From NCBI GenBank assembly GCA_025201365.1, contig JAIXMF010000001.1, forward strand, positions 1,674,001-1,738,000: a stretch of DNA of 64,000 nucleotides. Reading direction: 5' to 3'. A program made the position numbers and the translations under genes. The notes beneath the pieces were generated by a model. It searched no databases. It saw nothing but the letters and a program-made list of their open reading frames with translations, and had not been told where the DNA came from. Below, piece by piece: positions 1-64,000 of this stretch (position 1 is its first letter; each line of letters begins with the position of its first letter). The DNA comes from Syncephalis plumigaleata (taxonomy: Eukaryota; Zoopagomycota; Zoopagomycetes; Zoopagales; Piptocephalidaceae).

Positions 1-2
1 TA

Positions 3-501
3 CACGAGAACTCTGCGGTGGCTATCGGTCGACTTGGCGGAGTGAATCCTGCACTTGTAGCACCACACCTCGCGACATTTGCCAAATCATGGTGTGATGC
101 ATTACAAACGATGCAAGATGATCGCGAGAAAGAATCGGCCTTCCGTGGCATGTGCCAAGTGATCCAGGTCAATCCTAATGGCATGATAGAGGTAAATGAA
201 AATGGAATGAAATGCGATTATCGAATAGTGCCATACTAATTGCTCATGACTCCATAGTGTTTCCAAGACTATTGCGAAGCAATTCTCGTATGGGATTCAC
301 CATCTGTGGAACTTAACGAAGTGTTTGGTAAAGTAAGTCATGATGATTATCTCATACTTTGTATATAATTAGTTTATTAACCTATTTGTCATTTAGATTA
401 TGCATGCTTATAAGGGCTTATTCGGTGCCGAGTGGGATAACTTGATGGGTCGATTCCCGCCTCAGTTACGACAATTGTTACAGGAACGTTACAGCGTGTA
501 A
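3..501 (+). CDS. Transportin (importin beta-2 / Kap104-like), C-terminal part, 5' end outside window
   Basis: Carries cargo with PY-type nuclear localisation signals into the nucleus in exchange for RanGTP. Three exons are visible: 3-191, 258-332 and 397-501, joined by introns of 66 and 64 nt with standard donors and acceptors. The spliced frame reads NSAVAIGRLGG, then a DxEKxSAFRGMC stretch, then a tail ending in a GAEWDNLMGRFPPQLRQLL-like helix before TAA. This follows the order of the last HEAT repeats of human TNPO1 (ENTAITIGRLG, EEKDSAFRGIC, ENWRRFSDQFP). The gene begins upstream of the window, so domain order and length cannot be judged. Homology is from recognised motifs, so the family is quite sure; which transportin paralogue is not. 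Confidence 0.9.
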
Positions 502-889
502 TTGCACCATTGAAAACGGAGATATGAACAGAAACAGCTTGGTCAAAATATATTACATCTTTTATTTCGCGTATAAATGTTGCTATTGATATATATATTC
601 ATGATTGGAACAAATGTTATTACGCCTATTCTCCTTGTTAAGCCATTCCAATTACGGATAGAGTCTATTGTGAGCTATAACAAATTCGATGGTAAATTAT
701 AGCGAAATAAATAGGATATATCCTATGAGTGAATGTAAACGGAAGCGAGTAGTTTTATTTTTGGTTTAACTATGCTATGAATTGAATGATGTATGTCATT
801 ATTATTTGCTTCTTTCCTGTTTAATCGAGATTGCTTATGAAGCACTTATGTAGCCACCATATCAACATCGATTAGTGTAATGATTAGGA
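502..889. other. Intergenic, convergent gene ends
   Basis: AT-rich stretch between the transportin stop and the 3' end of the minus-strand secreted-protein locus. Contains AATAAA-like motifs (for example in the sequence near 707-715) that could serve the transportin mRNA. No convincing ORF or RNA gene is seen. Confidence 0.4.
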
Positions 890-890
890 T

Positions 891-978
891 ACGACATATT
901 TATTCAATAAATGATTGATTGATCTTATAGATATACTTGTTGGTCCAAGGAATAATGACTTGAATGGCATGGACACTA
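891..978 (-). repeat. Inverted copy of the 3' end of the microexon gene (matches about 36340-36427)
   Basis: Read on the minus strand this stretch aligns to 36340-36427 on the plus strand with roughly 90% identity over ~85 nt, including the shared TTGAATAAAT polyadenylation-like motif and a block that would read IIPWTNKYIYKI in one frame. Upstream on the minus strand there is a good branch and acceptor (GCTAATGCACTTTTTAG at about 992-976). Two indels with a net shift of 2 nt in the alignment argue that the block is untranslated. It marks the 3' boundary of the paralogous locus that starts at 1866. Confidence 0.8.
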
Positions 979-1662
979 AAAAGTGCATTAGCACTATGGC
1001 AAGTATATAGAGCGCATGCGGAAGCGTCGTTAAATGATTCGGTGGTTGATAGCTTATCGATGTACGCGAGATGGATAAGTGAGGTACAAAAGCGAATCAA
1101 AGCCGATCTATATCATTCAAAGTTACTTAACAACATGAAGAGGTTCGAGAAGTCGTGGACACGGATAAAGTGTCAATGGTTTGTTTTCGAGTCAGGTGGA
1201 AATGCTTATAACGGTAGAGTGTTATTCAATAATACACTACCAGCAGCATTAAACACGCAACATAATAATACACGGCCTAACGACTCTCGATAACCACTCA
1301 CTTCAATAACCCAAACGATCATATCCCTGTATTCTATTTTATCTCATATGATCATTCATTTGAATGTTGTCAATTAGGTTTATTATAATAAAATAAGCTA
1401 CGGCAATGTTAAAAGAAAGATGAAATTACTATGTATTTATTCAATATGAACTAGAATGCTTGATTGGGGACAACAGCATTAGATACATGTTGATATTTAC
1501 GTAATGAACAATGGAATAGCGACTTGAGTAACATGGACATCGATGGACCTTGCATCTTCTTAAGCATAGACTTCAGTTACTATTATTAGAATTACCACCA
1601 TTAACAGCAACGTTTGCGGTCGCTCCAATCGCAACATATCCATACTTTTCAGCTTGACTTCC

Positions 1663-1866
1663 CTAACGATCGACTTGCGCAGTTTTCGCGACAGTCTCGG
1701 AATTGGTATTGGCTTGACTCTCTTCGCTAGGATTGGGATTGGGATTAGGTGAACGACGTGCGACAACAGCACGACGCATCCTATTGGGCTTGGCTTCGAC
1801 GACGACGACCATGTTGGCGACAGCGACAACGGCGACGGCAATAGCGATAATGGCAGAGAACTTCAT
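1663..1866 (-). CDS. Small secreted protein sharing its signal peptide with the microexon gene at 33 kb
   Basis: The frame encodes 67 residues. The N-terminus MKFSAIIAIAVAVVA is a clear signal peptide, ending near VEA, followed by basic pairs (MRR, ARR) that could be processing sites and by a Pro/Asn-rich tail (PNPNPNP). The first 45 nt of the coding sequence differ from the + strand exon at 33181 by one base, and the 20-25 nt before the ATG are also alike. The ORF closes with TAG, yet the same frame stays open for another 31 codons to a TGA at about 1572-1574, so the true end may lie further on. The 3' end of the locus (970-891) again matches the 33 kb gene. No known family recognised. Expression and exact exon structure are uncertain. 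Confidence 0.6.
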   Translation of the reverse strand: MKFSAIIAIAVAVVAVANMVVVVEAKPNRMRRAVVARRSPNPNPNPSEESQANTNSETVAKTAQVDR

Positions 1867-3542
1867 GTTGATATTGGCCTAGTGGAATGAATGGTCAGTA
1901 ATAAACACAGTGAAATGGATGAATACAAGTGATCGTAGCAACAGAGCGTAGTAAACGTGAAATGAAACAGCGAATGAATATGAAGATGACAAGTCAAGCT
2001 ACTTTGATAGTGCTTTATTTATAGATGAAATAGCAGCAAGCTATTACATAGAACAAAGTGATGTTGCTATAGACAAGTCAGCCTACTTCCACATGATACA
2101 CCGGTCAATGAATGCTATTTCCAACTTAAATGGCGACAATCTAACGACATTGGCATTTAACGATAGTCCATCATCTGACAAATAGATCATGGCTAATAGA
2201 TGTATACTCGCACTAACATCTAGTATTCGTGTATGAGCACACTGTCGATTTATCACATTAATATCACATCAGATATGTAAGCAGTAATCAGGCATACTGA
2301 CCTCTTTTTGTTAACTGACAATATCATCCAATAGGCACATGATGATGTAGCACCTAGATGGAATGGACAAGTGGGTCGGCATATGACTATATCGGTATTC
2401 TTGTTCAGAATCATTCGGCAATATCCATGCACAAAGGAATACTGCATGGATCATGCGATAAACAATGGCTGACTCGATGCATCCAAACCATCGCAGCTAG
2501 ATTGTACGTGTAACTGACGAGTATCAAAGCGGCTAGACTATCAGTTGACCATTCATTAATGCATACTAGTGTGGTTGATTAGGATCACGAGCCGAATACC
2601 AGATCATACGGTTGTAATCGTGACATGAATCGATAATCATGTGTACTAAGCAGGTCATATGAGTGGCGTGTTGTGTAGATCATTTGTGCATGAACAGTTA
2701 CAGCCATCGATCATTCGTATGTATGTCCTAGCTATTATTATCGAATGCCTTGCACATTCAATAGCTGCTACTTTAAAGAAGCTGATTCCACCTATATCTC
2801 TACATGTGTACGTGTGTGTACGCGTGACTATCATTGACAAATTTATTTTGAATGAAAGTGAAAGCGTGCATATAAATGAGAACTAGGCCTTGTATGGTCA
2901 CATTTCTTGTCCGTGCACGACATGAAAAATAGTGTACAACCTGTTTCATAAACGAATAAACTTGCTTGCAACCACTGTCCTATGCTGCCTGAACTGACCT
3001 TCTCTGTCCCTCGACTGATATTGTAATTATTATCTATTTCAACTAGTAGTTCATTAATTGTGAACACAATAGACAACCTACATTCTTATTACCTATCAAA
3101 CAGGAATGAGTGTGTAACATTTGTTATTATGACAACGATGTTTACAATTAATGAGAATTTACGCACAATTAGTATGGTACGAATAATTGCGGAGTGATGT
3201 ATCAAGGCCAATACATGTACATGTGATACCTATTCATTTATTGATACTACCATTACGATGGCTATTCTTCATTTTATAATCTTGTATCAACTACATAAAA
3301 AAGATCATTAATGTATCAAATGCATCTCTATCGATTTATCTAACCATTATTGTTGTTGTTCTTGCCATTAACACTAGTACGTAAAAAGTCAGTAATTATC
3401 CTTTTTGTTCGATTAATGACTAACGCTCGTCATTTCATTACTTTATTACGCTAATCGATTATCTGATCAATTCTATCCTATATTTATTTTGCTCTCTCTC
3501 TCTCTCCCTATACCATTATTCTGTCACAATCATTTTGTCATC
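1867..3542. other. Intergenic, about 1.7 kb, divergent promoters
   Basis: Lies between two divergently transcribed genes. The end near 1867-2040 should hold the promoter of the small secreted protein; a pyrimidine run (CTCTCTCTCTCTC near 3492-3506) sits just before the 7TM start. Only short overlapping ORFs on both strands are seen, with no recognisable product. Nothing else is evident. Confidence 0.4.
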
Positions 3543-4671
3543 ATGTGGGACGGTACTAAATTTACTACAAAGTGGGAACCTAAAAGCAATAATACTAATT
3601 GGCATCGAGTATGGAATGGTACCGACCATAAAAACCTTAACTATCATTGGCTAGGTCGTGTATCGATGCTTGACTACTTGGAGCATTCAAGTAGCGTCGA
3701 GGAGGCACGTACTCGTTCGGTGGACAATGCAATCCACACGCTTATCGATGCCATTCTGTTGTATATCTTTGTACGCAATACTTGGTGTAGTATACGCTTG
3801 TTGCGACATACACCGCGTGGCATCGCCAATTGGTGTTGCTTCTTACAGGCAGCTTGCGGTCTGGTGTACGTTACGCTCACACTATCCTCGGTGTTGGGCA
3901 GTGCCGTGGCCAATTGCAAAGTATGCGTATGGACCGAGAATTTCGGTATTACCATCTCGAGTATTTGCGTCACGATGTGTCTGCTGATTAAAGCATACGC
4001 CGTACAAATGCGCGATCGTCGTGTCATCTATTTGGGCGTGTTCTTCATTGCAATGCAACTTGTCTACCCGTGGCTATTCTGGAAACAAGTAATATTCTTC
4101 AAGGATGTTAGCGCACGATGCGGCGTCAACTACGGGCCATACTTTGCTTGGTATCGATTCGGTGTCGAATTGCTTATTAGCTTGGTGTTCTCTACACTAT
4201 TCCTACGCACGGTCATTCGACAGTATCGCATCTTTGGCAGTGGTTGCTGGCAGAAGCTACGCAGCGATGGTCTTGTTTATATACTGGCCGTCACCTTGGC
4301 TAACGTGATATGTATTATTACGGCCACATTACTTGCTTCCACATCACTTCCCAAATCATTCCTAGTAATTGATTGTAAGTAGTATGAATCCTTAGTGATA
4401 ATACTAATGATATATACATAAAAAAAACTAGGGGTGGTAACTTCCCTGTTACTAGTACGACAAAATCAACGAATGCAAACGGTATTTGTCAATAATCATC
4501 CAGTCACACGTAAATACTCAGTGTTTGCCGAATTTACCAACAAGCCAGCCTCATTGATCAATAAGACCATACCAGCAAGGTAAGCGTCTAAATCGTGAAT
4601 AATGCCAATACAGCAGTACTAATATACGAATATCATCATTTCTATTGCAATATAGTAACAAGCGATACTAA
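3543..4671 (+). CDS. Seven-helix membrane protein, GPCR-like, unknown ligand
   Basis: Three exons: 3543-4374, 4432-4579 and 4656-4671, predicting 331 residues. I chose the ATG at 3543 (MWDGTKF) over the upstream in-frame ATG at 3489 because the latter sits in a pyrimidine-rich leader. Hydrophobic helices can be seen near residues 60-85, 92-117, 130-150, 158-178, 190-216 and 238-262. A seventh is formed across the first exon junction (SFLVIDWVVTSLLLV), which supports that splice. A Trp/Asn-rich N-terminus with NxT/NxS sites suggests an outside N-terminus. No family motif such as DRY or NPxxY is recognised, so the receptor role is inferred from topology only. Related in layout to the genes at 8503 and 60393. 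Confidence 0.7.
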
Positions 4672-4787
4672 TATAAATGGCAAACAAAGTAGCACTAGTC
4701 TATTTGTCCTTCTTTCTTCTTCCTTTTGAATAAACATCTTATTCAATTGACATGTCTATTCCATAGGTAACAAGAGAGCAATGATGT

Positions 4788-5533
4788 TTATTGTGTTTGC
4801 TTAGATTGCATCATCTGCACTAATTGTAGCATCTCCTCCGTTTGTACCGTATCCGATTGAACATGGAATTCCTGTCCAATGGGTGATTTCCAGCTAGAAA
4901 AGAACCTGCTTGATGGCATCAATTCACCGGCACGTAGATTCGTACGACGCGGCTGTCCAAAGAATGTCAGCGTATCTATCGACAATTCGGTATCCTCTGT
5001 AATTGCTTCTATCGTGTCGGGTGATGCCTCAGTACTAGCATGCGGTAAGGTAATCTGCGTAACATAAGGTGCCAATGCATAATGAATAATACCCGTTGAT
5101 GATATACTGGTAAACAAGGCTAATTTCAATAGTAACAACAATAAAGTGAGTATATCAGAACTGCATTGGATGAACGAGATGAATACTCACCTGCACTTGC
5201 TAAAGCAGTACGGAATTCCATACTCATACCACTTTTCATTAAAAAGATAAATGGAACACCAACCAACGTTATGCCCAGTGAAGATACCGAGAACAATTTA
5301 AGAAAGCGAGCTGTACGCGCCAAGTGTCCAATATAAATGAGACGACCGTTAACATCCGTGTGCGGTAGTGCCGCCGTCTCTTGCGTGTCCGTTGTACGCT
5401 GAGTAGTCAATGATCGGAGTGGTTTCCAAGTTTGCGGTGCAACACGAGCACGTAGCATACGCGTTGCAGTACAGTGCACCCTCAATGTAGACAGACTACA
5501 CTGCTTCATAGCACCAATTCGTAATGCGAACAT
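4788..5533 (-). CDS. TMEM70-family mitochondrial inner-membrane protein
   Basis: Two exons, 5533-5191 and 5119-4788, give 224 residues; the 71-nt intron has GTGAGT and an AAATTAG acceptor. The N-terminus is Arg/Ser/Thr-rich and lacks acidic residues, as in a mitochondrial presequence. The core has the TMEM70/TMEM186/TMEM223 order: a GRLIYIGHLART start, a hairpin of two hydrophobic segments (FSVSSLGITLVGVPFIF and LALFTSISSTGIIHYAL), and a C-terminal block with LTFFGQPRRTNL. TMEM70 helps assemble ATP synthase and complex I in animals. Which of the three relatives this is cannot be told from motifs, so the role in respiratory complex assembly is inferred. Confidence 0.75.
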
Positions 5534-6306
5534 ATTGTGAATAGAAAATAGAATAAAGCTATTATTATTATTATTGGTATTTACGAGTTGACAAAATATC
5601 GTCGCGTTTGACTATGGAATAAAAGTGTTAGTGGCATAATAAGCGGAGTATTCGATGTAATGATTGGCTGAGTGAGTGGAATGAGCGTGTGTACACAAAT
5701 CTACGTGCATTTCATATTCTACTTTTACTCCTTCTCTTTCCCCTTGGATAGTTAACACAGTAATAGGTAAGTATAGATTCATTCATCCATCCATCCATCT
5801 ATTTAGCCATTTGTTTGTTCTTTTGTATATCTATGCATCCATCCATCTATCTGTATCAGTAGTTATTTATTCATGTATAGATGAATTGGTAGTATAATCA
5901 TTGATGTCAAATTGAATCTACATAAAGTAGATATACGATTATTGATGGCTATACTACTATTCTCCTATTTGTTACATTAAACGATAATTGCGCTTGTAGG
6001 CTAGTGCACAGGCGTGGAATTGAGACATTCATATTCTATGTTAATACCATAGTAGTATAATGAACAATACCCACGTTTGATTTACCTACAAGTTGCTTAT
6101 TTCTTCCTCTTCTTCTATTCTCCTTATTAAACAGCCGAGATGAATCGATGCTATTCCTTACGGGAAATACGCGTCGACACTCTTCTTGGTAGGGCACTAG
6201 ACTGACATACTCTTGTTCTTCTCTGTTCTCTTTGCTATATTACCATTTTATTAGTTCTTGTGTTCAGCCCTCCTCGTGACACCACATCACACACACATCA
6301 GCAATC
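5534..6306. promoter_or_regulatory. Upstream region of the uS8 gene, possible 5'-UTR introns
   Basis: A pyrimidine-rich run at about 5720-5750 resembles transcription start regions of ribosomal protein genes. A GTAAGT donor at about 5767 pairs plausibly with an AAACAG acceptor near 6132, and a GTAGGG near 6189 with TTATTAG near 6255, so the leader may be spliced. Tandem ATCC-type repeats lie at about 5783-5850. This is inference; there is no ORF supporting another gene. Confidence 0.35.
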
Positions 6307-6699
6307 ATGGTCCGTGTCTCTGTTTTGAACGACTGCTTGAACAACATCAACAATGCCGAACGTCGTGGCCGTCGTCAGGTATTGATCCGCCCAAGCTCCA
6401 AGGTCATCGTCAAGTTCTTGTCGGTCATGCAACGTCATGGCTACATTGGTGAATTCGAAATCGTCGATGATCACCGTTCCGGCAAGATTGTCATCCAACT
6501 TAACGGTCGCCTCAACAAGTGCGGTGTCATCTCACCACGCTTCAACGTCAAGTTCAACGACTGGGAGAAGTGGGTCAACAACCTCTTGCCATCTCGTCAA
6601 TTCGGCTACTTGGTCATGACCAGTTCCGCTGGTATCATGGATCACGAAGAAGCTCGTCGCAAGCACGTCGGTGGTAAGATCCTCGGCTACTTCTACTAA
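6307..6699 (+). CDS. RPS22: 40S ribosomal protein uS8 (S15a / Rps22)
   Basis: A single uninterrupted ORF of 130 residues, the exact length usual for eukaryotic uS8. It begins [14 protein letters not shown] and carries the family's [37 protein letters not shown] and C-terminal [11 protein letters not shown] blocks. The protein binds helices of the central domain of 18S rRNA in the small subunit. Codon use is biased to C-ending codons, unlike neighbouring genes, as expected for a very highly expressed gene. Intactness over the full length, with no frameshift, contrasts with several longer genes in the window. Confidence 0.98.
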
Positions 6700-8502
6700 A
6701 CAACACTATACCAATTGTGTTGTTGCTGTTTGCCGATGCACTTGGGAGGACAACAACGATCATCAGCAATGGCACAGTCTACGTGTTGGATTAGTGCCAT
6801 TACATGCCATTATTGTCGTTTTCTTTGCGGGAATAAAACAAGCGGATGTGTTTACATTCCGCTATTTATTAAAATTATTATGTAATTCCTTATTTATTAA
6901 TGATGCATCAAATGTGTATTTTAGTTTTATCGTAATAGTTCTGCTATATATATTCTATTACTTGTTAGATAACATATGTGCATCACATGAACTTGTTACA
7001 AATACATGTTTTGTCCAACCATTCATTCCTTATATGAGTCTATATTTAGACTAAAACTTTGTACGACAATAATCCGCGTTAACTGTTTGTAGAAATCTAT
7101 TTGGACCAAAATGTTACCATTTCACTTGCCTGTATAATGCACTTGTTCAATTAATTGTCAAATACAAGCAAACAGTAAATCAACATGCATTGCACATACA
7201 TCAAAGTGAACGGGATAATCATGCCGATACGCTAGCCACATCTTAGTTGAGAAACTTGTTTTACTCCTTGACCAATATGCAAGGTATACGAGTTGATCCA
7301 TACAGGCAGATGTTTGTAATAACACCGTGACACTGTATAATTAATGCTCACCAATGAGTATTATGCTATCCTTGTCGCTACTTATTCCACACTTCATCTT
7401 TAGACAGCATTGTTGTTATTGTTGGTGGTGGTGTTGTTGGTGATGTTAGTGCGTTAAGCATACCATGCCACACTCTGCCAATTCCTTTGCTTGTTGGTTC
7501 AAGCAAAGGATACGTAATTGCAATGCAATCACGAGTAATGACAAACTGGCTAGACATCCTGTTTCTTTATGGGCGTTCTTTGTAGAATAATAAGTATTAC
7601 CACTTGGTAACTCGGTTGTGATTGTCTGGACGATGCTAAGGCCAGGTCGTTTTCTATTCTCGATGCTTGTTTTCCATTCTCGTTGTACAGTCTCAGTGAT
7701 AGCGTTGCATGAACGCATTCTTTTATATATACACGGGCAAGCAAGTAAGTAAGGATCTATTATTGCCACAAAGAATAGCCATGGCTCATACTTTGTTTCG
7801 TTCGTGTTTCAACATCGATATAAGGCAACATATGTTTATTTTTGTGAATATATCCAAACGGTTCTAACGACAATGACGTTAATTCATTCACTAATTAGAA
7901 ATGCGTCAATAAAATCATTCAGTATGGGTGTGTTACGCGTAACCACTTGTGTTGAAGTAGGCCTTGAGATTACCAAAATCCCGAACCCTTTCAATAAAGG
8001 CATCCTACTGTTGCCATCATTTTATCCTAGGCATACCATTAGATTCGGCCGGCTTAAACGCTAACTCCGAGTATACGGAGGAACTATATCTGAGACATAA
8101 GCGAGTATTGAAGTGTGCGCGTGGTTTGCACCTGTAACGTTACGGCGTTGTATCTGCTAATATCTTATCAAGAGGATGCTGATTCCTGGCCATACAATGG
8201 GGAGATTGCTAAGGACTTGGTGGGACATATATAAAGCCATGTGACTTGATTCGGGTGGGCATTCTCTCCTGCTCTAACGCTCATCCATTCCTCGCGTCTA
8301 GACAGTTAATTTACTAATAAAACCTCGCATTATTCTAGTGGCACTCGATGCGCACATACTTTTTCATTACTTCAGTGCTTCTCTCTCTCTCTCTCTCTCT
8401 CTCTCTTCTTCCTTACTAAACATCATATGGAATACACTAATAAGGGTTCACTTCTTGGTTTCTTTTTTATACTTATCTTGAACACTATCGACGCCTCATT
8501 AA
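6700..8502. other. Intergenic, about 1.8 kb
   Basis: Holds the uS8 3' region and the upstream region of the next membrane-protein gene. A CT-dinucleotide run lies at about 8381-8405. ORFs of up to 107 codons on the minus strand (7446-7769) and 86 codons on the plus strand (7804-8064) have no recognised homology and no clear splice context. I see no RNA gene. Confidence 0.4.
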
Positions 8503-9831
8503 ATGCCATACACTGGTACGACAAGTGATACAACATGCTTTGCAAGTATAGCCGGGCTGAACTGTGGACCGATCATCTCCACGGTTAGCCTTGTTGCCAC
8601 ATCAGTCGCACTGAATGTAGGCATACTACTATTCGATACGTTTGTCATATTTTATCGATGGCAACACGGACTATTCAACTATTCCTACCAACGAGTCAAC
8701 GGCTATCTAGTGCCACGACCAATCGATAGTCTACTCACCAGCATTATCATCATTAAGTTGTTGGAAGTCGTGTCAAACCTGCTCAATTTGATTAATTGGC
8801 AATCCACGTTGGATGTCAGTTGGTTGGCTCACCTGTTGGCGCAGGCACTTCATGCCACGGCTATTGTCCATTTTATCGCCGGTATCATCGTGTATGTGCC
8901 ATCCTCATTTACGCGTAATTCCCCTCGAAACAACCGACTCAGCCAAAGAAGAACAACACTAAATAGCGAAATGGAAATAAGGAATTTGAATGTCACCCAG
9001 CAACGTAGTTACAATATTTACGTGCCATCCATATCCGTACTATTCTACTTTCTCGTCTTCTTTACCCTATTCATTCTAGGATCAACCGTCAGTATAGGTG
9101 CCTGGATATTTAGCGTGCAATATTCCGTGCAATCAGCGAAACTCGCACTCATCGAACGAGATCTCACCATCATGGCATCGATGATCTATTTTGTGATCAT
9201 TCTATTAAGCACTTATTATTGCTTTTCATTCTATAAGATTACACGAATTTGCCGGACAAATTCATCCTCCTCACGTCCATCAATGAATAATGACGAAAAG
9301 AACCTCGCTCGCGACTACCGACAAATATTCCTGTCCATATTGGTGACATTTGCGCTATTCACTCTATTCATGATCACTACACTAGTCTTGGAGAAATATT
9401 TTGCTCGTATTGGTTGGCTCCACGTATTCATTGTATTCATAGAGGAGATGATCATGTATACCATGGTTCATTTCTCAGTATTGTATATTGCACTACGCAA
9501 TTCAAAGAATAACATCCAATCACTAAATGCGTTAACTGCTCACTTCCCCATCGATAAAGCGGTGGAGATGCCTCCAACTGGTAGGGAATCCTTTAGTCAT
9601 TCCGTACGCAATTCGCAAGGCAGTTTCTCCACTTTTCATCAAACGCTCGATTCAACGGCCACTTGGCAGGAATTATTTACGATGAACGAGCAACGAAACA
9701 ACACTTGCATTATACAAACGACAGATAACATCAACAACAACAACAACAACAAGTCTATAATGACCAACTATGATTGTGTAGTATATAATCCATCGTCAAA
9801 TACTATTCCACATTATACACCTCGTTTATAG
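8503..9831 (+). CDS. Seven-helix membrane protein, GPCR-like, intronless
   Basis: A single-exon ORF of 442 residues. Hydrophobic segments lie near residues 25-50, 74-98, 107-132, 175-200, 222-245, 270-295 and 303-328, giving seven helices. A basic, polar loop follows helix 3 (about residues 135-170, rich in Arg/Asn) and another follows helix 5. The C-terminal tail of about 110 residues is Ser/Thr/Asn-rich with a run of Asn near residue 410, typical of a cytoplasmic tail open to phosphorylation. No known receptor class motif is recognised; topology is similar to the protein at 3543. The name receptor is inference. A pyrimidine-rich leader precedes the ATG. Confidence 0.75.
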   Translation: MPYTGTTSDTTCFASIAGLNCGPIISTVSLVATSVALNVGILLFDTFVIFYRWQHGLFNYSYQRVNGYLVPRPIDSLLTSIIIIKLLEVVSNLLNLINWQSTLDVSWLAHLLAQALHATAIVHFIAGIIVYVPSSFTRNSPRNNRLSQRRTTLNSEMEIRNLNVTQQRSYNIYVPSISVLFYFLVFFTLFILGSTVSIGAWIFSVQYSVQSAKLALIERDLTIMASMIYFVIILLSTYYCFSFYKITRICRTNSSSSRPSMNNDEKNLARDYRQIFLSILVTFALFTLFMITTLVLEKYFARIGWLHVFIVFIEEMIMYTMVHFSVLYIALRNSKNNIQSLNALTAHFPIDKAVEMPPTGRESFSHSVRNSQGSFSTFHQTLDSTATWQELFTMNEQRNNTCIIQTTDNINNNNNNKSIMTNYDCVVYNPSSNTIPHYTPRL

Positions 9832-10143
9832 CTGTTTCTACTTCTTTTTATTTCATTATAGACCCTTTTTATCTTCATTGTACTGTACCCATTTCAACAT
9901 CTTTAAGTAAACAACCATATCTATTTTGCAATTATGTTACGATAATAACAGATCTCTTTAATAACCGATACTTATAAAGTGAAAGATTGTTAATAAAGCT
10001 GCATCACTATTCAATCCTATTTGATTGATCCAATCAACAAATAACGATATAGCCTTGAAAAAACGCCACATGCCATAATACCGTTGCTTGGTATACAACT
10101 TCTTCTGTTATAATATTAGTATTTCTTTATTCATTAAGCAACA
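9832..10143. other. Short intergenic stretch
   Basis: AT-rich tail-to-head gap with an AATAAA-like motif near 9992-9997 that could end the 7TM transcript. No other feature seen. Confidence 0.4.
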
Positions 10144-11283
10144 ATGTCGTCTCTAACTAATTGCAACACTACTGAACAGAACACAGACAAGGAACCGGTG
10201 ACCTCGTAAGTTTACTACACTTGCACCACTTCCTGTTGATAATCTGACAATTCCTACTAGATTGGAGGAAGCAGTCGATAATACATCTGTACAAGTGCCT
10301 CTATCTAACAAGGACGAACAACAACAACAACAACAACAACCAGATGATGATGAGGAATCTAGAAAGGAGAGCGACAACAATGATAAAACCCCCGCTAATA
10401 ATAACAAGGAGGAAAGCGATGACGATGACGCGTTGTTAGATGGACTCGAGGATGACGCACTATTTTCGGGTTATCGCGAGAATCGTATGGAGGAACTACG
10501 TCGTCAGTGAGTATATCAATATCTGTGTCATTTACATCGTACAGTAGAATGCTTATCACTTGCGTGCGTGTCATAGAATGGAAGAGATGCGAACAATGAA
10601 GGAGAATGATCACGGCACGTATAAAGATTTAGAATCGGATAAACACGTATTGAGCGTGACCACCTCTACGAAGCATTGTATTATTCATTTTTATCATGCG
10701 GATTTCAGACGATGTCAAATCATGGATAAACACTTGGAGGTAAGCAAGGAGGGGAGGAGATGCGTATTCTCTCATTTGCATGAGTATCAGCACTAATAGT
10801 ATAGATGAATGGTATGCTACAATAGAAATTGGCCACTAAATACTTTCAAACTCGATTTGCACGTATGGACGTGGAGAAGGTGCCATTCCTCGTGGAGCGT
10901 CTCAAAGTTCAAATGCTTCCATGTATTATCATGTTCACTGATGGTGTCACTACAGATCGGTAAGCAGAATGATCACCGTAATCTATCTATCTATATGTAT
11001 TAACTATATACGATATAGATTGGTTGGATTTGAGGAATTGGGAAATACCGATCAGTTTACTATACGTACTTTAGAGAAACGTCTAGCACGTAGTGGTTAG
11101 TTACTATTGTTATTACTAATTGAAATGTCATCTTTAAGCTAATCATTCATGGATACACTAGGTGTTATCAAACTAATCGAGGAAGAAGGCAACTCAAATA
11201 CGAAATCTGTACGCAAGACAATATACGGAGGAGCAGAAAAGGATGTTGAAGATGATGAATCTGACTGGGATTTGGATGATTAA
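10144..11283 (+). CDS. Thioredoxin-domain phosducin-like protein TXNDC9 / Plp1
   Basis: Six exons: 10144-10205, 10261-10506, 10577-10739, 10826-10959, 11019-11095, 11162-11283, for 267 residues. The thioredoxin-like fold is marked by HCIIHFYHADFRRCQIMDKHLE, MDVEKVPFLVERL, MLPCIIMFTDG and RLVGFEELGNTDQFT, the typical TXNDC9 order; the site corresponding to CxxC is degenerate, as in this family, which acts as a co-chaperone of the CCT chaperonin in tubulin and actin folding rather than as a reductase. The N-terminus holds a Gln run and an acidic patch (residues ~40-90) of low complexity, longer than in animal proteins. It ends tail-to-tail with PAAF1, 30 bp apart. Confidence 0.9.
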
Positions 11284-11313
11284 TAACGAAGACGAGAATG
11301 TTTATTTTCTACT

Positions 11314-13394
11314 TTATAGCAATGGTATATGATATTCACGTAATACACCGTCTACAGTTACTGTAGATATCTTTTGATAACTATTGCCATTATCATCTTT
11401 GTTATTACATACGACTGCTGTTGGTAGATGTAAATGTATCACTTCATCGAGATCTGATCCAATTAACTCGTGAATAATCTTCACCGATAAAGCATTAGTT
11501 TCATTTGATGATTCTGCTATTACGAATTGTACACAATAGCATTGACCATCCGCTATGATTATGTATTAGTAGTTGTTGTCATATAACTTGTATATAAATC
11601 AACACTCTACTTACTAGTAGTGATCCACCAACGACACGATTCTAGTGTATTATCGGTTTGATTGATTTTCTGTACAGCTAAATAGGAGATCTTTGTTTGA
11701 TTTCTACGGAATACTAGTTTACATCTAGTGCAATGCAAATATGAGTAGATTACTCTACATGAAATGGATACGTATATATACATATATATACTTACTCCTG
11801 AGTGGGTACGTGAAATACGGCTAGCCATCCTTCACTATTACCACCCATGACCCATTCACCTGACATGGCGGCAGCAGTCATCGGTGTATTGGTATGATCA
11901 GGCATTGTCAATTCGAATATCTACGCGTTGTACACAGACAATAAGTAATAATGCCAACATCAACTAATGTAGTATCATTAGTGCTACTTACCTTTTCACG
12001 TGTAGCAAGTTGAATACCACATAACACTCCATTATCGACAGCACATACAAGTATCTTGTCGTGTGTTCCAACCTCTCTTGAATCAATAGGTGCGATAGAT
12101 TCCGATGACTCGTGTTGATCAGTTCGTGAATTATCTTGTACCAATGCAATATGATTGATAGGATTTGAATAATGAACAATCTTGGCAATCTCGCATGCCT
12201 CACCTACTCGTCATTATCGATTAATGAGTAATAACACCAATATCTATCCCTGATAAACTAACCGCAATGCCATAGTCGAACTGTTCCATCTCGAGATGCA
12301 GCTATCATCAGGGTTAGTTTACTATAATATTCACTAATACTAATAGTAATAGTTACTTACATAATACATTTCTGCCTCTATCGATAATTGCCGTACAAGT
12401 AATACCTAATAGTAAGTATGCATTAATAAGATACGTATATACAAATTGAGAATAGCTTATCTTACCTGAAGTATGTCCACTAAGTGTTACTGGATTAGAT
12501 CCATCCAATGCTGACCATATACGTAGTTGAAAATCATCTGCACCACTTAGAATAACTAATGAATGATTAGTATAGAATGATGATATCTATACGTAGATTA
12601 CCTTGTCCTGATGGAAAGAATTGTAATGATGTCACGGTCATTTTATGTCCTTCTAACTTTGCCTAAATGATATGATGTATAATATATATATGTGTGTCAA
12701 TGATTAGATAATGTGATCATTCCAATATTCATAATGGCTTACTCGTTGTTCACCTGATGGATTCATGTAGGCAACCTGCAATTGTGGTAATGAAGATGAT
12801 GGCATATCACCGCCAACAACGAATAATGCTCCACCTGGTGATATATCAATGGCTGTAATCTACATTACAAATACATTATAATAAGTCATTATACATATAT
12901 ACATATATATATGTGTGTGTGTGTGTGATGGTCTTACGCGCTTCATTGATGTAAATGATGGTTGCAATAGATTACGAGTATGTATTGCTCCATAACAATT
13001 CGTTAATGGTATACTCAATGCTTCACATCCTACTTGTAACAGATTCTTTTATGTTCTTTATTAGTATAATATTCATTGCTCATAGTAGATAATTAATCAC
13101 CTTGGATGGATCGACATGAATAGTCGTTTGCTTTTGTCCTTCAGCTTTAATCTTTACATCCGTAGATCCATTAGTTACTCGTTCCAGACTCAATGTTTCA
13201 TGTACTGAATGGCCAGTATCTATAATAACATTATTAATAAACTACAGATATGTAATAAATGAGTACACACCTTTATTATAGCATGATATCCATACACTTT
13301 CAATAATGGACTTTTCTTGCACTAACTCTGCTAGTATATCGGCAAAGTCTGGTTGCACTGTCACCCATCCTAGTGTTACTGATTGAGACGACAT
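11314..13394 (-). CDS. WD40 proteasome assembly factor PAAF1 / Rpn14
   Basis: A multi-exon minus-strand gene with at least ten short introns; first exon 13394-13271, second from 13219. Spliced blocks include GHKMTVTSLQFFPSG, ILSGADDFQLRIWS, GHTSGITCTAIIDRGRNV and SRDGTVRLWHCGE. This matches the signature run of human PAAF1 (SGGMDAQLKIWS, GHKGGILDTAIVDRGRNVVSASRDGTARLWDCG). The family binds the Rpt ATPase subunits and controls assembly of the 19S regulatory particle. The final blades lie in the last three exons, ending in EYHIPLL before TAA. Several introns have AT-rich cores with TATA dinucleotide runs. Exact exon borders in the middle were read by eye and may be off by a few bases. Confidence 0.85.
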
Positions 13395-13636
13395 TCTAGT
13401 AAGATAGCCGTGTAATGTAACTACTACTGCTGCTAATAGTCAACGACAATAGAAAGGAAAAGAGTAAAAATGAAATAAAATGAACGAATACGTCACCTGT
13501 CTTTTTTTTCCTTGTTTCATTTCAAGTAGTCTGTTTTGGTTTTATTCCACTCTCAGTATCCTCTATATTTTTTCTTTCTTTCTCCGCTTTCAATCTAGCC
13601 TAGTTATTTATATACATATACGTATATTACACTGCA

Positions 13637-14757
13637 ATGTCAAGAGCAATATACTTTCTAGGCGGTGTAGCTGCTGGTTCACTTGGCATTTATGCCATGT
13701 ACCGCTTTCAACGACCGTCTATATTGAATCAAGGTGTTACGGTGGCCACGACGCCACTATCAATGACACCACTTCCGTCGGCAGATATTTCCGAGGCATT
13801 CAAGGAGTACGGATTTCCAGGTTGGTAATGACTTGCTAAGAGCCATACATATCTATTAGTAGTTGACAGCATGGCAATAGGACCAGTATCAGATCTACAC
13901 TATCGTCTAGCGTATGTTAGTTCGTTTAATCGACAACATCGTAATCCTAATTGGGTGTGTATCTTTTATAACAATAGCAATGATGATATACATGATATAT
14001 ATTTACTAAGCAATGATTAAATTCGATAATACAGGTTGCTGAACATTTGACAAAGGAGAAACTAGCAAAGAACGGTGATACTGATCGGAAACACTCCGCA
14101 TTTCAAGAGGATGTCTCGGTGCCAATGGGATTCCGTGCTCGTTTAGCCGACTATTTCCGTAGTGGATTCGATCGTGGCCATATGGCTCCGGCTGCCGATG
14201 CTAAAATCTCTCAAGCAGCCATGGATGAAACGTTCATTCTTACCAATATCAGTCCACAAGTTGGACAAGGATTCAATCGTGATTGTAAGTAATGATCACG
14301 TAGGATATACAATTACTAACAAGTGACTGCAATCTAGACTGGGCGTATTTCGAACACTTTTGCCGTGAGTTAACAAAGTCATTTGCCGATGTTTACGTCG
14401 TATCAGGTCCACTTACTTGCCACGTCAGGAAGCAGATGGCAAGTGGTATGTGCGCTATCAGGTCATCGGTAATCCACCCAATGTTGCCGTACCCACCCAT
14501 TTCTACAAAGTGATATTGACGCGTAAACAAGTGGGAGGTCAACAATTAGCATTGGGTGCCTTCGTTCTTCCTAACGCGCCTATCCGGATGATACACCACT
14601 TGAACGATTCGAAGTACCCATTGAAGTGGTTGAACGTGCAGCAGGTCTCGAGTTCTTCCAAAGAGTAGAGCGTAAAAAGTTGCAACGACTCTGTACGCAG
14701 ACAAAATGTCAAGTAACCATTCGTAAATTTGATGATGCAGCAAAGAAAGCAGCCTAA
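13637..14757 (+). CDS. Mitochondrial DNA/RNA non-specific endonuclease (EndoG / NUC1 family)
   Basis: Four exons: 13637-13824, 13870-13954, 14035-14284 and 14338-14757. The N-terminus SRAIYFLGGVAAGSLGIYAMY is a hydrophobic mitochondrial anchor. The catalytic ββα-metal motif is DRGHMAPAAD (about 14171-14200), with the His general base, and Asn from the NISPQVGQGFNRDYW stretch downstream completes metal binding. NUC1 degrades nucleic acid in mitochondrial turnover and cell death. In exon 4 the frame slips twice: at about 14413 (a T seems missing between PL and YLPRQ) and at about 14584 (a C seems missing before PDDTPLE). Both lie in or beside short homopolymers while protein similarity continues on each side, so I read them as assembly errors. 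Confidence 0.9.
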
Positions 14758-15274
14758 TCAACTATTACAATTACGATTACTACTATAATGTCGTCAATCA
14801 TGTAAATGAGTCTTTTCTTCTGAGCGAGAGTGAGAGTATTAGCGAATACATATCATTTTTATTTAATAAATTATTATTATTATTACTTCATCAATCTAGA
14901 ATGTAGCAAGATGATTTATTCGAGTATAACATACGGTAAACCTATTGAGCTGTGTGACAACACTGATAATGCTAATACAAAGACACGGTCATCAATTCTA
15001 TTATGCTTCTATTACAATCGTAATCCAAGTTGAACGAGTTGGATTCGAATGAGATCGCGTTGATTTCAACCAATAACATCGGGACACCTCACATCAGTCG
15101 GTGTTCGCTTCACTCTCTCCTCACGTATGCATGCATGCACACACACACACACACACACACACACGTATTCACACTATTGTGTTCTTTATTCGCGGATATT
15201 ATTGTTAAACACGGGCACGTTTCCTTTATACCTTCTTGTTCATTTCGTCTGATCGAGAAATCTACATCATCATC
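14758..15274. other. Intergenic with AC microsatellite
   Basis: Contains an AC dinucleotide run at about 15138-15164. The region upstream of the lectin gene is otherwise unremarkable; short ORFs here show no recognisable product. Confidence 0.4.
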
Positions 15275-16780
15275 ATGCGTCTATCTACTACATTGGGTGC
15301 ACTTGCACTGCCACTTCTAGCACAGACACTAGCGACCTTTGCCACTGACGAGGAGTCTCAAGTGCTACGAACACACTCGCTCTATGTTCCATTTGTAGGC
15401 AAGTATTAAGCGATTACTACCATTGCTACTATTACTACTTGGATCTAACACTGTTATTTAGACGAAGAATTGCGTATTCGCTATTGGGGTAAGTATAGGC
15501 GAATATATATACATATATTCATATATTCATATATGCATCACGAGAAATAAACGATGGAATGTTATCTAATCTCACGTCGTATTTTGCCACTATCTACCTG
15601 TAGACTATGGTGGTGACGCAATTATCGATGCCAACAATCATATCCGACTTACACCCGAGTTCCCCAGTCGTCGTGGCTGGATATGGAGTAAGCTGGTGGG
15701 TTAACTATACGTACGCTTATGCGTATTTGTGTATTCAATTTATTCTACATACTAATCGAGTCATTGCTATATATATATAGCCATTGCCAGAGGATGCCTG
15801 GCAAATCGAGTTTGAGTTCAAGGTACATGGCACTAATCACATCTATGGCGATGGATTTGCTATGTGGGCAACCAAGGATCGGGCTGAAGAGGGTAGGTGA
15901 TTCGAGTGGATACGCTGATATAAATGTATCCTCTTACACGCGTATGATTAGGTCCAGTATTTGGCAATAAAGACTACGTCAATGGATTGGGTCTACTATT
16001 CGATACCTACATGAATAGCAATACCGATGTAAGTAATAGATACTGGCAACACTAATGACTTAAACTTACTTATGCTGTCATTCACGTAACAGCACTACTA
16101 TCCTTATGTTATGGCAATGATGGGCGATGGTCATACACCATACGACGAGGCTAATGACGGTAAAATCAACCAACTAAGTGGATGCGAGGTATGCTACCCT
16201 GATAGTTTGCTTGTATGCTCATACTAATCGATGATTGACATGCTTGCTAGTCCGATTTCCGTAACATGGAACGTGCCACTCGTACACGCGTCACCTATTA
16301 CAAGGGTGCACAGCTCAAGGTGGAACTATTGGTGAAGAATGAGCAAGACTACGACGTCTGCTTTGTTCTTAACCAGAATGTTACCCTACCATCACCTGCC
16401 TATCTAGGATTCACCGCTCATACTGGCGATGTGTCCGGTAAGTTCCACGATAGATAGATAAATAGATAGAGTACAGTATAGTTAACTAACAATAATTACA
16501 ATATTACTATCATCTAGATAATCATGACATTATGTGGATTTCAGCAACTGAACTTCATAACGTAAGTTAATCGCATACTACTCGATAGACATGTACGTGT
16601 GTACTAATGGAATTGAATTAGAAACCACCCGTCATTGTATCTAATATCCCATATGGCATGCAAGCACCATCCGGTTCAGCATTGAGCTTCTTCTTCAAGC
16701 TAGTGTTGTTCAGCGTTATTTGCGGTGTTGGTGTGATCGGTTATCGCATGTATCAGAATCAAGGCAATAAGCGCTTCTAA
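15275..16780 (+). CDS. L-type lectin, VIP36/ERGIC-53-like cargo receptor
   Basis: Nine exons: 15275-15398, 15462-15488, 15604-15695, 15781-15892, 15952-16028, 16093-16188, 16251-16437, 16518-16561, 16622-16780; 305 residues. A signal peptide (LGALALPLLAQTLA) is followed by the lectin domain: FPSRRGWIWSKLPL, WQIEFEFKVHG, YGDGFAMW, GLLFDTYMNSNTDH and ELHN. The GDGFAMW and DTYxN segments hold the Ca2+/mannose ligands of the family. A single membrane helix (FFFKLVLFSVICGVGVIGY) precedes a short tail ending KRF, which fits an ER-exit signal. Such receptors move high-mannose glycoproteins between ER and Golgi. The first intron uses a GC donor (GCAAGT at 15399) and exon 2 is only 27 nt. Confidence 0.93.
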
Positions 16781-17015
16781 AAGGTTACCTATGTTTATCG
16801 CGCTGTTTCTCGGAACATACACATATACACATATACACATATGTATGTATGTGTGCAGACTAGTCGGATGATGGATTACAACGATTTGTCACCAGTAAAT
16901 ACGTTCATTGACACTAATTATAGTAAAGAAAAAAACCATACTTTTTATTAAGTACATACATACTAGATCAATACAGTCTTGTATACGTGTGATGATTATT
17001 GAGTTTAATATACGA

Positions 17016-19031
17016 TCATAGATGAAGTGCACGATGGAATAGCTTGATCTCTTGATCGGTAGCTCTTCTATCACCTTGTTCTATCATGACATGAATTAGA
17101 TAGAGGCATGATTAATTGATTAACTAGTAGTATTATACTTACGCGCCAACTTTATAAGATCATAATGGGTCGTCAATGATGATTTGACAAAGTAAGGACG
17201 ATTAACGTATTTACTCAGAATTGGAGGTAGACCACGATTACCCTTGTTGAATATCGGACAACCTTTATTCATAAATATATTTGAACCCGTTTCAGTTGCT
17301 ATAATGCAATAGAAGAGATGATCATTGATATGAGCATTGCTGACATGAATTATACAAATTGTCACTTACTTAGAGTATGGAATAGTCGAATAAATACTGT
17401 GCCGGTAACTAGTGCATCATAGCCTGCCTCATGATTACAGAATTTCTGATTATAGCGAGTAAAATGTCGATTACATCCTAGATTATGATTATGATGTAAG
17501 TAAACTGTAATAATAAACAAATCAGATACACACTAATACTAATGTTGTGTATTTCCGGTGGCCAGAGTGATAGCGAATACATGTCTTCAAGTCGTGTATC
17601 CGAGAATCGTGACTATAACGAACAAAGAAACAAGTATTATAAGCTTGCTCCATTTCTTTGTTTTTAATATCGTTTGAATTACCTCAATGTCAGGATTCAT
17701 TACGCACATATACTTGGTATCAAACATACTAGAATCAATGCCAATTAGTATAATAGAATGGAGATGAATATGCCAACTACTTGCATTGGAAATAGAGAAA
17801 TGATACCCGCTGCAAATGTACCAATATGGTCAGGCAACGACTTGTACAAGTGATGATAGATTTGACAAATATCCATGATCATATGATGTCCCACGATCGG
17901 TTTACGCGAATGAGCCATCATGTCAATAATACGACGAAATCCAATAGCCTGTGCTACATCCGCCTAACACGTAGTTAAATCGTCTATTCTAATGACTAGT
18001 ACGTGTAGACGGCTGCGTACTTACTTCCATCTTTGCTCGTCGCTGAGCATTACGTTTCTCAAGTAGTGCTTGATTCTTTCGTTGCACCACTATAAATCCA
18101 CGTTGACTATCAGCATCCAATGCGGGATAACTATGCGTGATGATTAGTTTAGTAAGATCCAACATGATGATAATGATGATGATGATGATCGTGTATATGC
18201 GTATAAATGACTTGCCATTTCTGAATTAATTGATATACAATACGATATTGATAGCCATTATTACAAGCAATATTAACGGTTTGCTCCTTGGTAGATAACC
18301 AACGATCGATTTGTTGTCTATTTGTTTTCCATATAAATAACTATATAGGTAAGGATAGTATCATACTTACCGTGCATGTTGTTCAAACTGTAAGCCACGA
18401 TCATCCAACTGCATTTCTGGCATGTTATTGGCAATCTCATTTTCTCGTCGCTCTCTAAATAGCTGTTCCTCATCCCAGTTCATGAAGTGAATACCTATTG
18501 CATAGTCATGAATAGCAACAACAAGCCATTAATCATCATTCTAGATCAATAGTGCATCAGCTAGATTACCATGACCCAACCATTTGGCAAAGTCAAAACC
18601 ATTTCTAGCGAGGAAATCAATCGTAGACGCTTGACATTGAAAGTAGCGTTCCGGCGCACCACGTATACCCGAGCTAGCCGGCATCAGGTAGAAATTAAAC
18701 GGTTTCGCCTCGTATTCATTACGCTTTGCATCCCATCGAAAAGTGCACAAACCGAATTGACACATGATAAACTCGACTGATTGCTGTCGTACTTTGATGT
18801 AACGCTCTTGTAGTGAATCGCTCATATCGCGCGGTGTAGCAATGGATGCGGGATTTAAGCCTATTTGTTTATTTATTTTTTTGTTTGTTTGTTTGTTTAA
18901 TGTACTCATGTAACTGATATACTCTGCAATTTACCCGTGAATTCAACATCAATAGCCATAAACTCGCATTCTTTTATCGCTTCCTCTACTTCGGGTAACA
19001 AGTCAGCAAATGAGCTGCGAAGGATTTCCAT
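17016..19031 (-). CDS. Poly(A)-specific ribonuclease PARN
   Basis: Minus-strand gene of several exons. The start MEILRSSFADLLPEVEEAI leads into exonuclease motif I, FMAIDVEFTG, with the first catalytic Asp and Glu. The next exon (18860-18541) has LQERYIKVRQQSVEFIMCQFGLCTF and STIDFLARNGFDF, both PARN hallmarks. Downstream come PIVGHHMIMDICQIYHHLYKSLPDHI and NHEAGYDALVTG, supplying the later DEDD-type residues. PARN shortens mRNA and small-RNA 3' tails. The C-terminus is short: after KLARK-type sequence a last small exon ends RALHL before TGA at 17016-17018, so no RRM is visible beyond the nuclease core. Its intron borders are read by eye. Confidence 0.9.
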
Positions 19032-19735
19032 GATGACGTGAGTAAGTAGGGGAAAGAGGGACACATGAACGTGTAAAAAATAATGAGTGACGTATTTTTA
19101 ATAGATTGTTAGTTTAAATAGCGTGTAATGTCATTTAACAACTCCGTACTCCATCTCTCTTCTACTCTACTCTATCTATTTGTTTATTCATCTATCCATC
19201 CATCCATCCATCCATCTACTTAGCATGTCAAGATATCTTCATTAGTATTGTTAATGGTAAGCATCAATATATATATATATGTGTTGTATATCCATCATCC
19301 ATCCATCTGTGTAATGCACTATCTTTATGTAACAATGATTAGACTTGTTTCATGCACCACTCTCAGACCATACTGGTCAGTGATGATTATGAACACCTGT
19401 ATTAGCTCTATATGAGTTTACATAGATATTCATCATTATGATGGATGGTGGATAACACGATTATTCATTAATTAGCATTGCTAACATTGTTGTTTACTAT
19501 TAGATGTTATCAAGATTTGAGATATGTATGCTGTATTGTATTCGCTTTATAATATGATTAAGAAAATAAATACTTGTTAATGAAATTGGAATGCTATACC
19601 ATCTTGTCTATTGTACATGTATATGGCTATGAGCAACTATGTAAAGATTTATTCATCGACTATTTATAAAATAGCGCTATAGCTTGTAGGTTCATTTCAA
19701 CCTACTGCTACTATTCTTCACATGACTAGATTCTT
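19032..19735. other. Intergenic, about 700 bp
   Basis: Includes an ATCC tetranucleotide run at about 19193-19216 and a TA dinucleotide stretch near 19269-19282. Otherwise AT-rich with no supported gene. Presumably carries the PARN promoter and the terminator region of the Cys-rich secreted gene. Confidence 0.4.
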
Positions 19736-20340
19736 TTAGTTGCATGTGCCAGCCCATTGACCTGTTGGGATGTTGCATGTTAGACCAGGGGCACACTTTG
19801 TAACTGATTATTGCACGTGCCGCCTTGTTGCGAAATCCTAAGACAGATCCTCTGAGTTTGACCGGGCATCGTATCGCAAGTGAGTCCGGAGTTGGGTACG
19901 CATACGAAGTTGGTGCCGCCGATGATACCACACGGATTGGCAAGGCCCACGGTCACGGGTGGTGGCGTGGGCGGTGGTGAAGTACCCGATATACAGGTGC
20001 CCGCCCATTGACCAAACGGAATATTGCATGATAGACCGGTGGCACACTTTGTAAATTGATTATTACACGGACCACCTAATGGTGAAGTTGTCACGCAAAT
20101 CCTCTGAGTTTGACCAGGCATCGTATCGCAAGTGAGTCCGGAGTTGGGCACGCAACGAAGTTGATACCGCCGATCAGACCACACGGATTGGCAAGGCCCA
20201 CGGTCACGGTTGGTGGGGTGTTGCGGGTGGTGGTGTTGGTGTGGTGCGGCAGGGTTATCCTGAGGTATGGCTTCAACCAACAATGCACTGCCCAATACCA
20301 AAAGTAAGCTGATCTTGAGAAGAATAGTAAGGCGTGCCAT
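19736..20340 (-). CDS. Secreted cysteine-rich two-repeat protein, unknown function
   Basis: Starts MARLTILLKISLLLVLGSALLVEA, a signal peptide, then a His/Pro linker and two tandem copies of a module of about 70 residues: a CVPNSGLTCDTMPGQTQRIC half, then a GGPCNNQF..CATGLSCNIPFGQWAGTC half, joined by a Pro/Thr linker. Each module has about eight Cys, suggesting disulfide-stabilised folds; spacing resembles many fungal surface or secreted Cys-rich proteins, but I recognise no named family. The two copies are about 80% alike at DNA level. The frames of the copies do not match: copy 1 lacks one base near 20157 relative to copy 2, and copy 2 lacks one near 19801, where the open frame stops at 19780. 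Read in the continuing frame, copy 2 ends at TAA 19736-19738. Error or real decay cannot be told apart here. Confidence 0.6.
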
Positions 20341-22191
20341 ATTGATGGAATTGCTTGTCGTTGATCAAAAAATAAACAGTGTTGTTGTGGTTGTCGTGCT
20401 ATTGAATGCTGAGAGTAAGTACAATCGCGTAGTGGTTGTTTTTTTGCTAATGATAAAGAGAAGCAGATGTGATTGTTGATGATATTTTACAAGTGATATT
20501 GCGCCACTCCTGCGGGGTTTTTATATTCGTCGAGATCTCGTTATTATTGATCGCTAGACAAGACATGGAATACCAACAACCAACGACAACGACGCACGAT
20601 TGAGATGACATCAGCTTCATTGCACACTAGACAAAGCATAGCATAGCACAGCATAGCATAGCAAAGAAGAGGAAGAAGTGACTTCTAGCTTGCACTCCTA
20701 GTGAATAGTGGTTTATTTTTAAAACGGCCACAAATATCTATAGTAGTAGTAGCAGGTTTTTTGCATCATCGACTAGCATGCTTGATGGATCGTCCTACGC
20801 TCAGTAATACAGTGTCAAGCTGTGTAAATATACCGAGAACATTGCTAAATTTGCAAGAGGAAAGTAGCACCAAGCCAAATATTCTTGCAGTATAGAACTT
20901 CCACGTTACTCAGCGTATAGCGTAACCTGCACCTACCGCAAGCTATTTGTTGTCAACTAGGTTTAAATTAGCGTGTGTACATTTGTATTATGTGTATACG
21001 TGTTCCCGACAAAAATAGAATTAGCTAATAACTTACATATAAAAATAGAAGTAACCATGCATATTACATCATTGTCACTCACTTCAACCGCAATGCATTG
21101 GTGTAGCGATAGATACCATTGCAAACATTTTAATAGCACATAGATGTTGCAACAATCACGGAGAAATTTACTCGTTATCTATTCGACTGTAACGTTAACT
21201 TGTTCGAGTCATTGTACAATCGAATATTCCGTTGACTATCAATAATACCTATCACTCCTTGAGCTTGTTGTCCTCTTGAAATTTGTTCTCCAATTACCGC
21301 TGTATTGTACACGTTTACTGTCAAGTAATTATGCCATAACATATACGATGTACAACTACTTGCTGCTATACATTCAATATTTGCAAATTATTATTATTTA
21401 TACACTTGATCCATACTCGAATGACAAAGCAAGTGATGTATATCCATATCAATGTATTTTATTATTATACAAGTAAGACATGCAAATAACTAGTATAACA
21501 TCTGCTACATTGCAATGCTAAATAGAAGAATAAGTAAATACATAGCGAATCAAATGAAAGCCGTCCTAATGCAAATGAGCAAACAACCTGATTTGTGGAT
21601 CTGAAATAGTTACAGCAAATTAATCACATGATTAATGTGGTGATCTAAAATCTCGTATGTCTCACTAAAATGCTATGCCATCAACATTTACAGTTTACGA
21701 TATTATCCCATTCCCCTTTAACGAACCACACACACCCAACGTAATAATTGTGTGGATAAGTGTCAAATCAACCACAACTACTATTACAACAACAGCAACA
21801 GCAGCAGTAATAACAACGAGCATTTACCGCATTGGCTCCTCTTAATACTGTGCGTATCAGCTGGTGAATGATGCGTAACTCACTCGTTGCCGTCGATTGG
21901 CAACCACCGCATCTCACCATTATCCGCTTAAAATATACCTACCATTTTTTTACTCCTCATATGCGTATACACCCACTCTCACTCACATACAATATCCACA
22001 ACTACTACTACAACTACTACTACTACAGGTACTTGACACTTGTGCCGTAATCTCTTCAACTTGCTGTCTGCCAAGTCACAGCTTTCTACAAAGATACTAC
22101 GCCCTTGTTACAACTAGCCTTTAGTGTATCGCTTCTTTTGTTATAAACACCCTACTAGAGTAGCGTTATAGTTGTAACAACTACGTTGGTG
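20341..22191. other. Intergenic, about 1.85 kb
   Basis: Between two divergently transcribed genes. Contains a run of AGCATAGC-type repeats at about 20633-20665 and a CTA-triplet run near 22001-22027 (ACTACTACTACAACTACTACTACTAC pattern, interrupted). No ORF with recognisable product. Probably promoter sequence for the secreted protein and for ubinuclein. Confidence 0.4.
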
Positions 22192-25100
22192 ATGACAGAT
22201 CCTGCAGCAACAACAGCGGCAGTCGGTCCAGCCGTAGAGGAACCAAAGTCAACTACTCGGCCTTATCGTATTTACAATGTCGAATTAGACCTGGATCCCA
22301 ATCAGACTACCTATGTCTCGTTTGCCGAGTTGGAAACCGAGGCGGATCGCGAGCATGCAACGACAACAGCAGCGATAGTGGCTGAACAACCGAAAATGGA
22401 CGAGGCAATGGCGGATAGTGGTGATGTAGCTTCTGGTGCACAAACACACTTTGGGGACGACTCGTTCTACGCGCAATTACTAAAGAATGCACAAAACTAC
22501 GAACTATCAGACGAGGACGAAGGAGATGAGGAGGTAAGTACATGCATATACCTACATGCATATATGTATGCTATACTGAATTACGCTACAAAGTACTGTG
22601 GTAATTTCGGGTTGTTGAACGTGAAGTTTCATAAAAACAAAAATAGCTTTTAATGATATTGATATCACGTGATTTACACTGACGTATTTCATTTCGTGCT
22701 TCTGTTTGTATAGGAGGAATCGTCGCGTCAACGACGTAAAGACGACGACAATTATGATTTTAATGATCCATTTATCGATGATGCAGATGCGATCAATATG
22801 GGCGTGCGACGACCTCGTCCAAAAGGCGTTGATGGCTTTTTCGTATGGCGTGGTCCATTACCCACCACACAGGGTAGTGATGGTGAAGATACAGTTGATA
22901 AGGATGCACTGGATACAAAGTAAGTTACACTATTTTATTGTATATACTTTACTAGTGCTAATGTATTCATGCTATAGACGAGCTAGTGGCAAGGCAAAAG
23001 CGGCACAAAGATCTAGTAGTACCGCTACCATGTTGATGGAGATTGACAGTGTAGCCACCACCACTGCTACTACCTAATAGCAATAGCAATAGCAATAACA
23101 ATAACAATACTAGTAGTAGCAATAATGCGAGTAAACCCAAGGGTGGACCACGTAAACCGCGTGCCAAATCAAATAATACCGAGGATAAAGAGCGGAAACC
23201 TGCACGAAAGAAGAAAAGGAGGTTATTGTTATTCCAGATGAGGCAACATCCGAAAAAGCTCGTTCTACATCAGCTGAAACAGATGATAACCAAGCGATTA
23301 CTCGCGAGTCGACAGTGGTATGGATGTGGAGATGGAAAGCGATATTGCCAAAGCAAAACGTAAGAATTCCAAGGTTAACGTAGAGGAAGCTAATATGGAC
23401 ACGAATGGTGCCGCGGAACCTGACAAGAAACGACGTAAACAAGTATTGGTAAGTGTTGTAATAGCACGTAGAATATAATGGAATGTATCCAGTAAGCTAA
23501 TGGAATGATGATAGCCACCATTGGCAGATGAGCTTGTTATGCTAATGAATGAATTGAAAGATGCAGCCACACATGGTAAGTAGAAGATAACAGCATGATA
23601 GATGTATGATGATTAATGAGTAACACATCTATCTAGTGGTATTCGAAAAGAAGGGCAAGTTTCCTGTCGAACTTAAAACGCCATTACTCAACTTGCCATG
23701 GCTGCGCAGTATTTGTCACCTACCAAGGATTTCGATGACACTTTCATTGGACATCTTGCAACTGTACTACCATTTCGTAAAAATGACATTCGAGTAAGTA
23801 GTTATATATATATATATATTGATACATATTATGTTAATATAATAATGATTAGAAATGGTGCATCGTATCGTATTTCCTGCTCAATTACGAATGCTTCAAT
23901 TGGAATTGGAACAAACGATGCAATCATTCCGTGATCAAATTGAGGCTACAATGAGAGTGCAACTAGCACTGTATGAGGGTAAGAGGAAATGAGCTGAACT
24001 AGTCATTAAACAAGACTAACATGTCTATTTGTTAACTAATTAATTAAAAGGATTGATCAATGCTAAAACAAGGGATGATATATCGCCAGTAAGTGGATTC
24101 ATTGATATTACACATCTATATAACATAGTAATTAACTTGTACATGAATAATGATTAGGCACCAGCTAATACCAATAGCAATAACAATAACAATGCTAGTA
24201 TGTCAGACAGCCAAATGGAAGAAGGTGATGGAGCAGGGGGCAATGGAGGTACGATATTAATCTTCTTGATTAGTTACAATGATGATTAATAATATTCTAT
24301 ATATCAGAGTTAGCACGTAAATTCCGATGGACACGAGATTTACGTAGTCAATTTTGGCAAATTATCGATTTACGAGAACAGATTGCACTCAAGGAGAGTC
24401 AGATTCAGTAAGTGCTCGTTTACCAGTTAAGCGTGAATCATTTATTCAAATGAATTGACTATAGGGGATTACATACAAAGGCACCTGATGTGAAATTGCA
24501 GAGTATACGTAAACAAGTATACGCGGATGTAAGTAAATACTACCATTACTACTATTGTTGTTGCTATTGTTATTAATGAGATTACTCGATCATTCTACAA
24601 TAGTTGATAGGATTGTGGCCTGATGGTTGGATGACTACCAATTTGCTTAGTCGCGAGTACAGTGCCTATAAACGTTTATTAGCTGAGCGTGCCAAGAATG
24701 CAGCATCTTCACCTACCGTTTCTTTCGTGCCAGTTATACCGAATCATCTATCATCTATGGATAATAGAAGGGGAACTTCTACAAACTCACCGGAACCTAT
24801 TGAACTAGATAGAACAGAGTTGGCGACATCAACTAACCAACAACAACAACAACATCGTCATCACCAGCAGCATCAATTCAGTACACCACCACCACCACCA
24901 TTATCATCTGCGGATAATATGCAGATGGATGCACGTACAAGTCCACACATGTATTATTCCTCGACAACAGCAGCAACAGCAGCAGATTATACAGCTTTTT
25001 CCGCTAATAGTGAAGAGTACGATCAGTCTGCTAGTCCCAGTCTTATACCTCAATCCGTGTCACATTACGGACATGAACCATCATCATTATCATCAAATAA

Positions 25101-25757
25101 TACGCATAGAGATAGACATTATTATGATACACAACATGCTACACATACTCATTCGTCAATGACATTGCCACCACCACAAGCTTCATCTACCGCATCTCCT
25201 CATAGTTATAGTCCACATTCTGCTCATTATCATCATACACATCGACACGCACATCATCATCAACAGCAACAACAGCAGCAACAACATCGACATCCAATGA
25301 CTAGTTCATATATCACTTCAAATGGAGGAGATGCCATTAGAGAGGAGCCATCTATAGACTATCGACATCAGTCGCCAGTGACAGGTTCACCGCATGTTCA
25401 CTCGCATTCCAATACACCTAGATCGCATCATAGTATAAATTATGACACACACTCGCCACACCTACATCGTCATCATCATCATCATTCTCATAATCGCTCA
25501 ACAGCATCGCCTCATCATCAACATCATTCTCCACATCATCGTCATCAACATCAACATCATTCTCAACAAGAGCAACAGCAACAACACAACAATCTCCATA
25601 TCGAACTACAATATCATCTTACGATAGGAATACAGCATCTAGTCATTATTACGAAGATGGTAGAACATCTCCTACACCATTAGGACGTAGAGATCGACGT
25701 TCTACGATATTGTCTGTAGATTCATTATTAGCACCTGTACCTGATCATCAAAAGTAG
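22192..25757 (+). CDS. Ubinuclein / Hpc2-like subunit of the HIR histone chaperone complex
   Basis: The N-terminus has RPYRIYNVELDLDPN and FAEL, then the HRD (Hpc2-related) domain with YDFNDPFIDDAD and GVDGFFVWRGPL, which binds Asf1/HIRA partners of replication-independent H3-H4 deposition. The ubinuclein middle domain follows in several small exons: LPPLADELVMLMNELKDA, FEKKGKFPVELKTPLLNLPWL, LARKFRWTRDLRSQFWQIIDLREQ and LWPDGWMTTNLLSREYSAYKRLL. The last exon is a very long low-complexity tail rich in His, Gln, Ser and Pro. The frame slips at about 23075, 23219, 23323 and 25590, each time with plausible protein resuming in the other frame, ending ...APVPDHQK and TAG at 25755. I treat these as likely consensus errors. 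The ATG at 22192 is preferred to non-ATG starts upstream. Confidence 0.88.
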
Positions 25758-26095
25758 ATAGGACTAGCTGTCATTATTCAAGTTAATAATGACAAGATAT
25801 TCCTCTTTCTCTCTTCTCCTCGCTCTCTCTCGCTTCTTTTCTATCATTCATTAATGCTCTGCTTTTACTCTAGTTCTATCTATATTACATCTGTATGTAT
25901 GTGTGTGTGTGTGTGTGTGTATGTCACTTATTTCATAACAAAATATAATCGAATCAAATCAGTAAGCAGATTTGGTCTAGTCATCTAAAAATGACAAGAA
26001 GTGTGTCGTAGCAGTAAAAGCGGTGCTTTACCATTGTTTTTTATTACCTGTAGTAATATCCACTCTCCAACTACGATTCTTACTATTTGAACAAT
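25758..26095. other. Short intergenic stretch with GT microsatellite
   Basis: Tail of the ubinuclein transcript and promoter of the DRG1 gene. A GT dinucleotide run lies at about 25901-25921, preceded by a CT-rich stretch. No gene. Confidence 0.4.
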
Positions 26096-27851
26096 ATGGG
26101 TGTACTGGAAAAGATTGCCGAGATTGAGCGTGAGATTGCTCGAACGCAAAAGAACAAAGGTATATTATTCAATAATATATATAATATATCTAATACGTAT
26201 GAATCTAGCGACCGAGTACCATCTTGGTCTACTGAAGGCGAAACTAGCCAGGTATCGTGTTCAACTGTTGGAACCGACAAAGAGCGGTGGAGCCAAGGTA
26301 ATGCGTCATTGTTGTTGATATTATAGATTCATGACTGGGCACCTAATACATTGCGGCTAATATGTCTATGTTCATTGTTGTAGGGTGAAGGCTTCGATGT
26401 TATGAAAAGTGGCGATGCTCGTGTGGTTATGATTGGATTCCCGTCAGTCGGCAAGTCAACGCTGCTGTCGCGTCTTACTAACACGCAATCAGAAGCGGCT
26501 TCCTACGAGTTCACCACGTTAACGTGTATTCCTGGTAAAATCCACTATCATGGTGCTAACATCCAACTACTCGATCTGCCGGGTATTATTGAGGGTGCCG
26601 CACAAGGTAGAGGTCGTGGTCGACAAGTGGTAGCCGTGGCCAAGACTGCCGATCTCGTATTGATGATGCTTGATGCCACTAAAAGCGATAAACAACGGTA
26701 GGTAACAGTAGCACAATGGATGTGTTGATATAAGTAATAATACTATATGATTGTAGAGAATTACTAGAGAAGGAATTGGAAGCAGTAGGCATACGTTTGA
26801 ATAGGCGACCACCCAACATTTACTTTAAGGTATTCCTATTCCTAGTAGTATATGATGATGATTGTAGTATTATTGATGTATACGTTGTTACATCGTTGAA
26901 TAGGTTAAGAAAGGTGGTGGCTTAACTTTCAATGCCACTTGCAAATTGACCAAGATTAATGAGAAACTAGTCTACACCATTCTTCACGATTACAGTAAGT
27001 GATTATGATTTAGCAGTAAGGTAATGTAATATTCAACATTTTATTTGTCAATTAGAAATATTTAATGCGGACGTGCTTATTCGTGAAGATTGCACTATCG
27101 ACGAGTTTATCGATGTCGTGTTGGGTAATCGTAAATACATTAATTGTCTTTATGTAAGAGAACACGCGACATACTACTAGTAGATATATATATATTATAC
27201 TTACCATTGCTGCTTAATAGTGCTACAACAAGATCGATCAGATCAGTCTCGAGGAAGTGGATCGATTAGCGAGGGAACCGTATAGTGTAGTTGTTAGGTA
27301 GGCTAGATTGCTATCAATTAGCCTGGCATGTTCCTAATACGTGATTTCTTTTAGTTGTGAGCAAAACTTGAACTTGGACTATCTAGTCGATCAAATATGG
27401 GAGCATCTTAATTTGATTATGATTTATACGAAACGACGTGGTGGTAAGTTATATAGAAGAGAAATACGATGGAACATGTTGACTAATCAATGTAATGCTT
27501 ATCGATGTAGTGCTACCGGATTTCAACGATGGTTTAATTGTACGTCGTAATGCTACCATTGATCATGTGGTAAGTGATACATAATATAGGAAATGATAAT
27601 ACACGATTACTTATCAATCTATACGTAGTGCCACGCTATTCATCGTACATTGGCTGAACAATTCAAGTATGCACTTGTTTGGGTAAGTAACAACAATAAT
27701 GGTAGATTGCTGTTTAACTAATATATATATGCTTTAATCAATTACATTTACTACAATGCTAAAGGGAAAATCGACAAAACACGATCCACAACGAGTTGGT
27801 CTAGCACATGTGGTGGATGATCAAGATGTAGTACAAGTAGTGAAGAAATAG
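26096..27851 (+). CDS. Developmentally regulated GTP-binding protein DRG1 / Rbg1
   Basis: Eleven exons: 26096-26159, 26209-26297, 26384-26697, 26757-26829, 26904-26994, 27056-27153, 27221-27297, 27355-27443, 27511-27569, 27629-27682, 27765-27851, giving 364 residues, close to the ~367 usual for DRG1. GTPase motifs: G1 [10 protein letters not shown]2 region [12 protein letters not shown]3 [10 protein letters not shown]4 NKID (CYNKIDQI), and G5-like VVSCEQNLN. The C-terminal TGS domain spans [19 protein letters not shown] to [17 protein letters not shown]. The conserved [17 protein letters not shown] stretch is present. DRG1 binds translating ribosomes with a DFRP partner and relieves stalling. 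The frame is intact across all junctions, which makes this a good internal standard for the splice grammar of this genome. Confidence 0.97.
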
Positions 27852-28296
27852 CTATGGTGTTCGTGCGATATACGTAACATGTTGTCATTTAAATACATAT
27901 ATCCATCGTACGCGGTATTAGGAATAAAAACACTAATTTGACGTTAATTATTGTTGCTGTTATATAAGTAGTTTATTCACTAATAAAAGTGGTTTACCTG
28001 CATCAACATCAAAGCGGGAGTGGATTAGGAAAGTAAGCTGCATCACCTTGTAAGAGAACGAGAAAGGAAGAGAGAGGATCACTATCGCTACTGATACGGC
28101 TGTTGCTTTGGCAGTAAAAGCTATGATACGCTTCCATAAGATGAGTGTATGTCAATAGATAGATGGATAGAGAGGGGAGTAAGTGAGTGAGGGAAAGGGA
28201 GAGGGAGTTATCTGCCAGTGCTAGTGGCAAAGACATAAAAAGCAATAAAAAGCTAAAATATAGTTGAAAGAAAATGAACGAAGTATAGACTAATAT
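27852..28296. other. Convergent intergenic stretch
   Basis: Between the DRG1 and lipase 3' ends. Purine-rich runs such as GAGAGGGGAGTAAGTGAGTGAGGG lie near 28169-28200 in interrupted form. No gene supported. Confidence 0.4.
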
Positions 28297-29483
28297 CTAT
28301 GCGAGAATACACATATCTCCTGCGTATTGGAATCCGCCCAATGTAGCATGACTGTCCCAGCTCGTCTTGGTGCATGGCACGGAAATGCTGCAATTCTGAT
28401 CGTCTATCGAGTCGCATCGTCGTGCACGGAAACTCTCCGAGTAAGGAAAGTATAGCTCGATACCCTTCTTGGCGTGACCGTACTCTTTATTGCGACCTTG
28501 TCGCATATTCGGCACGATATCATTGTGCACGGTGATACGCACATAACGATCGATACCGATACGTTCAGCGGCCCATGTGGAGAACTCGACCGTACCGCTG
28601 ATCGGTTCTGCATACGTGTAAACAGCGTCGATCGGTAGTTTCCTCTCCTTCAAGTTAAGGTAAAGGGCGAACAACTTGGCATAGGTGCCACCCAGTGAGT
28701 GTCCGGTAAGTACGATACCATAGTCGGGATACTTGTTCACGTATTCTAGCAGGACTGATTCAGCACCGGTAAATTGAGTGACGGCACCACGATACATACC
28801 GCTGAATACCGTGTGGTTCTCGGGGATACCGAGGAAGTATTCGGTCTCGGGTGCGACGACTTTACCGTCTAGCACCAAGTTACGGTCTGCGTAACTGCTT
28901 GTACCACGGAACACAAAGGTGATGGTCTTCGTGCTCTCTGCCACGGAAACGTAGAAATTATTCGTGTTATTCATGGTCCATTTTAGAATACGACCATTAT
29001 CAAGTACGGGAATCTCATGATTGGCACCGAGACGTAGACCACTAAGGGCGTATGCTTGTGTTTGATTACAATAAGCGACACCGGCATAAGTTGAATAGCG
29101 GAAGACTTGTGAATTATCTAATGAATAGTAAAGAAGAAATACGCGTTGTTGTTATTTAATAATGACACTTATGATAAATCACTATTACTACTACACTACT
29201 TACCTAGAATATTATCCTTGGTGACTCGTTCATCCTTCATGGATAGTGTTCTAGCAAGATAGGTGTAATCCTCGACTGCTTCCTCTACGGTGGTGGGTGT
29301 TATACCAATAACTCGTTTTGCCATTTCAAATGCTGTAACACGAAGTATATGATCGGCACAGCGTTTCGGTCCAAATGAATTGATGGTGGCCTTTATGCCA
29401 TCCCATAGCTGGAGACTTGCCACCGGCGATGCCACCGAGAATAATAGAGAAGCAGTAACCGCAAGTGGAATGGTTACTTTCAT
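28297..29483 (-). CDS. Secreted class 3 (fungal) lipase
   Basis: Two exons, 29483-29204 and 29117-28297, give 366 residues. A signal peptide (MKVTIPLAVTASLLFSVASPVAS) directs it out of the cell. The α/β-hydrolase core has the oxyanion-side VFRGTSS motif, the nucleophile elbow GHSLGG, then YAEPISG with the likely acid region, and NDIVPNMRQ, in the order seen in Rhizomucor-type triacylglycerol lipases. His of HATLGG near the C-terminus is a candidate for the third catalytic residue. Cys pairs (RRCDSIDDQNC, VPCTK) suggest disulfides. The 86-nt intron has GTAAGT and ATTAG borders. I chose MKVTIP over in-frame upstream ATG because it begins the signal peptide. Substrate preference cannot be read. 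Confidence 0.92.
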
Positions 29484-31117
29484 TGTTGTTGTATGGATAA
29501 TCAAGTGAAGCGAAAAAAAAAACACGTACACTATAATAAATGGTGTGTGTGATAAACTGAAAATGTAAAAGATTTAATGATAGCAAACACGTCAGTGAAT
29601 ATGGTCGTTATATTCGTTAAGCGTAAGATGAAATAATTGAATTGGAGTATAATAGAAAAGTGCGTGTGTGATAATGTAGTCGATGTTGATGACAAGGATA
29701 ATAAGAAAAAAAGCGAATAGTAAACAAGATATGAAATGGTCAAGTCGAGGTAGCAACATCGGCTAATATGGTTGTGTGTGTGTGTGTGGCGATGTAGTCA
29801 ATTTCGGGGTGTTTTTTCTTCTATTATAGTGCTGCGATACGCTCTCTCTCTCTCTCTTTCTGTCTTTGTCTCTTTCTCTTTCTGTTGGGGGACAACAAAA
29901 TACTTTAGAACATGATGCAATAGGAAAACCATTGCTCAGCGATGAGTACACGTGGTGATGAACCACTATGGTAACACGTTGACATGCCGCCCAATGAATG
30001 CTTAAACTAGATTGGAAAGAGAAGAAAGGAGAAAAACTAAGAAATTCGAATGGAGCAAGCTTCAATTGTAGGAGTATCTGGCTGATACTGAAATGGACTA
30101 AACGAGTCGATGGACACGTGTGCCGAATCTCCACAACGAAGCAAGGAGCCAGGCCATTCAGCTAAACACATGGTGAGATGACCATTTTACCCACAAGGAT
30201 TAATTACTTGCGCTTTAGTACGACTAGGAAACAAGTAATCTAGCATAGAATGACATACAAGTACGTGACAAGGAGAAGAGGTGAGCTACCATGTAAAGTG
30301 TTGATTGATGTCATCGATTGGCGTAGTAAGTAAATAGGCATGTATGCATGCATGCATGCATGCATGTGAACGTGTACTTCGTTGCACTATATGTCAACAA
30401 AGAGAAAAGAGAACTGGTGGTACTAGTTCGGGTATATGCATTAAATAGGAAAGCATATAAATGCGAATGTATGCTGATAATCGTCATCATCTACTTGATA
30501 TCCCGCGTATTGTGGGGAAAACAAGAGTATGCTTGGTGGTACATCAATGCTAGTCAGCGTGTAGCATGTAATGTCAAACGGACAAGATATCATCGTCATA
30601 GAGCTGTGATACAACAGTTGATATTCTTGTTTGTGGCGTTGTACTAATTCAGTCAGTCATCATTGATTTCGTTAGTTGAATACGCGGACTCGGCGACGAT
30701 ATGTCACATGCAGTTGAGTTCGAGATGTTTCATGGAAACTTCTAGCATTCATGCGAAACACCGCTATAATCATATACTACAACTAGCATAGAACAGTTAT
30801 GGTGCTCAACTAATGTGTACGCATTTATCAATGTAGTGAATGAGCAGCTGATACAGACTGCTAAAACGATAAACAGAAAAGTGTAATTGAATAGGAACTT
30901 ACCATTTATGTAGTTGATTGTCTAAATGGATCACTCACCTTGATATCATTACATCATTCAAGGTGTCTATGGATTAGAGAGTAGAATTGACATCTATACG
31001 TTAGTAGTTGCTTTAATTAGTAATAGTTGTAGTTGTATATCCTATTCCATAATAAAATCAAGTTTATTACTATCAGATTATGTGAGTAGTAGCATGACAG
31101 CTATGTATTCAATAAAG
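29484..31117. other. Intergenic, about 1.6 kb
   Basis: Contains TG repeats near 29771-29787, a CT run near 29840-29858, and a perfect ATGC tetranucleotide run at about 30340-30367. ORFs of 99-123 codons here are low-complexity or lack any homology I recognise. Likely lipase upstream sequence and the 3' region of HIBADH. Confidence 0.4.
30340..30367 (+). repeat. ATGC tetranucleotide microsatellite
   Basis: About six perfect copies in an intergenic region. It creates a spurious ORF start used by the 99-codon frame at 30348. Confidence 0.8.
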
Positions 31118-32410
31118 CTACTTCTTTCTCGGTTCACTTTCACTGATCCATTTGTAGACGACAGAAAAGTCTTTGTTACCGATCTCTGGTGTACGTGATA
31201 CTTGACCGTATATCTGCGCGGCCGTTGATCCTAACATTACGGTGGTGTGTGATTGAGCTGCTGCTTCCACCGCAAGACGCAAGTCCTTGGCCATTAACGG
31301 AGCACCGAAACCACCCTCGTAACCCTGACTGCTAGGCACGTTCTCCATCACGCCAGGACATGGATTATACGTGTCGGAGGACCAGCATCGTCCGCTGGAT
31401 GTATTCAGAATACCTGCCAGTAAATTGGGATCCATACCAAGTCGAACACCAAGTCGCATGGCCTCCGCCGTGCCAATCATGGTAATACCCAGTAGCATGT
31501 TATTACATATCTTGGCCACTTGACCTGTGCCAAATCCACCGCAGTGTACAATGTTCTTGCCCATCGCTTGCAAGTAGGGTCGTGCGGCATTGAAATCCGC
31601 CTCGGAACCACCCACCATAAAAGTGAGCGTGCCCGCTTGTGCACCACCCACACCTAATATGATAGAGGATATTAACAAGAGAAAGAGAGACAGTGTATAA
31701 TAAGCGTAGTAGTACTAGTAAAAGTACTTACCACCAGATACAGGTGCATCCAATGCAGCGCCACCCTGTTCAATGATAGCCGATGATACGGATCGTGACA
31801 CGGCTGGCGAGATAGTACTCGAGTCGATACATAGTGCGCCCTTCTTTAACCCTTCTAGCACGCCACCTTCACCGCAATAAGCATTATGAACATGATCGGA
31901 TTCGGGTAGCATGGTTACAATAACGTCAGCTTGCTCGGCTACTGCACGACAACTGCCCGGTATGTCAACTCGATTGCGCACTTCATCCTGAATGATGGAT
32001 CGTTTAAAATGCTCGAGTGCTCCCGGTGAAATGTCATGAATAAGAAAACGACCAGCACTCTTGTTCAATAGATTATTAGCCATACGATAACCCATTTGAC
32101 CTAGTCCAATAAATCCGATAGTCTGTATGATAAATAATAAAAATAGTAACAGTCATTCATTAGTAGATGTATATACAATGAACGCGCTATTTACCTTATT
32201 ACTATCCATGCCCTCATTTGCTGTTATATATCATGATATTTGTTATTAGCATGGTCAGCTTGCTGTAGTAGTATAATACGTTAGTGCCCACTTACACGTA
32301 GACGAGTAATGTCGACGACGTAAACCCTGATTAGCCACGGGTAAAGTCGTGTATGACTGGACACGCGTCCTACTGGAATGTACAAGTAAACTTAGTCGTG
32401 TACGATACAT
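31118..32410 (-). CDS. 3-hydroxyisobutyrate dehydrogenase, mitochondrial (HIBADH)
   Basis: Oxidises 3-hydroxyisobutyrate to methylmalonate semialdehyde with NAD+ in valine breakdown. Exons: 32410-about 32295 with an Arg/Ser-rich targeting leader, a 26-nt exon at 32220-32195, one from about 32123 to 31732, and 31653-31118. The Rossmann motif GFIGLGQMGYRMA is split from the leader by the tiny exon. Later motifs are VTMLPESDHV, CIDSSTISP, APVSGGVGGAQAGTLTFMVGG and GQVAKICNNMLLG with the catalytic Lys, and KDLRLAVEAA. Length and motif order match the family. The stop follows EPRKK. Frame is intact. The 26-nt exon is good independent evidence that this genome splices very small exons. Confidence 0.95.
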
Positions 32411-33180
32411 GTTGACAAGTAATAGGTTGGCTATTAAAGCAAAGCGGGAAAGCGCGGGAAATAGAAGAGAGGAAGAATAATGGGGAGGAGAGATACGTGT
32501 GGTATACGTCAGATACGCGCTAATTATAGATACCCCACAGGAAGCATACAATTTAATAATTAATCTCACGCTCATATTGTTATAACCAGAGTATTCATTA
32601 CTATAGATCGATTAGATGATTTGTATTGACTATCATGTCTATGTTTGATGGATCATTACATCAATGATAATGGAATGGAATGATTATGTTATTGTCGTCA
32701 TCGTACTATGAATTGATTTACATTCATATACGTGGTGTTCAGTACAATCATTTCAATAGAATATAATCAGCCATGGTGGCTGTAACAAGTGTACGCGTCA
32801 TCATTGATGGAGTATTCCGAAATGATGATGATGTGTGGATTCAGACAATTGACAGAGCATGCGGTTACACGACATGACAGACATTCACCATTCATTAATC
32901 TAATTGGTACTAATTGCTCGGTGTACTCTCTACATGCAATGGATTGACAATGCAGCTATACCAATATCCACCATCATCCTCATCATTTCGGCTATAAATC
33001 GAGCACTTTTGACACAGTCAACTTGCCATCTTCATACTCACTCTTCTACTTTATTCTACTCTACTACTATTACTACTCGTATATACACTGCTTATATTCT
33101 CGTTCTATTCTACTCTCACTACTATCTACTCTCGTTCTAGTCAACTTATCTGTCTATCCACTCCACCAGGCCACATCAAC
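32411..33180. promoter_or_regulatory. Divergent promoter region of HIBADH and the microexon gene
   Basis: About 770 bp. The part next to 33180 is pyrimidine-rich (CTACTTTATTCTACTCTACTACTATT-like run at 33045-33080, interrupted), and the final 25 nt before the ATG (CCACCAGGCCACATCAAC) match the leader of the paralogue at 1867-1890. An AAATCGAG/TATAAAT element near 32993-33001 could act as a core promoter. No separate gene seen. Confidence 0.4.
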
Positions 33181-36100
33181 ATGAAGTTCTCTGCCGTTAT
33201 CGCTATTGCCGTCGCCGTTGTCGCTCTCACCAGTCTGGTCGCCGTTGAAGCAGCACCTGCCTTGGTCCGTCGTGGTATGTCTGGCCATGACCCTATCAAT
33301 TGATGTACTAATCGTAGCCTATTGTTTCATTGCCTACCGATGATTACCGATAGCTCGTAAGTTCATGTATATAAATGATTGATTTGACATGCTAATCACA
33401 CTGTAATGTTTATTCTACCTGTTGATTTGTTAATAATAGTTAGTAGGTTATACCATTGACTACAACAAGGGCTATGCTAATCAAACTATAATGTTTATTT
33501 TATCTATTACTTTGTTAGAACCAGGTAATTGACTGGATTATTAACCATAACAAGCACTATGCTAACTGTAATACAAATCAATATCATACGTGATTACTAT
33601 TTGAAGAGGATGTAAGCTATCGTTTTGATCGTTTTTTTCTTTTAATGCTGCCGTAGCTTCTTTTATTATAATGCTATCATTCTGATTGTAATGAACGGAA
33701 TACTAACCACAATCTGTAACATAATTCATATACTCGTCTATCACAGTGCGTAGGTTATCACTATGATGGCAATAAATGATGTACTAACTATAGTATGACT
33801 CATGGTTTACGTATGCTCTCGTATAATAGAAAGTAAGTTATTATTCTGACTGTAACGTATGAGATACTGACTATAATATGACACATGATTCCTGTATGAT
33901 AGAAAGTAAGTCATTATTCTGACTGTAATAAATGGATACTAATCACTATGTGGCATACGATCCACGTATGTTTCTGTATACCAGCCTGTAAGTTACTATT
34001 CTGACCGTAATGAATAAGTGTACTAATCACAATTTGACAAATGGTTCACTTACGTTCTTGTATGACAGGAGGTAGGTTATCAGTCTGATTGCAATAAATG
34101 ACGTACTAATCACGCTATGACGCATGATCCACGTATGTCCATGTATGATAGACCGTAAGTCATTACTCTAGCCGTAATGAATGCTGTACTAATTATAACG
34201 TGTCACACAATTAATACATGTCTGTGTATGCTAGTGGGCAAGTTAACATTATGACCGTAATAAATGGGGTACTAATTTTAAATGATACATAATCACATAT
34301 ATTTTTGGATAATAGGAGGTGAGTTACCGTTCTGACTACAGCGTATGCGATATTAACCACACTATGGCGTATGATCCACATATGTTCGTGTATGGCAGCC
34401 TGTAGGTTATCACTCTGGTTGTAATGAACGAGATACTAACTACGGTATGACCCATAATCAATACGTGTTTTCGTATTACAGCGAGTAAGTCATCGTTCTG
34501 GTCGCAATGAATGAGGTACTAATCGCGCTATGGCACACGGTCCACATATGTTCTTGTATGATAGGCCGTAAGTCATCATCCTGACCGTAATGAACGAGAT
34601 ACTGATTGCAATATGATGTATGATCCACGTATGTTTTCGTATAATAGAAGGTATGCTATCATTTCTTATCGTAATAAACGAGATACTAATCATAATCTAA
34701 CACACGATCCACATACGTTCTTGTATGATAGGCCGTAAGTAATCATTCCGACTACAATGTATCGATGTACTAATAATTATGATATGGCACGCGATTCATA
34801 CGTATATCCGGTATGACAGTGTGTAAGTTATCATTCCATTATAAACTATGGTATACTAATTATGATGTGACATACGATCCATACGTATATCTGCCTATAA
34901 CAGTGTGTAGGTTGTCATTATGATCGTAATGAATGGGTGTACTAACTATGATATCGCACATGATCCACTTATTTATGTATGATAGTATGTAAGTAATCAT
35001 TTTGGCGTAACAAATGAGGTACTAATAACAATGTGGCTCATTATCCATGTCTGCTCCTGTATGATAGTGGGTAAGTTATTATTTTGCCTGTAATGAATGG
35101 ATGTGCTAATCACGCTATGGTACACGCTCACATATGTTCCTGCGTGATAGGTTGTAAGTTATCATTACAATTGCAATAAATGACGTACTAATTATGCTAT
35201 GACGCATGATCCACGTATGTTCATGTATGATAGGAAGTAAGTCATTACTCTAGCCGTAATGAATGAGGCACTAACTATAACGTGCCAACAATCTACGTAT
35301 GCTTGCGTATAATAGAAAGTAAGTAATCATTCTGATTGCAATGAATAATGCACTAACTACAGTATGACATACATTACTATGTCTGCTATGCTAGAAGTAA
35401 GTTATTATTTTAATTATAATGAATGAGGTACTAATTGTAATATGACACGCGATCCACGTATGTTTTTGTATAAACAGGGCGTAAGTCATCATTTCTGATT
35501 GCAACGTATGAGGCACTAACCACATTATGGCACATAATTCACGTATGCTCCTGTATAATAGGGCGTAAGTAATCATTCTGACTGCAATGCATGGATGTAC
35601 TAATTATTATGTGGCAAATGATCCACGTATGTTTTGTATGATAGGCTGTAAGTAATCATTCCGACCGTAATGAATAAATGTGCTAACTATGCTATGCACA
35701 TGATTCCCTATATGGTAGACCGTATGTTACCATTCTGGCTGTAATTTATGAAGTACTAATGATAGCATGCACGTGATTTTCTTATGTTCCCGTATAATAG
35801 CAAGTAAGTTAACATTACGGTCGTAATATATGGCGAATTAACCACAGTATCGGCACACAATCCACATATGTTCCTGTATGATAGCATGTAAGTCAATATT
35901 TCCGATCATAATATACAATCTACTAATAATAATATGGCACATTATTTCTATACATTTGTGGATAACAGTGCGTAAGTTACTATTCCCGATGATAACGTAT
36001 GGATGTACTGATATTAATACGGCATATGATTCACCTGTGTTCTCGTACGATAGAGAGTAAGTGAATATCGCTGACTGCAATGAATGGATGAGTACTAACT

Positions 36101-36300
36101 ACAGTATGGCGCACAATCTATACGCTCCTGTATAATAGAGAGTAAGTAAACATTTCAACCGTCATCTATGTGACACTAATCACACTATAATCTACATCAT
36201 CTGGACGATAGCAATAAGCAGTAAGTAATAATCCACGAGTAATCATACCCATACTAATCCATTATGATTACAGAACAAGACAAGGACATCATCAAGTAGA
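33181..36300 (+). CDS. Secreted peptide gene built almost wholly of single-codon microexons
   Basis: Exon 1 (33181-33274) encodes a signal peptide, MKFSAVIAIAVAVVALTSLVAVEA, here cut for length after VVAL, followed by APALVRR with a dibasic (Kex2-type) site. Then come 36 consecutive introns (53-135 nt, most 70-85) flanking 35 microexons, 31 of exactly 3 nt. All but one donor are GT; the donor at 34238 is GC. Almost every intron has a TACTAAC-, GCTAAT- or close variant branch motif. Introns 1-4 are phase 1; a 5-nt exon (33607-33611) resets the frame and introns 5-34 are phase 0. Counting the 2-nt exon at 35395 as a codon, the chain reads without a stop to CAA-TAA in the 9-nt exon at 36212. Predicted precursor 68 residues; mature part 37 residues with C-x12-CC-x12-C (Cys codons at 33747, 34820, 34904, 35969). 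Function unknown. The 3' exon (from 36274) and true stop are uncertain. Splicing is predicted only. Confidence 0.72.
33525..33746 (+). other. Array boundary: intron 4, 5-nt exon and the long 135-nt intron 5
   Basis: Intron 5 (33612-33746) is a fusion: its first ~60 nt are unlike the array, while its last ~75 nt match the array consensus. The unlike part (about 33636-33672) matches the minus strand of the paralogue at about 1418-1382 in 33 of 37 positions, marking the join between ancestral sequence and array. The exon before it can be 5 nt (AGGAT, using the first AG) or 3 nt (GAT); only the 5-nt form brings the signal peptide and the microexon codons into one open frame. Confidence 0.65.
33672..36211 (+). 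repeat. Tandem array of about 31 related ~80-nt introns separated by 3-nt exons (period ~83 nt)
   Basis: Units share a pattern: GTAAGTYATCATTCTGA, GTAATGAATG, TACTAAC/T, a CACTATGRCACATGAT block, CCACGTATGTTCCTGT and ATGATAG. Microexons lie at 33354-56, 33440-42, 33519-24, 33607-11, 33747-49, 33830-32, 33903-05, 33985-87, 34069-71, 34152-54, 34235-37, 34316-18, 34399-401, 34482-84, 34565-67, 34648-50, 34732-34, 34820-22, 34904-06, 34986-88, 35068-70, 35151-53, 35234-36, 35316-18, 35395-96, 35478-80, 35562-64, 35645-47, 35719-21, 35801-03, 35885-87, 35969-71, 36054-56, 36139-41 and 36212-20. The first three or four introns (33275-33608) form a different, smaller family. Unit lengths vary by only a few bases. 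Acceptor, microexon and next donor keep fixed spacing (AG, three variable bases, GTAAGT), which a plain minisatellite would not need. Confidence 0.9.
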
Positions 36301-36427
36301 TATTATAGGTAATCAAGTCAAGAATGATTGGTGCAAGACCTCTTAGTGTCCATACATTCAAGCATTATTCCTTGGACCAACAAGTATATCTACAAGATCA
36401 TTCAATCATTTATTGAATAAATATGTC
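36274..36427 (+). other. Probable 3' exon / 3' UTR of the microexon gene
   Basis: Starts after the ATTACAG acceptor at 36273 and runs through a TTGAATAAAT polyadenylation-like motif at about 36412-36421. The last 85 nt are the copy shared with 978-891. If the last acceptor of the preceding exon is moved to the second AG (exon reduced to CA at 36219-36220), translation could continue into this exon to a TAG at 36340s, so an alternative C-terminus is possible. Confidence 0.45.
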
Positions 36428-36525
36428 CTATTCTGACCATTATAACATTTCCTAATGTTCTTGTGGCCAATTGTATCAGGCAACAAAACATCACCATATC
36501 TGTATAACCTATTATTTGGTAATAT

Positions 36526-37131
36526 CTAGAAATAAATCAACATCTCATTCATTTGTTCATATGGCGTAGATTCAATCGCATGAACCATCGGCAGGTCCAT
36601 CACGCCATCGTTCATCACTCGTTTACAATCGAATATCGGCTTGCCTAAGCGTCGATTCACCTCATTATGCGTTTGACATAGCCATTCACTTAGGGTGATG
36701 CGTGATGCTACATCCGGTGGATGTCGACGTATTTCCTCGCGTAGATGATCGGCACAATCACCACACGGATAGAGCTGACCAAGCCATTAGTAATTGACGC
36801 ATGGCAAATCGTTGAGCCGGTGTCGGTTCATCCGGATAATAGGCGGCGGTAGTGTGAAGAAACGTCCAAGTGGCATTACCGAGCTCAAAACCATCCGGTG
36901 GCATGTTGCTGTTGGTTGAGAAGCAGTACTACTACTATTACTACTGCTACTACTGGTACTGCTAATGCTATGAATAGGTTTACGAGTAAAGCTTTCAGAA
37001 GCTGAAGCGGCTGCTGCCATAGCTGCTTGTGCACGCGTATGATCACTCGTTTGTTTACGTCGCCAAGCGGTGAATCCGGTACAAACGCGACATGGCTTCT
37101 CGTCTGTCGTTGTCGTTGTTGTTTCTGGCAT
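36526..37131 (-). CDS. FAD-linked sulfhydryl oxidase Erv1/ALR
   Basis: Oxidises Mia40 in the mitochondrial intermembrane space and passes electrons to cytochrome c. The N-terminus has the KPCRVC shuttle-type Cys pair followed by a Ser/Ala-rich linker of about 60 residues. The core reads PPDGFELGNATWTFLHTTAAYYP, then GQLYPCGDCADHLREEI with the active-site CxxC next to FAD, then WLCQTHNEVNRRLGKPIFDC with the structural Cys pair and HNxVN FAD contact. The C-terminus runs on to TAG at 36526-36528. The frame slips twice, at about 36903 (before PPDG) and about 36784 (before GQLYP); both look like a missing base in a run of C or T/G. No intron is visible. Identity is firm from the motif order despite the slips. 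Confidence 0.9.
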
Positions 37132-37310
37132 AATAGTAACACTTTCGTAGCAGTAATCGTAATGCTCTTTAGAATGATATTCCTGAATTTAAAGTTTTAC
37201 CGTAAATAAAAAAGTAGGAAGAAAGCGATGATATCAAAGTGAATTCCATTTCCTATTTACTCCTTCGTCATTCCATTCCATTTATTTATTTTTTATTGTC
37301 ACTTGTTACG

Positions 37311-38269
37311 ATGCAGTCTGATAATCAACACTCTACTGATGAACTGAATCCATCAAAGCTAGGCACTAAAGACTAGTAAGTTATTACTATGCATACGTGT
37401 AATTGCTTATACTCATATTCATATTAGTTGGGATCAAGCTTATGAGCGTGAACTCGCTCAATACGAAGAAAATGGTGATATGGGAGAAGTATGGTATGCG
37501 TATATCCATGATTTATCTATCTATCTATCTATCTATATTTATACTATATACATATAGGTTTGGCGAAGATGCCGCAGAGAGAATGGCCGACTGGCTAGTA
37601 GATAATATTGTCGAACGCGATACACCGATGGTTGATTTAGGCTGTGGCAATGGACATCTCCTATTGACGCTGGCCGAGGCAGGATTCACTAAACTTACAG
37701 GCGTTGATTATTCACCTGCTGCCATTGCATTGGCCACGGCATTAGCAGAGGAACGCGAGTATGCCAATAGGATTCATTATGAACCATTGGATCTATTGTC
37801 ACTTGTTAATAGTGATGACTCGTCCACCTCCAACACAATGGATCATGTTAATAAATGGCGAGGTCGTTTTCATGTCGTGTTAGATAAAGGCACCTATGAT
37901 GCGATTAGTTTGCATCCTGATCAGAAAATAGCACGCGATACAGGTAGAATAGGTCCAGCGGATCATTATATTGATGCAGCTGCTCATCTCCTGATGATAC
38001 GGGTCCAGGTCTCTTGCTTATCACTAGTTGTAATTGGACACAGAGTGAACTCGAACAACGATTTGATCGACGTAAGCAACATAATAATGAATCACTATTG
38101 ATATACACGTCCATTAACCGATTATATTATTATATTATGTAGGATTTACTATTATGGACATGTTAACTATCCAAAGTTCACATTTGGTGGTGTTACCGGT
38201 CAAACAATATCTACCGTAGTATTTAAGAAAAGAATAGGAGATGCTACAACTGAATCAATTAATAAATAG
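37311..38269 (+). CDS. eEF1A lysine methyltransferase Efm4 / METTL10
   Basis: Class I SAM-dependent methyltransferase that methylates a Lys of translation elongation factor eEF1A. Exons 37311-37375, 37428-37493, 37558-about 38070 and about 38143-38269. Motifs: YWDQAYERELAQYEENGDMGEVWFGE at the N-terminus (shown in part), SAM-binding VDLGCGNGHLL, LTGVDYS, and the post-motif II LDKGTYDAISL, which is diagnostic for Efm4. Near the C-terminus come LLLITSCNWTQSELEQRF and GHVNYPKFTFGGVTGQTISTVVFKK. The frame slips once near 37995, between AAHLL and DDTGPG, at a C/T run. The donor before the last exon (GTAAGC) and acceptor (ATGTAG) restore the conserved GHVNYP frame. Confidence 0.88.
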
Positions 38270-38329
38270 ACATGTCCATTTAATTTATTATCATTGTTAT
38301 TATTAATTATTTATGCTTGTCGTATCTAT

Positions 38330-41300
38330 CTATTCGAATTCATTCATCGCACTAGTAGCACTATTCTTGAGTATATTCCGTGCTATGCCAATTGACCATG
38401 TCACCGTCTTTGCATCTTGTGCATCATTTAGAAAGTCTACTTTACGCATGAAGTAGTGAAGGAAGAAGCGGATGCCTTCTGCCAGATTGGGTACAACAGT
38501 TGCACGCGAGAATACTCGAGTAATTGCATCGACATCTTGACGTTGATCAGCTAGCGTATAGATACGAAGGAATAGATTGGCGAATAAGACACGGAAGAAG
38601 GTTTGGGCCGATGATTGAATACGAGTAAAGGTAAGTGTCTAGTAATATCGTCGTATAGTATAGGTTAGAATGTTATCACTATCGATGAATACAACTATGC
38701 TATGCTATGCTATGCTCTACCTTTAGTACGGTTAACGATATCGTATTGCTGCCCATTAGCCAACCATAGAATTTGGCTATATTTACTATACGACGTATTG
38801 GTACTTGTTCGCCATCCTCATGACTGGATCGATTACGTGCTTCTGCAGATCCTAGACCACCTGCATCCTCACCTAGTTCCCGTAAAAAGTCCCACAACGC
38901 ATATTGGAAGGTCACTTTAAATCCGTGTTTGTATTACATACACGTTCAGCTACTAGGACGTAATACGGATTGAATACTTTCTCCTATAACACCATTTATA
39001 AGTATAGCCAGTTAGTATATTGATACAATGCACCTTCAAGTATGATGATAACATTGACTTACTTGTCCACAACAATGTAACAATACACGAGCAATCTCTC
39101 GTTCCTGCACTTCTTTCAGTCCCAATTTCATTAATCGATCAAATGCATCGGTATAATCCTGTATATGCATACACATGTTACTATTCTCCTCAGTATTCCA
39201 CTTTCATGTATACACTTACTTCACTGCTCATTATTATCACGAATATACTACGACGTATATCAGTATTCATATTCTGCTTACGAGCTAGTGCCAACAATTG
39301 ATCAGATGCTGATTTCTTGTTTGTCGTCTTCATTGTTGTCGTTTTAGTAGATTGATCCATGGATTGATCATCATCATTGCCATCCACTTGATTGCCCACC
39401 CATGATGCACCAACTAGCCACCATTTGCCTACAGTAATGATTAGTACTACTATTAATACTACTACTACTACTAATACTACTAACCTTTTGTCTTTACAGA
39501 TCGTATATCAGTTAGACTAACATTGAATGGTTCACCCGTAACCACTAATTATGATTACAGTTAGTACATCTATTACAATATTGTATATCTGTCATCATCA
39601 TACTACTACGTACCATGTCTTTTCTTGTTCATGTTACCAATAAACTTCTTCAATGTAGTAATTATTTCTTTGGTAGCATTGGCCTGATTAGCCAAAGCAC
39701 CTCGTTTCTTTACTTTGTTGTTCTTTAGATCTTGTATCATTTCAATCATGAATTTAGTACGTGAACTAATAGTAACAATGTAAGTCATCATAATGATTAT
39801 GGATAATGATGATCGTGTACCTTATACTAGTTGGATCTAATCGTGCAAGATTGCTTTGTAATTCCAATACTATCTCTTTCAAAGCATTAGGATCCTCTTG
39901 TCGTAATTGTACACCCGATACTAATCATTAATTAAATTAATTAATAGTAATGATACTATCATGCTACATTAACTTACATCGAATGATTCTAGTCAATAGG
40001 TCCACATTACTCTCTGTAATATTTTGAATAAAGTTACGTATGAAATCATAGAGTAATACACATGACACTACCTATACAATATATTATTATTAGTATTGAT
40101 TGTTTACTCGATACTACAAGTGAGTAACTTACTTGGAAGTTGTACAATTCTGTAAGTAGAACTATAAATTGGCACACTCTTTTCCTGTATTATCCTCAAC
40201 GAGATCACTATCATTATTGCCTTTATCTGCCTTTAACAACTCAGCATGATGCTTGTCAAATCGTTCAACCAATGTTTGTATAAAGTGTGCACCTATTCCA
40301 TCATTTGTATTATGAGTAATCAAGTAAACAATCATTTCATTTGTTAAACTCACCAAATTCTATACCAATAATGCCGTAAAGTGAAGCAACCAATGCAGCA
40401 TTGACCACTACAAAGTTATCAGTAAGGTGTGCTCGTAATCCAATAGCATTTAGTATGAGATCAGTCATTGTATCCGTAACATCTAAGTAAGCAGTAGTAT
40501 GATCAATATCATGGCTTATAATACAAATACATATATCAACATACCACGACGTGGATAATCACGATATAATGCCTCAATTTCTGTGATAATCGTTTCAATA
40601 TTGGCTTCACTTAATCGATTGAGTTGACCTTGAATCTGACGGCGTAACTTGATCAATTGTGCCGATCTTGCATCATTCGATTGTCGTAAATGAGGTGGAA
40701 TATATTTGCCAGCTATTAATGCATATATATATATATATATATATTAGTTTGTTTATACCTTTCTATTATGTAACTATTACCTGTATTGGCAGTATCTAGT
40801 GTTGGTTTAACTACAGTATCCTCTTTATCCATTATAGTATCTTCATCATCTTCATCTTCTGTCTCTTCTCTTCACTATTGTCATCTTCACTATTTCATCT
40901 TCACTATTATCTTCGTCTCCTCTTCTCACTATCCTCATCATCATCATCATCATCGTCTTCTTCTTCACTATATCAGATGCTATATCTAAATCGAATGCAT
41001 CCTCATACTGCTGTTCTCCTTCTTCACTTTCAGTATCATCCTCGCTATTCGACTATAAGTAATAATTAGTATGGCAAATCACATTACACTTGCTTAATTA
41101 CCTGTTCTGAAGCTGTTTCCATTTCCATATTCTCTGCTGTCATCTTAGATGTATCCGTTGGTTCTTGACGACGTTTAGAACCAACTGTAATATCTTCGAG
41201 TAGAAAGTCCAATCCATCATTACCGAAACTTTTCGGTAGTTTTGCACCTTCTTAATCTTCAATTGTTTCTCGTAATAACGAAGCATTTGTTCCTCTAATG

Positions 41301-41971
41301 CTTCAGCTGCATCTACTTCCTCGTTCGGTACACCTACATCCTCGACTAATCCTGATTTACGTAGACGTGCATACATGCTTGGATCTCTAGCGGCCATTCG
41401 TACAATCTGTTCACGCATTGCTTCTGTCTCGTCTAGAGGTGATTTACTACTATTGTCATTGGATTTGTTCGTGTTCTTTTATTCTTGTCATTAACCATCG
41501 ACTTTTGCTTCTTATTTGGCATAGCTGGCTGTTGCTTAGTAGTGCCATTATTGTTATCATTATCAATTCGTCGTGTTCTTCTCGTTGACGTTTATGCTAT
41601 TCAATGGTTATATTACATTTTATGTAGTATGTCTTTCTGCTTACCGAGTGTACCACGGCTTTTTGTTGTTTCTTTTGTTGTCGCATTTGTTTGCGTTGTT
41701 CCTTGCGTGTTATACCATTCTTCTTGGGTTTGGTGAAGGTTCTCGTGTCCGGATCTATTGGTTACTAGTTAAACTATGTAGACATAAAGAAGGCATTTCA
41801 AATATAAATACCTTTAGCATTGAGTTCCTCAAGCAACTGTGTCGGCATATGCGTAGTCGTATCCTGGAACTTGCCGTGAGATCGACCACGACCACGACCT
41901 CTGCCACCACGGCCCCTACCACCACGACCTCTACTAGTACTATTAGATGGATTACGACTAAGACGTTGCAT
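38330..41971 (-). CDS. MIF4G/MA3 nucleolar protein NOM1 / Sgd1
   Basis: Acts in 40S ribosome biogenesis with RNA helicases. The N-terminus is a Gly-Arg-rich (GRGGRGRG) stretch, then GITRKEQRKQMRQQKKQQK, a typical Sgd1 basic block, then Asp/Glu- and Ser-rich low-complexity sequence. The MIF4G domain opens with GKYIPPHLRQ and continues with LIKLRRQIQGQLNRLSEANIETIITEI in several small exons over about 40690-39400; the MA3 domain covers about 39100-38360 and ends SAMNEFE before TAG. At least ten introns of 50-70 nt are seen. In the acidic region near 40800-41050 and 41200-41250 the frame appears to slip in low-complexity or homopolymer sequence. Exon borders are approximate. Confidence 0.85.
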
Positions 41972-42508
41972 GTTTAACTGGGATAACAAAAAACAAAAAA
42001 AACAAAAAAATAATCTCGAGTATTTCAGTAAGCACACTAGTAATATCACATGATTGAAAAGACCGTCATAATTATTCGTATTTCATTTACACTAATGTCT
42101 ACTTACTACGTTGAGATATTATAGAGATGCATTGATGAATAGTATATTTATGAAAGATGATAAATAGCCAGCTTACATTATGAACATGTAAACAATGACT
42201 AATAGCTATTCATTCGTGTGTAGCATTCTATTCTTGCTATATTCATCGTAAATAATTGCATTCAGCTGCTATCGATTATATATGCGTTCTATAAGAAGTA
42301 AGCTGCATTGTAATAATCCAGTGTATTAATGGTATCAATGCTTGCTTTGGTTTCACACGCACACACGCAAATAGAAATGAAATCGGGTAAATTCTCATTT
42401 GATGATGCAAGCAGACATCGCACTACTCCTTTACCTCTTTCTTCTTCCTCTTCCTCTTCTATTCTGACGGGAATATCTCGTTTACTGTTCAACTTGTATT
42501 ATTCTATT

Positions 42509-44225
42509 ATGGCCCAACCTCCTATTTGCTTGCGTGATTTTGAGCTTAACGCTAAAGCGGTACTGCCTCGTGCGGTATGGGATTACTATGCTTCTGGCGC
42601 GAATGACGAGGAAACAATGCGTGATAATGAGACGGCATTTAAACGGTAATATACTTGGTTGTGCACTTTTATTAGTAGAGACGGCGTTACTTATCCACTG
42701 GGCAGATATATACTTCGACCACGTATTCTACGTGATGTATCCACGATAGATACGCGTTGCACGATACTAGGCTCGACTATTCGTTCGCCTATATGTTTGG
42801 CACCTTCCGCTATGCATTGTATGGCTCATGAAATGGGAGAACGAGCCACGGCAGCAGGTTAGCTCATAACTCGTAGTGCATAGTAGTAAATCATGCTTAT
42901 TATATGCTATATATATATAGCGGCTGCAAAGTTCGGTTCCATCATGACATTATCGAGTTACGCGACAACAAGTCTCGAAGATGTACGTAAAGTCGCGGGA
43001 AAGGATACGCCCAATTGGTTCCAGTTGTACGTTTTTCAGAATCGTACATCTCTGAGGAACTTATACGTCGAGCGGAAGGTATTTAGTATGCAATGACATG
43101 CTACTGGAACATTGCTAACTTATAAGCATGCTATGCTTTACTATGATGGATTAGCCGCTGGTTACAAGGCACTTGTACTCACTGTGGATGCACCTATATT
43201 GGGTAATGACATGAAGAAACACACTAGTTACTGGCATGCACTGACCATTGAATACGAGGGTAGGTCGTCGATTTGCTAATGCACGTAATCAGTTTCAATT
43301 ACCGGCACATTTACGCTAGCGAACTTTGATCCGAAGCTTCGTGTCACCACTGGTACTGCACGGGCTGCTGCTCGTCTTGCCGGTAATCTGCCAGCCAATG
43401 GCAAGACATTCTCAGAGACATTCGGTAATACGGCGGATATGTCACTATGCTGGGAGAAGGATATCGCCTGGCTACGATCCGTCACTAAAATGGCCATTGT
43501 ACTAAGGGCATCATGATACCGGAGGATGCCGAGTTGGCCTGTCAATACGGTGTTGATGCCATATGGGTTAGCAACCATGGTGGTCGCCAGTTAGATGGTG
43601 CACTATCTACGGTAAGTAGATGTATAGTAAAAAGTAAATAATGACTAACTATACATGGTACACATATCTAGATTGATGCACTAGCTGAAATAGTCAATGT
43701 AGTCAAGGGAAGATAGAAGTATACGTGGATGGAGGCATTAGACATGGATCTGATGTGTTTAAAGCCATGGCTCTAGGTGCAATGCAGTAAGTGAATACAT
43801 TCAATATACACAACAAGCATGATAATAATGATGCAATCATTCTATTATTTAGGTATTTATTGGACGTCCAGTATTGTGGGGGTAAGTTTATTGTAATACA
43901 GCGTAATGGACACTACATTTACTATAACGACTACTACTACATTGTTTCTCTAATAGTTTGGCTTATAATGTAAGTAAATGTGAATAAGAGTAATGCTCAT
44001 CATTATTAATCAATGTAAAGGGTGAGGATGGACTACGAATGCTTCTAGAGTTACTTCAAACAGAATTCATCAACACAATGGCATTGGCAGGTAATGTAAA
44101 TGACACATTAGATAAGAGTATCAATTTACGTAATTTATTATTATCATATAGGTTGTACTAACATATCAGAGATTACATCTGATTATGTACGTACTGTTGG
44201 TAGTATCATGCGTGGCAAATTATAA
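42509..44225 (+). CDS. FMN-dependent 2-hydroxyacid oxidase (glycolate/lactate oxidase family)
   Basis: Oxidises an (S)-2-hydroxyacid such as glycolate or lactate to the 2-oxoacid with O2. Family blocks in order: [80 protein letters not shown] (active-site His and Arg), [21 protein letters not shown] and [18 protein letters not shown]. The LAYN segment is its own 13-nt exon at 43957-43969, needed to keep the conserved frame. Frame slips occur near 43052, 43212, 43316, 43507 and 43709, all beside short runs of identical bases, with homology resuming each time; I take them as consensus errors, though decay of the gene cannot be excluded. ATG 42509 ([11 protein letters not shown]) is preferred to an upstream in-frame ATG at 42329. 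No peroxisomal SKL end is seen (ends RGKL). Confidence 0.85.
43957..43969 (+). other. 13-nt microexon inside the FMN oxidase gene
   Basis: Flanked by a TCTCTAATAG acceptor and GTAAGT donor. Inclusion gives the conserved WGLAYNGEDG; leaving it out breaks the family motif. It shows, in a gene with known homologues, that this genome uses exons far below the size usually recognised by exon definition. Confidence 0.8.
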
Positions 44226-44336
44226 GAAGCAACTACTACATTTACTGTTATACCATTTGTTTTTTGCTAATAAACAAAGATCTAATAATCAATATAATGA
44301 TTTATTACGATGATGATGATAACTCGCAACAATTCA

Positions 44337-45696
44337 TTAATGATGTTTATCCTCCCATAGTCTAATTGTATTCTTTATACGATACCAATACTTGAGTTCA
44401 ATGGCGAGATCTTTCGCTTTTGTAATATCCTCTAATTGGAATGCCTTATTCAACTCGCTAATTGTGGCATCAATTCGAACTAATACAATAAGGTGAATAC
44501 AACACATACTACTCTGTAATGTCACCATCACTTACTATTGTTCTCTCCGGCAATCGCTTCCATTTGAGTATCATTCTGGGCTTCCTCGATATCCTCGCGT
44601 GTTTGCATCACTGTCATAAGTAGTTCGGGATCAGCGATTGATTCAGTTTCGCTTATGTCTACATCATGCAATTGAAGCTGCTACAATTAGATTATCACGT
44701 CAATTCTATTAGTATTGTTACACCTACTAAATACTGAGCTCGTGTTAATGGATCACGTAATGTATGATAGGCATGATTAAGCCATGATGACTGTTGCTCT
44801 GCCAATTGTCGTTCTCGCTAAATGGTTCCAAATGAGATGTGCATCCTATTAGTTACATGCTCAACCGAATTATACACACCAAATTACCTCATCTTTCCTC
44901 GCGTATGCATCTGGATGAACACGCTGTTGAATCATTAAGAATGTGCGTCGTAACTGATTCGTGTCAATATCAAATGTAGGTGTATTTCTAAGCAATCATC
45001 ATCATCATTATCATTAGTTCATTGGAAGAATGAGAGATAAGTATAGATATTCGTATAATGCATACCCATAACTAATTGGTAGTATATCAAAATAGGTGCT
45101 ATTAGGCGGTACAGGTTGAACTGCTTCACAATTAGTACAATGTGTGGTTACTGCCGTAGCATTAACTGGTGCCTTTTGATTGTCATCTCCTCTACGATGT
45201 GATATGGTATTGCCACACTGCCAACACTGCCATGAACATAGACTAGATGGTGATTGAGTGGCATCTAATGGAGTAGTAGATTTATCAGAATTACTATGAT
45301 GATGATGATGAGTGTTGTTGTTGTTGCTACTAGTGCTGCCACTTTGTCCATGTCCATTTCTACCGGTTTGTCGAGTGTTAGCAGCTGTATGCACAGTGCA
45401 CGCAATACAGCCAAGTCTCTTTGTAGTGACTGAACCTGTTTACAACGAAAGCCTCGACTAATACCTGTCATTATTACTTGACCATACTGCTGCTGGTGCC
45501 TCTCTCGTGCTATTGGTAAGGCAGTCGTGTATGATCGTCTAGCTGACGATAGAGTGGTAGTCGTTAGTGTATGCATAGTGCTTGGCGAATGTAGCCTAGC
45601 AAGTGACGTATACCGATAACCCGCTGTTCTATTGACTACCGTTGAGACATTTCGGTAGAAATGAGAAAAAGTACAAGAACATGATAGAGACGACAT
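44337..45696 (-). CDS. J-domain co-chaperone HscB / Jac1 with N-terminal zinc finger
   Basis: Delivers the scaffold protein IscU to mitochondrial Hsp70 during Fe-S cluster transfer. The N-terminus is long, basic and Ser/Thr-rich (mitochondrial targeting), then a low-complexity Asn/His stretch. A CWQCG...CTNC pair (about 45230-45140) forms the zinc-binding module known from human HSCB and absent from yeast Jac1. The J domain follows: YFDILPISYG, NQLRRTFLMIQQRVHPDAYARKDE with the HPD motif, SSWLNHAYHTLRDPLTRAQYL. The C-terminal three-helix IscU-binding domain ends WYRIKNTIRLWEDKHH before TAA. Two overlapping frames at 45395-45265 indicate a one-base slip in the leader. At least four introns. 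Confidence 0.9.
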
Positions 45697-48482
45697 AGTG
45701 TAAAGAAGAGGGGAGGAAGAAAAAGAAGAAACACAGGTTGGCTAGCAGGTAAGGTTTGTGTTCACCATGTTCATCGAGTCATCTACTTACATTGTGCATT
45801 CACCGTCCCTATCAATGATTGTCCTAAAAAGTGTTCGTTTTTTGTATCAGATACTGACTAATCAATGCTAAACTGCATTGACGTCACTCTTACATAGATC
45901 ATCATGGCAATGTCTTATTCCTCCTCTTCTCTTCTCTTCTATAATCTATAAGTAGCATATGTGTTTATTTTATGCCAAGGATTGCTAGGTTCATTAATGC
46001 ATTTAAACCATGGTTAGCAGGATAACAATACGTGCGTGTATGCCAAGCAAGCAACCACTCTTACTAGTTTATCCAATAAATAGATACCTACCTATATGCT
46101 TACAATTCGATTTCATTAGAGTGCACGCAGTATGCCGAGCCATATGATGTGTATGCCTGGCATTCCTTAAAGAACCTTCTGTTGTCTATGAAAATAGATA
46201 GCATATGGTTTGACAAAACATGTGCTAGCATGGATAGGAACAATAACAGCAACTGTAATAGCAATAAGCATTCATATCATCTTTAAAATACAGTGTTTTT
46301 CCATCAGTCTTTCCTTTCGCTTTTCTTTTCCTCATACATTGCTGCACTCGTTCACTCACTCATTCTATGTGCTTATTTGACCTTGCATTCCATTATCACT
46401 TGCTTCGAGTAGCCTATTTCTAGGGTTTGCCACCTCTTTGTTCGTTTAGTATATGCTTAGTAGTAGTAGTAGGAATACTGCTACTTTTGACGTACTTTCT
46501 ATCTATTACCCGTTCATTCAACGCCTGTGTCATAGTCTATCACACACTCTCTCTATCTTTCCCCACTATTTTCATTCTTTTTGCTCTTACGCTTCTACTC
46601 TATCTATTCTATTCTATTTCTACGTCAGCCACTTTGAATTACCCTGTGTGGTGTAAGCCAAGTGACTTTGAATTACTGTGCCAATACTCTGCTACTAGTT
46701 TACTTGAATTAAGCAACGATAGGCTACTATTGCTGCTGCTGCTACTGCTGCCAATACACCTGTCACTATTTATAACCGGTAAGTGGATGAACAACCACAG
46801 GGAGGCTACACACACACACATAATAAGGGGAGGTGAACTCGGAACGACTTGATCTTGCTTGATGCGTGCATATAGGATCACTTTGTATAATCAATGAGTC
46901 CTCTCTCTCTCTCTCTCTCTCTCTGTATATATGACTTGTTTCAAGCCATTCATTCAACAAACAAACAACAAACAAACAAACAAACAGTTTCATTGTTATT
47001 TCTTATTTTATATTATGAAGCAATTGGAAACAATAACAAAGACATTGATATTTAGTGATTTAATGAACTTGCTTAATTTGGACATGCGACATGGAATGAT
47101 TATTTATTTGCTTTCTCTCTCTTTTACGTACATACTCTCTTAGAAATGGGCGGCGTTTCAACATTGTTCAGTTGTATGTATGTATGTATGTATGTGTGTA
47201 GTAGTACCATACTTCTTTAGATCCACGTGCACGGTTATTCCTTTCTATACTCTATCGTGTCTATGTGATATGCGCGTGTGGTTTATGTTTGTGCATGGTT
47301 CATAAGACTGCGACGTGACCTGACACTGGATGCTGTTGCTGTTGTTTTCCGTTGACGAGAATCACTGCTCTCTACCAGTAAATATCAACCCTGAATGTGA
47401 TGGGAGTGATAGAGAAGCTAGCAGCAGCATGAATACTTGAATGAATGTAGGGTTCACCACTTCCTGTTCTCCACACAGTTGATGGATAGGAATGCAACTG
47501 CGCAACGTTGATCCTCTCTCTTTCTTTCTCTCTCTGTGAGTTAGATCCGTCCGCTTTTCTCCTTAATTTAGTTCCTTTTTTTTCTTAACTCACCACAACC
47601 CGTTCCTTCTTCTCTTTCTCCACCACCAATATTTACCCGCCCATCTCATCTCCTTGTCTACCTCCTCCTCTTACCTTCAACTCCTTGCTTTCTCTGACAA
47701 GTTTGAGACTATTGGTGGTAGTTGTCATTCATATTCATTCTATCTTGCTAAGTGGTACTATCGCCTATTCAGGCTTGTACTTTGCCTTGTCGTCGTCGTT
47801 GTCTTAGTAGTTGTAGTAGTAATTATTGTCACATTCTTAGTTTACCTGTTCTGCTTAGCAGATAGTAAACGAATTGACCAAAAGAAAAGTGACCTACCAT
47901 TCCTGTTGCCCGGTTATTATAACTGCTTACTCGTCTCATCCTTAATTGTATTCTTCCTCTATTCTTTTTTCCATCGCAATTCTGGCTTGATTTACTTAGC
48001 ATTGTTTACTTCCTCTCTATTTTTCTCTCTCTTTCTCTCTCTCGGTGTGGATTATTTTTGACTTCACGTGTGATTTCGTGCATATGCTTGTATTGGCTGT
48101 ACGCTTTTTGAATTGGTAGGAACAATATATAGACAATATTCATAATCTTATGTACTACAATGGTGCATATAAATATATGCATGATTTGATAATATAATTT
48201 GTATGATTGTTATGGAAATACTAACATTCTTTACTGTTATTACGTTGGTTATTTTATTCTATTTGTTTTACTCCATCTAGATTGTTACTGATTAGTTAAT
48301 AACGCAAGCAACTAGTGCGGGCCGCGCCCATAGCATCCTTGTTTTCTATTATTGTACGGCGCGAGCTATTGAGTATACGTCTCTATTAGCTAGCACACAC
48401 GCACACACATACGTAGTGAGCAAGCAAGCAAACAAATACGAATAAAAACAATAACACCATAACATAACATAACATAACAACC
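45697..48482. other. Long intergenic region, about 2.8 kb, rich in pyrimidine tracts
   Basis: The largest gene-poor stretch of the window. Contains CT-dinucleotide runs near 46899-46924, a TGTA tetranucleotide run at about 47174-47197, an ACAAACAA-type run at 46958-46986, repeated TCTCTTTCTTTC runs near 47515-47590 and 48020-48045, and an ATAAC pentanucleotide run at about 48458-48480 just before the Whi2-like ATG. Two plus-strand ORFs (46427-46852 and 47654-48061) are hydrophobic because of pyrimidine bias and have no recognised homologue. It may hold an extended promoter or long leader for the Whi2-like gene. Confidence 0.45.
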
Positions 48483-49688
48483 ATGGCCGCATCACCTATT
48501 CTTTCAGCATCACCCAATATGACACCAACATTGCCTACGGTATCCGCACCTGTACAGAGTGGCGATCAGCCATTTCCAAATCGTTTAACTTTGGAGTTAC
48601 GCGGTGAACGCGTGCAAATTGCACGAGACACGCTGGTCAATCTACCCGAATCCGTCCTTGTGGTTATGTTCCCGAACGGGCTTATTCTAGGTCCACGCGG
48701 CTCACTCTACGTAGCTGACGATGGTAATCCTTCAGTTAGCGGATCCATGGACGGCAATGGCCTGTCGGATGATGACGATGAAGACGGTATCGTACAAGTG
48801 GACTTTGATCCCAATCTACTACGATATATTTTGAAATTTTACGAAACACCCGCCGTTCCGAGTGATTCCGACAATCCTGTGCAGGGTGCAGCCGATGCAG
48901 CAAATGGTGCATTAACCGGATTGAGCGGTAACAACAACATCGCCAACAACAACACCACGCCAGCACCCGCATCCACCGCGACTGGTATGTATCCCTTCAA
49001 CCAGTCATTCCCTGAACGACGTGCCTTTATTGTATTACGCGAAGAGCTGGACTACTTCGCCATCCGATCCACACCGGCTGGGGTCAACGCTATCACCGGT
49101 GATAACGACACAGACACCTCTGGTCCGCAATCAGTCAAACACTTGTGCGGCCAGTATCTAGTGGAGCAGTCACGAGTATTTGACGCGCTTCGACACGGAC
49201 GCAGACGAACTATCGACGATGCAACGCAATCCGCTGCCTCCGCCGCAGCATCCCCTAACGGCAACGAGGCAGCGGTGGACTCGGCCAATGTAGCGGTCTC
49301 CACACTCGAGGAGGCTAGTGCCGCGGAACGTCAACTCGTCGACATGCTTTGTCTAGCGGGATTCGGCGTCGAGGACACGTGGGGCTATCGTGCACGCGAG
49401 CCAGGACGTTGCTGCGTAGTAAGCGTCAGTATGGTGCGTTTAGTTACCGATGGCACACCTGCTCAAATGGCTGCAGCACACAAACTATTAGTATTTTGGA
49501 GAAAGCCCGCGGTAAGTAGTAAACAATTATATAGTAATAGGCATATGTACTTATTATTGTTATTATTATTATTAATTTAGCGTAAATGTTGGTGGGATGG
49601 TTCAGCCACAACTGTCGGTCCTGATGGTTCCATCCCAGTACGCATTTGGTCTCGACGAACCTGGACACTTGAGCTGGCCTTGATCTAA
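48483..49688 (+). CDS. BTB/POZ-fold protein of the Whi2 type
   Basis: Two exons, 48483-49511 and 49581-49688, predict 378 residues. A BTB/T1-like domain opens with LTLELRGERVQIARDTLVNLPESVLVVMFPNG and continues with VQVDFDPNLLRYILKFYE and RRAFIVLREELDYFAI, the order seen in fungal Whi2 proteins. The C-terminal domain begins near ERQLVDMLCLAGFG and ends KLLVFWRKPARKCWWDG..IWSRRTWTLELALI, with the RKCWWD block at the exon junction confirming the splice. Yeast Whi2 works with the Psr phosphatases in stress response and in nutrient-dependent restraint of TORC1. Acidic and Ala/Asn-rich linkers interrupt the domain. GC content and codon use are higher in GC than the flanks. The frame is intact. Confidence 0.8.
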
Positions 49689-51178
49689 TCTGTTTGTTTA
49701 CATTGTAATCATTTGCACTACTATCACAATTCATACGTCGTCGTCTCCTGCATGCTCGCGGTTGAGATGCCTTTGTCGTTTGAGGAGTATACACTGCATT
49801 AGTAGTCTGATTTCTCATTTCTACTATTACTATTGTTATTACAGCGAGCAAGCAGTATTATTGTTTATTACGCCAAATCATACTACTATCACCACCACCA
49901 TCATCATCACTACTATTTCATCATTATTAGTATTATTATTACTTTACTATTACTACTACTACTATTACTACTATTACGCTAAAACTCATGTATATGGGAT
50001 CGTCGTGGCATGTCTTTACTTTTCATGTGTCATTGTCGTTCTGCACCTAATCACATCTACGTTTTACGCTTTTCTCTCCTCTCTCTTCTCTCTTTTTTAT
50101 TTCCGTCATTTTACTTATTGTCCCCTGCTTTATCCATCTTTTTTTATCTGCCATACATTAGTGCAATTGGCCATTAACCATTAATGAGCGTACCCTTTCA
50201 ATTACCAAAAAATAATAATGTCTACGGTAGCTCTAATCTATACATACTACCGCGTATGAAAAGGAATGTTCATTGATATACACGATAGACAATCATTGTC
50301 GTTGTTTATCGTTCGTTACCGATCGCACTAATGTATGTATGAATGAATATATATATCTATCTATGCGTGTGTATTGTCCTATTTTTATACACCAGCTTTT
50401 TTATTTTATCTGCGCTTTTTATTTCATTTCATTTCATCTCATGCGTAGTACGAGACGTGCTGCCTTTTCAGCCATTATGATTATGGTGGATAGGATATTT
50501 GGATACTAGCCAGTTCCTATTGGTAATGGACATGGTCAATCATATGCTTCCAACTCGTATCTATTTGTACAAATGTAATTCGATAGCGATAGCCATTGTT
50601 TACACTTGTACGAACATACGTGTACACCTACCAATAGATCCGCAATATCCAACATCTACCCTCCAATCTATTCCGTTTCATTTTTATCTCTGTTGCTGTT
50701 AAACTTACTATCATCATCGTTATTCTTATAGGGTCATGTCTACGTAAAAAATAAGCATGACCTCTACATACACGTTTATCTAGCAAAGCATGGTATTATT
50801 ACTAATTGCTTTATGTCCTTTCCCTCATCCCATTGTAGTTCTACCTACGTATGGAATCAACAATATATAAATACTATTTCATCTGAATACAACATAAAGC
50901 ATCAAGCAATGTCATAACTATTTGTAATCTACGTTCTTTTCCTTTGATCAATATTTATATATTTATATATATGATCATCTAAATGTGACTTGTTTATTTC
51001 AAAGGAATACGTAATCATGATGTAAATGACACTACAACGTCAACTGTTCGATAATTGATATTGATATTGATTGATTAATAAATTAGCAATACATTATAAT
51101 ATTACAAAGAAAAAGAGGATGCAATAATAGACACTTGTGCTAATACAAGTGCTGTCATCAACACATAGACTACTATGC
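49689..51178. other. Intergenic, about 1.5 kb, convergent
   Basis: AT-rich, with a long TAC/TAT trinucleotide stretch at about 49890-49980. Several short ORFs of biased composition occur on both strands. No supported gene or RNA. Confidence 0.4.
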
Positions 51179-53182
51179 TTAGCTTGCTTGACTACGAGTA
51201 AAATTGGGTTTGAGACGAGCTGCCATGGCAGAGGAGAATGCCATAGCTGATGCGGCAACACGACCTGGTGCTGCCAATGTTCGACGTCGTTCCGCGGACA
51301 ATGCTGTCGCGTGATTTGATTGACTACTTGTCGGTGATTCTATATGCTGACCATCATCGTCTTCTTCGTCATCATTAATGCTTGTTGTATCATGTTCTCT
51401 TATACTCGAATCGGATGCTGTACGATTACGTGATCCTTTTAGGAAGCTAGGAGATGACAATGAACTCATGGCGTTAGTTATACTGCCTAAGCGTAATGAG
51501 GTACGTCGATGTGGTTTACTGCGCGTTTCTTGTTTCTCTGGTTGAGTTGCCGCTCTCGTTAATGGTGTTGTCCGAGGCACCGATGAAAATATCGATGTCT
51601 TTGATTCGGAATAGTCGTTGCTACCATGTAGTATGGTATCGCACTTATTTTCTTGTATAAATTATTGATCTTATTATTATTATTATTAGATATATAATCG
51701 TATCTCGTTTAGTCAATGTACTTGTTGATGAACTGGTCGCTATGGCAGTAGTACTAGCCATGCTAGATCTTAATGACGATGCAGAATCCATATTGTTATG
51801 TAATGTCAATGTTTCATCCGCTGTGACAAAATCATTTGTAATTGAATTGCTTCTGCTTTGTGCATAACTGTTGTACTGCATTGATTGCACATCAGCTGTA
51901 TCATCCACATCGATTTCCGTATCACTTGATCGTCTCGACCATACAAACATGCATTCACCACACTAATCGGTAAATCATACAGTTCAATGGTATCATCTGT
52001 TGCTCCTGTGGCGGTACGTTCACCTAACGATCTAATAGTTGCAAATTCATCTATTACACGATCGTTTTCTTAGTATTCATTAGAATGATACAGCTTGTGA
52101 ATAATTACCTGTAATAGTGGAGTATGCATCGAGTGGTGGTGTACGCATAAGTTGATGGCAATAAATATTATATAGAGAACAGTAATAGCATCATAGTCCA
52201 TGCGGGAAAAGCAACTGCCCAATGTCTAATCAGTAAATTCATTAGTATTCTGATCTAATAGCAATCCAGTATTGTATCTCATCTATCATCTTACTTGCTA
52301 GGGAAATACGCGATACCTGCACTGATTAGTAGATGATCCGGTAGATATGCCCACAGACCGAATAACACTATTATATGGACATTTAGTCATGTCATTCATT
52401 CAATAGGAAATGATAATGATCCGCTATGACTTACCCGATAATATAGCAGATATCAAATAGACTGCGAATCCGTAGTATTCATAGTTCTCTGTTGAACTAG
52501 TGTTTCCGCTTGTATACCAAACGAATTAAATGATGTTGCTTGTGATGTTGCTTGTGGTGATGATGCTGATGCTGACATTGACGTGATTGACTAGATCTGT
52601 CGGAATCATGGGGATATCCCATTGTTTCCTCCTATATTTTGGCACCACTTGAAAAGCTGCTATCCATAGGTTCGCCAAGGAATCGATTTGCATTAGAGGA
52701 GGCAAATGTTAAGCCGCGTGGAGTACCAGGTCGTGAATTATTAGATGCCCATATCATCAGGTTGCTTCCATAGTTGTTAATGTCGACGAGAACTGACGAG
52801 GTCGTAGATTATTTAAGGATAGATTATGCGTACCATTACTACTATTACCATTACTATTATTGTTGTTGTGTTGCTGTTGCTGGTATTAACACTTGAATTG
52901 GGTATAATTGATTCTAGTGCTGCTGATGGTTTGTTGCTAGCTACTTCTGTGGATATTGTAACAGTATTGTCTGCTGCTATTTCATAACAGCTTGTTGCTC
53001 GGTTTGATATGCTGTACTATTATTGCTGCTACTACTAGCTACGTCATTACTATTACATGAGTATTAGTTATAAATAAAGGACGTGGGCGTGAGGAAGATC
53101 TAAATAGCCAGTTACTACTATTGCTGCTGGTCCTTGATACCATAAGTGGCGAATCCGAACGTCGTGAACGATCCGTGTCCAT
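51179..53182 (-). CDS. PIG-P / Gpi19-like GPI-GlcNAc transferase subunit with long disordered extensions
   Basis: Accessory subunit of the complex that adds GlcNAc to phosphatidylinositol in the ER, the first step of GPI anchor synthesis. The PIG-P core is plain: ENYEYYGFAVYLISAILS, LFGLWAYLPDHLLISAGIAYFPS, then HWAVAFPAWTMMLLLFSIYNIY, split over three exons at about 52490-52130; the hairpin of two membrane helices and the YFPS/WW-like junction are family hallmarks. It is unusual in length: about 230 residues of Ser/Asn/Gln-rich sequence precede the core and about 270 polar residues follow, ending TRSQAS. The low-complexity N-terminal part slips frame at least three times (around 52990, 52870 and 52620), which may be consensus error. 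ATG 53182 or 53254 could be the start. Confidence 0.72.
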
Positions 53183-53696
53183 TAGTTTGTTTGTTTGTTT
53201 GTGTTTGTTTGTTTGTTTGCTTGTTTGTCTAAACAATGAGCGTGATCTTAACAATAAACAATAGTAGCAATAGAGAAGTGTCTGTAATTAAGGATATATT
53301 CGTGCGTGTAGTAGATTCAGATGAAATATACTGGAATGTGCACTGATGCAAGTGAACGTACGGATATGTAGTGCTGCAATCATGTAAAGAAAAACAGGAT
53401 TATTAACGATAGATGACTTCTTTCTTAGCAAGAACGAGAACGAGAACAGACCGATTTGCTTGCCGTCTTACATAGACTGTTGCTAGGCAGGAATTTGGAA
53501 TAGAACAATGGTATGAATAGATGCAAACGGGAACAAGCAAAAGGACACTGGTGTTCCACTACAAATTAATCAGTTAATGATACTAATTAATACAAGTGGT
53601 TAAAGTGTACATTAAAAGCAAGCGTATTTTAATTTTAAAAGCAAATTTTCTTTATTTTTAGCACTTTAAATATGAATTCATCATTGTCCTTCCAGA
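53183..53696. other. Divergent promoter region
   Basis: About 510 bp between the PIG-P-like and SDHAF4 genes. Contains TTTG tetranucleotide repeats at the PIG-P leader (about 53184-53226). No gene. Confidence 0.4.
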
Positions 53697-54062
53697 ATGT
53701 TAGCACGTTTATTGACTCGACCCGTGGTGGTAAGTCAGCGGTATTGGACCAGGCCGGTAAAGTGTCGCGCTATTCGAGCCTATTCGACCGACTTTAGTCG
53801 ACCCGGTCCAATACCGCTCGGGGATCGCTTGCAACAGCGTGAATTTGAAGCACTAGTGCGTGAAGAGGCATTGCGCGGTGAACAAGAGGCGGAAGCAGAA
53901 CTAGCACGCCGTACGAAAGACGAAACTGTAAAGAAGGAAGACGAGGATGACGACAATAGCGATATTGTCAATAAGACTACCGGAGAAGTAGGGGGACCAA
54001 AAGGGGCCGAGCCTACTCGATACGGTGATTGGGAGCGCAATGGTCGGGTTTATGACTTTTGA
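53697..54062 (+). CDS. Succinate dehydrogenase assembly factor 4 (SDHAF4 / Sdh8)
   Basis: Single exon, 121 residues. An Arg-rich, acid-free leader ([19 protein letters not shown]) fits mitochondrial import. The C-terminal DUF1674 signature [23 protein letters not shown] is almost textbook (human ends [21 protein letters not shown]). The factor binds free flavinated SdhA and shields it before complex II assembly. The middle is a charged, Glu/Lys/Asp-rich stretch of about 60 residues, longer than in animals and probably disordered. Frame is intact; the stop TGA is at 54060-54062. Confidence 0.95.
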
Positions 54063-55027
54063 TCGTGTACAGCGAGCTGATTTGCTCCACTTGTTGGATT
54101 TGTCAGTTTATACGCGATTGAAACAATGTTAGGATGCGTTCTTTTAGTTACCCGAACAAACGAATAAATAGTATAAGCGTTGTGAATTAGCATGATACGA
54201 TAGCAAGCGACGATAGTGATGCAAATATAAACATGCTACCATTATAATGATTAATAAATACGAGCATATATCCATCAAGATACAACATATTAGCAGGTGT
54301 CATAATGTGCAATATACGATGAGTGAGGATAAGCATGTGCGTTAATTTGTTTAATTATACTCGTGATGTTAAATGTAGAAACATGTCAGCAATTGCTTCA
54401 TGTCAATTGTCTAAATATTGTTAGAAATCATTTTATGTACTAGTCACTAGTTGGAATGCTCAATATGCGTCGCATTGGTGACATTACGAAACGACGTCAA
54501 AAGACTTTCTTCCATCGGGATAACTAAAATGGTACGGATGTTTGAAAGACTTGACGCACTATAAGCGTGTCAGGGAGTTTAATGTTTTAGAAATTCGTTA
54601 CAATTGCCTTGTATCCCGCTTGAAACAATTGTCCGCCAGTCAACTATATAACGATGCAATGCTGACTGCTTGCAAACAAGCATTCCCTATTATCTAGGTC
54701 CATTCTATAGTATCATTAGCCGTTCATTCATTCATTCATTCATTCGTTTACTCAGTCAATCAATCAATCATTTTAGTACTAAGGTGGCAGGACTGCTTTA
54801 CATACAGCAAGCATAGCATTTGCGTTATTATCAATCGATTTCATTTAGTGAACTATCGTGCAAGCAAACAACAACAAAAAACTACAACAAATATTTCCGC
54901 ATATCATTAGACAGCAACTATTGACTTGTTGGTTCATCCAGCCATTCTAATACTCAGTTAGTTGCTTCATTATCACATCATACCTTCCACCTTAACAACA
55001 ACAGCAACAACAACAATAAAGAAAAGC
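54063..55027. other. Intergenic, about 960 bp
   Basis: Contains a CATT run at about 54724-54744 and TCAA repeats after it. The stretch immediately before the RhoGEF ATG is CAACAACAG-rich. No gene or RNA supported. Confidence 0.4.
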
Positions 55028-57807
55028 ATGCCAGTGGAGAAGGTGCTTGACAATCTACTAGTATCCGAGCAGGTATACTATAATGACCTGCAAGGTCTAA
55101 TACAAGTAGGTCATTTACCATGATAGATTGCTTTGAACTGAACTAACAATATCAATTAGAATGTGGCAGTACCACTTCAAAATGCCAAGATTCTATCGCA
55201 AGAGGTTAGCGATGTGCTTTTCGGTAGTCTTCCGGATATGCTAGATAGTAGTCAGCTCTTCATTAAGGTACGTGTACAGCATCTCCTACTCGTTGCACCC
55301 TTACTAATGCACTATTGACATCTAGGAATTGACTCGGATAAAAGATGATTTATGGGGTGATTCCGGGATTGGCTACATTGTAATGGGACTGGTAGGTGAA
55401 CGGAACGACATGCTGCTGTACAATGACTAATCAGTTTAGCAGACTAGCTGTATCTCAAAGACTTATTCGGAATTTATCGAGAAAATACCTCTACGCTGGC
55501 AATACTGTCACATACTACGACAGCAGTCAGCTATGCTAGAGCATATTCAAGTGAGTATACGAACTGGCTAATGTCTTTATAGTAGTAAACGATCGTCTAA
55601 TCATCTGTTTTAGCACAAGGAAGATGCAGATGAAGGGAACAACAACGACAACTGGCCTGACCTTCTCTTGGAGTCACCGGTCAGTCGAATCCTTGATTAT
55701 CTGCAGTTGTTCAAAGTAAGTGTCATTTCCTTCCTTAAGCATCGTAGTATATTCATTAATCATAACGCAGGGTTTTATTCAGTTTGCCAATGAACAAGAA
55801 ACACACAGCGAAATGATCACATCGGCGGTGGGTCAGCTTGATCAGATCATCAAACGGATACTCGAGGTGCAGCAGCAATTGAAACGCTGGAAAGATGTCG
55901 TTGCACTGGCGAATTGCATCGATATAAGCAATTTCCATGTAAAAGTTACGGATTTCGTAAGTTGATATAAATTAGCAGAGGGTGAGCATTCAATAAGCTA
56001 ACTGGCTAATAGGAATCATGCTTATTACCACCGGAATTGGCCATGACAACTCGTGTAATAGCGAGGAATCGATTCGAAGCAATATTAAGCGAACAGTCCC
56101 CGGGACTGCAGCTTGATGTCATACTACTCACGCATGCCTTAATAATCTGCGAGATATACGACGAGACTTCTAGCAATTCGGATTACTCGTTGGGTTTATT
56201 AATGCCGCCCTTGGAGCATCATGAATACTTGCTTAAACGATGTCCAGAAAGTGGTTCTGGTAAGTTATATTAGCAAGCAATGGAATCGATTGATGATTTA
56301 CAATCTATATATATGCGTGTATAAATGTAGAAAAGAAGATGCTGCTAAAGTTGGTCGATCAACCCGAGGTTGCATTGAATATTCTCGATGAAGATTCAGT
56401 CAACAACTGGATAAGGATGTCAAGTGTAGCGCGCTATGAAGTCAGTCATCATCTCGAAGATAAAACAGCGAATAATGGTAATGTTCACTTGGTTTGCATG
56501 CAGCATTGTAGTGGCGAGTACCTAACAATTCATGATATTTCACAGATCAAGCAATCCCACCAAAAGTCATCACGCTTACTGCAACCACGTTGGACAGTGA
56601 TAATGAGGCATATGAGCGTATCATTGCAAAGAACGATGCGGGACTGACAGATGAACTGCCGAGGTTTGTCGTCTATTCCCGCGTAGGTGGCTGCATTCTT
56701 GGTGTTTGGATTCAGGATGCATGGGAGATTCAAACGGAGGTTTGCCAACTCGAGCTGCGCTACTATCCGGATGGCGGTTTTTGTATTGCAGCGCTAACCG
56801 AGGTGGATCAGGCACTTATCACGGAAGCGGCAATAAATCAGGATAACGAGATTAGTCGTACGAGTCCATTCGAGATTGACTTTGATAGCTCGGATGCCAC
56901 ATATCGCTGCATGTTTGCTGACGAGGAAAGTGCCAACCACTTTTACATTCAACTGGAGCGTGTTAGTCAATTGGAAGTACAACGTACAAAAACAGCAGTT
57001 ACACCGATGAAACCGAATGACGAGCCACCAACTATTATTACAAATGATGACGACAACAGCGACAGTAATAGCAATAAGGGATCGGCTTCTGATCTCTCAG
57101 AGAGTGGTGATAGTGGATTCGCATCGTCGTCATCCGCCCTTGCAGAGACTGACACGGAGGAGTTCGACTTCCCAACTACACCGCAAAGTAAAGAGGAAGT
57201 GGTGCCGGCATTGGTGGTTTCACGTCGAGCTAGCACATTGAATACTAGTAGTTTTACCACACCAGTCAGTGCACTCCCTCGAACCAGTTCGCTAGATCCA
57301 AAGGGTGGATGCTATATCTCCCATATAAGGAGGAAGGAGGGTGACCGATTTACGCATAAGCGTGCAGCATCCATGCCAGTCGAGACATCGAGCGTTTTAC
57401 TGGCACCGCCACAAATGTCAAAGCCAAATCGCGTATCATTAGAGGTGGCATCCATCTTGGGCGGTCGACGAACACTGCTTTACACGCCGTGCAAGATCTA
57501 CTTACTGACAGATCATACGTCGTGGACATTCTTGGGTAAAACCATGCTGGAAGTGTCCACAAACCTTAAAAATAGCACGCAAATCCAAATCAAGGCATCC
57601 GGTCTGAAGAAGGGGAGGAAACCCTTCGAGTTGAACATCCTATCACCCCTGGCAACCGTGGAACTTGCGCAGAAGCGTATCAACCTCACGGTATTAGGCG
57701 AGGACAAACTTTCATCGGTCTATTGTATTAGGATCAAAGATCCAGAGAATCTAGCATTGGCATATAAGTTACTTAGTCTATACGCCGAGAAAAGTAATGC
57801 GAAATAA
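55028..57807 (+). CDS. Dbl-homology (DH) domain RhoGEF-like protein
   Basis: Nine exons: 55028-55105, 55160-55267, 55326-55391, 55440-55550, 55614-55715, 55771-55956, 56013-56259, 56331-56477, 56546-57807; 768 residues. The first ~180 residues follow DH order: LDNLLVSEQVYYNDLQGLIQ (CR1), DVLFGSLPDMLDSSQLFIKEL, and ESPVSRILDYLQLFK (CR3; usual form KPVQRILRYPLLLK). A PH-like region probably follows (residues ~240-480), then a Ser/Asp-rich linker and a C-terminal block (residues ~640-765) with SWTFLGKTMLEVS and FELNILSPLATVELA, possibly another PH-fold domain. DH proteins load GTP onto Rho-family GTPases to control polarity and the actin skeleton. CR3 is divergent, so activity is uncertain. All exon phases join cleanly. 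Confidence 0.78.
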
Positions 57808-58208
57808 ATAGTAACACGCATACTATAAGCAATAACCTCTCCCCTTTTTCTTAGATATCATTCAGCATCATACTATTAATTATTAGCAATAAAATTACCA
57901 CATTCTCTTTATCATCCGGCTAGCAAAGTTGAATGAATAAACGCTCATTGATTATTGTATAAATGACGAGTGTATACTAATATCGTTTAATAATCACTGC
58001 AACATGCTGCTGGAAAAGGATTAGATCCGGCATAAACGAGTATTGCTGCATTCCACGAGAACTGCATGTCTGTAATAGAAAATTCAGGAGCATGTGTCGT
58101 CGTCAAATATAGAAATAGCAAAGCCGACAGCGTCACACTGCTTAGCTCTCTTTCTTTAACTTTTTCACTTTCTCTATCGTTACATTTATCGTTTGTAGAC
58201 CGACTAGC
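57808..58208. other. Intergenic, about 400 bp
   Basis: Tail-to-head gap. AATAAA-like motifs near 57886-57892 suit the RhoGEF transcript end; a CT-rich run at about 58143-58175 precedes the F-box gene start. No gene. Confidence 0.4.
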
Positions 58209-60189
58209 ATGAGTAAATTATCGAATGGATGGCTACATTTGCCAAACGAGATTTTCGATTACATCGTGGATTATCTCGACCATAGGACGATAACACAATT
58301 GGCCGCGACATCACGGCATTTACGCCTACGTCTAGTGAACAACAAGCCTTTATGGAAACATGCGTGCATGCTCTACTATAGCGTAGGCGAGATGGAACTG
58401 CTTTGGTTCGACACGAGAATCAAGCAAAGTTTGACATTGTATTGCAATGACAATCATGGAAACGATAAACAAGTCACGGCGTATAACAGTATAGATGACA
58501 ATGAGCATGACAACGAGATGGAACACGACGGATGCAGCTGGTATCAGTTATGGTGTTGGTGCCGTCGAATGGAGCAACACTGGCGGAGCAACGACGTTCA
58601 TGAGCATATCATCAAGCTTAACTCGTCGACGCGTACCATGTCGACCGAGTCTCCTCAGCCGACCGAGCACAGCATACTTTACAATCTGTTGACCAAGGTG
58701 GCCAATGGCATTGAGGATCGTCTATATACGAGAACGAAGAATAGAGGCAATGCCGATCAGATATCCGTATGGGCCACTTGCTTCAGTGGCACACTATTGG
58801 AGCGTACCAGTCGAGACAGCACAGCCCTTGAATCCAGTAATGATCCAGAACATACGCTATTTATAGCGCATCCTGATTGGACAAATCTATTCACGAATGG
58901 CAAGCATCGAATGCATCACAAGAATGAGCATAAGCATCAGTTCACTCGATTGGAGACACCGAACTACTTTAGTATCGTATCGGTTAAAATGGATGCCCTT
59001 AACATTGTGGCGCATGTACGTACAAGTATGAGCGAATCTACCAAAATATACATATGGCAAAATGGGAGAACCGATCCGATATACTGGAATGCATTATTCA
59101 ATATATTGGACAAGTCACTCTATGGCGCTAAGCAAGAATGGAAGCCATTGTCGCTATTCAATGGATGGTTAATGCTAACCACTGCGGTGACTGTCACTGG
59201 ACAAGAATCCTCGGTTATTATAGAGGTTTATCGAGTAATGCGGTGAAGCACGTATTTCCCGTGCATGCTTGCTATCTGCCTACTCTCTCGTATTTCTCCT
59301 TGGAGATGCTGAAGAAACAGCTTGTCTTTTTCAGCCTACCTGGCATCAACTTGATGATGCGCGCTGATCACAAGGAAATGACGTTCATTCACTTGGAGCA
59401 TGATCTAGAGAATCCACACCAGTACTACTGGTCTCTTCATAAGGTATCGAGTGCCAATTGTCAATCGTTGCATTCGACAAGTAATCAGGATCACTAGTGA
59501 CCAGTCAAGGTGGCGGTGTATTCCTCGTGGATAGTGATATTGCGTGTACTACCATTGCTGCAAATGGTGTCGACGTCATTCGCGTCAATGATCATCAAGT
59601 GATAATAGAAATCAAGACATTGGGACTCGAGACACGATGGCTCGGTATGATTGACACGAGAAACGCCAAACCATTAACGCGCGCATGCTTACCGGTGGCA
59701 CCGAAGAATTGCCCCCAATCGTTGGTGTGGTCATTAACGGGCGACTGGAATCGATTGCCATTTTTGATGCCAGGCACTACGGATACCAAGTGCAATGAAC
59801 AACTACTATTGACGTTTGGAGGAAGGAGTCCTGATAATGAATCGGCTTACTACGCGCAATGCATTGACATTGCAACGGGTACGGTAATCCGTCAGATTGA
59901 ACGCACCTGGAGACTGGAGGTGCTCTCCTCGACCTACGTGCGAATTGGCCATTTAATCCCGGTTACCGATTTAAATGAAGCGTTTAAATTCCTCGATACT
60001 AGTACCAAGGAATGGAAGCTACTATCCTTATGTAATCGGTCATCACATTCATTCTCGGAGAGAGCATCGTTGTTCTACACGGTAACGCATCGGCTGGCCA
60101 ATATGGCAGTTAAACTTGCATCTTCGAGGAATTCCGAGACAGATGGTGATTCTAGCAAATATCATATTCTAGATGCTACTACCGTTTAA
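58209..60189 (+). CDS. F-box protein, substrate adaptor of an SCF ubiquitin ligase
   Basis: The N-terminal F-box is clear: HLPNEIFDYIVDYLDHRTITQLAATSRHLRLRLVNNKPLWKHA (given in part), matching the LPxEIxxxIxxYL...VSRxxR...LWK pattern that binds Skp1. The remaining ~600 residues are a β-rich region with no repeat I can name; blocks such as TKEWKLLSLCNR and KQEWKPLSLFNGW look like remote relatives of each other, hinting at a propeller. No intron is visible. The reading frame shifts at about 59200-59240 and again near 59490, giving three overlapping ORFs (to 59246, 59138-59497 and 59497-60189) that together make one protein-like sequence; I regard the shifts as likely consensus errors. Target protein unknown. 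Confidence 0.75.
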
Positions 60190-60392
60190 CTACTAGCTAT
60201 TAGCTATTTAGCAGCATTGTTTTTACTACTTGATATCATGCAGTATATATACTGTACCAATATTGCTACAAGTATAAAACAGCCCATTATCACTTATTAT
60301 CGAATAAAAATGCTGCTTTATTTCAGGCTAACAATACGAGGATAATCAATGAGTATGTTCTACATATCATTAATCGTCAATAATATTCCCGG

Positions 60393-62540
60393 TTATTTGC
60401 ATCGTGTATCATCGCTATTACAAGTATTCTTAAACTGTTCTAATGACATTTCATCTGTCATGACACGACTCGTTATCGATTGTATCGCGCTACTTGGATA
60501 TCCTACATAATCCTCGGCTGATGGCGCATCATTCAATGTCTTTGTCAGCGCATTATGCTCTATATTTGAAGCAATAGTCGGTTCCTCCTTAGTAAGAGTG
60601 ATAGGTCCGTATAGTTTTTCTCGTGTCTTGTTCAAAAGCTTTCTTAATAATGTAGCTACACTCTCCGATGGTTTAGCATGCTGTTGCGGTATGCGTACGC
60701 ATAGCATGTAAAGTAGACAAATGGACTGTATGGCGTATGCCGTATATCGTAGTGTTCTCCGCACCATAATAATAGCAATATCCTGTGTAAAATCATTTGA
60801 TACTAGGAGTATTATGTCTAGAGTAATAAATACTGCAGTAACGGATAATATAGCCGAGAATGCGCACAACTATTCGATTATGAATTACAAGTCTCATTAG
60901 ATGTGTATGTCCATACATGAACAAAAAGCAACCACCTACCCTAAGCAATGCATATCGAGCCAGTTCACTCTTGCTCTGCCTTAATAATAAATAAAATTTA
61001 ATGCCTAAAAAGTATGATTTATACTAGATATTAGTAGCATGAAATGAAATATATCTCGTTATGTTATGATGCTATCATCCTTTTACCCACCGCAATATGC
61101 AAATGTCATAGCTCCTAAACATTGTATTACAATCGTAATGTAAAGAAATAGTATGTAGAGCCCTACGTATACGACAGGCATATTGTAGAGGAAATATCCA
61201 GCAAGTCTGAATGCTTGCGAGAACATCAAAAGCGATGATCCCACGTGGACGGAAATACGAAAAGCAGTAGCGGATTTGTGTAAATCTATGGCAGCTTGCA
61301 ATCGAATCCTACGCCATTTTTATATAGATCGATCGATTAATTAATTAGTATTCCTCATTCGATCGATGAACATGTCACTATACACCTACCAGAGTAGTAA
61401 TACCAGGTAGACTCCAAGAACCCGCAGAATTGAAAGTACAAGACCTGTGACCCTAACTCTCGCATCCACATCATTCAGGAATGAGTATACCGCCCCACCT
61501 ATGGATATTTGCTAAATAAGCTATTCTTATCTCCACAAACAAACAATAAAGTATTCAGTTGATGCTTGCCTGCAGAAGAGACTAGTGCGCAAATAAATGC
61601 CATCACTCGCAAGTCCCATGTAAATCTTCCCGCCTTGATAAGCAACACTATATCAATAATGCCGTAAATGACAAATAGTAACGTGATTGCACTATAGATT
61701 CCCATCAATACGGTGAACCATGTTGCAAAATACGCTTGATTCCATACTCCCAATTCTATACCAATAGCATAATTAGTAACAAACAATCATACACATCATA
61801 TATATCACAGAAGAACAATAACAGCAAGAACACTTACGCTGAGTAACGGTGACCACAATGGGATCTGTCATATTGGCTAGATGCCGAGCGAGTAGTGGAT
61901 AATTCCGATAACTAACCAACGCGATTGGAATCCCACTCCAAGCACAGGCGGAGTAATAGTAGTTATTAACATTACGCCTGCCACCCGGTAGATCTGCCGT
62001 GTCAACCGGCTTCACAGTCATTCCTTGTAGGATCAATTTAACGGGAAAAAATGACTGACTCACTAGCCAGGCATTGTATTGTTTAATTGCACCCATAAGC
62101 TAGATCGTTTCTCGACATTAATTTATGAAATAAACACAAATCGCCAATGCGTATGAGAGATATGAACTTACATTAGTATTATCGGTACAGCTAGATCTCT
62201 CGATATCCGTCATATTGAGGAGGACTATCACCGAGTCGACAATATTCGGTAGAATAGCGCGTGTATCATTGAAATTAAATGGGACTGTCTTATTGAATTC
62301 ACAATTGGCACTATCGAGCACGATACGAGGAGTGACTAGAACACCGGTGTTGTTGTACCATGGCATTCTATGCTGATACGGATCGGTGGTGCGTGACTCG
62401 AACGTCGCGTTCATTTGTCGATTGTACACGCGTATGGATGCGGACACATAGTATTGACGGATGGGAACAATACTATTCGGGACAAGTAGGAAACCAAGAA
62501 GGATTCGACATAGTAGGAGGAGAAGGGTAGTCCGCCACAT
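60393..62540 (-). CDS. Seven-helix membrane protein with large glycosylated ectodomain, receptor-like
   Basis: Exon 1 is 62540-62172, exon 2 62099-61838, exon 3 begins at 61755; three or four more exons follow. A signal peptide (MWRTTLLLLLCRILLGFLL) is followed by about 200 extracellular residues with several NxT/NxS sites and a block NIVDSVIVLLNMTD...YYYSACAWSGIPIALVSY that resembles the protease-associated (PA) fold. Seven hydrophobic segments follow (first YFATWFTVLMGIYSAITLLFVIYGIIDIVLL), then a C-terminal cytoplasmic tail of about 110 polar residues. The layout resembles ectodomain-bearing GPCRs. No class motif is recognised and ligand is unknown. ATG at 62540 was chosen because it starts the signal peptide. 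Confidence 0.75.
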
Positions 62541-63132
62541 CAATCGTCGTACTCGTAGTAATATAGTAGTGATAGTGATGATAACAATGATAGTGTATAT
62601 ATATATATATGTTGATATGTTGATATAACTACATATAATCTTTCGATTAATATGATAATGAAATAATACTGAATTGAATAAATAATAATAGCATAATTGA
62701 AGTGATACGGATGGAAACTTGCAACTAACTAGCTAAATATTACAAGGAATAATTACAAGGAAGAAAAGTATGCACGCAATGGACATTCACGGTAGTTGCT
62801 GCATATTCTACTAATAGCCATACGCCTACAACTCTACCATTACTCGTTTACTGATTGGTGTGTGTAATCCTATTGATGAGGGATAAGGCAAAGAACCGGT
62901 TTCTATAAACAATGACCTGTGCCCTACATGTTCACGGGTAAGTCAATACAGAAATGTACAGTGTCACATACTCAACTATGGCATATTTTAGTACGTGAAT
63001 GAACACGAGCGATTCAATATTCCTCAGAATGTATTATTGAAATATATATGTACTATATATATATATCCAGTTTCATGCTACCACGCCATGCTTTGTAATA
63101 ATCACTATGGATCATTTTATTGAACGATTTCA

Positions 63133-63163
<31 letters not shown>

Positions 63164-63304
63164 TCACTTTCTTCTATTATTGCTCATATTATGCTATCTT
63201 CATATTTATCATTCAGATCATTGCAACATATGCATACACACACACACACACACAACATGGATTATCCTAACAACATGGGCCGTATGATAAACCGGATCCG
63301 TGCA
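62541..63304. other. Intergenic, about 760 bp
   Basis: Contains a TA run near 62596-62610, a CTTT tetranucleotide run at about 63132-63164 and a CA run at about 63237-63254. Holds the promoter of the 7TM gene and the 3' region of calcineurin A. No gene. Confidence 0.4.
63132..63164 (+). repeat. CTTT tetranucleotide microsatellite
   Basis: About eight copies in a row, upstream of a CA dinucleotide run at 63237-63254. Likely variable in length between strains. Confidence 0.85.
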
Positions 63305-64000
63305 TTATTGAGAACTTGGAGCATCGTCATGGTCAGCAATAGCAGAGGCCAGCTTGGCCAAATCATCTTCTGGTGCACTTTGCATAGCATCAATGAGTGA
63401 CTGTCGACGACGTGCCTTTTCTTTACGCTCCACCTCCTGTTTCGTGGGCGGTAGCTTCTCGTTCTCTCTATCGTGTTCCTTGGCCTGTTCAAAGTTGGTA
63501 ATTGCTAATAGAGGGAAGCATTGTTCTGAATTAGTACAAGTATCACTAATGCTACCATTATGTATAATGCCCTACCTTTCTTGATACCTCAGCACCTAGG
63601 GCCAAATAACCGGGTGGTAGTGCGGTAGTACCCATTTTCGATTTAAGTTCATTGATACTTTCAGATTCCTCACTACATATACATATACATAGATAGAATT
63701 ATACAGTTAGTAAATGATGTTCTACTAGTAATCGATCTGCTGATTGATTTCCCTTACCGAAGCACGGCGAATACACGAGCCATTTTACCAACAGCCAAGA
63801 TCTTGTTACGGATAACATTACGACGTGCTTCTGTCTCTTGATCGACAGGCGACGTGGATGCAGCTAGAAATGTGTTACACGCGTATTAATGACATTATCA
63901 ATTATACAAGTAGTTGTGTGACATACCTGGAAGTGCCTTTTCCGTTGTTTCCGCAAGTTCTTCCTTACTGCAAATGTTGAGAATGGCAATTAACATATCG
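63305..64000 (-). CDS. Calcineurin A (PP2B catalytic subunit), C-terminal part, 5' end outside window
   Basis: Ca2+/calmodulin-activated Ser/Thr phosphatase. Only the last exons are here. They read DMLIAILNICSKEEL at the window edge, then [33 protein letters not shown], shown here from its parts, then PPGYLALGAEV, an EHDRENEKLPP stretch and a final tail ending DDAPSSQ before TAA at 63305-63307. The block NICSxEEL matches the calmodulin-binding helix region and [20 protein letters not shown] the regulatory linker found before the autoinhibitory segment of human PPP3C. The tail rich in Lys/Arg/Glu is longer and different from animal forms. The catalytic domain lies outside, so integrity is unknown. 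Confidence 0.9.

Follow-up and report, generated by a model that had tools for sequence, protein, structure and literature searches.

A secreted small-peptide family of Syncephalis plumigaleata appears to be cut by introns after nearly every codon

Can a gene be divided so finely that most of its exons hold a single codon? This question is raised by a locus in a 64,000-nucleotide stretch of the Syncephalis plumigaleata genome (the window), where from position 33181 onward exons of three bases follow one another between introns. The structure of this gene was recounted and set beside its paralogues, its intron-free copies and a deposited protein. From this analysis, S. plumigaleata appears to have a family of secreted small peptides whose genes are cut by introns after nearly every codon. 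Literature searches listed no description of such single-codon-exon peptide genes.

Results

An exact recount of the window gene gave 36 introns and 35 internal exons, 31 of them exactly 3 nt, followed by a 3′ exon; the original prediction had arrived at the same 36 introns and 31 exons of one codon. About thirty consecutive AG-NNN-GTAAGT sets had also been described. The 31 three-base exons bear out that number, but the run is not unbroken: exons of 6, 5 and 2 nt interrupt it, the internal order being 3, 3, 6, 5, twenty of 3, 2, nine of 3 and 9 nt, so that the longest run of 3-nt exons is 20. The introns measure 53–135 nt, most of them 76–85. On the + strand, spacings of 0–10 nt between [CT]AG and GTRRGT are exactly 3 in 28 of 30 cases within the array and in 1 of 15 across the remaining 60.2 kb of the window.

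All features of the gene lie on the + strand, those of the microexons being placed by exact recount. A possible TATA box (TATAAAT, 32993–32999) precedes exon 1 (33181–33274, 94 nt), which encodes MKFSAVIAIAVAVVALTSLVAVEAAPALVRR plus 1 nt and was judged by eye to be a secretion leader with an RR (Kex2-like) site. The leader microexons CTC, TTA, AACCAG and AGGAT, with their introns, occupy 33354–33611, and the 5-nt AGGAT takes the phase from 1 to 0 (94+3+3+6+5=111); similar adapter exons of 5 nt (or 2 nt) occur in paralogues. A reading of the triplets in phase 1 straight from exon 1 was rejected: it meets TGA where CCT adjoins GAG, and the 6- and 5-nt exons bring the frame back to phase 0. Twenty successive 3-nt exons with introns of 70–85 nt between them span 33747–35318 (TGC AAA AAA CCT GAG ACC TGG GAG CCT CGA GCC AAG GCC TGT TGT TAT TGG GTT GAA AAA). 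A 2-nt exon AA (35395–35396), which shifts the frame if included, is followed by nine more 3-nt exons (35478–36141; GGC GGC GCT ACC CAA CAT TGC AGA AGA) and by a 9-nt stop exon CAATAAGCA (36212–36220; CAA TAA GCA), whose TAA is in frame 0 when the 2-nt exon is not counted. The last intron (36221–36273, 53 nt) starts 3 nt past the stop codon and is missing in joined intron-free copies; its corrected end at 36273 (ACAG) was judged from intron-free paralogues. The 3′ untranslated exon (36274–36440, end approximate) carries a poly(A) signal, AATAAA, at 36416–36421, and by eye the homology in many paralogues fades about 20–30 nt beyond it.

The family of the window gene has about 145 exon-1 places in the S. 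plumigaleata genome. Genome-wide, the pattern GTAAGT N(60–90) AG N(k) GTAAGT was found 123, 1932, 38 and 116 times for k = 2, 3, 4 and 6, with 62, 126, 224 and 57 matches for the reversed-pattern controls. Chance is excluded as the origin of the array because of the k = 3 count relative to these controls. Among the matches listed for k = 2, many come from the AG within the stop exon NNNTAAGCA; TAAGCRGTAAGT occurs at 123 genomic places versus 39 for its reversed control. The window also holds a second family member, which is intron-free (1663–1866, − strand; MKFSAIIAIAVAVVAVANMVVVVEAKPNRMRRAVVARRSPNPNPNPSEESQANTNSETVAKTAQVDR and a stop). All named protein-database matches belong to S. plumigaleata, the others being unnamed or metagenome proteins, and no Pfam family scored above its threshold with two predicted peptides, P0066 and P0084.

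Twenty-one genes were parsed with a trained splice parser that had no exon-length preference and allowed intron spans of 45–124 nt, a limit at which the 135-nt intron of the window gene was misread; a variant with a hard branch-site threshold gave spurious 20–30-nt exons, and the trained variant was used instead. Exon 1 was found in all 21 genes, and stop exons ending TAAGC(R) are present across them. In total, 382 of 441 internal exons are 3 nt long, up to four of the 382 being ends of 5-nt exons (AGGAT or AGGAA was parsed as GAT or GAA in L032, L034, L035 and L025, and missed in the window gene); this applies also to one exon in the long runs of L034 and L035, and the exons of L023 are guessed. 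Exons of 2 nt number six, including the AA of the window gene. Internal exon lengths leave remainders of 0, 1 and 2 on division by three in 421, 0 and 20 cases (n = 441), and intron lengths in 163, 154 and 145, with a mean intron of 79.5 nt. The array introns match the ordinary spliceosomal type, with a GTAAGT donor (365 of 462 introns), a TACTAAY-like branch site (commonest, GTACTAAT, in 140 of 462), a YAG acceptor and a length of about 80 nt. The one ordinary gene compared, 3-hydroxyisobutyrate dehydrogenase-like, has a 78-nt GTAAGT..TTAG intron with no plain TACTAAC. L059, a leader-bearing gene with four 3-nt exons and a clean terminal stop, has introns that are barely alike (pair scores 0.04–0.28, against about 0.37–0.40 for array introns).

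The units of the array, each about 83 bp, are homologous to one another and stand in tandem, and splice-like sites could be copied without function. In a rival reading, the array might be a minisatellite within one long intron, in which the AG-NNN-GT sites are decoys and exon 1 is joined directly to the 3′ exon. However, the triplets are the least conserved positions (0.06–0.18 bits, with mostly 1.6–2 bits at the adjoining AG and GTAAG) and yet never hold a stop: there is none in 382, where 29.5 would be expected from intron triplets or 11.1 from the triplets' own base composition. By frame 0, 1 and 2, the joined triplets contain 0, 3 and 36 stops. Cysteine codons are kept between close paralogues, and the TGT/TGC, CCC/CCT, GGC/GGA and AGA/CGT swaps are synonymous. 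Between L032 and L034, 18 codons are the same, 5 differ synonymously and 7 do not, a comparison to be read for close pairs only, as pairs with the window gene are inflated by misregistration from unequal unit numbers. The frame, the stop exon and the synonymous cysteine codons require codons in the mRNA, and the deposited protein P0066 (below) likewise speaks against decoy sites. We rejected the minisatellite on the frame, stop and paralogue evidence and give it hardly any chance; read from its sequence, the array is a variable codon between conserved splice sites.

As parsed, 12 of the 21 genes are open from the leader to the in-frame TAA of the stop exon. The nine that are not comprise the window gene, L026 and L028, which have frame-breaking 2-nt exons; L033 and L040, with an altered exon 1; L025, with an early stop; L023 and L037, which parsed poorly; and L021, a thirteenth gene that is open to a TGA inside the stop exon. 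There is a considerable chance, somewhat short of even, that the family is spliced as described while the window copy is a pseudogene or has an erroneous base at its 2-nt exon. The AA at this exon shifts the frame past TAA, and other decayed copies exist. However, each of the 31 triplets is a sense codon flanked by usable splice sites, and the stop exon is undamaged; the frame would stay open to TAA if the 2-nt exon were skipped or reflected a homopolymer error.

Intron-free paralogues provide a view of the joins themselves. About half of the 23 that were read are open leader-RR-peptide-stop frames; many intron-free copies are frame-shifted or lack a start codon. At the first predicted join, CGTCGTG is directly joined to CTC in at least 11, and the last join, TAAGCR followed by RRCAAGACRAGG, is present in 15 of the 23 with at most 2 mismatches (the exact join is missing in L045, L046, L048, L049, L051, L054 and L056). 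TAAGCR followed by RRCAAGACRAGGACATC has 37 places genome-wide (up to 2 mismatches) and none for the reversed control. In the copies compared, intron-free and intron-bearing codon runs did not match past about the first 26 nt, and the L034 peptide found no intron-free match, an empty result of little weight; since the runs differ and this peptide has no such match, the interior joins are not backed by matching fossil cDNA. P0072 is intron-free and is not a micro-exon gene model. A retrocopy origin of the intron-free copies is conceivable, but the 3′ ends inspected have no poly(A) tail and some copies share long upstream sequence. It could be supposed that the intron-free copies are older and that introns were later inserted between codons: L045, L046 and L058 share about 340–510 bp of upstream sequence with intron-bearing genes, unlike plain retroposed copies. 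We consider this order of events unlikely. Adjacent introns are homologous and tandem, it is simpler to suppose that intron-plus-codon units were duplicated (as in the AAG/GCC alternation in L022), and nearest introns within the same gene share codons in 46 of 381 cases versus 23 expected.

The deposited protein P0066 (BDF22DRAFT_685685) matches the interior of such an array. Its residues 30–45, RRGPPPPIHWKDKTYE, are spelled out by exon 1 followed in order by GTC, CACCC and CCT CCT ATC CAT TGG AAA GAT AAA ACT TAT GAG, which makes twelve 3-nt exons and a single 5-nt one; on its own contig the match ends at residue 33 and restarts at residue 69, 3.9 kb away. The C-terminal end matches at only 88% and seemingly reads into the last intron, and the model may have been predicted ab initio instead of being built from transcripts. 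Three in-frame exons, TGC, GGA and one of 9 nt, are omitted, and their donors (GTAGGT, GTGAGT and GTAAGC) depart from GTAAGT. These omissions, and the fact that loss of any 3-nt exon preserves the frame, raise the tentative idea, on which we would put about one chance in three, that single-codon exons are often skipped and each gene yields a mixture of peptides differing by one or a few residues. However, the omissions may be gene-model errors, and the conservation of cysteine codons speaks for the importance of those exons at least.

Discussion

The original prediction of a gene with single-codon exons after a signal-peptide exon is upheld, at the level of sequence, by the frame, stop codons, synonymous changes, paralogues, intron-free copies and deposited protein. 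The window gene is very probably a member of a large S. plumigaleata secreted-peptide family whose mature peptide would be encoded one codon per exon. In the sequence, exon 1 supplies a hydrophobic leader ending in RR. A few small exons, usually with a 5-nt one among them, then bring the phase from 1 to 0. Next come AG-NNN-GT units in variable number, each made up of one codon and an intron of some 80 nt, until an exon ending in TAA-GCR closes the frame; a short last intron and a 3′ UTR exon complete the gene. Removal would be by intron definition, each intron having a strong donor, a branch site and an AG, and the introns would probably be removed successively, perhaps 5′ to 3′, because two spliceosomes hardly fit 3 nt apart. 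The resulting mRNA of about 0.5 kb would encode a pre-pro-peptide that is secreted and cut after RR, releasing a peptide of roughly 13–55 residues, with the cysteine pattern C..CC..C in one subfamily. The peptides would likely serve to attack the fungal host or to communicate with it.

Because each unit is one codon and one phase-0 intron, gain or loss of units can leave the frame intact. It is possible, though we lean slightly against it, that codon and intron form an exchangeable cassette: duplication, deletion or conversion between homologous introns would add, remove or swap single amino acids, optional exon skipping would multiply the peptides, and the introns would serve as diversifying machinery. 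Five close pairs with overlapping membership were compared: in four the triplets diverge more than the flanking introns (8.8% vs 2.2%, 20% vs 12%, 32% vs 18% and 34% vs 16%), and in the fifth they do not (0 of 45 triplets vs 1.7%). Such a family shows how introns could make it possible for a peptide to change one residue at a time. Single-codon-exon genes also permit a direct test of intron definition and splicing order, since a 3-nt exon hardly leaves room for two spliceosomes. In addition, the family suggests that annotation lacks many secreted peptides of such fungi.

In a parasite of fungi, the family parallels the micro-exon effector genes of worms and aphids. One account of schistosome micro-exon genes (MEGs) describes secreted parasite proteins that are hard to annotate automatically, with exons of 6–81 bp (3–81 in its abstract), mostly 15, and introns of 0.1–5 kb (PMC10526429). 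Measured against these, the fungal genes are alike in having a leader exon (by eye here) and then small exons mostly divisible by three (421 of 441), but differ in that 382 of 441 exons are 3 nt and the introns average 79.5 nt and are homologous to one another. Aphid bicycle genes are described as numerous, rich in micro-exons and encoding putative effectors (PMC9168663). Large family size and many micro-exons are shared, as would be the effector role that we infer for the fungal peptides. Bicycle genes are insect genes with longer exons and proteins, and we know of no sequence relation between the two families.

Exons of a single nucleotide are reported from Arabidopsis APC11 and Fusarium CYP621A and show that exons below 6 nt can be constitutive; for APC11, intron definition and successive removal of the introns is the explanation that its authors prefer (PMC4674806, PMC12940212). 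Each is a lone tiny exon in an otherwise normal gene, whereas the fungal family has runs. Introner elements are copies inserted into many genes (PMC9860276). They likewise give one genome many similar introns, but the similar introns of the fungus, among the matches listed, are tandem within one family and bring one codon each. To our knowledge, runs of 20–31 consecutive three-nucleotide exons, with about 1900 units in one genome that have a perfect GTAAGT on both sides, would be by far the most extreme exon–intron structure known.

Results

By direct reading and an exact recount, the microexon gene of the window begins on the forward strand with exon 1 (33181-33274) and ends with a 3′ exon starting at 36274, and the stop exon CAATAAGCA lies at 36212-36220. 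Between exon 1 and the last intron there are 35 internal exons, 31 of which have exactly three bases; with exon 1 and the 3′ exon, this gives 36 introns. The recount placed the last intron (53 nt, 36221-36273, forward strand) 3 nt past the stop codon, an arrangement repeated across the parsed paralogues. These are the numbers of the original prediction, which had counted 36 introns and 31 single-codon exons, although exons of 6, 5, and 2 nt break what would have been an uninterrupted run. Within the array, 28 of 30 forward-strand distances of 0-10 nt from [CT]AG to GTRRGT were three bases, compared with 1 of 15 on this strand in the other 60.2 kb of the window. Tandem Repeats Finder reported the array as an 83-bp repeat with 65% matches.

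The window (G000:C1:1674001-1738000) belongs to a 32.6-Mb assembly of 383 contigs from S. plumigaleata, which is a mycoparasite in the order Zoopagales, and its ORF at 48483-49580 has 80% identity to a Syncephalis fuscata protein. It also holds a cysteine-rich, secreted-looking ORF (19746-20340, reverse strand) that belongs to no Pfam family and contains a repeat of 251 bp with 84% matches. Deposited S. plumigaleata proteins of the microexon family were found on contigs C1, C329, C112, and C362.

We parsed the window gene together with the 20 paralogous loci that best matched 32980-33480 (n = 21), using a trained Viterbi model in which donor, branch site, acceptor, and intron length are scored and all exon lengths up to 39 nt count equally. 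The 441 internal exons comprised 382 of 3 nt, 23 of 9, 13 of 5, 6 of 6, 6 of 2, 5 of 12, 3 of 15, and one each of 8, 30, and 36 nt; introns averaged 79.5 nt. At least ten 3-nt exons were present in 18 of the 21 genes. The longest unbroken runs were 31 (L030), 30 (L035), and 29 (L034), the latter two overstated by one exon, since each includes the tail of a 5-nt exon. Two loci (L023, L037) parsed poorly, and exon 1 deviated in length in L033 (92 nt), L039 (85 nt), and L040 (91 nt).

Several features support the reading of the triplets as codons. Exon lengths left remainders of 0, 1, and 2 on division by three in 421, 0, and 20 cases, and intron lengths in the same genes in 163, 154, and 145; phase 1 returns to phase 0 through the usual 5-nt exon (94+3+9+5 = 111, or 94+3+3+6+5). 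No stop occurred among the 382 triplets, against an expectation of 29.5 based on intron triplets or of 11.1 based on the base composition of the triplets themselves; the naive probabilities (4.7e-14 and 1.3e-5) both overstate the case because the paralogues are related. In the joined triplets, frames 0, 1, and 2 held 0, 3, and 36 stops. The frame is open from the leader to the stop-exon TAA in 12 of the 21 genes, and in L021 to a TGA within the stop exon; in the other eight the frame is not open, owing to 2-nt exons, changes in exon 1, a premature stop (L025), or poor parsing. Of 43 columns, those of the three exon positions rank among the least informative (0.06, 0.08, and 0.18 bits), and they are flanked by an invariant AG and a near-invariant GTA.G. 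Codons of paralogues align as C K. D E ... C C ... C R Y, and TGT and TGC replace each other. The predicted products of L034, L038, and L022, which follow a shared leader that ends in RR, are ALTPKDCKPDETFYDGYGGGHCCKQDGNDIVCRYQ, DLPACEWDYNGYCCHSTPGGGFSCWDPRD, and AQDPPALKAKAKAKLQQG, respectively. No family reached its cut-off in a Pfam search that included two predicted peptides of the microexon family.

A deposited protein, P0066 (BDF22DRAFT_685685), bears on the same point. Its residues 1-33 match exon 1 on its own contig, C362 (97%), and residues 69-92 match on that strand at a distance of 3.9 kb (88%); the protein-to-contig search of C362 reported no match between residues 33 and 69. The first 1.4 kb after exon 1 holds 16 exons (GTC, CTCAAGAAC, CACCC, TGC, CCT, CCT, ATC, CAT, and then TGG, AAA, GAT, GGA, AAA, ACT, TAT, GAG). 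Without CTCAAGAAC, TGC, and GGA, and joined to exon 1, these translate to RRGPPPPIHWKDKTYE, which is P0066 residues 30-45. When all subsets of the 16 were tested, only this one, with or without the last exon, yielded these residues. Whether it comes from transcripts or from a gene finder, the deposited model thus links twelve 3-nt exons with one 5-nt exon here.

Across the genome, we counted exact occurrences of GTAAGT N(60-90) AG N(k) GTAAGT on both strands, with the pattern read backward as control. For k = 2, 3, 4, and 6 there were 123, 1932, 38, and 116 occurrences (control: 62, 126, 224, and 57), and only k = 3 was far above its own control. The real total of 3-nt exons should be higher, counting donors other than GTAAGT. 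TAAGCR-GTAAGT occurred 123 times (39 in the control). Exon 1 matched about 145 genomic places, intron-free and decayed copies included, a figure from the P0066 search (148 matches at E ≤ 0.001, at least one of them a C-terminal piece; 150 of 169 candidates scored). Two like arrays, at G000:C58:10437-12755 and C223:612325-614641, have six bases between AG and GTAAGT and acceptors like CTATAG.

Some places match the leader, mature part, and 3′ UTR, all without a gap. Among 23 intron-free places read (L044-L058, L061-L068), at least 11 have CGTCGTG joined straight to CTC. The join TAAGCR|RRCAAGACRAGGACATC was found at 37 places with at most two mismatches (17 exact; control 0), of which 15 were read in sequence and the others are pattern matches alone; the exact join is absent from L045, L046, L048, L049, L051, L054, and L056. 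Good ORFs include the leader followed by APEPLYPKGKLRGWGFW*, in four near-identical copies, and the 86-residue P0084, which ends at the in-frame TAA of TAAGCA. Other copies lack the start ATG (L061, L067, L068), have stops (L050, L065) or a shifted frame (L047), or pass the TAA in another frame (L055, L057, L062). P0084-type genes are paired in opposite orientation at G000:C223:541773-549439 and C55:5016-12618, and a second leader-family member at the start of the window (1663-1866, reverse strand) is intron-free, with a 67-residue ORF.

Single-codon exons also occur under a different leader. L059 (about 280-900) has four 3-nt exons and translates to ...TSSSCTRRRCYDD*, with the peptide end CTRRRCYDD; its introns are barely alike, scoring 0.04-0.28 in pairs, compared with 0.00 after shuffling and about 0.37-0.40 for array introns. 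Another array (L060 and G000:C1:1411159-1416851) combines 3-nt, 9-nt, and longer exons, and similar TTGGAGGCTGAGAAGC stretches lie elsewhere.

Discussion

The intron-free places show that a gene form with the leader, a short peptide, and the same 3′ end exists in the S. plumigaleata genome, and that the predicted first and last joins of the intron-bearing genes are present in genomic DNA of intron-free relatives. These copies may be older forms or may have arisen by intron loss. In three of them, about 340-510 bp of sequence upstream are common to the intron-bearing genes (pieces of 400-500 bp were compared), and in six others the likeness is limited to about 75-245 bp. Proteins with the same leader also occur in metagenomes (29 of 35 hits came from jgi or ena sources). 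Twelve of the 29 end in (R/L)RG-(T/M)-S-x-(H/Y)-x-x-(I/V), the leader translated on into intron 1, so relatives probably carry genes of the intron-bearing form as well; some others continue into a peptide.

Introns within one gene are homologous, and those 1-3 units apart are slightly more alike (0.39-0.40) than distant ones (0.37-0.39). A gene's most similar introns carry the same codon 46 of 381 times, compared with 23 expected. Of five close pairs, four show greater divergence in the triplets than in the introns (Fisher p = 0.011, 0.034, 0.0009, and 0.00004) and the fifth does not, although the pairs share members and unit misalignment may contribute to the excess. A candidate model in which each intron and codon form a cassette would fit these data.

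In the 21 parsed genes, the donor is GTAAGT in 365 of 462 introns, and the introns also have a TACTAAY-like site and a YAG acceptor. Each intron thus contains almost everything required by the spliceosome, with little contributed by the exon, and an adjacent ordinary gene has a 78-nt intron with donor and acceptor as in the array. Together, these point to intron definition, in which introns would be taken out one by one; if removal ran 5′ to 3′, the upstream exon would always be long. The predicted product may be secreted, cleaved after RR, and act outside the cell, with the host fungus as the simplest candidate target.

Among the matches listed in the open-licence literature, nothing described runs of single-codon exons or this S. 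plumigaleata family. One of the listed papers names S. plumigaleata, whose genome was used there for binning. The literature for comparison comprises PMC9168663, PMC10386755, PMC9860276, PMC10526429, PMC4674806, PMC12940212, and PMC7865070.
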